From an uncultured Verrucomicrobiota bacterium (GTDB lineage Bacteria; Verrucomicrobiota; Verrucomicrobiia; Opitutales; Seribacteraceae), in the NCBI GenBank assembly GCA_902580225.1, contig CACHJU010000012.1, positions 1 through 57,738 of the forward strand: DNA of 57,738 bases. The letters run 5' to 3'. Positions 1 to 57,738 of the stretch are shown piece by piece. Under the pieces are notes generated by a model. The model saw only the letters and a list, made by a program, of their open reading frames with translations, did not search any database and was not told the DNA's origin. The position numbers and the translations under genes are program-made. Every line of letters starts with the position of its first letter. The stretch's first letter is position 1.

Positions 1-1
1 C

Positions 2-1927
2 AGCCTCCTCACGGGAACCTATCCTCATCAGGCGGGAATCGGACATATGATGAACGACACCGGACTTCCTGGATACAAAGGAGATTTGGGGAGTAATGTT
101 CAAACGATCGCCGAAGTATTAAGACCGGCAAAATATTCGACTTATCTTTCAGGTAAGTGGCATGTGACTCCCAAAATTCAACCGGGTGCATCGCAGCACA
201 ACTGGCCCAGGCAGCGTGGCTTTGATCGTTTCTATGGTACCATTCATGGAGCTGGTAGTTTCTTTGATCCCAATTCCCTGACCCGTGATAACACATTAAT
301 TTCTCCCTATGCGGACAAAGAATATAAACCGGAAGTCTTTTATTATACCGATGCCATCAATGATCACGCTACTCGGTTTATCAATGAGCATAGCAGTGAA
401 AATCCGTTTTTTCTTTATGTTGCCCACACCGCTCCGCATTGGCCAATGCATGCACTCCCGGAGGATATTAAAAAGTATAAGGGACGCTATGATGAAGGAT
501 GGGAAAAAATTCGAGAAGCACGATATAAAAAACAAATTGAATTGGGACTGATTGATCCGAAGTGGGAACTGTCCCCTCGGGATGCAGAGCCATGGAAAGA
601 CGCAAAGAATAAAGCATGGGACATTCGAAATATGGAAGTATACGCAGCCATGGTCGACCGGCTAGACCAAGGACTTGGCCGTATTATCAGTGCTTTGGAA
701 AAAAGAAAAATATTCGAGGACACATTAATAATATTCATCGCAGATAATGGTGGTTGCGCCGAGGGGATGGGTAGACGCGAAGGGATTCAATACAAGGACA
801 GTGATCCCGAAATTTTAAAACCGATGAAGGCAACCGATTTGCAAATGGATATGATTCCTAAGCGAACCCGAGACGGGGTTGTAATGAAGCAGGGGACGGA
901 AGTAATGACTGGGGGTGCGGACACCTATCACGGATACGGAAAGGCCTGGGCAAATGTCAGCAACACCCCATTCCGCCAATATAAACACTGGGTACATGAG
1001 GGTGGAATAAGTACACCACTTGTAGCTCACTGGCCCAAGGGGATAGCTCAAAAACTTCGCGGAAAATTCGAGCAACAACCAGCACATCTGATCGATCTGA
1101 TGGCCACCTGCGTGGACTTGGCCAAGGCTGATTTTCCGGAAGAAAAGAATGGGGAAAAAATCGTTCCGATGCAGGGCGTTTCTTTAAAGCCAGCCTTTTC
1201 CGGAAAGACATTCAAGCGACCAAATCCGATCTTTTGGGAGCATGAAGGAAATAGAGCGATACGAATAGGAAAGTGGAAACTGGTGGCCAAGGGAGCTAAC
1301 GGGAATTGGGAATTATACGATCTTGACGCAGACCGTTCAGAATTAAATGACTTAAGCGAAAAGCATCCCGACCGGGCCAAAGAGATGGCAAGTAAATGGG
1401 AAGCATGGGCAATCGAAGCAAATGCCAAGCCTTGGCCCTGGAATAGAAACAAAAAGAATCAGGGAAGTAAAAAAAAGGCGTTTACACTAAATATGGGCAG
1501 CAACCTAACCAAGGAATTGTCCCCAATGATAGCAAAAAAGCCTTTCGAAGTTGAGGTTCATATTGAAAAGCAGGGAGAAGGGGTTTTAGTTGCACAGGGT
1601 GGAGATACGCACGGATGGGTTTTATTTGTAAAAGATAACATTGCCCATTTCAGCCTCAGTCTCGGAGGAAAAATTGAGACGGTAAAAGCAAAAGAAAAAT
1701 TAGCAGAGAAGGACGGAAAAGTTTTAGCTAGATTGAATTCGAAAGGGATAGTGGAGTTGTCTACAGGCAAGCGTAAACTAGGCAGTGGAAAAGTGAGTAG
1801 TCTAGTCAAAGAGATGCCCCTTGACGGCCTTCAAGTTGGTCGTGATGAGGGTGGAACGGTGGGAGATTACAAGGATGCATTTGCCTTTAACGGCAAGATT
1901 AAGAAAGTCAGAATCAAAATAAATTAA
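2..1927 (+). CDS. Sulfatase (arylsulfatase-like), 5' truncated by window edge
   Basis: Formylglycine-dependent sulfatase that hydrolyses sulfate esters, probably of algal polysaccharides outside the cytoplasm. The frame is open to the window edge and reads SLLTGTYPHQAGIGHM before the first ATG at 47, so the gene starts upstream. SLLTG is the tail of the C-x-P-S-R-x-S-L-L-T-G signature, which means the modified cysteine and the signal peptide lie just outside the window. Visible family marks include GKWH near position 160 and the metal-binding IADNGG near 735-750. After about visible residue 490 there is an extra beta-rich C-terminal part that looks like a laminin-G/concanavalin-type domain, as in many PVC sulfatases. 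It lies 7 bp before uxaC, suggesting one operon. Substrate cannot be read from the sequence. Confidence 0.93.
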   Translation, partial: SLLTGTYPHQAGIGHMMNDTGLPGYKGDLGSNVQTIAEVLRPAKYSTYLSGKWHVTPKIQPGASQHNWPRQRGFDRFYGTIHGAGSFFDPNSLTRDNTLISPYADKEYKPEVFYYTDAINDHATRFINEHSSENPFFLYVAHTAPHWPMHALPEDIKKYKGRYDEGWEKIREARYKKQIELGLIDPKWELSPRDAEPWKDAKNKAWDIRNMEVYAAMVDRLDQGLGRIISALEKRKIFEDTLIIFIADNGGCAEGMGRREGIQYKDSDPEILKPMKATDLQMDMIPKRTRDGVVMKQGTEVMTGGADTYHGYGKAWANVSNTPFRQYKHWVHEGGISTPLVAHWPKGIAQKLRGKFEQQPAHLIDLMATCVDLAKADFPEEKNGEKIVPMQGVSLKPAFSGKTFKRPNPIFWEHEGNRAIRIGKWKLVAKGANGNWELYDLDADRSELNDLSEKHPDRAKEMASKWEAWAIEANAKPWPWNRNKKNQGSKKKAFTLNMGSNLTKELSPMIAKKPFEVEVHIEKQGEGVLVAQGGDTHGWVLFVKDNIAHFSLSLGGKIETVKAKEKLAEKDGKVLARLNSKGIVELSTGKRKLGSGKVSSLVKEMPLDGLQVGRDEGGTVGDYKDAFAFNGKIKKVRIKIN

Positions 1928-1934
1928 CCATTTC

Positions 1935-3335
1935 ATGAGTTTTATTAACGACAACTTTCTCCTTACCAGCGATTCTGCCGTTGAGCTTTTTCACGAATAT
2001 GCCAAGGACGAACCGATTCTGGATTTCCACAATCATTTATCACCCAAAGAAATTGCCGAGGATCGAAGATTTAATAATCTGGCTGAAATTTGGCTCGAAG
2101 GAGATCATTATAAATGGCGGGCTTTACGAGCGAATGGAATTCATGAGGAATTAGTAACTGGTAATGGAGACCCCAAAGAAAAATATCTGGCTTGGGCAGA
2201 GACTATTCCTCATACCCTAGGAAATCCACTTTATCACTGGACCCATCTCGAATTAAAAAGATGCTTTAATATTGATCTCCTTCTCTCTCCCGAAACCGCC
2301 GAAGAAATTTGGGAACAGGCGAACGAGAAGCTCGCGGAACCAAATTTTTCTGCCTGTGGTATGCTTGACCGGTTTAAGGTCAATGCTCTCTGTACTACTG
2401 ATGATCCCGCCCACCCTCTTATTCATCATGAAAAAATTGCCCAAAGTAATCCAGCTTGTAAGGTATATCCAACTTTTCGTCCGGATGCCGCCTGGGGTAT
2501 TGATCGGGCCGAAAATTTTATCGAATGGATTGAAGACCTTGAACAAAATTCGGGAAAGACAATTTCCAGTTTTGATGGTTTCCTTCAAGCTCTAGCGGAT
2601 CGGTTGCAAAAATTCCACGAACTTGGTTCGTGCCTGGCTGATCATAGCTTTCCCTATTTCTTTGCAGACTTCCCAAGTGAAGTCGAGGCAAGGCAAATTT
2701 TTGAACAAACCATTCACGGTCAGAATGCAACTCCTTCTGAACGCGAAAGGTTCGGCTCTTTTATTATGCTATATTTAGGTAGATGGTATTCTGCAAATGG
2801 ATGGACGATGCAAGTACACCTTGGTCCAATGAGGAATAACTCGACAAAATTGCTCAACACCTTTGGTCCGGATGCGGGAACTGATTCAATCGGCGATTGG
2901 AATCAGGCAGAAAGAATGTCTGCTTTTCTCGATCGCCTGGACCAGGAAGATGCCCTACCCAAGACCATTGTTTATAATAATAACCCATCCGATAATTTTG
3001 TAATTTCCACGATGCTGGGTAACTTCCAAAGGGATATTCCTGGAAAAATGCAATTTGGTTCAGGATGGTGGCATCTCGATCAACGGGACGGAATGGAAGA
3101 ACAGATTAAAACTCTGGCCAATACAGGCTTACTTTCACGCTTCATTGGAATGCTAACCGACTCCCGTTCCTTCCTTTCTTTTCCACGCCACGAATATTTC
3201 CGCCGAATTCTCTGTAACCTCCTGGGTTGCTGGATGAAGGAGGGCTTTATTCCCAACGAAATGGAAATGACCGGAAATTTAGCTCGGCGTATTTGTTATC
3301 AAAACGCAAGCGACTATCTCAATCTTGGAAATTAA
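1935..3335 (+). CDS. uxaC: Glucuronate isomerase (uronate isomerase)
   Basis: Cytoplasmic isomerase converting D-glucuronate to D-fructuronate (and D-galacturonate to D-tagaturonate), the first step of hexuronate catabolism (EC 5.3.1.12). The 466-residue length is normal for the family. The amidohydrolase-type metal motif is visible as DFHNHLSP, with His32 and His34. ALCTTDDP near residue 150 and the C-terminal MLTDSRSFLSFPRHEYFRR segment are also typical of UxaC. It follows the sulfatase by 7 bp, so desulfation of a uronic-acid-containing polysaccharide and uronate use are probably co-expressed. There is no clear Shine-Dalgarno sequence before the ATG; this is general in the window. Confidence 0.96.
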   Translation: MSFINDNFLLTSDSAVELFHEYAKDEPILDFHNHLSPKEIAEDRRFNNLAEIWLEGDHYKWRALRANGIHEELVTGNGDPKEKYLAWAETIPHTLGNPLYHWTHLELKRCFNIDLLLSPETAEEIWEQANEKLAEPNFSACGMLDRFKVNALCTTDDPAHPLIHHEKIAQSNPACKVYPTFRPDAAWGIDRAENFIEWIEDLEQNSGKTISSFDGFLQALADRLQKFHELGSCLADHSFPYFFADFPSEVEARQIFEQTIHGQNATPSERERFGSFIMLYLGRWYSANGWTMQVHLGPMRNNSTKLLNTFGPDAGTDSIGDWNQAERMSAFLDRLDQEDALPKTIVYNNNPSDNFVISTMLGNFQRDIPGKMQFGSGWWHLDQRDGMEEQIKTLANTGLLSRFIGMLTDSRSFLSFPRHEYFRRILCNLLGCWMKEGFIPNEMEMTGNLARRICYQNASDYLNLGN

Positions 3336-3406
3336 TCCCTTTTTTTGGAACTGTATAAAATTCTTGCATTCATACATTCATTATCAACCTATAAACAAAT
3401 AAAAAT

Positions 3407-3823
3407 ATGAAAAAATTACTTACATTTCTTTCCCTATTTTGTCTCGCGACTGCATTAGTGGCGAAGCCCGAAAAGGTAGGAAAAGGAGGAAAACCAGGTC
3501 GACCATCCCGTGAAGAGATGATGAAAAAATTTGATATAGACGGAGACGGAAAGCTCAGTGAGAACGAAAAAGCAGAAATCCGTAAAAATATGGCCAACCG
3601 GCAAGTCCCTGCTCATATTCTCGATAAATTTGATAAAGATGGAGATGGAAAGCTAAGTGATGAAGAAAGAGCCGAAATTCGTAAAGAGATGATGGCAAAG
3701 TTTGATAAAGACGGTGATGGAAAACTAGGACCTGAAGAAAGAAAGGCAGCAATGGCAGCCCGGTCCAAGTTAATGCAGGGAAAAGGAAAAAAGAAAAAAG
3801 GGGAAAGTAAAAAAAAGAAATAG
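3407..3823 (+). CDS. Secreted EF-hand (calcium-binding) protein with Lys-rich tail
   Basis: Small 138-residue exported protein. An N-terminal signal peptide (MKKLLTFLSLFCLATALVAK) is followed by a Gly/Lys/Pro stretch. Three canonical EF-hand loops follow: DIDGDGKLSENE, DKDGDGKLSDEE and DKDGDGKLGPEE, at about residues 44, 73 and 97. Loop positions 1, 3, 5 and 12 are acidic in each, so calcium binding is expected. The last about 15 residues are almost all lysine and glycine. Such EF-hand proteins are abundant in planctomycetes and verrucomicrobia, but their role is not settled; calcium buffering or surface interaction are possibilities. It is a single gene with its own terminator just downstream. 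Confidence 0.88.
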   Translation: MKKLLTFLSLFCLATALVAKPEKVGKGGKPGRPSREEMMKKFDIDGDGKLSENEKAEIRKNMANRQVPAHILDKFDKDGDGKLSDEERAEIRKEMMAKFDKDGDGKLGPEERKAAMAARSKLMQGKGKKKKGESKKKK

Positions 3824-3847
3824 TCCTTATTTTTTGAATTCAAATTT

Positions 3848-3885
3848 AAAAAGCGGATCAATTGATTGGGTTCGCTTTTTTATTG
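3848..3885 (+). terminator. Rho-independent terminator after the EF-hand gene
   Basis: The ten-base arms AAAAAGCGGA (3848-3857) and TTCGCTTTTT (3871-3880) pair with one G-U. They enclose a 13-base loop and end in a T-rich run. The position, 25 bases after the EF-hand stop codon, suits a terminator separating that gene from proA. Confidence 0.75.
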
Positions 3886-3939
3886 AGAAAACTACGAAAA
3901 CTCTTCACCCAAAGGAAAACTTTGTGTATTCAATAGAAT

Positions 3940-5205
3940 ATGTCGGAAAAACTTCCCAAATTAATTGAAAGCTTAGCGAAACGGGCACGGACTGCCTCCC
4001 TCTCCCTCGCCAAAGCCTCCACCGCAGATAAAAATGATGCCCTCCAAAAGATTGCCGAGGTATTGGAATCCAATCGAAAACTTCTGGCCGAAGAGAACCA
4101 GAAGGACTTGGATGCTGCTCTCGAAAATGGATTAAGTGAGGCCATGATTGACCGCTTACGGTTAACCCATAAACGAATTGACGGAATGGCCAAAGGCTTG
4201 CGTGAGTTAATCGAACTGCCCGATCCGGTTGGAGATATTCTCGAGCAAAGAAATCGACCCAATGGATTGAGAATTAAAAAGGTCAGAACTCCAATAGGCG
4301 TAATCGGTATCATCTTTGAATCCCGCCCCAATGTTACTGTGGACTGTGCTGGATTGTGCCTAAAGTCAGGAAACGCTTCTATCCTCAGAGGAGGAAAGGA
4401 AGCATTTCATTCCAACCAGGCACTTGCTCAGATTGTGCAAGATGCCCTTCAAATTTCAAACCTTCCTGAAGACGCTGTTCAACTGGTCCCCACCGTGGAT
4501 CGCCAAGCTTTGAATCATCTGCTCACTCTAGATGAGTACATCCACTGCATCATTCCGCGCGGCGGTGAGGGTTTAATTCGCTTCGTTTCTCAAAATAGCC
4601 AGATACCGGTAATTAAACACTACAAGGGAGTATGCAATTTATTTGTTGAGGAAGAAGCTGATCTTGCCAACGCAGTGGATATTGCAGTTTCCTCAAAATG
4701 CGGCCGTCCGGGTGTCTGCAACGCAATTGAGAATTTAATAATCAGTTCTAAAATTGCCGGAGAATTTCTTCCGCTCTGTGCGAAAGAGTTAATTGCTCGT
4801 GGTTGCGAACTGAGAGTGGATAAAGAAGCAGCCGCCATTCTTGGAGATTTCACGACTGTGCCCGCAAAGGAAGAAGATTATGCCGAGGAATTCCTTGACC
4901 TCAAAATAGCGGTGAAGGTGGTCAACTCAATTGATGAGGCAATCGCATTCGTAAATCGTTTCGGGAGCGGACACAGTGAATCAATTCTGACCCAAAACAA
5001 AACAAAAGCCGATCAATTCCTCAAGGAAGTGGATGCCTCCTCTGTATATTGGAATGCGAGTACCCGATACACCGACGGTTTTGAATTCGGTTTAGGAGCA
5101 GAGATTGGAATTTCCACCGATCGCTTACATGCCCGAGGACCCATGGGACTCGAGGAGTTGTGTACTTACAAATACAATATTGTGGGTACCGGTCAGTGGA
5201 AGTGA
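3940..5205 (+). CDS. proA: Gamma-glutamyl phosphate reductase (glutamate-5-semialdehyde dehydrogenase)
   Basis: NADPH-dependent reduction of L-glutamyl-5-phosphate to glutamate-5-semialdehyde, the second step of proline biosynthesis (EC 1.2.1.41). The 421-residue length and the aldehyde-dehydrogenase-like fold are as expected. Typical segments are GVIGIIFESRPNVT near residue 126, SGNASILRGGKEA, and the catalytic-cysteine region RPGVCNAIE with Cys260. ProB (glutamate 5-kinase) is not in the window. It is followed after 39 bp by pyrC on the same strand, so the two may share a transcript. Confidence 0.97.
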   Translation: MSEKLPKLIESLAKRARTASLSLAKASTADKNDALQKIAEVLESNRKLLAEENQKDLDAALENGLSEAMIDRLRLTHKRIDGMAKGLRELIELPDPVGDILEQRNRPNGLRIKKVRTPIGVIGIIFESRPNVTVDCAGLCLKSGNASILRGGKEAFHSNQALAQIVQDALQISNLPEDAVQLVPTVDRQALNHLLTLDEYIHCIIPRGGEGLIRFVSQNSQIPVIKHYKGVCNLFVEEEADLANAVDIAVSSKCGRPGVCNAIENLIISSKIAGEFLPLCAKELIARGCELRVDKEAAAILGDFTTVPAKEEDYAEEFLDLKIAVKVVNSIDEAIAFVNRFGSGHSESILTQNKTKADQFLKEVDASSVYWNASTRYTDGFEFGLGAEIGISTDRLHARGPMGLEELCTYKYNIVGTGQWK

Positions 5206-5244
5206 CATAACCTATTCCCCCCCTCCCTTGCTCCCTTTAAAAAA

Positions 5245-6579
5245 ATGACTGACTTACTGATTACCGGGAGCACTCTCATTAACGAAGGTAAAAGATCAGA
5301 GAATGATCTTCTGATTCGCAAAGGAAGAATTGAATCAATTGGACCGAGTCTAGCCGTCCCTCACTCCTGTCAAGTGATGGATGCGACTGGAAAACTCATA
5401 CTCCCGGGCCTTATTGACGACCAGGTTCATTTCCGTGAACCCGGCCTCACTCACAAAGCATGCATTCAAACAGAGTCCATGGCCGCAGTGGCAGGAGGCG
5501 TGACCACTTTTTTTGAAATGCCCAATGTTGTCCCCCCCACCCTCAATATGGAAAAAATTGAGGAGAAATGTGCCATCGCGAACCGGGACTCACTCGCCAA
5601 TTACGCTTTTTTCTTGGGAGCCAGTAATGAAAACCTTGAAAATATAAAGGATGCTGACCCCACAAAAATTGCCGGTATCAAAGTGTTCATGGGGTCATCC
5701 ACCGGAAACATGCTCGTTGATGAAGAAAAAGTACTCGAGGGTATCTTTCGTAATGCCCCTACCATTATTGCCACACATTGTGAGGATACCCCTACAATAT
5801 TGGCTAATGAAGAACAAGCACGGCAAAAATTCGGAGTAAATGTTCCCTTTTCCGAACACGGGAATATCCGTTCAAGAGAAGCCTGCCTCAAGTCTTCTTC
5901 TATGGCGGTGGAATTGGCCAAGCACGAAAATGCAAAATTACATGTACTTCACATCTCCACCGCCGAGGAGTTAAACCTTTTTGAACCGGAGTTCGATCGT
6001 ATCACAGCCGAGGCCTGTGTCCATCACTTATGGTTCGAAGAACTGAGCTATTCAACTTTGGGCTCTTTAATCAAATGTAACCCAGCAATCAAAAAGGCAA
6101 GTGATCGGGACGCAATTCGTAGAGCAGTCAGAGATGGGAGGATTTCCATTTTGGCCACCGATCATGCACCTCACACATGGGATGAAAAACAGGGAAATTA
6201 TTTCAGTGCTCCTTCCGGACTCCCTCTTATTCAACATAGCCTTTTACTCATGCTGGAAATGTGCGAGCAGGAATGCTTTTCCATTGAAACAATAGTTGAG
6301 CGGGCCTGCCATGCACCAGCCCGCTTGTTCCAGGTTGAAGAAAGAGGATTTTTAAGAGAAGGATATTGGGCTGATATTGTAATCGTTAATCCATCACAAA
6401 ATACTTCGGTTCAGGAAAGTGAGCTTTACAGTAAGTGCCAATGGTCCCCCTTTCCCCATATGACTTTTACAAATTCAATTGAAACCACAATTGTTTCTGG
6501 TGAAATTGCTTACCAAGACGCTAAATTAAATAATGCATGCCGTGGAAAACGGGTTAACTTTAGCAACCATAGAAGATAA
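5245..6579 (+). CDS. pyrC: Dihydroorotase, class I-like
   Basis: Amidohydrolase catalysing reversible cyclisation of carbamoyl-aspartate to dihydroorotate in pyrimidine synthesis (EC 3.5.2.3). The 444 residues show the family metal/active-site pattern: DDQVHFREPG near residue 58, GIKVFMGSSTGN with the likely carboxylated lysine, ATHCED, LHVLHIST, and ATDHAPHT. In the usual HxH motif the first histidine is glutamine (QVH). From memory this is a feature of the Bacteroidetes-type dihydroorotase subfamily. No shadowing pyrB or other pyr genes are nearby. Allantoinase or hydantoinase are alternatives within the same superfamily but fit less well. Confidence 0.9.
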   Translation: MTDLLITGSTLINEGKRSENDLLIRKGRIESIGPSLAVPHSCQVMDATGKLILPGLIDDQVHFREPGLTHKACIQTESMAAVAGGVTTFFEMPNVVPPTLNMEKIEEKCAIANRDSLANYAFFLGASNENLENIKDADPTKIAGIKVFMGSSTGNMLVDEEKVLEGIFRNAPTIIATHCEDTPTILANEEQARQKFGVNVPFSEHGNIRSREACLKSSSMAVELAKHENAKLHVLHISTAEELNLFEPEFDRITAEACVHHLWFEELSYSTLGSLIKCNPAIKKASDRDAIRRAVRDGRISILATDHAPHTWDEKQGNYFSAPSGLPLIQHSLLLMLEMCEQECFSIETIVERACHAPARLFQVEERGFLREGYWADIVIVNPSQNTSVQESELYSKCQWSPFPHMTFTNSIETTIVSGEIAYQDAKLNNACRGKRVNFSNHRR

Positions 6580-6597
6580 GTAAGATCGAGTGCTAAA

Positions 6598-6635
6598 AAT
6601 TTTTACTTCTCCAGTAAAAATTATAAATCTTTTTT
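6598..6635 (+). terminator. Probable terminator hairpin after pyrC
   Basis: A perfect ten-base inverted repeat, AATTTTTACT (6598-6607) and AGTAAAAATT (6613-6622), has a five-base loop and is followed by a T run at 6628-6635. It begins 18 bases after the pyrC stop. The stem is AT-rich and therefore weaker than the other terminators here. Confidence 0.55.
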
Positions 6636-6883
6636 ATAATTCAATTAATCCTTTTTTCACATTTTTTACTTTTGTAGAAAAAAATTTAATCCAAAGCCAA
6701 TTTATTGTCATTGTTAAGGGCGATTACTAGCTAGTTTCTGACAAGCAGTAGTTAAGATTATCACCATCAGACAATCTTTGTGCCCGTGGATAAAAGGAAT
6801 TTTTAAAAAATAATTAAAATATACTTGCATATCTCAATAATTATGTATTTAGTGTATTTACATTCTTTAATAAATACAATCCT
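6636..6883. other. Gene-free, AT-rich leader region before the 3200-residue gene
   Basis: With the terminator this gap is about 300 bases and holds no plausible gene. I see a ten-base palindrome ACTAGCTAGT at 6726-6735. It is flanked by the short inverted repeat TTGTCA (6705-6710) and TGACAA (6739-6744), which could form a nested structure. TTGCAT at 6825-6830 could be a -35 box, but I cannot pair it convincingly with a -10. No Shine-Dalgarno sequence precedes the ATG at 6884. Regulatory function is unproven. Confidence 0.3.
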
Positions 6884-9800
6884 ATGAAAAAAAATATCGC
6901 ATCAATCTTAGTAACATTAATCCTAATCGGTTTTTCTTTTTTTAACCCAATTGAAGAAAAAGGTGAAACCATTTCACAGGTTCCCGAGCAAACGGAACCA
7001 AAATCGAGTACTCCTTTATCTAGTGAGCAAGTTGAAGAGCCTGTTCCTTCAATAAACAAGGTTAATAAAAAAGTTGATGCAATGGTTGCAGAACAAAAAA
7101 AAGTTGAGCCTCTTCAGGCACAACAGGAAAAATCACTAACTAGCAGGATAAAAGAAGTTATTGAAGATAATACTTTAGCCGTTGAAGAATCTAAAATCAT
7201 TACTCAGGAGAAAGCATCAGAGAGGCAGACAAGGTTATCTCTTATGAGGACAACTTTCAAATATCCCCTTCTCATTCTCGAAGAAACGGGTGACTTCAGC
7301 GACCCGGAAGAAGAAAAAATCGAGTCAGTAGAGGCTCAAGTTGCCGGTCACTTCATTGTCCGGTTTTTGCCTTTTCTTCCAAAGGAACTTCTGCAGGAAA
7401 GACTTAGTGAAGTCGGATGCGAATTAGGTTCATCCGTTGGAGACGATGCGTATTTAGTAAAAATTAAAGAAGAACCCACCATTGATTTACACTTCACGAA
7501 AAAAGAAGCGGTCCAAAGTATGATTGATGTAATTGAAGATGTGGAACCGGACTATTTTGTAACCACCGTCAAACTTTCTGATGACACACGACTTCATGAT
7601 CTTTGGGGAATGAACAATAAGGGCCAAACTGGTGGAACCGAAGATAAAGATATTGATGCTCCAGAAGCCTGGGATATCACCACTGGTAGCAAAGATATCC
7701 TGGTAGGTGTTATAGATACTGGAATTGACCGTGACCATGAGGATCTAAAAGCAAACATGTGGACGAATCAAAATGAAATTGCCGGTAACGGAAAGGATGA
7801 CGATAACAATGGTTATATCGACGATGTCCATGGTTGGGACTTTTACAACAATGACAACAACCCGGATGACGATGACTCACACGGTACACATTGTGCCGGC
7901 ACAATTGGAGGAGTTGGAAATAACGGCAAAGGAGTCGCTGGGGTTTGTTGGAATGTTTCCATGGTGGGCATCAAATTTCTTGGTAAAGACGGAGGTTATA
8001 TTTCAGACGCTATTAAATCAGTCACCTATGCAACCAAGATTGGAGTCAATTTAACATCCAACTCATGGGGAGGCGGAGGCTATTCAAGCACCTTGAAACG
8101 GGCCATTGATGAAGCAAACCAAAAAGGGATCGGTTTTGTGGCTGCTGCGGGGAATCATAATGGAAATAATGATTCCCGTCCAAGCTATCCCGCTTCCTAT
8201 AAGTCTGAAAATGTCATCTCCGTTGGAGCTTCAGATCATCGTGGACTAAAAGCTTATTTTTCCTGCTATGGAAAAACAAGTGTCGACCTTTTTGCTCCCG
8301 GGGTAAAAATTTTAAGTTCTGTACCCAACAATAAATATGCAAGTTTTCAGGGTACATCCATGGCTGCTCCCCATGTATCCGGTGCATACGCACTCCTGCT
8401 TTCCGCAAACCCAACCTGGAGCGTTGCCCAGGTAAAAAGTGCCTTAATTAATTCAACAGATGCTGAGTCACTGCTTAAGGACAAATGTGTTGCCGGTGGA
8501 ACTTTGAATATTCACAAAGCTCTTTCCGTTGAACCCCCCAAGGAAAGATTAATCAGTGTTAATCCATCCAAAATTGATTTTGGAAGAATTTCAAAAGGTG
8601 AATCCAAAAGCCTCGCGTTCACAATTTCAAATACAGGAACAGATCCTTTAAAAATAACAAGTGCAACGGTCGGATCCCAGAATTTTGTTCTTTCTTTGGA
8701 AACTCCAAAAACTATTAAGAAAGGCGAGGAATTAAAGGGAAATGTTTTATTTACTGGTAATCAGAATGGTAAGATCACTTCTTCTTTGACCATTTTAAGC
8801 GATGCAAAAAATCAGCCTCGTTTAAGCGTTCCTTTAAATGCAGAGGTATTCAGTGCACCGAATTTGGTTGTCACTCCCGAAAGCATGCATTTCGGACTTA
8901 CGGACAAACAAATTAAGACTGAAAATCTCTTCCTTGCAAATACCGGAAATGGTGATTTGAAGTACGAAATTTACCTATCCGATAATGCAGGTTCCCCAAA
9001 AACAAATACTTCTTTATGGGGTATGGGTAACAATTACTACGGTCAGCTAGGTAATGGAAGAACTGACGTAATTCAAAAAACACCTGTTAAAATTTTTGAT
9101 AAGGGCATTAAAAATATTGTTGCTGGTAGTAACCATACTTTAGTTCACAAAGAGGATGGTAGTGTCTGGGGTATGGGTTACAATTACTTCGGCCAACTTG
9201 GTAATGGAAGAAGTGACCGAATTCAAAAAACACCTGTTAAAATTTTTGATAAGGGTATTAAAAATATTGTTGCTGGTTACCACCATACTTTAGTTCACAA
9301 AGAGGATGATAGTGTCTGGGGAATGGGTCGTAATTCCTATGGTCAGCTTGGCAATGGAAGAAATGACCAAAGTCAAAAAACACCTGTTAAAATTTTTGAT
9401 AAGGGTATTAAAAATATTGTTGCTGGTGGTTGGCATACAATGGTTTTTAAAAATGAAGGATACGGTCAGTCAGTTGATTGGCTAACCCTGGATAATAATC
9501 GAGGAATTCTAACACCTGGTAAGAAATTCACCATAAAAGTACAGGCCAACGATCAAAAGTTGGATCAGAATGAAAGCACAGCTTACATACATCTGCTCTC
9601 AAATGATCCTCAAAACCCTTCCAAAGTGATCAAAGTGACGGTTGAAAAACTACGTTATGACGGTGGTCTAGTCTTCCGTCCATCAACACTTAATTTTGAC
9701 CATACATTCGTGGGGCAGGCAAATAAAAGAAAAGTAACCATCAGCAATGCCGACACCAAATCAATTAGTATCAAACAATTTGCTTTTGACAACGCTGTGT

Positions 9801-12800
9801 TCACTCACGATTTAAAACTTCCCGTTACCTTAAAAAGCGGTGAGAAAATAGAGAAGGAATTTATCTTCACCCCCACAAAATCCGGCAAGATTGAAGCCTC
9901 CGCAACCATTCTATCTGATGAGGGTGGATTAAAAGTTAGAAATTATTCAGTGAGCGGAACCGGATTGGTTGCCCCTTCCATGGTGGTATCGCCAAATTCT
10001 TTCTCAACCACTCTGGCGATGAACAAGGAAAAAAATCTTTCCCTTTATATTTCCAACAAAGGAGGAAGCCCACTCAGCTGGAATATAAAAGGTGCCACCC
10101 AAAAAGGCGGAAAATCTCTCACCGAACAAAGAATTTTTGATCTTTCTCATTTTTCTCCTTTGAGCAAGGGACAGGTTGATGAAAGAAAAGGAATTCCCGT
10201 TTCCAAAATGGGTGGGGGTCCTGATCGGTATGGATATTCATGGCAGGACAACTTGGATGCAACTGGTCCAAAACACCAATGGATTGATATATCCAAGACA
10301 GGTAGACGCCTCGATACATTATCCAAAACTGATGACGGATATGCACGGGTTACCATGCCTTTCAGTATCGAATTGTATGGTGAAAAATTCAACTCAGCCT
10401 ACATCAGTTCAAATGGATATGTGACTTTTGAAAAAGGTTCCAACGAGCATGGGCACTTCCCCCTTCCCTCTTCCATGATGCCCGGTAATTTAGTTGCTCC
10501 CTTTACCATGGATCTGGCTCCAAACAGAGGAGGAGATATTTACTACAAAACAAGCCAGGATGAACTTCTCATTCAGTGGAACAAGGTAAAAGATTTTGCC
10601 GGACTGGGTGAGTTTACATTTCAGGCATCCCTGAATAAAAATGGAACTATTTACTTCCATTATGAAAAAATGAATGGCCGTGTTGACGGGGCAACCACCG
10701 GGATTCAGAACAAATCAGCAGATGTCGGGCTTTTGGTTGCGTATAACAACAAACAGGTTACTTCGGATTCAACCATCCGAGTTTCCACCTCTCCAAGATG
10801 GTTAACTTCATCTGTTCACAATGGAGTCGTTGTGGCAGGCAAAACAAGTGTGGTTCCTTTCACTGTAATGTCTTCTGAAATGCCTGCCGGAAAATACATG
10901 GCAACCCTGACAATTAGTGGCAATGATCCATTAAACCCAGTAGATGAGGTACCTGTCACTTTGGTGGTTACCCCAACCAAGAAGATCATTCTTGAGCCTG
11001 CTACCTTAAACTTTGGCAGTGTTTTGGTCGGAGAAAAAGTTTCTAGATTCGTTAAAGTCAGAAATCAGGGAAATACAAAAATCGATTTATCTAAGCTTGA
11101 ATCAGGCATGAATGTATTTACCGGAAGGCTATTTTCCCAGAAAATAGAAGCGGGTAAATCAACCGATTTACAAGTTGAATTTACTCCCCAGAATGCTGGC
11201 TCTCTTCGGGTTAATGCCAAGCTCTTATCAAATGCGGACAACTCCCCCACCCTTCTTACCTTAATTGGTAAAGGATTGGCGAGCCCAGCCCTCACTCTTA
11301 ATCCAGACAAATTAATGGTCACTGTTCAAGCAGGACAAAAAACATCCAAAGTTGTACAAATGGGTAATGTAAAAGGTAAGGCAACAGGAACTTATGAATA
11401 CAATGGAATTAGAACAAAATCTTTTGCCTCCAGAATAAACCCTGCTGAATCAACCGAAAAAGCTGTGGATCCATTCCTCGCGAACCATCATGCCGATCGA
11501 TTGATTGTAGGTTTTAAAGATGGACACACCACTTTTGCAAATCTTGCCGGATTGAGTACCAGTGTTACTCTTGAAAGAACACTTGGAAAAGCCCGCACAC
11601 CAGGCAGTGGAAAGTTGGCTTTAGATGGGATGAATATTTCCCTCGTAAGAACCAATGGCAGTGAAAGTTTAAAAAGCGTTGCCGAAAAGCTCTCAAGAGA
11701 TCCCGCAGTCGCCTATGTCGAACCTGATTACATTGTCAATCGAACAGCCAACGCGAATGATCCCCTTCTTTCCCAACAATGGGCACTTCCCAAGATCAAA
11801 GCTGCAGAGGCTTGGAAGATGACCAAGGGTTCACACACAGTATCCGTCGCAATTATTGATACAGGAATAGACTACAGACATCCCGACTTACAGGGTAATC
11901 TTTGGAAAAATCCGGGCGAAATCGCGAATAATGGGAAAGATGATGATGGAAATGGTTACATTGATGACATCTACGGTTGGGATTTTATAAATAATGATAA
12001 TGATCCAATGGACGGACATGGTCATGGAACTCATGTCGCCGGATCCATTGCCGCAGCAACCAACAATGGAAAATTAATCGCCGGGGTTGCCTGGCACTCT
12101 AAAATGGCTGGAATTAAATTCTTGTCAGATAGAGGAAGCGGAAGCATATCGGATGCAATCGATGCAGTCGCCTATTCCGCTGCAATGGGATTTAAAGTAA
12201 GCAATAACAGCTGGGGAGGCGGAGGAAAAAGTCTTGCTCTTAAAGCAGCGATTGAAAAAGCAGCAAAAGCAGGTCAGTTATTCTGTGCTTCCGCTGGAAA
12301 TTCAAGACGTGACAATGACCGTTCACCTCACTATCCATCGAGTTATGATTGTGAAAACATCATTTCAGTTGCGGCTTCTGATAGCTCGGACCGCCTTGCC
12401 AGTTTCTCATGCTATGGAAAAAACAGCGTGGATCTTGCAGCTCCAGGCGTTCGAATCTTAAGTCTTTTACCCAATAATAAAACTGGAAGTTGGAGCGGAA
12501 CTTCCATGGCAACTCCGCATGTGGCCGGTGCAGCCGCCCTTATTTTTGCGGTCAATCCGAATGCAGGATATGCAGAAGTTAAAAAGGCAATCATGTCTTC
12601 CGTTGATCCGGTTAAAGCATTCGAAGGAAAAATGATGGCTGCTGGCCGACTCAATGTTGCCAAGTCACTCGGGGGTGTGAACTCCACCTGGATCACAGTT
12701 TCTCCGAATAAAGGAACCGTACCTGCCGGAAGAACAGCTAACTTAAATGTTACAGTTGACGCGACTGAACTAAACGCAGGGGAAAAAGAAGTAATCGCTT

Positions 12801-15800
12801 CATTCACAACCAATGATCCAAAGGCAAAAAACCTTGAATTGCCCGTACATGTGAAGATCATTGGAGAGCCCAAAATGGAACTTAGTAAAAAATCCTTTGA
12901 CTTTGGTGAGGTATGGGTAAACCAAAGAAAAGAGGTAAAATTAATTATCCGCAACATGGGTACCGACACCCTCAAGATTTCATCTCTTAGTTTCGGAAAC
13001 TCCACATTTGGTAGTGCTCTTGAAAACCTTGACGTTGCACCCAAAACCGAAAAGGGAATCGTCCTTTTTGCTGCTCCTAAGCAAAGCGGAAACATAAAAT
13101 CTAATCTCACCATTGTCTCTAATGATCCCGAACAAAGAAATGTAAACGTCTCCTTAGATGTAAAGGCTGTGACTCCTCCTTCCCTGGCAATCAATCCAGT
13201 AAGTATAGAGTACAAACTCGAGCCTAATCAAAAGGGTGAAAAAGAAATTACAATATCAAATTCCGGTCAGGCAACGGCTATATGGGAAACCAAGATCGTA
13301 GAAATTGACAAAAAGCGCTCTAGAACTCAAGACATGAACAGCCTTATTGCAGGGCTGAATGCTAATGGAAGAGCTCCTGAATATACAAATCCATGGGGTC
13401 CACTAATAGGGTCTAATTCCAATTCTGATCAAAATGAATCAAAGCAAAATGCATATCGATTTGTTGGTACCAATACAAAGAATGGTTTAGAGGTAGCGAT
13501 CTTAGGTGCAGATTTCAGTAATGACTTAATTAAATTTGGTAAAGAAATTGCCAAGAGGGGTAACATTGCAGCTGCAACAACTATCAATGTTCGTAGCTTG
13601 GTGCCCAAAGAAAATGAACTTAAAGCTTTTGACTCAATTATTGTATACAGCAATTATGCTTATAGAAATCGCAATGATTTAGGTAACGCCATTGCTACTT
13701 ATGCAGAAAACGGAGGTGGCGTGGTAACAATGAATGGAGAAAATATTTACTACTTAAATTCAAAAAACTGGTCACTAGGAGGCAGTTGGAGAAATAAAAA
13801 CTACCCTTTATTTTCCATACAAAAACAATTCTCAAGAAATAAGAGTGTTTTAGGTCAAATTAAAATGCCTAATCACCCCTTAATGAAAGAGGTTAAGAAG
13901 TTTAATGGTTCTTTGAGAATCTTGCATAACACTCCACTAAAAGGGTCTACGGTAGCAGCACTTTGGCAAGATGGCACTCCTCTTGTTTCATTTCGTGATT
14001 CTCCAGGAGCAGTGGTGGATCTAAATTTTTTTCCTACACGCGGACTTTGGGATACAACAACTGACGGATGGATAATGATAGCCAATGCACTTGAGTGGGC
14101 TGCCCAAGGTGGAGCACCCAAATGGATTACTGGAAACCCTCTTGCAGGTGCCGTAAAGGGAGGAGATACAAATCAACAAAAGCTTTCCTTTGATGCTACC
14201 AGTTTGGACGAAGGTAACTACACAGCAGAAGTTCAATTCACCACCAATGATCCGAAAAATCCATACCAGGCTGTAAAAGTGAAGTTAATTGTAAGAGAAA
14301 ACCAAGCACCTGTTGCCAGCTCATCCACAATCCAACTCAAGGAAGACACTCAAAAAAGTTTCACCCTCAAGGCAGTTGATCCGGACGGAGATTCCATCCG
14401 TTACATCATTACGAATTCTCCCAAAAACGGAAAAGTAACAGGTAGTGGAAAAACATTCACCTATCTTCCAAATCCAAATTACTTTGGTAAAGATGAATTA
14501 TCATTCAAAACTACAGATGGAAAGAAAGAAGGAAACACTGCTAAAGTCACATTTATCATTGATGGAGTAAACGATGCTCCCTGGATCCAGTCTGAGACTA
14601 TTAACACTAAAGAGGACGAGCTCATCGTTATCGCCCCAAAATATGGGGATCCAGATGGAGACAGGGTTCAAGTTAATTTAGTTCAGGAACCAAAGAATGG
14701 ATCTGTTCATAATCAGGGAAATAAATGGCTCTTCTTCCCCAATGCTAATTATAATGGAAATGATTCACTCCGCTTTTCTGTAACCGATGGAAATTTGAAA
14801 GCAGAAGCTTTAATTAATCTTCAAATTGAAGCTGTCAACGATGCTCCCCTTGCCTCAAATTCCTTAGTTCAAACAGAGGAAGGCAGAAGTGTCTCATTTG
14901 AATTAAACGCAACCGATGTAGAAAATGATTCAATCACTTACCGTGTCATCAATTCGCCCAAACATGGAACTCTTACGGTAGATAAAAATGGCAAGTGCAA
15001 GTATGTACCATTTGAAAATTACAATGGTAAAGATTCCTTTTCTTTTCGTGCCTCAGACAGTGAATCTGATGGGAATCTTGGAGTAGTTACTCTTGACATA
15101 ACGCCAAAAAATGAAGCTCCCCAAGTTATGGAAGCAACATTCGCACTCGAAGAGGATGGCAAGTTACCCATTAAATTAATCGCTTCCGATCCAGATGGTG
15201 ACTCCCTCACATTCAGTGTGATCAGGCAACCTGAAAATGGTTCAATCACAGGGTCCGGACCTTCTTACAAGTACACTCCAAAAGCTAATTATCATGGTTC
15301 CGATTTCTTCCTTGTTACTGCAAAGGATGGCAAATTGACAAGCAAGGCTGCTAAAATCACTCTGAACATTGCAGGAAAAAACGATGCTCCAAGTTTTGTG
15401 AATAACTTGAAGTCCCTTTCTGTTGGATATAGAGAAACTCCTTACAGAATGAAGCTTGAGGTAACTGACCCTGAAAACGACAACTTGACCATTCGGGTTA
15501 AAAATAAGCCTAAGCAGGGAACTTGCTACATTGACGGAACAGAGTTCCTTTATCTTCCAGATCCAGGATTTACTGGAATTGAAAATATCAAACTTGAAGT
15601 CACTGACGGTGAACTCTCCAGTCAAACTATTCTTAATCTCCCCATCGAAGAGCATGCAAACTCGATTGGAATCGCAGTCGATTTGAGCAAAGCTGGAGAC
15701 AACGAACAAGCTTTCGTAGATATGGTTTATCAAGTTAACGAAAAGCTTAAAATCTCTGCTGACCATATCCTTAGAATGGACCAGAAAAAAACATCATCTA

Positions 15801-16486
15801 ATTTTGAGGGAACTATCAAAGATAATTTAGACGGTTTAAATATCATGACTCTGGACGAGTGGAAAATGAAATTACCAGAAATGAAAAAAGAAACCAGTTT
15901 CTCATTCTGCCCCGTCATGGAAAACGGAACTGTAATCTGGAAAATTCAATCTTCTTTGGATCCAGTATCTGGTGTAAATACAGATTTAGATAATAATAAC
16001 ACCTATGTACATAACCCAATAAATAATGAATCAGACAGTCAAAAAGACAATTCTTTGGATCCAGTATCTAGTGTAGATACAGAACTAAATAATGAAAGTG
16101 AGAATACTAAAAATTCTAATAATGAAAATATAAATAATAACACACCAAACAAGTTAGCAGTTTCTGATTTGTCAAATGTGGAAAAAATTGAATCCGCTCC
16201 AAATTGGTATTCGTTGCCAGGCTTAGGTTCATTCTTCGATGCGGGTAACGGTTGGTTGTATCAGCCTGAAATCGGATGGTGCTATGCAAAAGCTTGCCAA
16301 GATGGTTGTTCCTTATGGGTCTACAATCAGAAGACTGGATGGATGTGGTTCAAAAATGACTTACCAAATGTTACTTACACAATGGGAGACTTGGGACAGG
16401 GTTGGATGTATTTTCCAAAAGAATCTATCGGAAAAAGTGCAGTCGTTTTCAACTACGCTAATAATGTTTGGATTAAATTAAACTAA
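6884..16486 (+). CDS. Giant (3200 aa) exported protein: two subtilisin-like domains, RCC1, cadherin-like repeats, Trp-rich C-terminus
   Basis: Begins with a signal peptide (MKKNIASILVTLILIGFSFF) and a propeptide-like region. Subtilase domain 1 has the triad Asp278, His333 (HGTH) and Ser492 (GTSMAAPH). Next come four repeats of an ASPM/HYDIN-like domain plus a BACON-like Ig domain interrupted by an insert. The inserts are RCC1 repeats (about 711-862), a nidogen-like SSNGYVTF sandwich (about 1072-1302), a second propeptide and subtilase with Asp1659, His1714 and Ser1874, and a Rossmann/ThuA-like domain (about 2142-2410). Five cadherin-like NDAP repeats occupy about 2475-2922. An Asn-rich linker leads to a Trp-rich domain (about 3107-3200). 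It is probably a cell-surface or secreted protease/adhesin. Both catalytic triads look intact. No sortase, T9SS or PEP-CTERM signal was recognised, so the Trp-rich end may serve in sorting or binding; this is inference. It stands as a single gene with terminators on both sides. Confidence 0.93.
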   Translation: MKKNIASILVTLILIGFSFFNPIEEKGETISQVPEQTEPKSSTPLSSEQVEEPVPSINKVNKKVDAMVAEQKKVEPLQAQQEKSLTSRIKEVIEDNTLAVEESKIITQEKASERQTRLSLMRTTFKYPLLILEETGDFSDPEEEKIESVEAQVAGHFIVRFLPFLPKELLQERLSEVGCELGSSVGDDAYLVKIKEEPTIDLHFTKKEAVQSMIDVIEDVEPDYFVTTVKLSDDTRLHDLWGMNNKGQTGGTEDKDIDAPEAWDITTGSKDILVGVIDTGIDRDHEDLKANMWTNQNEIAGNGKDDDNNGYIDDVHGWDFYNNDNNPDDDDSHGTHCAGTIGGVGNNGKGVAGVCWNVSMVGIKFLGKDGGYISDAIKSVTYATKIGVNLTSNSWGGGGYSSTLKRAIDEANQKGIGFVAAAGNHNGNNDSRPSYPASYKSENVISVGASDHRGLKAYFSCYGKTSVDLFAPGVKILSSVPNNKYASFQGTSMAAPHVSGAYALLLSANPTWSVAQVKSALINSTDAESLLKDKCVAGGTLNIHKALSVEPPKERLISVNPSKIDFGRISKGESKSLAFTISNTGTDPLKITSATVGSQNFVLSLETPKTIKKGEELKGNVLFTGNQNGKITSSLTILSDAKNQPRLSVPLNAEVFSAPNLVVTPESMHFGLTDKQIKTENLFLANTGNGDLKYEIYLSDNAGSPKTNTSLWGMGNNYYGQLGNGRTDVIQKTPVKIFDKGIKNIVAGSNHTLVHKEDGSVWGMGYNYFGQLGNGRSDRIQKTPVKIFDKGIKNIVAGYHHTLVHKEDDSVWGMGRNSYGQLGNGRNDQSQKTPVKIFDKGIKNIVAGGWHTMVFKNEGYGQSVDWLTLDNNRGILTPGKKFTIKVQANDQKLDQNESTAYIHLLSNDPQNPSKVIKVTVEKLRYDGGLVFRPSTLNFDHTFVGQANKRKVTISNADTKSISIKQFAFDNAVFTHDLKLPVTLKSGEKIEKEFIFTPTKSGKIEASATILSDEGGLKVRNYSVSGTGLVAPSMVVSPNSFSTTLAMNKEKNLSLYISNKGGSPLSWNIKGATQKGGKSLTEQRIFDLSHFSPLSKGQVDERKGIPVSKMGGGPDRYGYSWQDNLDATGPKHQWIDISKTGRRLDTLSKTDDGYARVTMPFSIELYGEKFNSAYISSNGYVTFEKGSNEHGHFPLPSSMMPGNLVAPFTMDLAPNRGGDIYYKTSQDELLIQWNKVKDFAGLGEFTFQASLNKNGTIYFHYEKMNGRVDGATTGIQNKSADVGLLVAYNNKQVTSDSTIRVSTSPRWLTSSVHNGVVVAGKTSVVPFTVMSSEMPAGKYMATLTISGNDPLNPVDEVPVTLVVTPTKKIILEPATLNFGSVLVGEKVSRFVKVRNQGNTKIDLSKLESGMNVFTGRLFSQKIEAGKSTDLQVEFTPQNAGSLRVNAKLLSNADNSPTLLTLIGKGLASPALTLNPDKLMVTVQAGQKTSKVVQMGNVKGKATGTYEYNGIRTKSFASRINPAESTEKAVDPFLANHHADRLIVGFKDGHTTFANLAGLSTSVTLERTLGKARTPGSGKLALDGMNISLVRTNGSESLKSVAEKLSRDPAVAYVEPDYIVNRTANANDPLLSQQWALPKIKAAEAWKMTKGSHTVSVAIIDTGIDYRHPDLQGNLWKNPGEIANNGKDDDGNGYIDDIYGWDFINNDNDPMDGHGHGTHVAGSIAAATNNGKLIAGVAWHSKMAGIKFLSDRGSGSISDAIDAVAYSAAMGFKVSNNSWGGGGKSLALKAAIEKAAKAGQLFCASAGNSRRDNDRSPHYPSSYDCENIISVAASDSSDRLASFSCYGKNSVDLAAPGVRILSLLPNNKTGSWSGTSMATPHVAGAAALIFAVNPNAGYAEVKKAIMSSVDPVKAFEGKMMAAGRLNVAKSLGGVNSTWITVSPNKGTVPAGRTANLNVTVDATELNAGEKEVIASFTTNDPKAKNLELPVHVKIIGEPKMELSKKSFDFGEVWVNQRKEVKLIIRNMGTDTLKISSLSFGNSTFGSALENLDVAPKTEKGIVLFAAPKQSGNIKSNLTIVSNDPEQRNVNVSLDVKAVTPPSLAINPVSIEYKLEPNQKGEKEITISNSGQATAIWETKIVEIDKKRSRTQDMNSLIAGLNANGRAPEYTNPWGPLIGSNSNSDQNESKQNAYRFVGTNTKNGLEVAILGADFSNDLIKFGKEIAKRGNIAAATTINVRSLVPKENELKAFDSIIVYSNYAYRNRNDLGNAIATYAENGGGVVTMNGENIYYLNSKNWSLGGSWRNKNYPLFSIQKQFSRNKSVLGQIKMPNHPLMKEVKKFNGSLRILHNTPLKGSTVAALWQDGTPLVSFRDSPGAVVDLNFFPTRGLWDTTTDGWIMIANALEWAAQGGAPKWITGNPLAGAVKGGDTNQQKLSFDATSLDEGNYTAEVQFTTNDPKNPYQAVKVKLIVRENQAPVASSSTIQLKEDTQKSFTLKAVDPDGDSIRYIITNSPKNGKVTGSGKTFTYLPNPNYFGKDELSFKTTDGKKEGNTAKVTFIIDGVNDAPWIQSETINTKEDELIVIAPKYGDPDGDRVQVNLVQEPKNGSVHNQGNKWLFFPNANYNGNDSLRFSVTDGNLKAEALINLQIEAVNDAPLASNSLVQTEEGRSVSFELNATDVENDSITYRVINSPKHGTLTVDKNGKCKYVPFENYNGKDSFSFRASDSESDGNLGVVTLDITPKNEAPQVMEATFALEEDGKLPIKLIASDPDGDSLTFSVIRQPENGSITGSGPSYKYTPKANYHGSDFFLVTAKDGKLTSKAAKITLNIAGKNDAPSFVNNLKSLSVGYRETPYRMKLEVTDPENDNLTIRVKNKPKQGTCYIDGTEFLYLPDPGFTGIENIKLEVTDGELSSQTILNLPIEEHANSIGIAVDLSKAGDNEQAFVDMVYQVNEKLKISADHILRMDQKKTSSNFEGTIKDNLDGLNIMTLDEWKMKLPEMKKETSFSFCPVMENGTVIWKIQSSLDPVSGVNTDLDNNNTYVHNPINNESDSQKDNSLDPVSSVDTELNNESENTKNSNNENINNNTPNKLAVSDLSNVEKIESAPNWYSLPGLGSFFDAGNGWLYQPEIGWCYAKACQDGCSLWVYNQKTGWMWFKNDLPNVTYTMGDLGQGWMYFPKESIGKSAVVFNYANNVWIKLN
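9014..9463 (+). repeat. Three tandem 150-bp repeats encoding RCC1-like units
   Basis: Units start at 9014, 9164 and 9314 and are exactly 150 bp (50 residues) each. Each encodes WGMGxNxxGQLGNGRxD, then TPVKIFDKGIKNIVAG, then an H-T-hydrophobic end. The central stretch (AAAACACCTGTTAAAATTTT and the following 30 or so bases) is almost identical in all three copies. That points to recent tandem duplication or gene conversion. Three units cannot close a seven-bladed RCC1 propeller alone. Confidence 0.9.
15953..16150 (+). repeat. Two 99-bp imperfect tandem repeats in the Asn-rich linker
   Basis: TCTTTGGATCCAGTATCT occurs at 15953 and again at 16052, exactly 99 bp (33 residues) apart. Each copy encodes SLDPVS followed by a Val-x-Thr and an Asn/Asp/Ser-rich stretch. 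The second half is degenerate. It lies just upstream of the Trp-rich C-terminal domain of the 3200-residue protein and looks like an expandable spacer. Confidence 0.75.
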
Positions 16487-16502
16487 GAATTGTTGGATTA
16501 TT

Positions 16503-16538
16503 AAAAGTGGACTCATTCAGTTGGGTCCACTTTTTTTT
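16503..16538 (+). terminator. Rho-independent terminator after the 3200-residue gene
   Basis: The perfect ten-base arms AAAAGTGGAC (16503-16512) and GTCCACTTTT (16525-16534) are followed by a T run to 16538. The hairpin starts 17 bases after the stop codon. Its loop and upper stem resemble those of the terminator at 3848-3885. Confidence 0.85.
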
Positions 16539-16715
16539 CTTCAATCGGAATTAAAAAATGTGTGAATAATATTTCTTTTTACTATCATTATTAAAAATCT
16601 AATAACTTCCTATTAAAAAAACTTTCGTATTTAATAATTAAAAGATTTTGAAGGAAGAATGTTATGGTATAGTTGTAAACAATTGTCCTTATACTGCCAT
16701 ATATAGTTTGCTAAA

Positions 16716-19700
16716 ATGAGTAAAGTCTTCGTTCTGTTCACATCCATAGTGATCCTCTTAGGATTTTCAAATGCCCTCGTAGGGAACCCACTCAAATATT
16801 CCGCTACTGGGAAGAAGAAAAAAAATAAACACCTTGTACTCATTGCCAGTGATCATGAATACAGAGCAGAAGAAACGATCCCCGCACTGGCACGTATTCT
16901 ATCTTTCCATCATGGCTTTGACTGCACCGTTCTTTTTGGTCTCGATGAAAACGGTGAAATCAAGGCGGGAGCTTCCAATATCCCCGGACTCGAAGCACTC
17001 AAAAAAGCGGACGGTGCCGTAATCTTCACCCGTTTTCTTGCCCTTCCTCCCGAGCAGATGAAGCACATTGACGAATACCTGGACCGTGCGGGTCCTGTGT
17101 TGGGTCTTCGTACATCCACTCACGGATTCAATTACAAAGACGATAAGGATCCTTATTATAAATACCATTTTCGCTACACCGGAAAGGAATACGAAGCCGG
17201 ATTTGGTCGTCAAGTTTTAGGACAAAGCTGGGTCGGACATTATGGAAGAAACCACAAACAAAGCACCCGGATTTCGATTATTCCCAAGCAAAAGGAAAAT
17301 CCGATCCTTCGCGGAGTGAAGGATGTACATGTACAGGCTGGGGGCTACAATGCGGAAGCTCAAAGGGACTGGAACATTCTTACCATGGCTCAACCACTCA
17401 TGTCCATGAAAGCCGATGGAGTCCCCGATGAAACCAAACCTCCAATGGCCAGTGAATGGACCCGTCACTATCAGGGTAAAAACGGAAAAAAAGGCCGGGT
17501 TTTCACCTCACTCTACGGAGCATCCGAAGATCTTTTAAATCTTGGATATCGCCGAATGATTGTCAACGGGGTCTATTGGATACTAGGTTTGGAGAAACAA
17601 ATCAAACCGGATTCAAAAATCGATTTCGTCGGTGCTTACAACCCAACCACATTCAAAAACGGCGGTGAGGTTAAAAGAGTCAAACCTGCCATGTATGTTA
17701 AATTGGACAGCCCCATCCCTGCAGAAATAAAAGCCCAGCAAAACTCCTCGAAAAAAGAAGCTTCCACAGGTATACGTTTTCTTAGAATCGAAATTCCCGG
17801 AGACAATAAAATCCTAACTTTGAACGAGGTGGAAATTTTCAGTGGTAATAGAAATGTCGCCCGGCAGGGTAAAGTCAAGCAGTCCAGCGTGGGGTCCGGG
17901 GGGATTCCAGAACGCGGAATTGACGGAAATAAAAACCCCGACTATGGAGGAGCCGGTCAGACCCATACAGATGGATCCGGATCTACCAATCCTTGGTGGG
18001 AAGTGGATCTGGGTAAAGAATATTTGATCGATAGGGTGGAAGTTTGGAACCGTAAAAGTCTGGAAAAACGACTGGATGGATTCACCCTTCAGTTATTCGA
18101 TTCCAACCGCAAAGAAATCTATAAAAGTGGAAAAACAAAAGGGGCTCAACGGATAAAGTTCACTCTCAAAAATAAGGCCATCATTGATTATATGCTTTTC
18201 AACGGAAAACCGGAACCCAAACTTATAGATAATTCCAAGCCTCCGGTTGAAGTGCCAGCAGAATATAAAGATGAACTCCCTTTCTCCTTTAAGAAAGGGG
18301 ACACCGTGGCAATCCTCGGAAACGGACTGGCCGACCGGATGCAGCATGATGCATGGACTGAAACAGTCTTACAAAGTGCTTTAAAGGGACAGGAGATATC
18401 TTTTAGAAATATGTCTTTGTCAGGTGACCGACCAAACAAATACCCCAGAAGTAGAGGCTTCATACCCATGGATCAATACCTCCAGCATGTGAAAGCCGAT
18501 GTGGTATTTGCAATGTTTGGATACAATGAATCGTTTGACGGAGTCCAGAATGCAGAAAACCACAAAAATTTACTCATTGATTTCGTGGGTAAAATTCGAA
18601 GTTACAAACCGAACGGCAAAAGCTTCCCCAGAATTGTGCTCTTCAGTCCGATTGCATTTCAGAATTTGAATGATCGTAACCTACCCAATGGAAGAGCTCA
18701 TAACCGCAATCTTGCCGCTTATGCTAAAGCGACCGAAAACGCGGCTAAAGAAATTGGAGTTCAATATGTTGATCTCTTCAATCCCACACTCAAACTATTT
18801 GAACAGAGTAAAAATCCGCTGACTATCAACGGGGCACATCTCAATGCGGAAGGAAATCGCTTACTCGCCGAAATTATTGCTCAGGCTCTACTACGAAAAA
18901 ATATTACAGCCTCGCCCACCCTTCAAAAACTTAAAGAAGCCGTACACAAAAAGAATTGGACTTGGCATAACCGGTATCGGGCAACCGACGGAAATGATAT
19001 ATGGGGAGGACGCTCAAATCTTCGTTTCGTAGATGATCAGTCCAACGCAGAAGTGCTTCAGCACGAGCTTGTCATGCTTGATGTCATGACCGCCAATCGC
19101 GACAAATTAATCTGGGCGGTTGCTCAGGGGAAAAAACATAAAATAAACGACCGTAATGTACCAAAGCCCATCCCGGTAATTTCGAACATTGGGGGAAAAA
19201 GCCGTAGTTCAAATGCGGGTAAAGAAGGAAACCCAAACTATCTCAGTTCAAAAGACAGCATGAAAAGATTCGATGTCCGTGAGGGTTTTCAGGTAAATCT
19301 ATTCGCAGATGAAAGCCGTTTCCCCAAATTAATCAATCCGGTACAGATGCAAGTTGACACAAAGGGACGCCTCTGGGCTGCGGTCTGGCCAACCTATCCA
19401 ATGTGGGAACCTATGAAGGAAATGAATGATGCCCTGATCATTCTTCCCGACGAAAACAAGGACGGCCAAGCCGACCGTGTGATTGAATTTGCAAAAGTGC
19501 ACAATCCATTAGGTTTTGAATTTTGGAATGGTGGTGTGCTCGTTACCTCCGGCCCCGATCTTCTCTTCTTACGGGATAATGACGGAGATGATAAAGCAGA
19601 TGAACGCTATGTTATCCTACAGGGACTGGGAACCTCCGACACTCACCATGCGGCCAACAATCTGATTTTTGGTCCCGATGGCGGAATTTATTGGCAGAGT

Positions 19701-21194
19701 GGAATCTTCCTGCAACATAACCATGAACATCCATGGGGGCCCTCGCTTAATACTGGCAGTTCCGCGATGTATCGTTTCGATCCACGCCGTTATACTATCG
19801 CTTTACATGGCAGTAACAGCCCAAACCCTCATGGTATTGCCATTGACGGTTGGGGATACCAATACGCAACGGATGGCACCGGAGGCAGATCTTATCAGGT
19901 ACGCCCCGATGGAAAAAGTTGGAAGATGCACACCTTGCTTAATAAAGAAGTTCGCCCCGTACCAGCGTGTGAGATTCTTTCCTCTGATAACTTCCCTGAT
20001 GATATGCAGGGGGATTTCCTGATTTGTAATTCGATTGGTTTTCTTGGAATTAAACAGTACAAGCTCCATCGGGACGGAGGTTACGAACTGACCAAAACCA
20101 TTGGGAGAGGAAAAGATGCCAAGAAAGTAACGGAAAAAACCAAGCTCGGACAAGTTTGGGGAACACCCAATGGAGAGAAGCTCAAGGTTACAAAATTACT
20201 TGCGGACGGATCAAAGCAAGATGAAGAATCCGATGGCTTTATGCTTTCTGGAGATAAGAACTTCCGTCCGACCGATGCTCTATTCGGAGAGGATGGCGCC
20301 CTTTATGTTTCCGACTGGCAGAATGTGATTATCGGACATATGCAACACAATGTCCGAGATCCCAATCGGGATGATAAACACGGTCGTATTTTCCGAGTCA
20401 GCTACTCCAAAAAACCGACCCAAAAACCGGTTAAAATTGATGGCGAGCCCATTGGAAAACTCCTCGACAATCTCAAGCATTCAGTGGACGGAGTTCGTCA
20501 TCGTACCCGTGTCGAATTGAGCGAACGCGACACCAACGAGGTAATTAAAGCCACCCAGGAATGGATGAAGCAATTTAATCCGAAGAAAAAAGAGGATGCC
20601 CATCACCTTCTGGAAGCCCTTTGGGTTCATCAACAGCATAACCGTAGGAACGGAAAACTTCTTAACGATATGCTTAAATCCCCCCACCCTCATGCCCGCA
20701 TGGCTGCACTTACGGTACAGCACCACTGGTACAATGCGGATCCCGCAAAAGGATCACAGGTTGTGGAGGAAGAGGAAGTTGAAGTTGTTCAGAAATCCGG
20801 TATCCTGTCTGATACCGAACAAATGACCACCATTCGGATTGCCACAGTTGTGGAAAAAATGAAATATGACACTCCCAATCTGACTGTAAAAGCAGGAAAA
20901 AAGATTAAACTGATCTTTGCCAACCCCGACTTCATGCCCCACAACATTGTCTTGGTCAACCCCGGCAAAGCTGACGCTGTTGCAATGGAAGCCTTAAAGC
21001 TAGGAGCAAACGGTTTTGACTTGGGCTTCGTTCCGCCAGGCAAGGAAATTATCTGGGCAAGCAAACTCGTGGATCATAATGCTGAAGAGGTTATTGAATT
21101 TAATGCACCTTCCAAACCGGGTGATTATCCATATGTCTGTACTTTCCCCGGGCATCATATTATTATGCGGGGCAGCATGAAAGTGATTAAATAA
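16716..21194 (+). CDS. Exported ThuA / discoidin / SGNH-like / PVC-type dehydrogenase propeller / cupredoxin fusion
   Basis: 1492 residues with an N-terminal signal peptide. Domains in order are a ThuA-like glutamine-amidotransferase fold (about 38-290), an F5/8 type C (discoidin) carbohydrate-binding-like domain (about 350-465), and an SGNH-hydrolase-like domain (about 522-730). These are followed by a PVC-type membrane-bound dehydrogenase beta-propeller (about 845-1230), a helical HEAT-like stretch (about 1245-1345), and a blue-copper domain (about 1365-1492). The cupredoxin keeps likely type-1 copper ligands His1409, Cys1475, His1480 and Met1484 ([10 protein letters not shown]). No CxxCH heme site was found, although relatives of the propeller usually end in cytochrome c. 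The SGNH block I reads GNGLADR, without the nucleophilic serine. Likely role: periplasmic sugar or polyol oxidation passing electrons to copper. The substrate is unknown. Confidence 0.9.
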
Positions 21195-21237
21195 TCTTGC
21201 TATCTAGTTCCGACCGGAATCAGGGGATAAATTTCAC

Positions 21238-22053
21238 TCAACCCATAAGGACTAAACCAATGATTATTCCACCAAGTACTAAGAGAGTAACTCCCAAAAC
21301 CACCCACTTTTTCCAAGGTGCCGGACCCTTCACTTGTTTCACTCCTCCCATTCTTCGAAGTTGCATTTGAAGATTCAACATCCTGTCGGCAACATCCCGT
21401 TCCTCCTCACGCAGTTCGTCTAAGCCAGGGTCATTTAATCCTGCGGATAATATTGCCTGCCCCAAAGTTGCAAAAGCTTTTGAATGGGTCTCCACCTTGT
21501 CAGAATCTATAGACTTCTCCAAAGACACCCATGCATCCGCAATTTCATCTTCACGAAATTCAATCTCATAGGCACGTCGGCCAATCGCTTCAGGGAAACC
21601 AGCCCTTTTCTTTCGCAGTTCAACCATGTCTTTCTCCATCTCTTCAAATGAGGGTGGCTTAAAATCCTCTTCAGAATAGGAAGCGAAAGCAGAACCGCTT
21701 GGTTCAACCGCACTCTCCGATTCAGGTTCAGCTTCAACAGTTTCAATAGGCAATTCTTCAACTGATTCATCAACGGAGACTTCAATACTCTGTTCTTCTG
21801 CCATTGACTCACTTTCTTGATTAGATTTCTGTTCTTCAGTAACATTTTTTTGGACAGGTTGATTGGTCTTTGGAGGTGGAGCAACAATTCCCAAAGCCTG
21901 CCATTTTTCATGATTCAAGGGATACCAAGTGTCCATTCCATCATGCCATGCAAGCGTTGACGAATCCAATTCCCCAGAGACCAGCCTGGCCGAAATCCTC
22001 GGCAATGTAAAAGGCCCTTCCTGTTGATTGTTTTGATGAAGATAAATTTGCAT
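21238..22053 (-). CDS. GYF_2-domain membrane protein
   Basis: 271 residues. The first about 50 form a GYF_2 domain (QEGPFTLPRISARL, TLAWHDGMDTWYPL), a fold thought to bind proline-rich peptides. Next is a long Glu/Ser-rich, probably disordered linker (about 70-125), then a helical charged segment, and finally one transmembrane helix (about 247-269) with almost nothing after it. The topology therefore looks tail-anchored, with the GYF domain cytoplasmic. It ends 12 bp before menB's 3' side on the same strand and may be the last gene of the pdxH-menB transcript. A role as a membrane-associated scaffold is inference. Confidence 0.8.
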   Translation of the reverse strand: MQIYLHQNNQQEGPFTLPRISARLVSGELDSSTLAWHDGMDTWYPLNHEKWQALGIVAPPPKTNQPVQKNVTEEQKSNQESESMAEEQSIEVSVDESVEELPIETVEAEPESESAVEPSGSAFASYSEEDFKPPSFEEMEKDMVELRKKRAGFPEAIGRRAYEIEFREDEIADAWVSLEKSIDSDKVETHSKAFATLGQAILSAGLNDPGLDELREEERDVADRMLNLQMQLRRMGGVKQVKGPAPWKKWVVLGVTLLVLGGIIIGLVLMG

Positions 22054-22065
22054 GGGTATGAAGAA

Positions 22066-22893
22066 TTAAGGAAGCCAAGGATACTTAGAAAAGTTTGGCG
22101 CCCTTTTTTCAAGGAAAGAGTTTTTTCCCTCCGAGCCCTCTTGGGATAAATAATACAATAAAGTGGCGTTCCCCGCCAATTCCTGAATACCCGCCTGCCC
22201 GTCGCACTCGGCATTAAAGGCTGACTTTAAGCAGCGAATGGCCAAAGGACTTTTTTCCATAACTTCGCTCGCCCATTGCAAACCCTCTTTTTCCAATTCA
22301 TCAATTGGCACAACTTTATTAACCAACCCCATTTCCAATGCTTCTTTGGCAGTGTACTGTCGACAAAGGTACCAAATCTCACGTGCTTTCTTATGTCCCA
22401 CAATCCTAGCGAGGTATCCAGACCCGAATCCACCGTCAAAACTACCCACCCTTGGCCCAGTCTGTCCAAAAATTGCATTTTCCGCCGCAATTGTAAGATC
22501 GCAAACCACATGCAACACATGACCTCCACCGATCGCGTAACCCGCAACTAGAGCAATGACCACCTTAGGCATGGAACGGATCAATTTCTGCAAGTCGAGA
22601 ACATTGAGCCTGGGTACCCCATCCTCGCCAATATATCCAGCATTTCCACGAACACTTTGATCCCCGCCCGAGCAGAATGCATACTTACCATCGGTGTGCG
22701 GACCGGCTCCAGTTAGTAACACGACACCAATTGTAGAATCCTCACGAGCATCAAGAAAAGCCTGGTACATCTCGCTGACCGTCTTGGGCCGAAATGCATT
22801 CCTCTTCTCCGGACGGTTAATCGTAACTTTAGCCACCCCCTTCCTTTTTTGATAAATTATATCCTCGAAATCATTTATTTTTTCCCAACTCAT
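22066..22893 (-). CDS. menB: 1,4-dihydroxy-2-naphthoyl-CoA synthase
   Basis: Crotonase-fold enzyme closing the naphthoate ring in menaquinone synthesis (EC 4.1.3.36). The 275-residue length and motifs match Men[20 protein letters not shown], the oxyanion-hole segment [18 protein letters not shown], and [21 protein letters not shown]. The C-terminal [14 protein letters not shown] is also diagnostic. No other men genes lie in the window. Its ATG overlaps the stop of the upstream 65-residue gene as ATGA, so translation is probably coupled. Confidence 0.97.
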
Positions 22894-23087
22894 GTATCTA
22901 ATTCTTGCTTTTTTTGAGCCTTTCTTTGCTCCGGATCCTCATTTTCTTTTTTATTATAAATCTGTCTTCCCTGCATTCCCCATTTTTCTCGAAGATACTT
23001 TCTTTCCTCCTTCCAATTAGAAAAAGGCTTTCCCCGCATTGAAAGTAAATCATCCAATGGTTTTTCTCTCACCTTATCTTTACTCAT
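22890..23087 (-). CDS. Small hypothetical protein (65 aa) coupled between pdxH and menB
   Basis: A highly charged 65-residue protein with no signal peptide or membrane segment. It has a central aromatic/basic stretch ([21 protein letters not shown]) and a Lys/Glu-rich end. I do not recognise the family. It is accepted as real because it overlaps both neighbours by ATGA: its ATG sits on the pdxH stop and its stop on the menB ATG. That leaves no non-coding gap in the three-gene run. Function unknown; a small partner protein or a coupling element are possibilities. Confidence 0.7.
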
Positions 23088-23734
23088 GGATAAAAACGGT
23101 TAAGGATCCAATTCTGATCTGACTCAAGTTTATAGATAAACCGATCGTGCAACCGATTAGGACCACCCTGCCAAAACTCAATCGAATGAGGATTTAAGGC
23201 ATATCCACCCCAATGCTCCGGCCTTGGAGGATCATCACCCATTTTCTCACGGGCTTCCAAGAATTTCTTCTCCAAAGTTTCGCGGGAATCCAATGCTTCA
23301 CTTTGCTGCGAAGCCCACGCACCCAATCTACTCATTGATGGGCGGGAGTTAAAATACTCTTCAGATTGATTGATCGAAACTTTTTCAACGGACCCTGAAA
23401 CAACTACTTGCCTTTCAAGTGAGAACCATGGAAAATGCATTGTTGCCTGAGGGTTGACTTCGAGATGCTTGGCTTTTCTACTGTTGTAATTGGTATAAAA
23501 AGAAAATTTCCCTGACTCTAATCCCTTAAGTAAAACTGCCCGTGCTGCGGGGGCTCCACAATCATCTACAGTCGATAAACTGCATGCATTAGGATCAAAA
23601 ATATCTGCATTTTGAGCATCTTTTAACCAGATTGAGAATTGGGTCAATGGAGATTTAGCTAATTCCGACTTTCGCAGGGGAACACCATCGTATTCTTCGC
23701 GCATATCTTGTAATTGTTGAGTTAAATCAGTCAC
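23084..23734 (-). CDS. pdxH: Pyridoxamine/pyridoxine 5'-phosphate oxidase
   Basis: FMN-dependent oxidation of pyridoxine or pyridoxamine phosphate to PLP (EC 1.4.3.5). The 216-residue length is standard. FMN-binding RAVLLKGLE and FYTNYNSRKAKHLEVNP, plus SRPSMSRLGAWASQQS and the C-terminal PHSIEFWQGGPNRLHDR with RFYP at the end, are clear family marks. It is the first gene of an overlapping trio with the 65-residue gene and menB. The PLP supply it provides would serve the PLP enzymes seen at 36-38.7 kb, although those are not linked. Confidence 0.97.
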   Translation of the reverse strand: MTDLTQQLQDMREEYDGVPLRKSELAKSPLTQFSIWLKDAQNADIFDPNACSLSTVDDCGAPAARAVLLKGLESGKFSFYTNYNSRKAKHLEVNPQATMHFPWFSLERQVVVSGSVEKVSINQSEEYFNSRPSMSRLGAWASQQSEALDSRETLEKKFLEAREKMGDDPPRPEHWGGYALNPHSIEFWQGGPNRLHDRFIYKLESDQNWILNRFYP

Positions 23735-23780
23735 AATTAAATTTTCCTTATATATTGCATTATTGGCAATTGAAAAGAGC

Positions 23781-24914
23781 TCAACCTTTTGCCTCTAAGG
23801 CTTTACGCAAAGATTCACTTGCCTTCGTCGGTTTCACACGCATGAGTATTTTTTTTCTTACTTTCAAATTCCAGATTATTAAACGACGAGCGAGAAACCC
23901 GCGAAACGATTTTTTAAACAAATGTAATTCTCGAACTGGTTCCACATGAGTGGCAATCTTTTCTTTGTAGTCTAAATTACCCGGCAAAAAATCTACCTTT
24001 CTTTTCTCCTCCCAAGCACGCCGCAGATTAATTTCCATTAATTGTTTTCCTGGTGAATACTTTTTCCAATCCTGAGCAAAGGACAAATTATGAATCCCAA
24101 GGAAATTCTGATCCAATAAGTCAAGTTCCCATGCAATTGGCTCTTCATCCACACGAATCATAGTCAACCTTACTCTGCCTTTTTTTGCCAATTTGGGAAG
24201 TAAGTCAAAAAAGAATGCCCGTTTCCCGCGTATTGAATATAAACCGGTAACTTCCTCGGACTTCCAAGAATTTACTTCCACTAAACAAGATCCTGGCAAC
24301 AAAGACTGTACATCTTTTTCTTCGGTAGCCAGTTCAACTTCTAGCTTTCCTTTTTCATGCAAAGATTTTCGATCATAACGCAATGATTTTCTAGTTTTCG
24401 TACCCAGTTTCATCTCCCAGAAATCATCAAATGAACCTTCACCACTTTCAATTATTGAAGTCTTTCGGGGTACTCGGGCGAGATGAAAAAAATCTTTTTT
24501 GAAGATTACTTTCGCAAAATATTTCTCCCAAAAAAAATTATTCATGAGGGGAATCCAAAAAAAATGAAACTCTTTTAACTGGGCTTCTAATCCTTCAATT
24601 AAAGCATTGACTCCCCATTCTGTAGCAATCGGAATAAAGTAGTTCGCCTCATCGTAGATCATAGGCCATAAACCCTTCGACCATAAAACACCCGGTCTTT
24701 CAATGAATGGCCAAAAACCCTCCAACCTTCCTGATTCACTTCGGGATAGGATCACAAGAGGTTTACTTTTCGGTTGCACTCTTTTCCACCAACATTCAAT
24801 CCACTCTGGAGAAAAGTACGGATTTCGAACAACCGCTCTTTCGAGTAACTCTTCTAACTCATTAAACAAAGCGGGAAAGTCGCACGAATCCCGACATAAA
24901 GAAAATGTGGTCAT
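23781..24914 (-). CDS. GNAT-type (BioF2-like) acetyltransferase-domain protein
   Basis: 377 residues with the layout of the CelD/BioF2-like acyltransferase family: an N-terminal alpha/beta part with NPYFSPEWIECWW, then a second GNAT-like half. That half contains KTRKSLRYDRKSL, AWELDLLDQNFLGIHNLSFAQDWKKYSPGK split over beta strands, and a DFLPGNLDYKEKIA segment. Relatives are linked to polysaccharide or envelope biosynthesis in many bacteria, but the substrate is unknown. No signal peptide is seen. It is 57 bp downstream of folE2 on the same strand. Confidence 0.75.
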   Translation of the reverse strand: MTTFSLCRDSCDFPALFNELEELLERAVVRNPYFSPEWIECWWKRVQPKSKPLVILSRSESGRLEGFWPFIERPGVLWSKGLWPMIYDEANYFIPIATEWGVNALIEGLEAQLKEFHFFWIPLMNNFFWEKYFAKVIFKKDFFHLARVPRKTSIIESGEGSFDDFWEMKLGTKTRKSLRYDRKSLHEKGKLEVELATEEKDVQSLLPGSCLVEVNSWKSEEVTGLYSIRGKRAFFFDLLPKLAKKGRVRLTMIRVDEEPIAWELDLLDQNFLGIHNLSFAQDWKKYSPGKQLMEINLRRAWEEKRKVDFLPGNLDYKEKIATHVEPVRELHLFKKSFRGFLARRLIIWNLKVRKKILMRVKPTKASESLRKALEAKG

Positions 24915-24971
24915 TTTAAAGTCCGCGTAACTCCTGCTTCGCGAACTCGGAACGCCGACATTGCAAAATGA

Positions 24972-25925
24972 TTATCTGTTTAAGTTTGAAAAATCTTCAA
25001 ACTCTGCACGAAATCCACCGTCTACTCCACGGCAAAGAACTGCCACTGCATCATGAGAATGGAGTGATTCGAAATGAGAGCAAACTACCCGAAAATCAAT
25101 AATTTTTGGCTCTTCATTCAACTGAGCGTAAAGCAAACGAGCGGCGTCTTCGACAAACTTAACATTAGCCCCATTCAACTCTGCAAATGCCTGTTCGTCT
25201 TCGCGTCGTACCATTACTTGAGTTTCGGTACTTAACCCGTTAATACAAAGATCTCTCAATTCAAGAAGAGAGATCTCCTTATCCGGGTGCACCTCGATAC
25301 TAATTCTTGCCTTGCTTCTCTGCGAGTGTGGAATCGCAAGCAAATTACGCTTTTCACGTGCATGCTCTGACAGTTCAGATGCACAGGGACAGGCGGAGGA
25401 ATAAACAAAATCAAAATGTATAATTTTACGAATGCGGTCAGCCCGGTCAATGATACCCTCAAAACAACAATCGTAAAACTGAAAGCCCTGTAATCCACTT
25501 CTTAAACTCTCCTGGAGCATGGGGTAAGAAAACTGTGCTTTTAATCGTGCTTCTCTTGAATCGAGTCTGTTCTTGTACTCTCTCAAAATACTGGCGAAAA
25601 TCTCTGGCGAAAATATCTCATCTTTGTATTCGTAAAATATTCGGATGATTCGGGACATATTAATCCCCTTTTTATCCGCATCCAGACTGACCGTCCCAGT
25701 CACTGCGGTTTCGATATTCAAGTTCTCTCCATCTGGCCCCACATAACTTAGGGGTAGGCGAAAGCCGGAAATCCCTACCTGTAATATGGGCACCCGAGCA
25801 CCATTCAGTTCCGCACAACCAGAATTTTGTACATCAGGAAGAGAATCTCTATATTCCGAAGTAATCTGAAAATCCGGATCATATTTACGGATTAGTTTGT
25901 TAGAGGAATTTGGTTTAGTTTCCAT
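24972..25925 (-). CDS. folE2: GTP cyclohydrolase FolE2 (type IB)
   Basis: Converts GTP to 7,8-dihydroneopterin triphosphate, entering folate (and possibly queuosine) synthesis (EC 3.5.4.16). The 317 residues carry the FolE2 signature SSACPCASELSEH with the metal-binding cysteine. Other family segments are GISGFRLPLSY, VSLDADKKGINMSR and the C-terminal VVCSHFESLHSHDAVA. FolE2 is the metal-flexible alternative to zinc-dependent FolE. No folE was seen here. Dihydrofolate reductase is present about 10 kb away. Confidence 0.95.
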   Translation of the reverse strand: METKPNSSNKLIRKYDPDFQITSEYRDSLPDVQNSGCAELNGARVPILQVGISGFRLPLSYVGPDGENLNIETAVTGTVSLDADKKGINMSRIIRIFYEYKDEIFSPEIFASILREYKNRLDSREARLKAQFSYPMLQESLRSGLQGFQFYDCCFEGIIDRADRIRKIIHFDFVYSSACPCASELSEHAREKRNLLAIPHSQRSKARISIEVHPDKEISLLELRDLCINGLSTETQVMVRREDEQAFAELNGANVKFVEDAARLLYAQLNEEPKIIDFRVVCSHFESLHSHDAVAVLCRGVDGGFRAEFEDFSNLNR

Positions 25926-25981
25926 GGAATGAAATTCTGTTCAGTTTTTACGCGGAAGCAAATCGTGTGGGCAAGAAATTC

Positions 25982-26728
25982 TTATTTGGCCTTGCCTTGG
26001 TTAGCCACTGCTTCCATTGCTTTGGCGACTTTTTCCGGGTCACCAAGATATTGGCGGGAAACAGGCTTGAGGTTTTCATCGAGTTCATAAACCAATGGCA
26101 TACCAGTAGGAACATTCATGCCAAGAATATCCTCATCGGTTACATCATCCAAGTATTTAATAAGTGCACGGAGAGAATTTCCATGAGCCGCAATCAACAC
26201 CTGCTTACCAGCCTTAATCTGTGGAGCAATCGTCTTTTCCCAGAGAGGAAGAAAACGATCAACCGTATCCTTCAGGCATTCGGAAAGAGGCAGATCATCT
26301 TCACTCAGATAAGCATACCTTCGGTCCTTCCCGGCATAGCCCTCGTCGTCTTGGGTCATAGGTGGAGGCGGAATATCGTAACTCCGACGCCATACCAAAA
26401 CCTGATCATCTCCATATTTCTTTGCAGTTTCCGCTTTGTTTAATCCCTGAAGTGATCCATAGTGCCGTTCATTCAAACGCCATTCCCTATGTACTGGAAT
26501 CCAGACCTGATCCATTTCAGTAAGCGCCAACCATAGGGTCCTAATTGCACGGGTTAACACCGAGCAATAAGCCATATCAAACTCAAAACCCTCGGCTTTA
26601 AGCAGTTGGCCAGCTTCTCTGCCCTCGCGTTCACCCTGCTCAGTCAAGTTGACATCATGCCAACCCGTGAATCGGTTTTCCAAGTTCCATTGGCTCTCGC
26701 CATGTCTAAGTAGTACTAATTTGTGCAT
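25982..26728 (-). CDS. gpmA: 2,3-bisphosphoglycerate-dependent phosphoglycerate mutase
   Basis: Interconverts 3- and 2-phosphoglycerate in glycolysis (EC 5.4.2.11). I start at the internal ATG that gives [15 protein letters not shown], the normal family N-terminus, and a 248-residue product. An upstream ATG at 26749 would add seven residues. The catalytic histidine lies in [32 protein letters not shown] and [15 protein letters not shown] are standard. It is divergent from fxsA. Confidence 0.97.
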
Positions 26729-26887
26729 GATAAAAGTGTTATAAAACATAAAGACATTTCACGGTTGCGTCACCACCAAAAGTTTAAGAACCATAAAAAT
26801 CAGTCAGGCAAAAAACCAAAGTCTAGGATTAATTTTTCAATTTAACTATCTTGTCTATTGGCAAGAGATGTGCAAAATAACATTTCT

Positions 26888-27331
26888 ATGTTCAGTCGTA
26901 TGTTATTTCTTTTTATTTTAATTCCTATTGCCGAGCTTTATCTTTTAATTATGCTTGGTGCGAGGATTGGTTTTCTCCCCACGCTTGGCCTAATTGTATT
27001 TACCGGAATTTTAGGGGCGTCTTTAGCCCGACAACAGGGGCTTTCTACACTTACAAAAATCCAAAACGAGCTTCGTAACGGTCGTCCGCCGACCGACAAA
27101 CTGATTGAAGGGGCTTTGATTGTGGTTGGAGGCATTGTATTACTTACGCCCGGTATCATAACTGATCTTTTTGGATTTGCACTCATGGTTCCAAATTTCA
27201 GGAAATCACTGGCAGAGAATCTGAAAAAGAGTTTTGGAGGAAACTTCTTTACCATACGACCGAATACGAGACAACAGACCGATGAAAAGAAATCTTTTAA
27301 AAACTCGCATGATGATGTGATTGATGTTTGA
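26888..27331 (+). CDS. fxsA: FxsA family membrane protein
   Basis: Small inner-membrane protein of the FxsA family, named after suppression of phage F exclusion in E. coli; its normal role is unclear. From the ATG at 26888 it is 147 residues. A TTG at 26858 would add ten. Helices near the start (MLFLFILIPIAELYLLIML), FLPTLGLIVFTGILGASLAR, and the conserved GALIVVGGIVLLTPGIITDLFGF are typical. The C-terminal tail is soluble and charged. Confidence 0.9.
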   Translation: MFSRMLFLFILIPIAELYLLIMLGARIGFLPTLGLIVFTGILGASLARQQGLSTLTKIQNELRNGRPPTDKLIEGALIVVGGIVLLTPGIITDLFGFALMVPNFRKSLAENLKKSFGGNFFTIRPNTRQQTDEKKSFKNSHDDVIDV

Positions 27332-27345
27332 GCCGAAGTTACAAG

Positions 27346-27591
27346 TTAAATCTCTCTGCTGGTAATGTTCTCGATTTCCTCAATCAAACGGTCCCGAAAT
27401 TCGGAGCCAATCCCCTCCCTTTTCGCAATTTCAATATAAAATGGTATGTAATCATTCTTCCCAATTGCTTTAAGTGCAATATTGTGGAATGGATCAGAAG
27501 ACTCTATGAAATAAGTCCTAGGACCAAAAGAAAGAGTAATACCTGAATCACTCCTAAAAAGCGCGAGTCTTCGATGGGATTCATATTCCAT
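27346..27591 (-). CDS. Hypothetical protein, 81 aa
   Basis: A small minus-strand reading frame between fxsA and the rhomboid gene. The residue composition is protein-like (ITLSFGPRTYFIESSDPF, then an amphipathic charged C-terminal helix RLIEEIENITSR), and it fills the gap almost exactly. No domain is recognised. The competing plus-strand frame at 27328-27546 looks less protein-like. There is no convincing ribosome-binding site, so this call is tentative. Confidence 0.5.
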   Translation of the reverse strand: MEYESHRRLALFRSDSGITLSFGPRTYFIESSDPFHNIALKAIGKNDYIPFYIEIAKREGIGSEFRDRLIEEIENITSREI

Positions 27592-27673
27592 ACCTTTAAG
27601 AAACTAGAGTTTTAGGAACATTCAGGCAAGCGGGTTCAAGACTATTGCCTTTAATTTTTTGATTAGTTAATAA

Positions 27674-28405
27674 TTGGATGTGATTTTATTTCCCTACAAA
27701 GATGACAATCAAACCCAAACTTTTCCTTGGGTGAATTGGTTTATAATTGCGATAAACCTATGGGTATTCTTCTTCTTGCAATTCCCACTGAATTCGGATG
27801 AAAAAGAGATTTTCTTTTCAAGCTTTGGGTTTATACCTTCCATGTTTTTTGGCCAACTTGCCAATTTATCTGTTGAAACTATTGCTTGGGAATGGAGCAC
27901 AGTTTTTACTTCCATGTTTAGCCATGGTAGTATTTTTCATCTGCTTGGCAACTTACTCTTTCTATATCTTTATGGAGATAATGTGGAAGAAGCGATGGGT
28001 AAAATTTGGTATTTTTTATTCTATTTATCCTGTGGTCTCCTTGCCGCTTTCGCACAAGCATTGACCAATCCTGAATCGACCGTGCCGATGGTAGGTGCAT
28101 CAGGTGCAATTTCAGGAGTGATTGCAAGTTATCTTTTACTTTATCCAAGAGCCAGAATTCGGTTTTTTTATTGGTTTATGATTTTATTTGGAACAATCCG
28201 CATTCCCGCATTCTTAGTTTTGGGTTGGTGGCTCATACAGCAAATATTGGCTTTTCCAGAATCTATGAAAGCTGCGAGTGGAGTTGCCGTAGCTGCCCAT
28301 CTCGGGGGTTTTATTGCTGGTCTTTTTTTAACGCCACTCGTAAAGAAAAAAGACATCAAGTTATTTCAAAATAGACAAACACATCGTTTTGCTCGCAATC
28401 GTTAA
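27674..28405 (+). CDS. Rhomboid-family intramembrane serine protease
   Basis: Polytopic membrane protease cleaving transmembrane substrates. The 243 residues show the rhomboid pattern: FSHGSIFHLLGNLLFLYLYG for the H-x-x-x-N loop, the catalytic serine Ser143 in GASGAISG, and the catalytic histidine His209 in AAHLGGFIAG. About six membrane segments are visible. The start is TTG at 27674, or GTG at 27680, which would shorten it by two residues; no ATG is available. The substrate is unknown. It may share a promoter with valS, 83 bp downstream. Confidence 0.93.
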   Translation: MDVILFPYKDDNQTQTFPWVNWFIIAINLWVFFFLQFPLNSDEKEIFFSSFGFIPSMFFGQLANLSVETIAWEWSTVFTSMFSHGSIFHLLGNLLFLYLYGDNVEEAMGKIWYFLFYLSCGLLAAFAQALTNPESTVPMVGASGAISGVIASYLLLYPRARIRFFYWFMILFGTIRIPAFLVLGWWLIQQILAFPESMKAASGVAVAAHLGGFIAGLFLTPLVKKKDIKLFQNRQTHRFARNR

Positions 28406-28488
28406 ATTTTTCATACATAGTTTATTTGTTTAATCTTTTTTGCATTACCCTCAAATTAAACAATATCTATTTAAAAAATCGGACTCTC

Positions 28489-31215
28489 ATGGAAAAAGTA
28501 TATCAGCCCAGTGAAGTTGAGGACCGCCTTTACAAGAAGTGGATTAAGGAAAAGTGTTTCACAGGAACACCCGATCCTTCGAAACCCGCCTACTCTATAG
28601 TAATTCCACCTCCGAATGTAACGGGAGTGCTCACCATGGGGCATGTTTTAAATAATACCATCCAAGATATTTTGGTCAGGCGGGCTCGACAACTGGGTAA
28701 GTCTGTCCTTTGGCTTCCCGGTACTGATCATGCAGGCATTGCCACCCAGACCAAAGTGGAACAGGCTTTGAGGGAAGAAGGGAAATCCAGAATGGATTTG
28801 GGCAGAGATAACTTCATTGACCACGCAAAACTCTGGCGAGATAAACATGGAGGTATTATACTAGAACAACTTAAAAAACTTGGATGTTCATGTGATTGGG
28901 AAAGAAATGTGCATACCCTCGATGAAGGATATTCCCAAGCAGTAGCCTCTGCATTTGTTAAACTTTACAAAAAAGGATATATATACCGAGGTCAAAGGAT
29001 GGTCAATTGGTGCCCTGCTAGCTTAACCGCCTTGTCGGATGAAGAGGTTATTATGAAGCCCCAAGAAAGTATCCTCTACAAAATACGCTACCAAATACTT
29101 GAAACTCCTGGTGCATATGTTGAGATATCAACTACTCGACCTGAAACTATTGTCGGAGATGTTGCATTAGCTATTCACCCGAAAGACCCAAGGTGGATTA
29201 ATCTAGAGGGTAAACATGTGATGCGACCCATTAATAACCAAGCGATTCCAATCATAGCCGATGAGGGAGTTGACAAAGATTTTGGAACTGGAATTTTAAA
29301 AATTACCCCTGCTCACGATCGTCTTGACTTTGAAATTGCTCAAAGGCACAACCTACCCATGCTTGAAATTATGGGTCCTGATGGAATTCTCAATGAACTA
29401 GCAGGAGTGGATTTTGTTGGGAAAGAAAGATTTTCAGCCAGAAAACTAATTGCCGATAAACTCAGAGAGGATGGTAATCTGATTGCCGAAGAAAAGTATC
29501 AAAATAATGTTGGTTTTTCGGAGCGTGCTGAAGTTCCTATTGAACCTCGTTTATCTGAACAATGGTTCCTCAAATATCCTCGCGTGGAAGAGGCCAAAAA
29601 AGCCTTAAAAAATGGGCATATTAAATTTTATCCACAAAGATGGGAAAAGACTTATCTTCATTGGCTAAATAATATTCAGGATTGGTGTATAAGTAGACAA
29701 CTTTGGTGGGGTCACCGCATTCCCGTTTGGTACAAGAAAGGTAAAATTCGATCTGATCCTGCAAATTGGCATATTTCTGAAAAAGCACCCTCAGATATTG
29801 AGAAGTGGGAGCAGGATGAAGATGTTCTAGACACTTGGGCATCTTCTTGGCTTTGGCCTTTGGCAACGTTGGGATGGCCTGATGATGAAACGATGGAAGA
29901 AAATGGATTTGATTATTTTTACCCCACTTCTGCTCTCGTGACCGGACCGGATATTATTTTTTTCTGGGTCGCCCGAATGATCATGGCTGGACTAGAATTT
30001 AAAGGGAGAGCCTACGATCCCCAAAAGTCCATCCCTGATTCCGAAATTCCAGATAGAATTCCTTTTAAAGATGTTTATTTCACCGGTATAATTCGGGATG
30101 AAAAGGGTAGGAAAATGTCTAAGTCTTTGGGCAATTCCCCTGATCCTCTTGATCTGATCGCCAAGTACGGAGCCGATGGACTTCGCCATGGAATAATGAG
30201 TATTGCCCCAAAGGGTCAGGATATTAGTTTTTCGGAAGAGCGCATTGAACAAGGAAGAAATTTCTGTAATAAGCTATGGAATGTTTCAAGATTCCGATTA
30301 ATGGCAGCTACGATCGAAGACAATTCGATGGTTGAGTTAATTTTACTCCGCATTCAACAAGAAGTTTTAAACGATGACGATCAGGCTATTCTTCTTCGTC
30401 TTGTTGAAACTTTAGACCAAGTTGAAAAACTTTATGGCGAATATGAATTTAATGCTGTTCTGCAGACTGTCTATCGATTCTTCTGGAATGATTTTTGTGA
30501 TTGGTACGTTGAAGCTTCTAAAAAAAGGGTACTGGATAACTCCTCCAAAAATACCTGTCTCGCCGTTCAAGATGTTTGCTTACGTCATATCCTTTTATTA
30601 CTTCATCCAGTGACTCCTTTTATCACTGAAGAGCTGTGGTTTCTTCTTGGATTTGCAAATGGAAATTCAATTCAAGGAGTGCCACCCGGCACAGGAGAGG
30701 AACTTCTTGAAAAATTTTCCAATAGTGGGCTTCAATTAGATCTCAATGTACTTAATGAAATGCAAAACATACGAGAATTAGTTACCTCTATGCGATCTTT
30801 AAAAGCAGACCGAAACCTCTCCAACAATAGAGAAGTCGTCTTTTCCTATTTTGCGAGTGAAGAAAAAGCAGACATTCTCAAAAGACATACTGAATCAATC
30901 TTAACCACCGTCGGAGCCACAGCTCTGAATCGTGTTGAAAATCCTCCATCAGGGATGCCAGCTATAGTTTCTTCATTTGGTTCTGTTTATCTCGACTTGA
31001 GTGTTGGAGTTGACCTGAATGCTGAAAAATCAAGATTAAATAAAGACTTGGATAACTTAGAAAAAATAGTCAAGGGAGTGAAGGCTAAATTAGCCAACGA
31101 GTCCTTTACTTCCAACGCTCCTCCGGAAATTATAGAAGGGGCAAGGCACCAGCTTCTAGAGAATGAGGCCAAGCTCAATGAAACTAAAGAAGCTCTTACA
31201 GCCCTCGGTATTTAA
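28489..31215 (+). CDS. valS: Valyl-tRNA synthetase
   Basis: Class I aminoacyl-tRNA synthetase charging tRNA-Val (EC 6.1.1.9). I start at the ATG giving MEKVYQPSEVEDRLYKKW, 908 residues; the upstream frame (from 28426) adds 21 residues unlike the family. Motifs are PPNVTGVLTMGHVLNN (HIGH variant), the CP1 editing domain with TTRPETIVGDVA, and GRKMSKSLGNSPDP (KMSKS, near residue 542). The anticodon-binding helical domain and the usual C-terminal coiled coil (about 840-908) are present. Confidence 0.97.
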   Translation: MEKVYQPSEVEDRLYKKWIKEKCFTGTPDPSKPAYSIVIPPPNVTGVLTMGHVLNNTIQDILVRRARQLGKSVLWLPGTDHAGIATQTKVEQALREEGKSRMDLGRDNFIDHAKLWRDKHGGIILEQLKKLGCSCDWERNVHTLDEGYSQAVASAFVKLYKKGYIYRGQRMVNWCPASLTALSDEEVIMKPQESILYKIRYQILETPGAYVEISTTRPETIVGDVALAIHPKDPRWINLEGKHVMRPINNQAIPIIADEGVDKDFGTGILKITPAHDRLDFEIAQRHNLPMLEIMGPDGILNELAGVDFVGKERFSARKLIADKLREDGNLIAEEKYQNNVGFSERAEVPIEPRLSEQWFLKYPRVEEAKKALKNGHIKFYPQRWEKTYLHWLNNIQDWCISRQLWWGHRIPVWYKKGKIRSDPANWHISEKAPSDIEKWEQDEDVLDTWASSWLWPLATLGWPDDETMEENGFDYFYPTSALVTGPDIIFFWVARMIMAGLEFKGRAYDPQKSIPDSEIPDRIPFKDVYFTGIIRDEKGRKMSKSLGNSPDPLDLIAKYGADGLRHGIMSIAPKGQDISFSEERIEQGRNFCNKLWNVSRFRLMAATIEDNSMVELILLRIQQEVLNDDDQAILLRLVETLDQVEKLYGEYEFNAVLQTVYRFFWNDFCDWYVEASKKRVLDNSSKNTCLAVQDVCLRHILLLLHPVTPFITEELWFLLGFANGNSIQGVPPGTGEELLEKFSNSGLQLDLNVLNEMQNIRELVTSMRSLKADRNLSNNREVVFSYFASEEKADILKRHTESILTTVGATALNRVENPPSGMPAIVSSFGSVYLDLSVGVDLNAEKSRLNKDLDNLEKIVKGVKAKLANESFTSNAPPEIIEGARHQLLENEAKLNETKEALTALGI

Positions 31216-31253
31216 TTCAGGATTTTTATTGTTAAATAAATTAAAAAACCAAG

Positions 31254-32822
31254 GTGAATCACTTTAAAAGTCTAATCCTAGTTAGTTTAATTCCCTATTT
31301 TTACTCTTTTGGAAATAGCTGGAACCAGTGGAGAGGAGAATATAGAAACGGTGAATCATCAAGTAAAATAAAACTGGCTGAAAAATGGCCTCCTCAAGGT
31401 CCATTACTTCTATGGGAGAGCGGTGAGATCCCTAGTCAAGATTATGGTGGTTTTGGAAGCGTAATTTCAAATTCAAACCAAGTTTTCTTATCCCTAGTCT
31501 GGCACAAAGATGTACCCACTCAAACCAGAACAATCTCTGACTTAGTACTCAGAAAAATGGGCGTAAGGAAAATAAACCTGCCTCCCGAAATAATCCATAA
31601 GTTGGAAGATGCCCGGCTTTCACTCAGTCCGAGATTAAGAGGATCAAAATTGGATGACTGGATTGATGTTTGGATTAAACAAAATCTAAATTTAAAACAA
31701 TCCTTAAGTATGGGTGATTTATTGGCATCAAGGTTCAAAAAAGGCAAACTTGCCATGCCTATTGATGTGATTAATCAACTGCACAACATTAAAAATACGG
31801 TTTTTCCCTCTCAGAAAGCTCTGGATAATTGGCTTTCAGAGCAAAATTTCAGCGATAGTATAAAAAAGAAAATTTCTCTGGAAGTTCCACCTACAAAACA
31901 GGTTGCTGAGGATGTAGTTATTTCCCTGAACTTAAATGACGGATCTGTACTTTGGAAAACTTCCCTTAAATCAGTTCCGACTGGAAGAAAATCTTCATCC
32001 ACTCCATGTTTTACAAATGGAAAAGTCTATGCAGTTGGAAGCGAGAGAATTTATTGCCTAGATTCTAAAAAAGGAGTTCTCCTTTGGGATCAAAAACTAC
32101 CCACAAGTCAAATTGCAAGTTCCATCTTAGCCCATGACAAAAAGGTCTTCGTTTTGGCAGGAAACTTACGAGCTTACGACCAATTAGATGGTACTCTGAT
32201 ATGGGAAAATAATAGCGTTCAAGGAAAAACTGCATCCCCCTCAGTTTGGCAAACACATGGCAAAACATTCATAGTTTGTAATTCAAGCAAGAATGTCGTT
32301 GTGGTTGATCCAATAAATGGAAAAACTTTTTGGGAAGGACCCGGGGGTGGAAGTTCAACTCCAGTTTCGGAAGAAAATCTTTTACTCGTACATGGGAAAC
32401 AAGAGGAAGTCGGTCTGATTGCTTATGAATATGAGGCTGGGGTAATTCAAGAATTATGGAGAATTCCAAAACTGACCAGACGAACAGATTCAAGTCCTAT
32501 TCTTGCAAATGGGCACGCTTATCTGATAGGAGCAGGCATGAGATTGTGCGTAAAATTAGATTCTGGCGAAGTAATTCGAAAAATAAAGGCTAAGCATGAT
32601 ATTTCATCTCCTATTTTGGCTGATGGTAAAATCCTTGCCTATGAAATCAATGGGAGTTTCTTAATGATGATCGATTCTGACCCCAATCATTTTAAGGCAA
32701 TACAAAAGGCAAAAATAAATGCGTTGAAATGTACTTCTCCGAGTTTAATTGGATCTAGGTTATTGGTTCGAAAGCAAAATAAAATTGTCTGCCTTGAAAT
32801 GGGAGAGATCGAAAAAATTTAG
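31254..32822 (+). CDS. Exported PQQ-like beta-propeller protein
   Basis: 522 residues from a GTG start with a signal peptide (SLILVSLIPYFYSFGNS). NQWRGEYRNG at the mature N-terminus and repeated blade motifs (NDGSVLWKTSL, KKGVLLWDQKL, LDGTLIWENN, INGKTFWEGPGG) mark a PQQ-like propeller, as in many PVC outer-surface proteins. Between the first blade and the rest, about residues 85-220 form a predicted helical, Leu/Lys-rich insertion. No PQQ or heme ligands could be confirmed, so a structural or binding role is as likely as an enzymatic one. Its stop codon overlaps the stop of the convergent helicase gene. Confidence 0.82.
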   Translation: MNHFKSLILVSLIPYFYSFGNSWNQWRGEYRNGESSSKIKLAEKWPPQGPLLLWESGEIPSQDYGGFGSVISNSNQVFLSLVWHKDVPTQTRTISDLVLRKMGVRKINLPPEIIHKLEDARLSLSPRLRGSKLDDWIDVWIKQNLNLKQSLSMGDLLASRFKKGKLAMPIDVINQLHNIKNTVFPSQKALDNWLSEQNFSDSIKKKISLEVPPTKQVAEDVVISLNLNDGSVLWKTSLKSVPTGRKSSSTPCFTNGKVYAVGSERIYCLDSKKGVLLWDQKLPTSQIASSILAHDKKVFVLAGNLRAYDQLDGTLIWENNSVQGKTASPSVWQTHGKTFIVCNSSKNVVVVDPINGKTFWEGPGGGSSTPVSEENLLLVHGKQEEVGLIAYEYEAGVIQELWRIPKLTRRTDSSPILANGHAYLIGAGMRLCVKLDSGEVIRKIKAKHDISSPILADGKILAYEINGSFLMMIDSDPNHFKAIQKAKINALKCTSPSLIGSRLLVRKQNKIVCLEMGEIEKI

Positions 32823-35332
32823 ATAAATCCTGATTTGTTTGCACTTTGATACCTATCCTGCTGACGAAAAGGGAGCTCTGGCAATTCGGGTAATTCTTCG
32901 TTCGCTGAATCCACTCCAATAATTAACCGTGCGGCATTCTGCAACAATTCCCAACGTTTGAAATCTAGCTCGGGTGATTTAGAAATAAGAACAAGCAAAC
33001 TCCTCCACTCAATGTAAACTCGTTCTATATCGCCAACACTCAAATCTTCAGAAAACTGAATTTTTGAAGATGAAAACTCTTTCGATTTCTCAATCGCTTC
33101 TGATGCACCATCCCCGTATTCAATGGGCAAGCCATTTTTCAAATACCCAGGACAATTTCTAAAACCAAAGGCTTGACGGCAAAGCAGAGCGAGTCTGGAT
33201 TCCGACTTGGCATAAGCACCAAATCGATGACCTGCCCTTAAATTTGCCAAGTCACGGATCAATTCATCTATCGGATAACTTAAGTCCTCTAACGCAACTG
33301 CGATCGCTAATCCTTCTCCTCGAGAAAAGAAACTAAATATCAAACCTCTACGAGTCGGAACCCCCTCGGAATCAATTAAGCCAAGCTTTGCCCACACTTC
33401 AGCCGGATATAGCGTGCTTAAATTTTCTAAATCTTCTGGCTCTGACTTTTCCCTAAATGGAGATTCGAAGATCCGCGTAGCTTTGCGTAAAGGGGGATTA
33501 AGGAGAATTTTCCCACGGGCATCCTTCCAGCCAAGCACGGTCGCATTTTCATAGCGGAGACGAACCCTTAAGACACCTCCTCTATCCACAAATTCATCCA
33601 ACTCCCCGCCCATAGTAAGAGCAGGGAAAAAATCTCGAAAAACTTTTTCTAATCCGTTTCTTTTCCATGTTTTACGGGAAAACTTCTTTTTTAAATTGGG
33701 ATATTGATGAGCAATTGTCAGCCGCAGTTGCCTTCGGAAAGATTTGGTTAAAGTTACAAATTTACCATCGGATTCTTTTTCATAAATTCCCAGAGGTAAC
33801 TCTCTCCCATAAATTGGATTTTTCTTTTCACCAAAACGACAAGGATTCCCAACTTTTACTTTATTCAAAGTATCAGGTAATCTCAGTGCCTTGATCCATT
33901 CTCCCTTGTAAAGAACATATGTTTCTGCAAGTGGAGCCTGGCACTGCCCTCCCCTACGCTCCCACAACCCTGAAGAATTCCTCATTTCAACAACTTGATT
34001 TCTTTCAGGATCTTCACTTGATTCTTTTGCTTGAGCCGAAACCTGATTTTTTCGCATCGCAATATTATTAATCGAATCACGAAGACCCAAACGCACGCTT
34101 TCAACAGAGAATAATCGATGAGCCAAAGTCCTAGCGGCTTCCAAATGATCATCTCCTCGATCTACCGCGTATTTCATTACACGCAATATTGCAGGCCAAT
34201 CTAAAGTATTAGAGCGCTTCAACTTAAGTGGTCTCCCGTCACTCAATCGTGCCTGTTTTGGTGCAACAATAACAAATCCCCGATCATCTAACCCCCTTCT
34301 TCCAGCCCTCCCAAACATTTGTAAAAGCTCATCGGGACGTAACATAAAAAGCCCATCATCGACACGATACTCTCGGTCTGTAACCAATACCGAACGCATC
34401 GAAAAGTTGACTCCGGCACCAAGACCAGTGGTTGCAATAACAACTTGTAATTGACCTGTTTTTGCCAAGGGTTCAACGACACCGGCACGTGATTGGTAAT
34501 CAAGTCCGCTATGATGATAAGCTATTCTCTTTCTGAGCAATCCACTTAATTCTTTACCTGCTATTTTTTTTTGTTCTTTAGTTAATTCAAGCAGGTCGAC
34601 ATCAGATAATTCAGTTGCCAATTGTTTGGCTAATTCCTCTGCCGCTTTTCGACGCGGAGCAAAAATAAGAACTGGTCCCATTCCCGCACTCAATGCACCG
34701 GAGACAAGCTTAGGCCAATGCCCTCTTACCTTCCTGCCTCGAAAAGGCCTTTTTAAAAGTGCCTCCGCAAATATTTCCTCTAGTGGCACTGGTCGAACAA
34801 ACTCGGTCACTAATTCAACTGAACGACCGTGACTCTTCAACCATTCAACTACATCACCAGGGTTAGCAACACTTCCACTCATTAATAAGAGTTGTACTTT
34901 AGGCGAAGCCATAGCCATTGTAATTTCGTAGCTCGGTCCACGTTGCTGATCTCCCAAAAGCTGATATTCATCAACCACAAATAAATCCGGCCCCTCCCCG
35001 CGAAGAATGCTTGTACGCTGTGTTTCTAATGTCGCGACCACCACTCTTGAATCAATATGATATCGCAAATCACCCGTTACCAGACCTACTTCCCAGCCCC
35101 TTTTTTTCCATTCCCTGAATTTATCATTTGCAAGGGCACGTGTGGGTACTGTGTAAACTGCTCGTCCTTTCCAACCAGATTCAATTAATTGTTCAAAAAC
35201 ATAGGTTTTTCCTGCACCTGTCGGAGCATGCAGAACCAAATCATTCCCTTCCCTTAAAAACCCGAGGGCTTTTCTTTGCCAAGAATCAGGTAAAGAAATT
35301 CGTTCTCCAAAATTATTGGTGTTGGTTTGCAT
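32819..35332 (-). CDS. DEAD/DEAH-box helicase, Ski2-like
   Basis: Superfamily 2 helicase of 837 residues from the ATG at 35332; an upstream ATG at 35407 would add 25 residues. Motif I is APTGAGKTYV, motif II is VVDEYQ (DEYQ rather than DEAD or DExH), motif III is MSGS, motif V is ATTGLGAGVNF, and motif VI is QMFGRAGRRG. This motif V/VI style is typical of Ski2/Hel308-like enzymes. The C-terminal half is long and helical without a recognised domain. The RNA or DNA target is unknown. It is divergent from folA, with 94 bp between starts. Confidence 0.87.
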   Translation of the reverse strand: MQTNTNNFGERISLPDSWQRKALGFLREGNDLVLHAPTGAGKTYVFEQLIESGWKGRAVYTVPTRALANDKFREWKKRGWEVGLVTGDLRYHIDSRVVVATLETQRTSILRGEGPDLFVVDEYQLLGDQQRGPSYEITMAMASPKVQLLLMSGSVANPGDVVEWLKSHGRSVELVTEFVRPVPLEEIFAEALLKRPFRGRKVRGHWPKLVSGALSAGMGPVLIFAPRRKAAEELAKQLATELSDVDLLELTKEQKKIAGKELSGLLRKRIAYHHSGLDYQSRAGVVEPLAKTGQLQVVIATTGLGAGVNFSMRSVLVTDREYRVDDGLFMLRPDELLQMFGRAGRRGLDDRGFVIVAPKQARLSDGRPLKLKRSNTLDWPAILRVMKYAVDRGDDHLEAARTLAHRLFSVESVRLGLRDSINNIAMRKNQVSAQAKESSEDPERNQVVEMRNSSGLWERRGGQCQAPLAETYVLYKGEWIKALRLPDTLNKVKVGNPCRFGEKKNPIYGRELPLGIYEKESDGKFVTLTKSFRRQLRLTIAHQYPNLKKKFSRKTWKRNGLEKVFRDFFPALTMGGELDEFVDRGGVLRVRLRYENATVLGWKDARGKILLNPPLRKATRIFESPFREKSEPEDLENLSTLYPAEVWAKLGLIDSEGVPTRRGLIFSFFSRGEGLAIAVALEDLSYPIDELIRDLANLRAGHRFGAYAKSESRLALLCRQAFGFRNCPGYLKNGLPIEYGDGASEAIEKSKEFSSSKIQFSEDLSVGDIERVYIEWRSLLVLISKSPELDFKRWELLQNAARLIIGVDSANEELPELPELPFRQQDRYQSANKSGFI

Positions 35333-35426
35333 TTTATGTACAAACCCATTGCATATCATATAAGAAGAATAAATCCATGAAAACCCGTCAAAAAATAATT
35401 TTAACAACCTTCAACTAAGTTCGAAT

Positions 35427-35900
35427 TTGATAAATATAATTGTGGCTTGTGACCAAAACAAACTGATCGGAAATAGTGGCAAACTGCCATGGAACATTCC
35501 TGAAGATTGGGAATACTTCTTAAAAACCACTCATGGGGGCGTTTTAATAATGGGTCGTCGATGTTACTTGGATTTTGAAGAGTACGCAAAACATAGACAT
35601 GTAATAGGATTGAGTCGAAATCCGAATTATCACTTTCCTCATGCTGATAAAGCATCTTCTCTGATTGAATCTTTAAAAATTGCAAAGAAAACTAGGAAGA
35701 TAATTTGGATTTGCGGTGGAAAGAGTATTTACCAAGAAGCCCTTCCCTTAGCAGATCGATTATACCTAACTGAAATAAATGCCGAGTTCACTGGTGATGT
35801 TTATCTACCTGCGTGGGAAATGCATTTTAAAAAAGAATTGTCGAATCGTTTTCTAAAAACAAATACATATGAGCTTAGCTTTCGCATATTAACCAAATAA
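35427..35900 (+). CDS. folA: Dihydrofolate reductase
   Basis: NADPH-dependent reduction of dihydrofolate to tetrahydrofolate (EC 1.5.1.3). 157 residues from a TTG start giving MINIIVACDQNKLIGNSGKLPW, a typical DHFR N-terminus with the substrate-loop tryptophan. GVLIMGRRCY and IIWICGGKSIYQEAL (cofactor-binding GG) complete the signature. The protein is short but complete. thyA was not seen in this window. Confidence 0.94.
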   Translation: MINIIVACDQNKLIGNSGKLPWNIPEDWEYFLKTTHGGVLIMGRRCYLDFEEYAKHRHVIGLSRNPNYHFPHADKASSLIESLKIAKKTRKIIWICGGKSIYQEALPLADRLYLTEINAEFTGDVYLPAWEMHFKKELSNRFLKTNTYELSFRILTK

Positions 35901-35973
35901 TATTTCAACAAGCTCGAATGCTTGCCTCCAGATTACGAATCTTTTATAAGAAACACTTAAATATAAATTAAGA

Positions 35974-37236
35974 ATGGAACAACCTCGATTTCTCACTCCT
36001 GAAAACCTAGACCAAATCCGAATAGATTTTGGTACACCCACTTTTGTTTACGACGAGAATACCTTAAGAAATAATGCACATGCGGTTAAAGATTTCCCCA
36101 ATGCATTTGGCCTTTTCCCAAGATATGCTATGAAATCGGCTCCAACCGCAGCCATTCTAAGAATTTTTAACAACGAAGGTCTTGGCATTGACGCCAGCTC
36201 AGAATTTGAAGTAGAACGAGCAGTTCGCTCGGGTTATGGTACAGAAGCCATCTCTATGAGCACTCAGGAGTTTCCAGAGAACTTTCGCTATTGGGTACAG
36301 GATGGAGTAAAAGTAAATCTTTGTTCTTTAAACCAGATTCATAAATTCGGAGTTTGGGGAGGAGGAGAATCGGTCGGTTTGCGCTTTAATCCAGGAATGG
36401 GTTCTGGAGGAACAAATAGAACAAATGTGGGTGGACCAGCAAGTAGTTTTGGTATCTGGAAAGATGATCTCGAAGAGGCAAAGACTCTTTGCAAGGATTA
36501 CAATTTAAAAGTTGACCGAATTCACACGCATATTGGTTCGGGTTCGGAACCAGAGGTTTGGCAAAAAGTTGCTGGAATGAGCCTTGATATAGTTCGAAGT
36601 TTCCCAACGGTAAAATCGCTTAATCTTGGGGGCGGGTATAAAGTGGCAAGAATGCCGAACGAACAAGCTACAGATTTGCAAAAGATCGGTCAGCCAGTCA
36701 AAAAACTTTTTGAAGATTTCGCCGAGGAGACAGGAAGAAAATTAAAGCTTGAGATTGAACCCGGCACTTTTCTTTTAGCCCATGCCTGCAGCCTGGTTAC
36801 CACGGTCCAGGATGTGACTACAACCGGCACCGAAGGATATCGGTTTTTAAAATTAAATGCCGGTATGACAGAAATCTTAAGACCAAGTCTTTATGGTTCG
36901 CAGCATCCTATTTTCGTAATTCCTGAAGAAGGGCAGAAAAAGTTCAGAGATGAAGTTGAACAAGTGGTTGTTGGACATTGTTGTGAATCGGGAGATTTAC
37001 TCACACCAGCTCCTAATGAACCTGAATTTTTGGCACCCCGCTTATTGCCCAAAGGAGAAATCGGAGATGCATGTGTGATTGAGGGTGTGGGCGCTTACTG
37101 TTCTTCAATGTCGGCCAAAAATTACAATTCCTTTCCAGAAGCGGCTGAAGTGTTAAGGAAGTCAGATGGCTCCCTTGCTCTCATTCGTAAAAGGCAAACC
37201 TTCGAACAAATTATTGAAAACGAAGTTGTTCCGTGA
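35974..37236 (+). CDS. lysA: PLP-dependent decarboxylase, probably diaminopimelate decarboxylase
   Basis: Fold-type III PLP enzyme of 420 residues. YAMKSAPTAAILR carries the PLP-binding lysine. HTHIGSGS, SLNLGGGYKV, EIEPGTFLLAHA and GHCCESGDLL are the expected barrel and active-site motifs; the last is the conserved cysteine/glutamate/aspartate site. Diaminopimelate decarboxylase (last step of lysine synthesis) is the best reading. Ornithine/arginine-type or carboxynorspermidine decarboxylases are related alternatives. Its stop overlaps the GTG start of the next gene (GTGA), so the pair is likely translationally coupled. Confidence 0.8.
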   Translation: MEQPRFLTPENLDQIRIDFGTPTFVYDENTLRNNAHAVKDFPNAFGLFPRYAMKSAPTAAILRIFNNEGLGIDASSEFEVERAVRSGYGTEAISMSTQEFPENFRYWVQDGVKVNLCSLNQIHKFGVWGGGESVGLRFNPGMGSGGTNRTNVGGPASSFGIWKDDLEEAKTLCKDYNLKVDRIHTHIGSGSEPEVWQKVAGMSLDIVRSFPTVKSLNLGGGYKVARMPNEQATDLQKIGQPVKKLFEDFAEETGRKLKLEIEPGTFLLAHACSLVTTVQDVTTTGTEGYRFLKLNAGMTEILRPSLYGSQHPIFVIPEEGQKKFRDEVEQVVVGHCCESGDLLTPAPNEPEFLAPRLLPKGEIGDACVIEGVGAYCSSMSAKNYNSFPEAAEVLRKSDGSLALIRKRQTFEQIIENEVVP

Positions 37237-38744
37237 GAACATCTGGATTAGGGAAGTTTGCTCTTGGGCAAGCTGTGCCCAACCGTGATCATGCAGTCTG
37301 TGTCAGCCTTCCGACTGTCAATGACTTGATTGGCTACGAAGAGAAAAGAGCAGATACTATCCAAGCATTGAATACGGGCTACCCAAGATTTATCCAACAT
37401 CATTTTATAAGGGAAGTCATTAAAGTAGAAGAAAAAAGCGAAGATGTGATCGAAATGAAAAGCTTTTTATTTACAGATTCTTCTCATTGTGAAGAAGCTC
37501 TGAAAAAATATTCCATTCAAAATGCAATCGTGCGGGAACGCGGAAATTACCTATGGATGCAATTGCCCAAAGCAAGTAATGAGGCTCTTCAAGTGGATTC
37601 ATTTATACAGCATACCGGAGGAACCATTTCATCTCGTCATGCTGAGGATATTTTATTCAAAAACGGGTGCAAACTAAGTAGAGAAAGTCTTTCTAACCAT
37701 GAAAATCCACTCAAATTTGCAAAAAAGATCATAGCTGAAGTTCATGGAGAAGGAGTTTTTCCAGAAGGAGTTCTGTTTGCCTCATCAGGAGCAAATGCTT
37801 TTTATTCTCTCTTTAAAAATGCTTATAATTATTCTCTGCGAAAAGGAAAAAATCTGTGGATATGCCTAGGATGGTTATATCTTGATACTCTTGAAACGAT
37901 GAATTTGACTGCAAAAGAGGATGAAATTATCACTCTGACTGACCCCACAGATCTTAAAGAACTAAAAGAGATATTTTCGCGCTACGGAAATAAGATTGCC
38001 GGAGTAGTGACTGAATTTCCAACCAATCCACTTTTACAATCCTGCGACCTCGAATGTGTAAGGGTAATATGCGAAAAGGTCGGGGCGATGCTAATTATTG
38101 ATCCAACCATGGCATCTCCCAAAAATTCTAAAGTTGCGGATTTGGGAGATGTGCTCGTAAACAGTTTAACAAAATATGCAAGCTGGGAAGGCGATTTAAT
38201 GATAGGAAGTCTTGTTTTCCCTGAGCATTCGAAAATTGGGAAAGAATTATTTGAGGCCACAAAAGAAACTATTTGCCCGCCTTTTGATAGAGATTTATTG
38301 CGCCTGTGTGAACAACTCCCGCACTATCCTAGTTTTGTAGAAAAGACTAATCGTAGTTTACTTGAAGTTGTTGAATTTCTTGAATCCAGTAATTCGGTTA
38401 AAAAAGTATACTGGGCGTACCAAAAAAATTCCGCCGAGAATTTTCAAAAAAGAGCAGGTGAAGAAAAACCAGGCTGTGTGGTGAGTTTCGAATTAAAAGG
38501 GGATTTTGAAAGTTTTTATAATGAGTTATCTATGCTTAAAAGTCCGAGTTTTGGAACTGAGTTCAGCTTATGTTGCCCTTATGTATATTTAGCACACTAT
38601 AAATTAATTAATTCTTTAAATGGCCAGCAAACCTTAAAAAAAGCAGGTGTCTCACCTGAATTGTGCAGACTTTCGGTCGGTTTGGAAAACTCGCAAGAAA
38701 TAATACAAACTTTGGAGGATGCCCTGCAAAGTATGAAAGATTAG
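37233..38744 (+). CDS. Cys/Met-metabolism PLP enzyme, fungal STR2-like cystathionine gamma-synthase
   Basis: 503 residues from a GTG start. The C-terminal about 330 residues are a fold-type I Cys/Met-metabolism enzyme, with IIDPTMASP near residue 290 and the likely PLP lysine in NSLTKYASWEGDLMIG. The N-terminal about 150 residues (PNRDHAVCVSLPTVNDLIGYEE, TGYPRFIQHHFI) resemble those of yeast STR2-type cystathionine gamma-synthases rather than the shorter MetB of enterobacteria; this is from memory of the family. Predicted reaction: activated homoserine plus cysteine to cystathionine. It overlaps the upstream decarboxylase by four bases. Confidence 0.78.
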   Translation: MRTSGLGKFALGQAVPNRDHAVCVSLPTVNDLIGYEEKRADTIQALNTGYPRFIQHHFIREVIKVEEKSEDVIEMKSFLFTDSSHCEEALKKYSIQNAIVRERGNYLWMQLPKASNEALQVDSFIQHTGGTISSRHAEDILFKNGCKLSRESLSNHENPLKFAKKIIAEVHGEGVFPEGVLFASSGANAFYSLFKNAYNYSLRKGKNLWICLGWLYLDTLETMNLTAKEDEIITLTDPTDLKELKEIFSRYGNKIAGVVTEFPTNPLLQSCDLECVRVICEKVGAMLIIDPTMASPKNSKVADLGDVLVNSLTKYASWEGDLMIGSLVFPEHSKIGKELFEATKETICPPFDRDLLRLCEQLPHYPSFVEKTNRSLLEVVEFLESSNSVKKVYWAYQKNSAENFQKRAGEEKPGCVVSFELKGDFESFYNELSMLKSPSFGTEFSLCCPYVYLAHYKLINSLNGQQTLKKAGVSPELCRLSVGLENSQEIIQTLEDALQSMKD

Positions 38745-38765
38745 TCTCAAAATATCACCTAAGAA

Positions 38766-40028
38766 TTATTCGAAAGAATGGGAATCCAAAACTTTACGAA
38801 TCCTTTTTTTGGAGAGACGAACAAATGAAGGCACTCCATTTTCATAAGGGACTTCAACCTCACCCTGAATTAATGGTTGGCAGTACTTGATAAATTTTGC
38901 TGTCATGCTAACTCGATCTTCGGATATCCAGTCTGCCGGAATTTCTTTTACTCCATTGGCAATTTCAGATAGAGGAGCGAGGCTGGTCTCACAAGTGTAG
39001 GTCTCACCCTCAGCTCGAACTAAAATTACCATTTGATCCGTTTCACCTGCAATCGCAGCTTTTACAGCTGCCTGTCCGGCCATAAAAGCTTCGTCATTAT
39101 CAGTTTGGGAAGAACAATGTGCAGCTGCACGCTGTCCCGTACCCAATTTTGAGGAACGGGCTTTGACGGCAAGGTTTTCTTCGACCAATCCGGCGAGAAA
39201 ATCGCCAATCCCCCCAAGCTGCTGATGCCCAAATGAATCCTGTGCGTTGGTGCTGTTAGCGACATAATTACCATCATGATCAAGCAAACCTTCTCCTACT
39301 ACCACTAAACAATATTTATTTCTCTTAAGGACGCGTTGTACATCATCTATAAATTGTTCCTTGGAAAATGGTAATTCAGGAAGATAGATTAAGTGAGGTG
39401 CGTCATCCGGATTTTCTTTGCTTTTGGCAAGAGTTGCACCTGCAGCGATCCACCCTGCATTTCGGCCCATAACTTCTACAATAGAAACAAGATCATGCTG
39501 CCCCATAGCTTCATGATCCAAGGCAGTTTCTCGGATAATGGAACAAATGTATTTAACCACACTGCCATAACCCGGACAATGATCGGTTGTCACCAAATCA
39601 TTATCAATTGTTTTAGGAACTCCAATTACACGAAGTTCATAATTTTTTTCTTGGGCCAGTTTAGAAATTTTATCTGCAGTATCTTGAGAATCGTTACCAC
39701 CAGCATAGAAAAAATATTTGATTTTATGAGCTTCAAAAACCTCAAGCACCCGCTCGTAATCTTGATCGCGTTTTAGTTTAAAACGACATGTACCCAAAGC
39801 AGAAGAGGGCGTGTAGCGAAGTCCACGGATATTTTGCTGAGATTCTTCAGCAAGATCGATTAATTCTTCCTTAAGAATTCCAAGAACTCCATTCATACCA
39901 CCATATATTTCTTCAATACAGGGATTGTTAAGAGCTTCTGTTACAACTCCGGCAACACTTGCATTGATAACAGCGGTTGGTCCCCCGGACTGGGCGACCA
40001 AACAATTTCCTACTAATTCTTCTGCCAT
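38766..40028 (-). CDS. pfp: Pyrophosphate-dependent phosphofructokinase
   Basis: Phosphorylates fructose 6-phosphate with PPi, reversibly (EC 2.7.1.90). 420 residues. SGGPTAVINAS at the N-terminus, GGNDSQDTA at the phosphoryl-donor site and PKTIDNDL all match PFK. The aspartate after GGN and the lysine of PKTIDND are the residues associated with PPi use, where ATP enzymes have GGDGS and PGTIDND. The first residue of that site is Asn rather than the usual Asp (GGNDS rather than GGDDS). VEVMGRNAGWIAA is the family substrate motif. No transmembrane or extra domains. Confidence 0.92.
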   Translation of the reverse strand: MAEELVGNCLVAQSGGPTAVINASVAGVVTEALNNPCIEEIYGGMNGVLGILKEELIDLAEESQQNIRGLRYTPSSALGTCRFKLKRDQDYERVLEVFEAHKIKYFFYAGGNDSQDTADKISKLAQEKNYELRVIGVPKTIDNDLVTTDHCPGYGSVVKYICSIIRETALDHEAMGQHDLVSIVEVMGRNAGWIAAGATLAKSKENPDDAPHLIYLPELPFSKEQFIDDVQRVLKRNKYCLVVVGEGLLDHDGNYVANSTNAQDSFGHQQLGGIGDFLAGLVEENLAVKARSSKLGTGQRAAAHCSSQTDNDEAFMAGQAAVKAAIAGETDQMVILVRAEGETYTCETSLAPLSEIANGVKEIPADWISEDRVSMTAKFIKYCQPLIQGEVEVPYENGVPSFVRLSKKRIRKVLDSHSFE

Positions 40029-40138
40029 AATATTAAAAGGGTCAAATATCGAAAAAAGTGACTATCCCACAGACGAAAGTAAAAAATGGCAATCGCAAAA
40101 TATGTTTACAAACTAATGAAAATGGGGGAAAGAAACAA

Positions 40139-41563
40139 TTATAATATAGGCGGCGGTTTATAAGCATTTGCGTCAGGGTACCGCTTATCCCACGAAGAAG
40201 CTTTTTTTACAAAAGAATCAATTTGAGAATGAGCAGCACCGATTCGTTTATGTCCCTCCTTAATTATTGTATTAATGGCACCGGCTTTCAAACCCACTCT
40301 TTTATCTTTTGCCAACCTTTTGGCTAAATCATTTTCCTTAATCTTCCCTTTGCGTAAATCTTTAACTGTAGCAACGGCATGTTCCTTAATTGCGGCATGA
40401 GCATCTTCTCGACCAGCACCTTCTTTTACAGCCTCCATCATTATCGTTGTGGAAAGTAAAAAAGGTAAATAATGAGCATTCTCCCTTTTGATCATTGCAG
40501 GAAACACCTCCATTTGTTCGAGAATAGTTAAAAAAGTATCTAATAATCCATCAATTGCAAAAAAAGCATCCGGTAATGCAACCCTTCTAACTACCGAGCA
40601 AGATACATCGCCTTCGTTCCATTGATCACCGGCAAGATTAGATAGCATGGCCAAATGACCATTCAAAATTGCCTGAAAGCCATTGATTCTTTCGCAACTT
40701 CGACTGTTCATTTTATGGGGCATTGCCGAAGAGCCGGTCTGCCCTTTGGCAAAACCTTCACCGAGGAGCTCATGCCCAGCCATGATTCGGAGAGTCTTGG
40801 CAAAACTCGATGGAGCAGACGCAAGACGTACCAGTATCGAAACCACTTCAAAATCCAAGCTGCGTGGATAGACCTGACCCACATTTTGCCAGGTTGAAAG
40901 TGCTCCCAAGTGCTCCATTACCTTACGATCTAATTTTTCCGCTTTCTCAGCACTTCCCAGAAGGGTGATCTGATCTAAACGAGTTCCTACCGCTCCCTTC
41001 AATCCGCGATATGGATAATTCACGCATAAACTGGTAAGAGAATCGAGAACACGTTCAAGTTCCTCTCCCCAATATGCCATTCTTTTACCAAGAGTTGTGA
41101 TTTGAGCCGGCACATTGTGAGATCGTGCGGTAAGGGGTATTTCTTTGTATTGTTCAGCTTTTTCAGCAAGTGACAAAAGAGCCGCCACTCCCTTATCCAT
41201 TATTAGGCTTAAAGAACGATGGATTTGAAGCTGCTCCACATTTTCAGTTAGATCTCGGCTTGTCATTCCTTTGTGAGCATGTTGATGCCCCGATTTTTCT
41301 GCAAACTCCTCCAACCTAGCTTTCACATCGTGCTTTGTAATTTTTTCGCGTTGCTGAATGGCTTCCAAGTCAACCAATCCTTTAACCGCAATCGATGCGT
41401 CAATAGCCTTTTTTTCAATTTTGATTCCAAGTTCTTTTTGGGCTTTCATAACTGCAATCCAAAACTCTCTTTCAAGTATGATCTTACCGGTCGCAGACCA
41501 GAGATTTTTCATTGGATGTGAAGCATATCGTTCAGCAAGAACATTCGATATTTCAAATGGCAT
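40139..41563 (-). CDS. purB: Adenylosuccinate lyase
   Basis: Lyase of purine synthesis acting on SAICAR and adenylosuccinate (EC 4.3.2.2). 474 residues, all-helical fumarase/aspartase superfamily. The signature SSAMPHKMNSRSCERI and the upstream HKGMTSRDLTENVEQLQ are diagnostic, with TARSHNVPAQITTLGKR carrying the second active-site histidine region. It is separated from ispH by 11 bp, so they are probably co-transcribed. pfp lies 110 bp further along. Confidence 0.96.
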   Translation of the reverse strand: MPFEISNVLAERYASHPMKNLWSATGKIILEREFWIAVMKAQKELGIKIEKKAIDASIAVKGLVDLEAIQQREKITKHDVKARLEEFAEKSGHQHAHKGMTSRDLTENVEQLQIHRSLSLIMDKGVAALLSLAEKAEQYKEIPLTARSHNVPAQITTLGKRMAYWGEELERVLDSLTSLCVNYPYRGLKGAVGTRLDQITLLGSAEKAEKLDRKVMEHLGALSTWQNVGQVYPRSLDFEVVSILVRLASAPSSFAKTLRIMAGHELLGEGFAKGQTGSSAMPHKMNSRSCERINGFQAILNGHLAMLSNLAGDQWNEGDVSCSVVRRVALPDAFFAIDGLLDTFLTILEQMEVFPAMIKRENAHYLPFLLSTTIMMEAVKEGAGREDAHAAIKEHAVATVKDLRKGKIKENDLAKRLAKDKRVGLKAGAINTIIKEGHKRIGAAHSQIDSFVKKASSWDKRYPDANAYKPPPIL

Positions 41564-41574
41564 AAGTATTAGAA

Positions 41575-42444
41575 TTAAAAGGTTTCAAGTTTTTCGCATA
41601 CCGAGCGAATAATAAACTCAGGAGTGGATGCACCAGCAGTTACGCCAACACATTTAAATTCAAGAAAGCTCTCTTTTTCAATATCATCCGCGGTTTCAAT
41701 ATGAAAAGTGGGCTTGTCATAACTGGAAGCAAGCTTGGCCAATTTCCGGGTATTTGCTGAATGTTTACCTCCTATTACAATAAGAACATCTGCACCGTCA
41801 TCCACTAATTGAACTAAGTCAGATTGCCTTTCTTTAGTGGCGCCACAAATGGTGTCAAAGATTTTAAGTTCTGGATATTTTTTGGATAATATTTGTGAAA
41901 GATTCTTAAATTCATGAGTAAACATAGTTGACTGAGAAACCATAACCACTCCAGAATTAAATTTTGGTAGTCTTTTCAAATCGACTTCATTTCTAATCAC
42001 ATGCCCTTGACCGTTCGCATACCCAAGTAAGCCGGCAACTTCCGGATGATTGGGATCTCCAAATATAACCACATCAAATCCCTGATCGGCGTGCACTTTT
42101 ATTTTACCAGCGATTATGCCAACATCAGGACAAGTACCGTCTCGAAAAGGAAGTCCAAGTTCTTTTAAGTATTTTCTTCTCTCCGGAGAAATTCCATGAG
42201 CCCTCACAACCACCACGGACTCTTTTTCGTTTTTCTGTGGCAAGTTTAATTTTGAGTCACTCTGATAATTTCCGACTTCTCGAATATCTTCTTTGCCAAG
42301 TTCTGCCATCATTTGGCTATTGTGTATGAGAGGTCCGTCCGTGTACACGGTTTTATCACCTCCTTGAGATTCGTCGCGAGCGACCTGAATAGCTCTTTCA
42401 ACTCCCCAACAAAACCCTGCACTTTTTGCTCTAATAACTTTCAT
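41575..42444 (-). CDS. ispH: 4-hydroxy-3-methylbut-2-enyl diphosphate reductase
   Basis: Iron-sulfur enzyme making IPP and DMAPP at the end of the MEP pathway (EC 1.17.7.4). 289 residues. The three cluster cysteines are visible: AKSAGFCWGVERA (Cys12), RDGTCPDVG and FDTICGATKERQ. YTDGPLIHNSQMM, VVVRAHGISPE and GGKHSANTRKLA are typical. It uses the MEP route rather than mevalonate. First gene of a minus-strand run with purB. Confidence 0.97.
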   Translation of the reverse strand: MKVIRAKSAGFCWGVERAIQVARDESQGGDKTVYTDGPLIHNSQMMAELGKEDIREVGNYQSDSKLNLPQKNEKESVVVVRAHGISPERRKYLKELGLPFRDGTCPDVGIIAGKIKVHADQGFDVVIFGDPNHPEVAGLLGYANGQGHVIRNEVDLKRLPKFNSGVVMVSQSTMFTHEFKNLSQILSKKYPELKIFDTICGATKERQSDLVQLVDDGADVLIVIGGKHSANTRKLAKLASSYDKPTFHIETADDIEKESFLEFKCVGVTAGASTPEFIIRSVCEKLETF

Positions 42445-42528
42445 TTTAAAACAATATTAATAAATAGATAACTCATGTAGCACAATATTGATTTGCAATC
42501 ATCATCAAAAGAATAGCAAAATAATATT

Positions 42529-43260
42529 ATGTTTAAACTTGTTTCCCAAAATATATTTCAACTACTCCCCATTATATTCTTATTTTCTCTGTCATTTTTA
42601 TGGGCTGAAGCAAACGAGATTTTTTACAAAAAAGGCAAACGAACAACTGACGGAATTGGTAAATACTATATGGATAGAGAAATCTCTCAGGTAATGGGAC
42701 ACTTAGGTGCAGGTTGGCTTGAAAGACCCAAAAGAGAACAGGAAGAGAGGACTGACTTGCTGATTAAGAATATGAACCTCTCTGAATCGGACCAAGTGGC
42801 GGATATTGGAGCCGGTTCCGGTTATTTTTCTTTTCGCATCTCCCCCCTTGTCCCCAAAGGGAGTGTGTATGCAGTTGATATTTCTCCCAAAATGCTAGGA
42901 ATTGTTCGGGCCAAAAAAGCAAGAGGCGGCTTTGATAATGTAATCGCGGTTCAAAGCTCAATCAAAAATACGACCCTTGATCCCGATTCTATTGACTGTG
43001 CTCTTATCGTCGATGCTTACCACGAATTTTCCTATCCACGTGAAATGGCTTTATCCATATTCAACTCTCTTAAAAAAAAAGGGCGGCTCATTTTGATTGA
43101 ATATCGAAAAGAGGACCCTAATGTTTCTATTAAGCTGCTTCACAAAATGTCTCAAAAACAAGCAATCAAAGAAATCACCCAAGTTGGTTTTGTCTGGAAA
43201 AAAACCCTCGATTTTTTACCTCAACAACATTTTATGATTTTTGAAAAACCTAAAAAGTAA
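42529..43260 (+). CDS. Class I SAM-dependent methyltransferase with N-terminal signal/anchor sequence
   Basis: 243 residues. The first about 27 residues form a hydrophobic segment ending in SFLWAEAN, which looks like a signal peptide or signal anchor. A complete class I methyltransferase domain follows: DQVADIGAGSGYFSFRISPLV (motif I, written over two strands), YAVDISPKML, then ALIVDAYHEFSYP and RLILIEYRKEDP. The substrate is unknown. An exported SAM-dependent enzyme would be unusual because SAM is cytoplasmic, so an anchored cytoplasmic-facing protein is the likelier reading. It is 11 bp before a second exported small protein. Confidence 0.82.
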   Translation: MFKLVSQNIFQLLPIIFLFSLSFLWAEANEIFYKKGKRTTDGIGKYYMDREISQVMGHLGAGWLERPKREQEERTDLLIKNMNLSESDQVADIGAGSGYFSFRISPLVPKGSVYAVDISPKMLGIVRAKKARGGFDNVIAVQSSIKNTTLDPDSIDCALIVDAYHEFSYPREMALSIFNSLKKKGRLILIEYRKEDPNVSIKLLHKMSQKQAIKEITQVGFVWKKTLDFLPQQHFMIFEKPKK

Positions 43261-43271
43261 ATCCTTATTAT

Positions 43272-43820
43272 ATGAATTATTATTTTTCTAAATTCTCTAC
43301 GAAATTTTTTGCTTCACACACTCTTTATTTCACGATTTCCATTTTTTTGATTGGTAACCTCTATGCAGACAAAATTGATGTTGCAGGCTATCAGTTTTCA
43401 TCTCCTGAAAAATGGGTATCTTCTCCCCCTTCATCCAAAATGCGTAAGGCTCAGTTTACTGTTTCGGGAGATGAAGGGAAGGATGCAGAAGTTGCATTTT
43501 TTCATTTCGGTAGAGGTGGAGCCGGTGGAGTGAAAGCGAATGTGGATCGATGGATGACTCAGTTTGAAGAAGCGAAAGACCGTATTATCAAGAAAACAGT
43601 GATTGGAGATATTCCAGTTACCTATGTTCAGGCAAACGGAACTTTTTTAAGTGGAAGGGCTTTTGGTCCCAAAACCCCCAAACCGAACTTCGCTCTATTA
43701 GCTGCGATTATCGAAGGGAAAGGTGGTTCAATCTTTATTAAAATGACCGGTCCGAAAAAAACAGTTGAAAGCCAGGTTTCTAATCTTAAAAAAATGGTAC
43801 TTGATAGCTTGGATAAATAG
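43272..43820 (+). CDS. Exported hypothetical protein
   Basis: 182 residues with an N-terminal signal peptide (hydrophobic FASHTLYFTISIFLIGNLYAD). The mature part is predicted to be a single alpha/beta domain: SSPEKWVSSPPSSKMRKAQF, FFHFGRGGAGGVKANVDRW, and a C-terminal amphipathic helix. I recall similar small secreted proteins in PVC genomes, without a known function. It is 11 bp downstream of the methyltransferase, probably one operon, and convergent with the amidase gene. Confidence 0.72.
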   Translation: MNYYFSKFSTKFFASHTLYFTISIFLIGNLYADKIDVAGYQFSSPEKWVSSPPSSKMRKAQFTVSGDEGKDAEVAFFHFGRGGAGGVKANVDRWMTQFEEAKDRIIKKTVIGDIPVTYVQANGTFLSGRAFGPKTPKPNFALLAAIIEGKGGSIFIKMTGPKKTVESQVSNLKKMVLDSLDK

Positions 43821-43830
43821 TTAGAAGTTT

Positions 43831-45054
43831 TTACCTGATAAATAGGCAACTGTTTCGAATACCCTCGAGTACGCTTTTTGCATACTCCTCAACCAAACTA
43901 TATTTCAACTCGCCATTTAGTTTTTTTTTGCCCTTATAATCACCAAGTATTATCCGACCAAAAGCATCACGTGAATTTACGACATAAGGTTCAAGAAAGA
44001 CAACCGGGCATCGATAAATTCGGTTAGCAAGCAAATTCCGAGCCCATACTCCGGGTACGTCGCCAATTTTTAATGCATTTGGTCCTTTGTAATTAAATGC
44101 GGGAAGTTTAGTAATTCGGGAAAAAGCATTAGAAAGATTTTCGGCAATTAGCTTTTCTTTTTTGTGCCAACCATTTAATAACCGAAAAAGCATTTCAAAT
44201 CGTTGGTTGTCGTCTGAAAGTTCCCCTCCCATATAACATCCATTGACCAAAATATGAAAATCATTTCTCTCCACAAGTTCAAACTTATCAGGGTTCGCCC
44301 ATGGGGCGGCATTCAAATGCAAGCATATTGTAAGATCTGGGCGAATCACTTTATTAATATGATCAGCACGAGCATGAATTTCACTCACTCGATAAAAAAG
44401 TACCTCCTTTCTTTGTGTTAGTAATTTTTGCCTTTCAATCCTACTATATTTCCTTTTGAGCTGAATCTCTTTTTGTTTTAACCAATCTTCGGATTCCTTT
44501 TCAAAATCTTTTGGACGAAATGTAGTTACAGGTTTATTTTGCTCCCTCAACAAATGAACTTCAGCTCCCAGGATACTTAATTTCTTAGACAAGCTTTTTG
44601 CCACTGCTAAGACCAAATCTCCCTCTTTGACTGGCTTCTCGCCTCCTATTGAAAAATGACGTCCTTCCATTTTAGAAAAAGCTCCTCCAATGTGCCCGGG
44701 GTCCAATGCTATACAGAAGCCATGCAAAGAATTATTTTGATCGCTGATACTAAATTGGCGAGGAGCATTAGAACTCAAATTTCCATCCCTAAATGAAAGA
44801 ATATACCAATCGTCCTTTCCCATTTTTTTACGAATTAAAACTTCTCCTCTGTTAAGCTTTAACCAATTTTCATACCAAGAAACTCTTGGGCAATAAATAG
44901 TTTTTAACGTATGTTCAAATTCTTGTTTTGTTAAAAGACCTTGAAATGAATCAAGTAGATTCCAATTTGGAAGGTTTTCACGAGCAAAACAATCCACTAG
45001 TATGTAAGTGCAAAGAACCGGTATTATGAGCCTTTTTATATTCCAAAAATTCAA
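43831..45054 (-). CDS. N-acetylmuramoyl-L-alanine amidase (Amidase_3 family)
   Basis: Zinc amidase that cleaves the stem peptide from MurNAc in peptidoglycan. The Amidase_3 zinc residues appear as the His of ALDPGHIGG, the Glu near KEGDLVLAVAKSL and the His of CLHLNAAPW. A helical Lys/Arg-rich insertion (KQKEIQLKRKYSRIERQKL) sits between them. I choose the TTG at 45054 because it gives a well-proportioned signal peptide (NFWNIKRLIIPVLCTYILVDCFA). A TTG at 45123 would put 23 poorly placed residues in front and leave 12 bp to the divergent regulator. Location: periplasm. Confidence 0.8.
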   Translation of the reverse strand: MNFWNIKRLIIPVLCTYILVDCFARENLPNWNLLDSFQGLLTKQEFEHTLKTIYCPRVSWYENWLKLNRGEVLIRKKMGKDDWYILSFRDGNLSSNAPRQFSISDQNNSLHGFCIALDPGHIGGAFSKMEGRHFSIGGEKPVKEGDLVLAVAKSLSKKLSILGAEVHLLREQNKPVTTFRPKDFEKESEDWLKQKEIQLKRKYSRIERQKLLTQRKEVLFYRVSEIHARADHINKVIRPDLTICLHLNAAPWANPDKFELVERNDFHILVNGCYMGGELSDDNQRFEMLFRLLNGWHKKEKLIAENLSNAFSRITKLPAFNYKGPNALKIGDVPGVWARNLLANRIYRCPVVFLEPYVVNSRDAFGRIILGDYKGKKKLNGELKYSLVEEYAKSVLEGIRNSCLFIR

Positions 45055-45135
45055 TTTATAATAACATGAAGATGGAAAAAGGGTTTGCAAAGTTTTTCTT
45101 TTTACTGAGGACTCTAGATACAACTTTTATTGTTG

Positions 45136-46545
45136 ATGAAATTTAGTAAACAACCCTCCGAAATTTTTAAGGACAAAGAAATTATCGTCCTTGAAGATGA
45201 TCTGCTCCTTGGTAAACAACTCTGTGCCTTTCTTGAAGAAAAAGGCGCTGAAATTACTCGTTGTAAAAGTATTGAAGAAGCAAGGAGAATGCTGAATGAG
45301 CTTAGCTTTGATGCCGCCCTCTTTGACCTAAACCTACCTGATGGGGATTGTCTCGAACTTCTAAGAGAGGGAATTGTACCAGAAAATACTTCGACGGTTC
45401 TCATGACAGGCGAAGGCGGGATCCGCTCAGCCGTTGAAGCAATTCAATTGGGAGCTTCTGATTATCTGAGTAAGCCTTTTGACTTAGATGAACTGCCCTA
45501 CGTCTTTGCTAAAGCAGACAACCGGAGAAAAAATGTTCGACTCAGGCAGCACAACCAAGAGCAGGAAAAAAAGAAAGCGGATGATCTGTTTTTTGAAGGT
45601 TCTTTTGCTCAGGATTTAGAAAAACTAAAAAAAATACTTGAGGCCGACCGACGGCTCAAAGCAAACCTACCTGCCCTTCTCATAAATGGCCCAACTGGTT
45701 CAGGAAAATCAACTTATGCTCGATGGATTCACGCTCATGGTCCAAGAGCTGAAAATTCTTTTGTTCAAGTAAATTGCTCCACGATTCCTGACAATTTACT
45801 CGAGTCAGAACTTTTTGGCCATGAAAAGGGTGCATTTACAGATGCAAAAAATGCTCGAATCGGACTTTTTGAGGCAGCCGATGAAGGAACCCTTTTTCTT
45901 GATGAAATTGCTAGCCTTTCTATTCCTGCACAAGCCAAGGTTTTACTCGCAATCGAAAACAGAGTTATTCGAAGGCTGGGAGGAACAAAAGAAATTAATG
46001 TGGATGTCAGGATTATTGCTGCAGCCAATCAAGACCTCAGACAAATGATTGAGGAGAAAACTTTCAGAGAAGACCTATTTCACAGGCTGGACCTTTTGCG
46101 TGTATCAATCCCAGCCTTGCAAACAAGGGGAAAAGATATTATTCCTTTTGCGGAGCATTTCCTTTCTGAGCTTAGCCGTAAATATAAGCTTCCTCAACCT
46201 ATTTTATCGGAGAAAAGCAAATTATACCTTCTCTCTCATACTTGGCCAGGGAACACACGTGAATTGATTCACGAGTTTGAACGCTCTCTGGTAATGCACG
46301 AAAAAGGAAAGGAAATCGAGCTTGCCGCGGCAGAGTCTCTAGATCCTAAAGAGCAACATTCGTCAAAACTAAATGATTGGTTAAACGCGAACTTTACTTT
46401 TCCAGAGGCAGGGTTTGACTTGGAAAAGGAGTTGATCCGCCTAATTGAAGCCGCAATCATGCAGGCCGATGGAAATGTTTCACAAGCTGCACGACTCTTG
46501 GGCGTACCACGCGACTATATACGCTATCGCCTGCAGAAGAAATAA
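45136..46545 (+). CDS. Sigma-54-dependent response regulator (NtrC family)
   Basis: Two-component activator of 469 residues from ATG; a TTG six bases upstream is also possible. The receiver domain has acidic residues in VLEDD, phospho-acceptor Asp64 (FDLNLPDGD) and Lys in LSKPF. The AAA+ domain has Walker A GPTGSGKST, Walker B TLFLDEIA, and a GAFTGA-loop variant GAFTDA at about residues 232-237. A Fis-type HTH (NVSQAARLLGVPRDYIRYRL) ends the protein. It is probably phosphorylated by the histidine kinase at 49190 and acts on the palindromic sites directly downstream. Those sites and a -24/-12-like element precede the exported protein gene at 46739. Divergent from the amidase gene. Confidence 0.93.
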   Translation: MKFSKQPSEIFKDKEIIVLEDDLLLGKQLCAFLEEKGAEITRCKSIEEARRMLNELSFDAALFDLNLPDGDCLELLREGIVPENTSTVLMTGEGGIRSAVEAIQLGASDYLSKPFDLDELPYVFAKADNRRKNVRLRQHNQEQEKKKADDLFFEGSFAQDLEKLKKILEADRRLKANLPALLINGPTGSGKSTYARWIHAHGPRAENSFVQVNCSTIPDNLLESELFGHEKGAFTDAKNARIGLFEAADEGTLFLDEIASLSIPAQAKVLLAIENRVIRRLGGTKEINVDVRIIAAANQDLRQMIEEKTFREDLFHRLDLLRVSIPALQTRGKDIIPFAEHFLSELSRKYKLPQPILSEKSKLYLLSHTWPGNTRELIHEFERSLVMHEKGKEIELAAAESLDPKEQHSSKLNDWLNANFTFPEAGFDLEKELIRLIEAAIMQADGNVSQAARLLGVPRDYIRYRLQKK

Positions 46546-46549
46546 GGCC

Positions 46550-46563
46550 TGGGAATTATTCCC
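46550..46563. promoter_or_regulatory. Upstream activator site 1 (palindrome)
   Basis: TGGGAATTATTCCC. Its GGGAAT and ATTCCC halves are perfect inverted repeats around one base. It begins 5 bases after the regulator's stop codon and 33 bp from a near-identical second site. It is probably bound by the adjacent NtrC-type regulator. Confidence 0.6.
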
Positions 46564-46582
46564 CTAATTTTTTATCGCGGCT

Positions 46583-46596
46583 TGGGTATTATTCCC
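46583..46596. promoter_or_regulatory. Upstream activator site 2 (palindrome)
   Basis: TGGGTATTATTCCC differs from site 1 at one of 14 bases. The centre-to-centre spacing of 33 bp is close to three helical turns, so both sites would face the same side of the DNA. This is the usual arrangement of enhancer sites for sigma-54 activators. It lies about 100 bp upstream of the -24/-12-like element. Confidence 0.6.
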
Positions 46597-46682
46597 AAAA
46601 AATATCTTTTATTACTTACCTAAGCATGATTTCTTATTTGCTATTTCGTTCATTGGTAGTTACTTGCGAAAACCCTATCAAT

Positions 46683-46698
46683 TGGCACGACAAATGAT
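46683..46698 (+). promoter_or_regulatory. Candidate sigma-54 (-24/-12) promoter
   Basis: TGGCACG at 46683-46689 is a full match to the -24 element. Ten bases after its GG the -12 core reads GA (ATGAT) instead of the usual GC (TTGCA), so the match is partial. It lies 40 bp before the ATG at 46739 and downstream of the paired activator sites, which supports the assignment. A fortuitous match cannot be excluded. Confidence 0.4.
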
Positions 46699-46738
46699 GG
46701 ATACCTTCTATCTTTATTACAAAAATAAACCAATAATT

Positions 46739-47746
46739 ATGAACAAACTCATCATCTCACTAATCGCAAGCTTTATGCTCTACAATTTTGCCTTTGCGGA
46801 GGACAAAGAAAAAACGCAAACAGGAGGAACTGATCCAAGACAATTTCAAAAACCTGGTGAAGGGTTAGAAAAACCGGAAGTCGGTCGTCCTAAATCTATT
46901 TTCCCTCTGCATTGGGGTCGCCCACCTGAAATCCAGTTGAAGGATTATGTCAAGCTTCCAGGTAATTTTGGAATGGGTAGCTCCACACTTGCCCACTGGA
47001 TCAAGGAAAATATTAGTGAGGACAAGGCAAACGGAAAAGGTCCTGGTGGTGCTGACAAACCTGAGGGTCCCCAAAAGCCCGATGTTTTGACCGACAAAGA
47101 AAAGCTTGATCCACGGAAATACGAAGGAGAAATTATCAAGAAAGTCAAAGAAGGAAAACTGTCTCAAGAGGATGCGAGGAAGAAGCTCGATGCCCTTCGT
47201 ACAGAGATGGAAAAGCTTGGGGAATTCAAGCGCCCCAAGCGTACTCTAAAACCTGAATTATCCGACGATGTTAAAGAAAAGCTTAAGAATATTAAGAGCT
47301 TGCAGGATGCATTGGCCAAGGAAATGAAGACCAAACTGGACGGCCTCAAGAATGACGGAGCGACTAAAGAGGAAATGCGCGAAGCTGTCCATGCTTTCCA
47401 AAAGGACAACAAAGATCGTCTCGAAGCAATTAAGGATGCTCACAAGAACATCCACCAATCTCTTAAGGATGCTCGTCCGACTAAGCCAGAGCGTCCTGAG
47501 TTAACCGCAGATATAAAGGTTAAAGTCGAAGCTCTAAAGGAGAAACAAAAGGAATTGCACACGGCTCGTAAAAACCTTCAAGAAAACCTCAAGGACAAAT
47601 CGAAGGAAGACCGTGAGGCATTGATTGCCGATTTCAAGGAAGCAAACAAAGTAAAACACGAAGACATCAAGACCAAGGCCAAGGAGGTCAAGAAAGAGAT
47701 ACGGGCTTTGGTGGAAACCGAAGCAACCCGCACCTCAGACCTATGA
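46739..47746 (+). CDS. Exported Lys/Glu-rich helical (coiled-coil) protein
   Basis: 335 residues from the ATG that gives a clear signal peptide (MNKLIISLIASFMLYNFAFA). A longer frame from 46664 would overlap the promoter element and lacks a proper leader. The mature protein begins with a Gly/Pro-rich stretch. It continues as a long, highly charged helical region with two similar segments, ELSDDVKEKLKNIKSLQDAL and ELTADIKVKVEALKEKQKEL, about 90 residues apart. No enzyme motif is visible. It follows the paired palindromes and the sigma-54-like element, making it the probable main target of the upstream regulator. A terminator follows. Function unknown; a periplasmic or envelope spacer is possible. 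Confidence 0.8.
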   Translation: MNKLIISLIASFMLYNFAFAEDKEKTQTGGTDPRQFQKPGEGLEKPEVGRPKSIFPLHWGRPPEIQLKDYVKLPGNFGMGSSTLAHWIKENISEDKANGKGPGGADKPEGPQKPDVLTDKEKLDPRKYEGEIIKKVKEGKLSQEDARKKLDALRTEMEKLGEFKRPKRTLKPELSDDVKEKLKNIKSLQDALAKEMKTKLDGLKNDGATKEEMREAVHAFQKDNKDRLEAIKDAHKNIHQSLKDARPTKPERPELTADIKVKVEALKEKQKELHTARKNLQENLKDKSKEDREALIADFKEANKVKHEDIKTKAKEVKKEIRALVETEATRTSDL

Positions 47747-47812
47747 TTTTTTCCGTAAAAGCGATATAGGCTTTTGTTAATTCACATTATTTTATAGACA
47801 CGAGTACTTTTT

Positions 47813-47846
47813 AAGAGAGGCGGGTTGATTCCGCCTCTCTTATTTT
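47813..47846 (+). terminator. Rho-independent terminator
   Basis: The perfect eleven-base arms AAGAGAGGCGG (47813-47823) and CCGCCTCTCTT (47831-47841) have a seven-base loop and are followed by ATTTTT. It is the strongest terminator in the window. It separates the exported helical protein gene from the beta-barrel/kinase genes, so the latter need their own promoter or read-through. Confidence 0.9.
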
Positions 47847-47934
47847 TGTTGGCAGCACTGTCAGGCTAAGGAATGATTATTTTATATCTTCAAGAACCCC
47901 CTCTTCACTACCTTCTTATTTATCTCTGCTTTCA

Positions 47935-49152
47935 TTGACCCTTAATCTCCATAATTCATCCCGTTCGATTGTTCGTTTTTTCCTGTTTTTTACTGTCGGA
48001 TACTTCTCTGAGGGTCAACCCTCCGAGAATCTGAATGTTGCTGGCAATGATATCAGCGAAGAGGAAATCAAAAATATTCTTTTCGGGGAAGACGCCATTG
48101 AAGAAGAAGTACAACCACTCGAGAAATTGGCCCAAAAGAAGAAATGGATTGCTTCTTTTTCCGCCAAGCTTGGTCTAGGCTACTCCGATAATCCCATGTA
48201 TGGACCTTACATTAGTGAAGAATCTGGCTACTTGGAAATGGAAAGCGAACTCTTCTTCCTCCGACAAGGAAGCCGGAACTTCATGACCTATCTCTACCTG
48301 TTCGGCGACGGCAAATGGTTTGAAGGGCTGTCCGAATATGACTTATCCGGTATTCTTATGGCTCAAGCAGAACACACTTATGTAACCGATGATTCGATGA
48401 ATTCTCTCGGATTGAGACTTCGACATACTTATTATGATCAAGCATTCGATTTTTCCGATCTTGGACTTCCCTACTCGATGCAGGTTCAATCCAACAAGTC
48501 TGAAATTGTTCCTCACTTTTCCCACCGCTTATCGAATGAAATCACGGTCAAAATGGAAATTTCCGGTGGTAGCGAGAGATTCGAGGACCCATCGGAAAAT
48601 AATTCCGATCAACAGCTCCGGTTAGCCCTGAACTGGCAAGTCACTAAAAAGGTCAATCTTGAAGCCAAAGTATCAGGGAGATTAGTTGACTACGATGCAC
48701 GCAGAAGGAGAGAATCCGATGGATCGCTCTTGACGGAAGGAAAACTAGAAACCGAAAAACTCGGATTCGCTTTGGAAATCGAACAGGAATTCTTATCGCC
48801 TTGGATCAAGGCTATCGAGATGAAAGCCAAGGTCGATGGACTCGAGGATAACGCAGGAGGCTATTATGATTACGAAAGGCTTGGTGCAGTCTTTTCTTAT
48901 TCGGTCAATTTGGAAAAATGGTTAATGGAAGTTGAACTAGGAAGGAATCATTTTCGTTACGGCCATAGAATGGTTTCAAACGGAGAAAAATTCGAAAGGC
49001 AAAGCTTTACTAACCAGCTGAAGTTTACCCGTTCCATCGATGAAAATTGGAATGCCTACTTAAAATGGAACAGAGAAGAAGATCATTCGAATTCAAGGGA
49101 TTACGAATATTTCTCAAATTTTTACTCAATCGGAATCTCTTGGCAGCAATAG
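47935..49152 (+). CDS. Probable outer-membrane beta-barrel protein
   Basis: 405 residues from a TTG start; no ATG is available near the leader. A hydrophobic leader (SIVRFFLFFTVGYFSEG) is followed by an acidic periplasmic segment (NLNVAGNDISEEEIKNILFG). Then comes a long series of amphipathic beta strands with aromatic ends: SFSAKLGLGYSDNPMY, LRLALNWQVTKKVNLEAKV, and the final FYSIGISWQQ, which ends near an aromatic residue. This pattern suggests an outer-membrane barrel or porin-like surface protein. No family was named with certainty. It is followed after 37 bp by the histidine kinase gene. Confidence 0.72.
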   Translation: MTLNLHNSSRSIVRFFLFFTVGYFSEGQPSENLNVAGNDISEEEIKNILFGEDAIEEEVQPLEKLAQKKKWIASFSAKLGLGYSDNPMYGPYISEESGYLEMESELFFLRQGSRNFMTYLYLFGDGKWFEGLSEYDLSGILMAQAEHTYVTDDSMNSLGLRLRHTYYDQAFDFSDLGLPYSMQVQSNKSEIVPHFSHRLSNEITVKMEISGGSERFEDPSENNSDQQLRLALNWQVTKKVNLEAKVSGRLVDYDARRRRESDGSLLTEGKLETEKLGFALEIEQEFLSPWIKAIEMKAKVDGLEDNAGGYYDYERLGAVFSYSVNLEKWLMEVELGRNHFRYGHRMVSNGEKFERQSFTNQLKFTRSIDENWNAYLKWNREEDHSNSRDYEYFSNFYSIGISWQQ

Positions 49153-49189
49153 TATCTGGCGAGGAAATGAAAACCACGAATTGCAAACG

Positions 49190-50515
49190 ATGACGACCGA
49201 AAAAAAAGGGTGGTTTGCCTTTGCTGTTATTTTGGGAATATTCGGCGTTCTTACTGCTACTTTACAACTCTCTTCGCGTGATAAACTTTATCAATTGGCC
49301 TTGGATCGGGAAGCATCTTCCTTTGCTCCCAACTTGTCAAATTTGCAAAAGAGCGTGGAGGAGGACTTCCTCGAGGAAGACCTTCTCTTCATGGATTTAG
49401 CCATGGAAAATCTTATCCACTCCGAAAATGATTACCTCGAAGAAATTGCCCTAAGATCACTTGAAATTCAGGAAGTAATAGGGGTATTTGCATTTGACCG
49501 AAAAGGCGAACTGATTGAGCTCCCTACCAACTCGACCCGTCAGGCGGCGAATTCATCAAGAACGAAACAACTAAAGGAAAAACCTTACGATTATCTGCTT
49601 TCTCAAGGAAAGCCTTTTTCGATTTTATACCCAATTGGAGAAGAAGCCGAGATGGGTTTCCTTGAACTGCTCATCAAGACCGCTCCTCTCTTGGCTGAAA
49701 GAAATGCCATCGAGGAGGAAATTTTGGAACAGGGACTATGGGCCTTTGCTATCGGAGCAGGCTTGCTCTTTTTGATCTTCCGTATTCTCCTAACCCGACT
49801 CTTGCGATCAGAGAGGGATCTACTGGTCAAGTCAATCAACTTGAAAAAGGCAAACCTTCGACTTTCACAAGCTTGCAAGACTGCAGGAGTGGGAGCCGTA
49901 ACGGCTCACTTGATGCATGCCCTGAAAAGTCCACTCATGGGGCTTAAGAATCTGAAACTCGATTCCGGCGAGCGAATGGAAGCGACCGAAGAAAACCTCC
50001 GTGCAACTACGCGGAAGATCGAAAACCTGATTACGCAAACTCTGAATACTTTAAAAGAATGCGACTTAAACGATGAAAGCTACTCATTCGAAGCTAAAGA
50101 AGTTCTCAACTTGGCTGCCAACCAGTTTAATTCGGAGGAAAGCGGAACTAGGGTCAGCGTGATCGAAAGCCCATGTTCCCTTCAAACCATTGATAACCTG
50201 AAGGCCAACTTGATCCTGCCTATTCTTCATAACCTTATTCAAAACTCGCTTGATTCCGGACCGGACGTAAAGGTTTTCCTCTTGGTCGAGCTAAAAAACG
50301 AATCCCTATCGATTTGCGTACGTGATAACGGTTCAGGTATTCCACTCGAAATGAAGAAAAATCTATTCAAGCCGATTCAGAGCCAAAAGGAAAACGGTTC
50401 TGGAATCGGTTTAGCCATTTGCAAAGAGTTGGCAGACCGGGCAAATGCCACAATCAAACTGGACAAAAGTACGGATAAAGGCACTTCCTTTTCAATCGCT
50501 TTTTCTGTTGTTTGA
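49190..50515 (+). CDS. Membrane sensor histidine kinase
   Basis: 441 residues. A TTG at 49181 would add three. There is one transmembrane helix near the start (FAFAVILGIFGVLTATLQL), a periplasmic sensor part (about 30-180), and a second helix (LWAFAIGAGLLFLIFRILL). The cytoplasmic kinase has an atypical H-box HALKSPLMGL, an N-box QNSLDSG, and ATP-binding DNGSGIP and GSGIGLAICKELADR. The partner is probably the NtrC-type regulator encoded 2.6 kb upstream, since no other regulator is near. Separation of the kinase and regulator by two exported-protein genes is unusual. Codes for signal reception at the envelope; the signal is unknown. Confidence 0.88.
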   Translation: MTTEKKGWFAFAVILGIFGVLTATLQLSSRDKLYQLALDREASSFAPNLSNLQKSVEEDFLEEDLLFMDLAMENLIHSENDYLEEIALRSLEIQEVIGVFAFDRKGELIELPTNSTRQAANSSRTKQLKEKPYDYLLSQGKPFSILYPIGEEAEMGFLELLIKTAPLLAERNAIEEEILEQGLWAFAIGAGLLFLIFRILLTRLLRSERDLLVKSINLKKANLRLSQACKTAGVGAVTAHLMHALKSPLMGLKNLKLDSGERMEATEENLRATTRKIENLITQTLNTLKECDLNDESYSFEAKEVLNLAANQFNSEESGTRVSVIESPCSLQTIDNLKANLILPILHNLIQNSLDSGPDVKVFLLVELKNESLSICVRDNGSGIPLEMKKNLFKPIQSQKENGSGIGLAICKELADRANATIKLDKSTDKGTSFSIAFSVV

Positions 50516-50587
50516 AAATGTTGACGCGAATAACATGCCTTTTAGCATGAAGAAGAATTGGAAGCATATTATATTATAAAAAAGACC

Positions 50588-53500
50588 ATGTCCCGACTCT
50601 CCCTTCATGCCCTCGTCCGTATTTCCCGAAAGTTTCTCTTGGGGTTCTTTCTGATCCCTTTCGCTTCTTTATTCTCAAACCCCTCGCTCTCTTGGGTAAC
50701 AAACGCAACAGACGGAGTTATTTTCTCTTCCCCAGCAATCGCATCAGATGGGACGGTTTACATTGGTTCGAACGACAACAAGCTCCACGCTTTTAATTCC
50801 AATGGAGCCAGTAAATGGACTTTTACCACGGGAAATTGGGTGGATTCGACCCCCGCCATCGGATTGGACGGTACAGTTTATGTGGGATCATGGGACAACA
50901 AACTCTACGCAATCGATCCTATCGACGGAAGTAAGCTTTGGGATTTCAACACGAGCAGTAGCATAATTTCCAGCCCGACGATCGGCTCGAATGGCAATAT
51001 TTATTTTGGATCCATGGATTACTTTTTTTACGCATTGAATTCAAGCGGTACCAAGCTATGGGAATATTTTGCTGGTCAACCGATATCTTCCTCGGCTGCA
51101 CTCGGCCGAAACGGAACCATTTATTTCGGGGATGAAAATGGGACTTTCCATGCCGTCAATCCAGATGGCTCGACCAAATGGACTTATGTCGCAGACAATG
51201 TCGCAGACACGAACAAATCTATCCTCTCCTCTCCAGCCCTCGATCTTGCGGGAAACATATATTTCGGTAGCGGTAATGGTTATTGTTACTCGATTTCAGA
51301 CAATGATACCAACGCAACTCTGAATTGGAAAGTTTTGACGGGCGACAGGGTTGACGCGTCGCCAGTTCTAGGAATTGGAAACGAAGTTTTCTTCGTTTCC
51401 CGCGACGGATATCTTCGCTCCATTGATACCATTACCGGAATTTCCAATTGGGAAAACCTTGTCGGAGATGTTTTTTACAGCTCACCAGCAGTCGATTCCA
51501 ACGGAAAAGTTTATGTCATCTCTTACATAGGTGGTGGAGAAAATCACCTTTTTGCCTTCGAATCTAATGGATCAAAAGCTTGGGACACGAATGGCACAAA
51601 TGCGCCATTCACCATAGGTGGGCTAGTCGATTCTTCCCCAGCCTTGGATACCAACGGTAAACTATATTTTGGATGCTTCGATAAAAAGCTTTATTCCGTA
51701 AATGTCGGAACCGGGGTTGCCGATTCGGATTGGTCTCAGTTTAAAAGAAACACTAAGCGAACAGGTGCGTGGCCAAGCCTCAACATAATTACTGACTCCT
51801 TCCCGACTATCGGAGGAAGCGTATCGGGAAGCGGGCAATACAATGAAGGTGCAACAGTCAGCTTGGAAGCGACACCTAAAACCGGTTATGCCTTTGTTAG
51901 CTGGTATACCGGAGGAAGCACCCTCAGCACGACCAACCCCTATGAATTCAAGGCATCCACCGACTTGGCGGTTGCAGCAAACTTCACCCTTCAATCCTAT
52001 GCTTTCACGATCTCGGCAGGCTCAGGCGGAACCGTACCAAGGGGACTCTCCAAATCGTATACTCACGCATCGGTCGTCCAAATATCAGCCACCCCGAACA
52101 CAGGATACAAGTTCTCCACATGGACCGGGTCAGGGATCGCAAACCTTACTGCCAAGGACACCAACATTTCCATCACTGGGATCCAAAGTGCCATCGCCTC
52201 TTTTACTCCAATCAACTATTCTCTGACTGCTACTGCAGGAAATGGCGGAATGATCAACGCCCTTAACAATTCGTATCCCTTCAACACCAATGTTTCCCTC
52301 GTAGCCACCCCGGACACTGGGTACGCCTTTTCCGCATGGACGCAATCGGGGAGCGGGATTTCCGATACCTCGAGTGCGTCCACTAACCTGTATATCAATG
52401 GGAACCAATCCGTCCAGGCAACTTTTTCCCCCCTTTCCTATGAGCTGTACCTTTCGGCGGGAACCGGAGGAGCCGTCTTAAACTATCCTAAGGGTACCTC
52501 GCACGATTTCGGCAGTTCAGTCACCATCTCAGCCACTCCCGAGTCTGGATACTACTTCACCGGATGGACAGGAAGTGGAGTTCATGATGCCAATGCTTCC
52601 ACAACCACGGTTACCATATCTGGGTATCATAGCGTCCAGGCAAACTTTGACCAAATTCCAGCTGGGAATTTCGTCGTGCAATTGAATTCCAGTCCCAGCA
52701 ATTCGGCATCCGTCCTGACGGGTGCTGGAACTTACACGCCCAATCAAGTCATTCAGATCTCCGCTTCTCCGAATGACGGATATTCCTTTCAAAATTGGTC
52801 GGGTGGAACTTTTGCCGATGCGAATTTGTCGACCACCATGGTGACCGTATCCCAGGACCTCAACCTCACCGCCAATTTTCTTGTATCAAGTTACCAGCTA
52901 AACCTAAGTGCCGGTACGGGAGGCTCGGTAACAGGTTCCGGAACCTTTAACTACGGCTCAACCACCCAAATCTACGCCACACCAAATACCGGTTATTCTT
53001 TTGATAAGTGGGACGACAACTTTACCTCTGCCAATCCATTCGACTCGAGCACAACAGTCACAGTCACCAAAGATGTAAACCTCAGAGCCTCCTTTACACT
53101 TAGCTCGTATACCGTCTCGACTAACATCTCCGGCTCAGGCTTCACAACTGGTGGAGGAACCTATCCGCATGGTTCCGAGGCGACCTTGACGGCAAATGCC
53201 ATAGAAGGAAATCATTTTTCAGGATGGAGCGGGTTAGGAATACAAGACTCGAACGAGTCTACGATTACCCTGACAATTACTCAGGATTTAAACATCACCG
53301 CGAGTTTCGCAAAATCACCGGATAAACTGAATGATTCGATCGGTGCGACCGAAGCCATCGCAAGCTGGTATTCAACCAATTGGTTCGGTTATTTTTATCA
53401 AGCTGATAATGGTTGGTGCTACCATTTTAAGCTCGGATGGATCTTTCCAGCGGCTCAATCGGATGGCTCGATCTGGGCTTGGTTACCACAGCTCGAATGG

Positions 53501-53677
53501 ATTTGGCTCGAGCAAAGCACTTTCGCCAACTTTCTCGTTTGGTCTTCCGAAGACAAAAACTGGTTTTATTTCGACTTCAGCTCAGCTTCTGCACCTCGGA
53601 TTTACAAATATAAGACGGAAAAGTGGTCTAACTTCGATAAAGACAATGCTATCGACTTGCTCGAATCACTTTTTTAA
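50588..53677 (+). CDS. Secreted PQQ-like propeller / seven InlB-type repeats / Trp-rich C-terminal domain protein
   Basis: 1029 residues from the ATG; a TTG at 50558 is possible. Signal sequence (KFLLGFFLIPFASLFSNPS). About residues 30-400 form a PQQ-like propeller with blades such as DGTVYIGSNDNKLHAFNSNG. Seven divergent InlB/Listeria-Bacteroides-type repeats follow (about 400-910), each ending in a GYxFxxW motif such as TPNTGYKFSTW or TPNTGYSFDKW. From about 926 there is a Trp-rich domain (WYSTNWFGYFYQADNGWCY, DGSIWAWL) that also ends the 3200-residue protein. No catalytic residues were recognised. It is probably an adhesin or surface-binding protein in the sigma-54 locus. Confidence 0.88.
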   Translation: MSRLSLHALVRISRKFLLGFFLIPFASLFSNPSLSWVTNATDGVIFSSPAIASDGTVYIGSNDNKLHAFNSNGASKWTFTTGNWVDSTPAIGLDGTVYVGSWDNKLYAIDPIDGSKLWDFNTSSSIISSPTIGSNGNIYFGSMDYFFYALNSSGTKLWEYFAGQPISSSAALGRNGTIYFGDENGTFHAVNPDGSTKWTYVADNVADTNKSILSSPALDLAGNIYFGSGNGYCYSISDNDTNATLNWKVLTGDRVDASPVLGIGNEVFFVSRDGYLRSIDTITGISNWENLVGDVFYSSPAVDSNGKVYVISYIGGGENHLFAFESNGSKAWDTNGTNAPFTIGGLVDSSPALDTNGKLYFGCFDKKLYSVNVGTGVADSDWSQFKRNTKRTGAWPSLNIITDSFPTIGGSVSGSGQYNEGATVSLEATPKTGYAFVSWYTGGSTLSTTNPYEFKASTDLAVAANFTLQSYAFTISAGSGGTVPRGLSKSYTHASVVQISATPNTGYKFSTWTGSGIANLTAKDTNISITGIQSAIASFTPINYSLTATAGNGGMINALNNSYPFNTNVSLVATPDTGYAFSAWTQSGSGISDTSSASTNLYINGNQSVQATFSPLSYELYLSAGTGGAVLNYPKGTSHDFGSSVTISATPESGYYFTGWTGSGVHDANASTTTVTISGYHSVQANFDQIPAGNFVVQLNSSPSNSASVLTGAGTYTPNQVIQISASPNDGYSFQNWSGGTFADANLSTTMVTVSQDLNLTANFLVSSYQLNLSAGTGGSVTGSGTFNYGSTTQIYATPNTGYSFDKWDDNFTSANPFDSSTTVTVTKDVNLRASFTLSSYTVSTNISGSGFTTGGGTYPHGSEATLTANAIEGNHFSGWSGLGIQDSNESTITLTITQDLNITASFAKSPDKLNDSIGATEAIASWYSTNWFGYFYQADNGWCYHFKLGWIFPAAQSDGSIWAWLPQLEWIWLEQSTFANFLVWSSEDKNWFYFDFSSASAPRIYKYKTEKWSNFDKDNAIDLLESLF

Positions 53678-53696
53678 AAAAGCTCTTGTACTACTA

Positions 53697-54296
53697 TTAC
53701 TGATTCAACTTCGTCCTTCCATCCAAAGCACTTCGAAGCGTTACCTCGTCGGCAAAGGTAACATTACCGCCGCTAGGCAATCCAAAGCCAATTCGAGAAA
53801 CACTTATCGGACGGTCGGCAATGATTACCTCCTTAAGGTAGTGACAAGTAGCTTCGCCTTCCATGTCGTTACCCAAGGCCAAAATTACTTCCTTTATACC
53901 ATCACCATTTATTTTTTTGCTTAGGGAATCGAGGTTAAGCTGTTCAGGACCCACTCCACGGATCGGAGAAAGTTTGCCATGTAAGACATGATACTTACCA
54001 CGATAGGCCCCGGAGCGTTCCATAGCAAAGAGGTCTGGAACGTTTTCCACTACGCAAATTGTTTCACCCAATCGTTCAAGATCCAAACAAATCGAACAAA
54101 TATCTCCTTCGGATAAGTTGCCACAACTTTCACATGCACCAATTGTAGAGGAAGCATCTTTCAATTGGTTGACCAACTGATCCAATTTTTCAGATTTCTC
54201 TACTAATAAATGTAAAGCAATTCTTTCCGCGGAACGAAAACCCAATCCAGGTAAACTCTTTAGTAATCGAACTATCTGGTCGTAACCAGGGGTCAC
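53697..54296 (-). CDS. recR: Recombination protein RecR
   Basis: Recombination mediator acting with RecF/RecO at gaps. I choose the GTG at 54296, giving MTPGYDQIVRLLKSLPGLG and 199 residues, the usual RecR size. An ATG at 54335 would overlap ybaB by 29 bases and add 13 residues. The helix-hairpin-helix PGLGFRSAERIALHLL, the zinc finger CESCGNLSEGDICSIC and the Toprim segment (ICVVENVPDLFAMERSG, LHGKLSPIRGVGPEQL) are all present. The 11-bp gap from ybaB fits a common operon. Confidence 0.94.
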   Translation of the reverse strand: MTPGYDQIVRLLKSLPGLGFRSAERIALHLLVEKSEKLDQLVNQLKDASSTIGACESCGNLSEGDICSICLDLERLGETICVVENVPDLFAMERSGAYRGKYHVLHGKLSPIRGVGPEQLNLDSLSKKINGDGIKEVILALGNDMEGEATCHYLKEVIIADRPISVSRIGFGLPSGGNVTFADEVTLRSALDGRTKLNQ

Positions 54297-54306
54297 AAAA
54301 TCAAAA

Positions 54307-54615
54307 TCAAAATAGGCCCGGCATTTGCATGCCACCAGTCAACCCACTCATTGTGTCATCATTTTTCTTTTTGGCCTGCTCGGTTGCATCTTGTAAAGCT
54401 TGTAAGATAGCTTCTGAAACAAATTCGGCATCTTCATCAAGAAAAACTGGGTCTAATTTAAATTCCTTAAATTCTCCTTGACCAGAAATCTTGATAAAAA
54501 CTGCACCTCCACCTCCTGAGACTTCAATCATTTCTTCTGATAAAAGAGACTGTGCCTCTTCCATCTTTTGTTGCATCTTTTGAGCCTGTTTGAGTAATTT
54601 GCCGACGCCGACCAT
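54307..54615 (-). CDS. YbaB/EbfC family nucleoid-associated protein
   Basis: 102 residues from the internal ATG giving MVGVGKLLKQAQKMQQKMEEAQ, the standard YbaB start. An upstream ATG at 54771 would overlap the epimerase gene and produce an atypical leader. SGGGGAVFIKISGQGEF and the acidic/Gln-rich C-terminus match the family. It forms dimers that bind DNA. The gene order ybaB-recR is widespread in bacteria. Confidence 0.92.
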   Translation of the reverse strand: MVGVGKLLKQAQKMQQKMEEAQSLLSEEMIEVSGGGGAVFIKISGQGEFKEFKLDPVFLDEDAEFVSEAILQALQDATEQAKKKNDDTMSGLTGGMQMPGLF

Positions 54616-54625
54616 AATTTTATTT

Positions 54626-55495
54626 TTAGGAATGTTTCTCCAGTATAGACTGATATCCCGATTGATAACTGCTAAATTTCGGAAACCAAGAAAGCTCATC
54701 CAATATTCGATTATTGGAAACTTTTCGGTTTGGAGTATTCTCATCATCATCTTCTTTAAATATTGCTTCACCAGAATTTAAATTTTCTGCAATCCAAGAT
54801 ACAATTTGACCTCTTGTGGCATGATTACCATCAGACACATTGTAAATTCGCCCAATATTCGTATCTTCTGAAACCAAACAGGTAACGATTGCATTTACAG
54901 CATCATCTCGGTGAATAAGGTTCAAAATACGATCCGAATTACCAGATAGTTCTTCCCCTGCTTTTATTTTATCAATCAATAAATGTCGCCCAGGGCCGTA
55001 TAATCCGGCTAATCGTAAAATAAAGCTTCTACCGATTGAAGGAACCGGGGGAAAACATTTTTGCTCTGCAGCAAGTAAAAGACCGGCTTTCTCTGAAACG
55101 CCAGCAGAAGATGCAGTCTCGTCCACAAAACGCTTTCCTGTTTGAGGATAAACCGAGCTGCTGCTAGTAAACAAAAAGGTGCCCACATTTCCATTTTCCA
55201 ACCAAGTCATCACGGAATCTTGACCCTCAACATAGGAAGTGATGTAACCATCAGTATCACTAGAAGAAGCCCCAACGCAATTTACAACAAAATCTTGATT
55301 TGGATCTAACTGAGTATGCCAATCTTCATTCTCAATTCGAGACTCAACGACAAGAGTAACTCCCATGTTACGTAATTTAGTGGCAGTTTCAGAATTTCGA
55401 GTCAATGCAGATACCTGCCAGCCTTTACCTATACAAACTTCAGCAAGAGCCGATCCTAAATATCCGCAACCTATAATTGTTATTTTACTGCTCAC
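54626..55495 (-). CDS. NAD(P)-dependent epimerase/dehydratase-like protein
   Basis: 289 residues of the extended short-chain dehydrogenase/epimerase type. The Rossmann dinucleotide motif is IIGCGYLGSALAEVC, with a GCGYLG core rather than the usual GxxGxxG. TFLFTSSSSVYPQTG, FVDETA, and RLAGLYGPGRH complete an epimerase-like pattern, although the YxxxK pair is not clear. It resembles YeeZ-type proteins. Substrate unknown. It is 10 bp upstream of ybaB, so it heads the three-gene ybaB-recR run. Confidence 0.8.
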   Translation of the reverse strand: MSSKITIIGCGYLGSALAEVCIGKGWQVSALTRNSETATKLRNMGVTLVVESRIENEDWHTQLDPNQDFVVNCVGASSSDTDGYITSYVEGQDSVMTWLENGNVGTFLFTSSSSVYPQTGKRFVDETASSAGVSEKAGLLLAAEQKCFPPVPSIGRSFILRLAGLYGPGRHLLIDKIKAGEELSGNSDRILNLIHRDDAVNAIVTCLVSEDTNIGRIYNVSDGNHATRGQIVSWIAENLNSGEAIFKEDDDENTPNRKVSNNRILDELSWFPKFSSYQSGYQSILEKHS

Positions 55496-55594
55496 TAGTT
55501 AATTTATATCTAAATTTTAACATAAAAGTCAAGTTTGAGTCTGCCCAACGATCTTGCTTGAACTTACAACCTTTTTGACTGTAAAAGATTCATT

Positions 55595-56074
55595 ATGCAT
55601 ATTGTATTTGTTTGTTGGGGAAATATTTGCAGATCACCCGCCGCAGAGGCAACATTTCGTAAAATTTTAAAGGAAAGGTCTTTGGAAAAAGAAATTACCT
55701 GTGATTCTGCAGGCACTATTGCCCAACACCATGGCAATCCACCAGATCCAAGAATGCAAAAGGCGGCAAAGGCACGGGACATTCCCTTAGGCGGAACCGC
55801 AAGAATCGTAAATGATCAAGATTTTCATCAGGCCGATCTACTGCTTACCATGGATAATTTTAATTTCTCAGAACTTTCCAAGCTTGCTCCAGAATCCTCG
55901 TTGCTCTCAAAAATCAAGCCTTTCTGTGATTATGTTCAACCCGATGTAAATGAAGTTCCTGATCCGTATTACGGAGGAGAATCTGGTTTTGAAAATGTCC
56001 TCAATTTGCTCGGAGAAGGATGCTTTAATCTCCTCAACGAATTGGAGAAAGAATTACCACCCAATAGTAATTGA
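55595..56074 (+). CDS. Low-molecular-weight protein-tyrosine phosphatase family protein
   Basis: 159 residues. The P-loop is CWGNICRS (Cys7 to Arg13), with tryptophan where many relatives have leucine, and the general acid is in PDPYYGG near the C-terminus. Substrates may be phosphotyrosine proteins. Because the next gene is a fructosamine-3-kinase family member, dephosphorylation of sugar-phosphate adducts on proteins is another possibility: LMW phosphatases with ribulosamine-5-phosphatase activity are described. First gene of a plus-strand operon. Confidence 0.9.
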   Translation: MHIVFVCWGNICRSPAAEATFRKILKERSLEKEITCDSAGTIAQHHGNPPDPRMQKAAKARDIPLGGTARIVNDQDFHQADLLLTMDNFNFSELSKLAPESSLLSKIKPFCDYVQPDVNEVPDPYYGGESGFENVLNLLGEGCFNLLNELEKELPPNSN

Positions 56075-56089
56075 GGAAGTTTCTACCTC

Positions 56090-56968
56090 GTGGAAAACCT
56101 CTCATTCATATGCGATGCCATTTCCGAAAAATCAGGGCAACCATTTAGGCTCACGAATAAAATTTCTCTTTCAGGCGGATGTATTAACCAGTGCTATAAA
56201 TTAAAGGGACATAATTCATCTTCCTTCTTTCTTAAACAAAATAGAAAGTCTTTCCTTGCATTCTTTAAAGCTGAAGCTCTCGCCCTGGAAGAGATCAAAA
56301 ATACCGATTGCGTTCGTGTGCCCGAAGTAATTACTTTTGGTGTGACTGATGATTCATCCTTCCTCGTTTTGGAATTTATTCCTGAAGGTATATCCAATCA
56401 CAAAGGACAAAAAGAACTCGGAATACAACTTGCCAATTTGCACAAAATACAGAAACCTTATTTTGGATGGGTTTGTGATAATTGTATTGGAGCGACCCCC
56501 CAACCCAATCCATCGACGCAAGATTGGGTTTCATTTTACCGCGATTCAAGGCTGCTTCATCAATTTGATTTAGCCCATAAAAAAAGCGTTATTTTTGACG
56601 GAGAAGACGCCCTTATCAATAACTTGGAGTTTTTCTTTCATGACTATTCTCCCCACCCTTCTCTATTACATGGTGATTTATGGGGAGGAAACACAGGGTA
56701 CACCCAAGAGGGAGTACCCTTCATATTTGATCCTGCTTCGTACTATGGAGACAGGGAAACTGATCTTGCCTTTACTTATATGTTTGGTGGCTTTAATTCT
56801 TCCTTTTACGAAGGTTACGAAGAAACCTTTCCGCTTCATTCAGGATTTTCCATTCGCAAAATACTGTACAACCTATACCACGAACTTAACCACTTTAATT
56901 TATTTGGAGGAGGATATGCCGACTCTGCCCAATCAAGTATTAATCAACTGATCCCAAAGCTACCTTGA
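56090..56968 (+). CDS. Fructosamine/ribulosamine 3-kinase family protein
   Basis: 292 residues from a GTG start. An aminoglycoside-phosphotransferase-like fold is indicated by SLSGGCINQCYKLKG, FLVLEFIPEG, LLHGDLWGGNTGY (catalytic Asp) and FIFDPASYYGDRETDLAFTYMFGGF. These are diagnostic of the FN3K family, which phosphorylates ketoamines on glycated proteins so that they break down. It lies 15 bp after the phosphatase and its stop overlaps the TTG start of hpt. Confidence 0.9.
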   Translation: MENLSFICDAISEKSGQPFRLTNKISLSGGCINQCYKLKGHNSSSFFLKQNRKSFLAFFKAEALALEEIKNTDCVRVPEVITFGVTDDSSFLVLEFIPEGISNHKGQKELGIQLANLHKIQKPYFGWVCDNCIGATPQPNPSTQDWVSFYRDSRLLHQFDLAHKKSVIFDGEDALINNLEFFFHDYSPHPSLLHGDLWGGNTGYTQEGVPFIFDPASYYGDRETDLAFTYMFGGFNSSFYEGYEETFPLHSGFSIRKILYNLYHELNHFNLFGGGYADSAQSSINQLIPKLP

Positions 56969-57516
56969 AAGAAGATTTAAATAAAATTCTACTGACACAA
57001 GAAATCATTGATAAACGAGTCCAGGAACTTGGCTCGAAAATCGACCTACATTATCGGGATAAAGAAATTGTTATCATAACCCTACTTGATGGTGCCATAG
57101 TTTTCACTGCTGACCTAATTCGTAATCTGGCAATTCCTTTACGCCTGGACTGCCTACGTGTATCCAGCTACGGAAATTCAACTGACCCTGAAACCGCTCC
57201 CAGAATTTTAAGTTCACTTAAGTCCGATGTAAAAGGAAAGCATGTGCTGTTAGTTGATGACATACTGGACACGGGCAACACCCTCCAAAGCGTGCACAAT
57301 GAGGTATCCTCCAAGTTACCGGCATCGGTACATAGTTGCGTCTTTCTTGACAAACCGGACAGAAGAGAGAATGGATTTAAGGCCGATTGGTCAGGTTTTT
57401 CAATTCCTGATGAATTTGTTGTCGGATATGGACTTGATTATGCCGGCAAATACAGGCAACTCCCTTATGTTGGGACATTAAAACCTTCCGTGTACAACAA
57501 CGATCATTTAACCTAG
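56965..57516 (+). CDS. hpt: Hypoxanthine (guanine) phosphoribosyltransferase
   Basis: Purine salvage: hypoxanthine or guanine plus PRPP to IMP or GMP (EC 2.4.2.8). 183 residues from a TTG start that overlaps the upstream stop as TTGA. The PRPP loop VLLVDDILDTGNTL and the active-site VSSYGNST and VGYGLDYAGKYRQLPYVG segments are typical. No SD sequence is seen; coupling to the upstream stop could drive translation. Confidence 0.94.
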   Translation: MKEDLNKILLTQEIIDKRVQELGSKIDLHYRDKEIVIITLLDGAIVFTADLIRNLAIPLRLDCLRVSSYGNSTDPETAPRILSSLKSDVKGKHVLLVDDILDTGNTLQSVHNEVSSKLPASVHSCVFLDKPDRRENGFKADWSGFSIPDEFVVGYGLDYAGKYRQLPYVGTLKPSVYNNDHLT

Positions 57517-57523
57517 GAAAAGT

Positions 57524-57738
57524 TTGAAAAATCCAATTAGACAAATTTATGATTGGACACTCTCCTTAGCCAAAAAAAAGACATCAAGTATTTGGCTTGC
57601 CTGTATTTCTTTTGCTGAGGCTAGTTTTTTCCCCATCCCGCCGGATGTGCTGCTGATTCCATTATGCTTAGGTGCCATACGAAAAGCATTATTTTTTGCA
57701 TCCGTCTGCTCCATTGCCTCGGTTCTGGGAGGACTTGC
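57524..57738 (+). CDS. YqaA/DedA-like (VTT family) membrane protein, 3' truncated by window edge
   Basis: About 71 codons are visible from a TTG start with an AGGAAA sequence just upstream, one of the few Shine-Dalgarno-like sites here. The translation contains WLACISFAEASFFPIPPDV followed by LLIPLCLGAIRKALFFASV, the typical start of YqaA/SNARE-associated (DedA-like) proteins, with the conserved PIPPD after the first helix. The gene runs past position 57738. It is the fourth gene of the phosphatase-FN3K-hpt operon. Confidence 0.8.
   Translation, partial: MKNPIRQIYDWTLSLAKKKTSSIWLACISFAEASFFPIPPDVLLIPLCLGAIRKALFFASVCSIASVLGGL

Follow-up and report, generated by a model that had tools for sequence, protein, structure and literature searches.

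An open reading frame of the window, which is the whole 57,738-nucleotide stretch analysed here (all features lie on its forward strand), encodes at 6884–16486 a protein of 3200 amino acids. With a probability of roughly 85%, this protein is an N-terminal subtilase followed by a rod of PapD/ASH-type sandwich pairs, in which each second sandwich carries a module in the loop between its strands 4 and 5. The frame has no internal stop and comprises a hydrophobic N-terminus, an N-terminal Peptidase_S8 domain that lies outside any host (7691–8461, aa 270–526), four rounds of an intact ASH domain plus a split host domain, five tandem-95 or bacterial cadherin-like repeats (14303–15763, about aa 2474–2960, with ends set by hand) and a W-rich C-terminus. 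The giant protease is probably secreted, as read from its signal-peptide-like N-terminus and from the T9SS sorting tails of two relatives; no such tail was found in the window protein itself.

Four interrupted domains and their inserts

In the first pair, ASH/HYDIN-type domain 1 (8549–8848, aa 556–655) is followed by host 1, whose N-half (8855–8983, aa 658–700; four strands in the model) and C-half (9464–9655, aa 861–924; five strands) enclose three RCC1 repeats (8984–9463, aa 701–860). ASH domain 2 (9659–9967, aa 926–1028) precedes host 2, divided into 9971–10099 (aa 1030–1072) and 10784–10975 (aa 1301–1364) by a nidogen-like (NIDO) domain at 10100–10783 (aa 1073–1300). After ASH domain 3 (10979–11275, aa 1366–1464), host 3 begins with an N-half that is by sequence the weakest of the eight halves (11282–11416, aa 1467–1511), holds a propeptide plus Peptidase_S8 (11417–12673, aa 1512–1930) and ends with a C-half that matches BACON_2 (12674–12865, aa 1931–1994). 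Finally, ASH domain 4 (12866–13171, aa 1995–2096) is joined to host 4, with its N-half at 13175–13303 (aa 2098–2140), a ThuA-like fold at 13304–14110 (aa 2141–2409) and its C-half at 14111–14299 (aa 2410–2472).

The initial annotation had proposed four interrupted domains with different inserts, set apart by intact ASPM/HYDIN-like domains, and both proposals were confirmed. An independent profile of 19 joined hosts from other phyla, with window-lineage rows excluded, matches each host in two pieces, and intact ASH/HYDIN-type matches separate the hosts, so that the four rounds of intact domain, split host and insert are real. With this profile the N-halves lie at aa 658–699, 1030–1071, 1468–1505 and 2098–2140 and end at columns 42, 42, 38 and 43, while the C-halves begin at columns 43, 29, 44 and 34 (hosts 1 to 4). 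The C-half positions claimed earlier were likewise recovered, at 9470–9649, 10790–10972, 12680–12865 and 14114–14296, by a C-half profile whose scores of 78–86 bits are circular, the same rows being built into it. When a profile from three joined hosts was run against the left-out fourth (E-values for one protein), all four C-halves were found with i-E between 1e-9 and 6e-15, and the N-halves with 4e-6 (host 1), 6e-7 (host 2), 1e-6 (host 4) and a weak 0.011 (host 3). The break fell at columns 41–49 in hosts 2, 3 and 4; the two pieces of host 1 overlap (columns 1–70 and 35–105). Reversed sequences of 55 proteins (97,933 residues), used as a decoy, gave two N-half-like matches above 2 bits and none above 5 bits, a level exceeded by 105 of the 108 real N-halves. 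On inspection of the sequence, the proposed motifs are less general than the domains: the LxxxPxS start of the N-half is present in hosts 1 and 4, host 2 beginning with M and host 3 lacking the S, and the (S/T)NDPxNP end of the C-half is again that of hosts 1 and 4, with GNDPLNP in host 2 and TNDPKAK in host 3.

As for the identities first given to the inserts, the RCC1 repeats stand above their cut-off, the subtilase has a Pfam match, and the NIDO, propeptide and ThuA models fall below their cut-offs in the window. Insert 1 contains three similar RCC1 repeats (period 150, 2.7 copies, 89% matches), all three over the cut-off. A closed RCC1 propeller has seven blades; judged from its repeats, the insert is too small for one, with three blades only, and the orthologous locus L009 has a single repeat. 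Insert 2 scores 23.1 bits with NIDO (PF06119), just below the cut-off of 25, and is considered nidogen-like by homology because it falls in a phmmer cluster of 33 inserts in which related members exceed that cut-off (33.2, 35.8 and 30.2 bits). Peptidase_S8 (PF00082) matches two stretches of the window protein. Insert 3 reads IIDTGID, HGTHVAG and GTSMATPHVAG, the Asp, His and Ser motifs of the catalytic triad. The propeptide reaches 17.7 bits with the Fervidolysin-type model PF22148 (cut-off 21); among related S8 inserts, those of L135 (43.8) and L142 (21.0) reach the cut-off and no match is listed for L137. Insert 4 does not reach the ThuA cut-off (PF06283, 33.4).

Possible donors were sought in the same genome. 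That the RCC1 insert is a recent copy from some other gene was rejected: the top match elsewhere has 43% identity and no match is above 46%, so that no recent donor was found among the assembled contigs, which are 66.6% complete. An origin of the ThuA-like insert in the adjacent gene at 16716–21194 was also discarded, given no significant similarity (E 0.11). The N-terminus of that gene reads ThuA-like by eye. With respect to the two subtilases, insert 3 and the protein's own N-terminal S8 stand apart in a quick tree of 95 rows (envelopes below 190 aa or 60 bits dropped) and are joined in a careful tree of 37 rows with support 92/84, on a branch that is not starred.

Fold and predicted packing of the host

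Structure models support the idea that the two halves of a host pack together: the refuting outcome named in the initial annotation, halves that fail to pack or insert positions that are unrelated, did not appear for hosts 1 and 2. Intact PapD/MSP/ASH domains of the PDB align with the model of hosts 1 and 2 across both inserts, over 99–107 residues with an rmsd of 2.0–2.9 Å (ranges known as first and last aligned residues). The two halves of hosts 1 and 2 are thus predicted to form one sandwich with the insert between strands 4 and 5. The break lies between these strands in both models, and hosts 3 and 4 have the same plan of four plus five strands. The models are of modest confidence, with a mean pLDDT of 66 for each and pTM values of 0.41 and 0.47; the RCC1 part is in effect unmodelled (pLDDT below 50), and much of the S8 insert is also low. 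For hosts 3 and 4, no PDB match spans the insert among the 50 matches listed, which are subtilases and two chains matching insert 4. A viral-structure search listed S8, glycoside hydrolase, BACON and Ig proteins among its 50 matches, without aligned ranges.

The host class was initially read as BACON/choice-of-anchor-like. The fold is instead PapD/ASH-like, a single host sandwich in the model of hosts 1 and 2 superposing on PapD/MSP/ASH domains, and host and intact spacer therefore belong to one fold class. With BACON_2 (PF19190, cut-off 25), the intact relatives L018 (31.6) and L152 (43.4) pass, two of six, with L129 (19.1), L137 (18.2) and L146 (16.6) below and no match listed for L150. On the window C-halves the same model gives 25.0 for host 3, equal to the cut-off and covering BACON_2 positions 40–83, and 16.8 for host 1, without a listed match for hosts 2 and 4; on the whole window protein it gives 39.5 bits. 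The HYDIN/VesB Ig model (PF22544, cut-off 25.5) is passed by four of six intact relatives (L018 34.0, L150 32.0, L152 28.3, L146 25.8), with L137 (22.3) and L129 (19.1) below, and by none of the four window C-halves alone. BACON domains have a role in carbohydrate or mucin binding.

The insertion site in other bacteria

A census across six phyla yielded 108 split hosts, including those of the window, with 25 insert clusters at the same site, whose position in the host domain is nearly fixed across the sample. The clusters are single-linkage groups at E < 1e-3 and some are probably distant kin. All inserts but one (107/108) are longer than the host of about 105 aa; the longest, of 869 in L131, may be a wrong pairing. 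Since related bacteria mount many other modules there, the host loop appears, on these sequences, to serve naturally as a place where entire protein domains can be plugged in, and the comparison supports the strand 4–5 loop as a general site for modules of unrelated fold. Hosts were split in 102 cases and intact in 32, against one split and 120 intact for the neighbouring ASH domain, fractions that are not population frequencies because loci were chosen by their best score with a C-half profile in which most rows are split hosts. Counting the best place per locus, 29 loci from this profile (window excluded) gave 12 split, four intact and 13 without an N-half found; by eye, about ten of the latter resemble uninterrupted hosts in which the local alignment failed to take in the N-half, and two resemble split ones. 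Another set of 30 loci gave 21 split, four intact, two with a linker of 24–25 residues and three without an N-half found. Two rows were dropped: L178 (same place as L153) and, from alignment A2, L030.

Insert-free homologues, whose search had been recommended, do exist (L018 560–661, 105.7 bits; L146 566–669; L137 1126–1228). Four inserts in one protein, for which the initial annotation knew of no described precedent, are not unique, given that L146 also carries four insert types. Within this sample, an S8 domain inside the host is confined to Verrucomicrobiota (the window lineage, L135, L137 and L142). The proposal of one loop as the insertion site holds for the four window hosts, is supported by the comparison across six phyla, and fails for host 1 of the orthologues L010–L013, where the insert occupies columns 48–53, about 5–10 columns later and after the next strand; the one-loop rule therefore has exceptions. 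In those orthologues the host 1 halves are only 33–44% identical to those of the window. A clean insert swap at host 1 was consequently rejected, as host halves and insert differ together, and on the aligned sequences the difference reads as unit exchange or fast divergence.

Other explanations of this architecture must be considered. The chain could simply be linear, with an N-half that either stands alone as a short element or belongs to the ASH domain in front of it and a C-half that is a small domain of its own, and the weak N-half scores of some hosts agree with this (host 3, i-E 0.011 in the leave-one-out test and 0.0065, at 2.6 bits, with the 19-host profile). Nevertheless, intact homologues unite the two halves in a single domain of about 104 residues (L018, and L152 with six intact hosts), uninterrupted domains of the PDB can be aligned over the inserts of hosts 1 and 2, and ASH domain 2, in front of host 2, forms a complete domain without any part of the host, its model residues 272–376 matching the HYDIN PapD-like domain 2ys4 over 99 residues with an rmsd of 1.9; a linear chain is accordingly very improbable. 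Less credible still is that errors in assembling or binning metagenome contigs produced the inserts. The source genome is a 115-contig draft with a completeness of 66.6%, and similar RCC1 repeats could collapse or expand during assembly, but five orthologous loci from other records (L009–L013) have four split hosts, the window frame is uninterrupted and other phyla share the insertion site.

A more serious alternative, although unlikely, is that each host spread together with its insert as one cassette, through tandem duplication and transfer, and that the loop was entered only a few times long ago without being generally permissive. A host tree was built without the orthologues L009, L010, L011 and L013, split hosts with a C-half below 30 or an N-half below 8 bits, and intact hosts below 40 bits. 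Insert labels cluster on it (43 changes, where shuffling gives a mean of 68), so that much of the pattern is inherited; moreover, L014, L017 and L019 have four NIDO cassettes each and the AU test does not reject a single origin for the inserted S8 (p 0.129). Even so, the 43 changes exceed the minimum of 22, on a poorly resolved tree (103 columns, 53 of 99 inner branches open) that gives no support to the insert label as a strict property of host clades. Close paralogous hosts within one protein also bear different insert clusters, namely x8 and ThuA-like inserts in L016 (support 98), and the DUF4394/6923 type and a Pfam-less cluster labelled ThuA12 in L018 (support 94), and at host 4 the window and L009 are 84% identical in the N-half but 40% identical in the insert. 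The comparison thus supports exchange or replacement of units or inserts during evolution.

Proposed explanation and known systems

Under the preferred reading, a rod of sandwich pairs, each unit would consist of an intact ASH domain and a second sandwich bearing a complete folded module between strands 4 and 5. The halves of this second sandwich would close into one domain, keeping the rod continuous, and the module would project sideways like a tool on a rail. Insert 3 may add proteolysis, and the NIDO-like, ThuA-like and RCC1 inserts ligand or surface binding, while the tandem-95 repeats and the C-terminus could supply reach and attachment. Subtilases usually cut off their own propeptide. 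If the inserted zymogen does the same, the chain would be nicked inside the host loop and the sandwich alone would hold the halves. The chances are evenly balanced that the strand 4–5 loop is a universal socket, that is, one permissive site in a domain of about 105 residues that takes, in six phyla or more, unrelated modules as much as four times as large as the domain, these being renewed by recombination, with the zymogen case as a non-covalent clamp after a cut inside the loop. The ASH neighbour, of the same fold class and almost never split, is a matched control, and its comparison with the host could reveal what enables a loop to take up an entire domain, which is of practical concern to protein engineers; the host also provides a natural scaffold for which a range of inserts is already known. 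Annotation is also corrected, apparent strings of separate domains being host-plus-passenger units.

Among known systems, PapD-like/ASH and MSP domains (HYDIN, CEP192 SPD-2, OCRL, VAP-A and the N-domains of FimC/SfaE) share the fold of the host and are the closest PDB matches of the hosts 1 and 2 model across the inserts; the two-domain module of CEP192 SPD-2 (7ptb) aligns to ASH domain 2 plus host 2 over 207 residues with an rmsd of 5.2. These PDB domains span about 115–126 chain residues, of which some 100 are aligned, and so could not accommodate modules as large as those in the window. With regard to BACON and BACON_2 (PF13004, PF19190), the intact hosts of L018 and L152 pass PF19190, whereas the window hosts are split and match partly. 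Another likeness is with S8 proteins with choice-of-anchor D domains, from Krumholzibacteriota and others, which have, as in the window, an N-terminal S8 and repeated units of ASH plus split host with NIDO, propeller-type or other inserts; L018 and L146, in contrast to the window protein, end in T9SS sorting tails.

Domain insertion itself is already known, and the A1-B-A2 architecture of the window hosts is that of natural domain insertions in the ProDomino study (PMC12328240) and in an ECOD survey (PMC13114784). The former describes a P-loop NTPase parent with 13 insert superfamilies. The latter includes, among its five most frequent host-consistent families, the Sec23/Sec24 beta-sandwich (174 events), so that sandwich hosts as such are already known; the words immunoglobulin, Ig-like and PapD are absent from its main text. 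The near-fixed, multi-partner host seen here was not found in the literature searched, which included few subscription papers, and is apparently undescribed there. Among the 48,551 insertion events of the ECOD survey, inserts are smaller than hosts in 77.0% (median 115 vs 199 residues), positions are spread evenly over all hosts with no preferred place, and many insert families are tied to one host kind (PMC13114784). The host described here departs from these averages in insert size, position and host-tied insert families, its inserts exceeding the host in 107 of 108 cases and its site being nearly fixed.

The giant protein and its split hosts

The open reading frame at 6884-16486 (+) encodes 3200 residues, in which Pfam identifies two S8 domains, HYDIN/ASH-type Ig domains, three RCC1 repeats and five cadherin-like repeats, as well as a NIDO match just below the cut-off and partial BACON matches. 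Its genome is a draft of 2.36 Mb (completeness 66.6%); the closest relatives that the scan gave are records from Opitutales/Opitutia (Verrucomicrobiota). At the C-terminus of the protein (15764-16483), an Asn/Ser-rich linker precedes W- and Y-rich motifs (GWLYQPEIGWCYA, GWMWF, GWMYF) which could be an anchor.

Four beta-sandwich domains (hosts 1-4), each preceded by an intact ASH/HYDIN-type domain (ASH1-ASH4), are split by RCC1 repeats, a nidogen-like (NIDO) domain, a propeptide plus S8 domain, and a ThuA-like domain, respectively. When the halves were joined without inserts and a profile of three hosts was used to search for the fourth, every left-out host was recovered as an N-half plus a C-half. 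An independent profile, made of 19 joined hosts of other phyla with zero rows from the window lineage, places the N-half ends of hosts 1-4 at columns 42, 42, 38 and 43 and the C-half starts at columns 43, 29, 44 and 34, the low starts being matches that extend back into the insert; of all the pieces, the host 3 N-half scores lowest (2.6 bits). The initial annotation had described the hosts as two-piece domains, and joint profiles of the halves do recover both parts of all four, weakly for the N-half of host 3. The C-half positions that it had claimed are likewise confirmed by profile matches at 9470, 10790, 12680 and 14114, the only four in the window genome at E <= 0.001, with zero matches beyond the window gene. 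N-half-like matches above 5 bits were absent from the reversed sequences of 55 proteins, compared with 105 of 108 real ones.

The packing of the halves was studied in two AlphaFold models (residues 655-1370 and 1458-2480), with orthologues and distant relatives in the input alignments. In the first, mean pLDDT over ten-residue blocks is 63-92 in both halves of hosts 1 and 2, and the RCC1 part is below 50. Across the host 1 insert, the intact SfaE, FimC, YadV and OCRL domains align over 102-107 residues (rmsd 2.5-2.9), and across that of host 2, the SCS2 and VAP-A MSP domains align over 99-101 residues (rmsd 2.0-2.4). These alignments give end points and not each aligned residue; since a half comprises about 43-63 residues and pLDDT is below 50 in the RCC1 part, alignments of about 100 residues running from one half to the other fit both halves. 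The earlier proposal that the halves pack as one sandwich, with the insert in the same loop, is thus borne out by the predicted model for hosts 1 and 2, in both of which the insert exits between strands 4 and 5. The second model gives hosts 3 and 4 the same strand plan (4 + 5). Among the structure matches listed for it are subtilases (insert 3) and 2gk3 and 3soz (insert 4); as these fall on the inserts, the halves of hosts 3 and 4 would, by homology, pack as in their relatives.

As regards the fold, four of six intact host relatives exceed the cut-off of PF22544 (HYDIN/CFA65/VesB-like Ig) and two of six that of PF19190 (BACON_2), which suggests, at the sequence level, that host and intact spacer are two branches within one PapD/ASH-like fold class.

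Spread of the split form and diversity of the inserts

Loci were taken from a scan of genome contigs and from three sets of genomes: 65 of 194 same-phylum genomes had a match (E <= 0.001), as did, at 1e-5, 8 of 9 genomes of other loci and 35 of 148 genomes from the phylum of a Bacteroidetes record (G201). In some genomes of this last phylum C-half matches are numerous (33 in G314, 27 in G224, 25 in G306 and 24 in G325; L166-L195 set). In total, 55 proteins, with the window protein and its five orthologues among them, were found to have 108 split hosts whose insert is 50 residues or longer (62-869, median 230). Going by record titles, split hosts are present in Verrucomicrobiota, Krumholzibacteriota, Eiseniibacteriota, Acidobacteriota, Bacteroidota and Cloacimonadota. 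With training and orthologue sets excluded, the N-half ends at columns 36-48 in 57 of 62 split pairs, in a scan that allowed columns 15-92. A strict single site is contradicted by the host-1 insert of four orthologues (L010-L013), a domain of another kind, roughly 180 residues long, at columns 48-53, past the next strand. Homologues without insert, which the initial annotation had proposed to look for, do exist, some in proteins that also have split hosts (L018, L129, L137, L146). A count over the same sequences gives 32 intact and 102 split hosts, versus 120 intact ASH domains and a single, weak split one.

The 108 inserts form 25 phmmer clusters, 17 of them with at least two members. Pfam was run on 40 queries representing 37 different inserts, including the fourth of the window, and for 18 of these inserts no match was listed. 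The following exceeded the cut-off: S8 (L135, L137, L142, window), NIDO (L014, L029, L137), InhA-like MAM (L132, L143, L145), DUF6923/DUF4394 (L018, L136), FG-GAP (two inserts of L133), Cleaved_Adhesin (L167), Kre9_KNH (L149) and RCC1 (window); a Laminin_G_3 match in L185 was slightly under it. At least two clusters are present in 17 of the 26 proteins with at least two split hosts, and four clusters in seven proteins (window, its five orthologues and L146). In L147:216-8933 (-), three of four hosts carry one insert type of 253-255 aa (cluster x10; Pfam match absent in the single one tested), and the remaining one carries a member of the ThuA-like cluster of the window.

Inheritance and exchange of units

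Insert labels on a tree of 102 hosts (103 columns, many forks open) require 43 changes, where the minimum would be 22 and shuffling gives a mean of 68; they are partly inherited and partly changed. The inserted S8 domains fall into two groups, and the AU test does not reject that they arose once (p 0.129). Identity between the window protein and the orthologue L009 is 89-100% in every segment from ASH1 through the C-half of host 3, and then 82% in ASH4, 84% in the N-half of host 4, 40% in its insert and 62% in its C-half (47 residues). Compared with L012, identity is 85-96% from host 2 to the C-half of host 3, but host 1 with its insert is at 26-40%, and ASH4 with the fourth unit at 35-56%. 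In the DNA, compared with L009 in 150-nt blocks, identity drops from 83% (13151-13300) to 54% (13301-13450), the host-insert border being at 13304. This mosaic, in protein and DNA, points to exchanged units and, in host 4, to an exchange of the insert plus the half after it. The RCC1 repeats (9017-9427), of 150 bp each and 89% alike, vary in copy number among close relatives, with three in the window and a single one in L009, which means that this insert is changing or that assembly has affected it. The window genome also has, on contig C67 (1012-5478), an open frame of 1873 aa in which RCC1 repeats match 23 times.

Gene setting, proposed working and known insertions

Upstream of the giant gene lie sulfatase, glucuronate isomerase, EF-hand, aldehyde dehydrogenase-like and amidohydrolase genes. 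The next gene (16716-21194) encodes 1492 aa with F5/8C, GDSL lipase, DUF7133 and cupredoxin domains, and we read its N-terminus as probably ThuA-like. These gene types suggest a possible role in polysaccharide use. At 50558-53677, a 1039-aa protein combines a PQQ-type propeller with seven InlB B-repeat-like (Flg_new_2) stretches.

The sandwiches would form a rod-and-rail arrangement. The analysis shows the split, its site, its generality and, for hosts 1 and 2 in a predicted model, the sandwich; we infer the secretion of the protein, the sideways display and the roles of the modules. In subtilases the propeptide is usually removed; if that of insert 3 were removed likewise, the chain would be cut inside the host loop, and the sandwich alone would hold the pieces together.

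The literature searches listed no paper that describes this host. In an ECOD survey of domain insertions (PMC13114784), the Sec23/Sec24 beta-sandwich is already among the frequent hosts, so sandwich hosts in themselves are not novel. Compared with the averages of that survey, the present host differs in three respects: its inserts are larger than the host, its site is nearly fixed, and its partners are many and unrelated.
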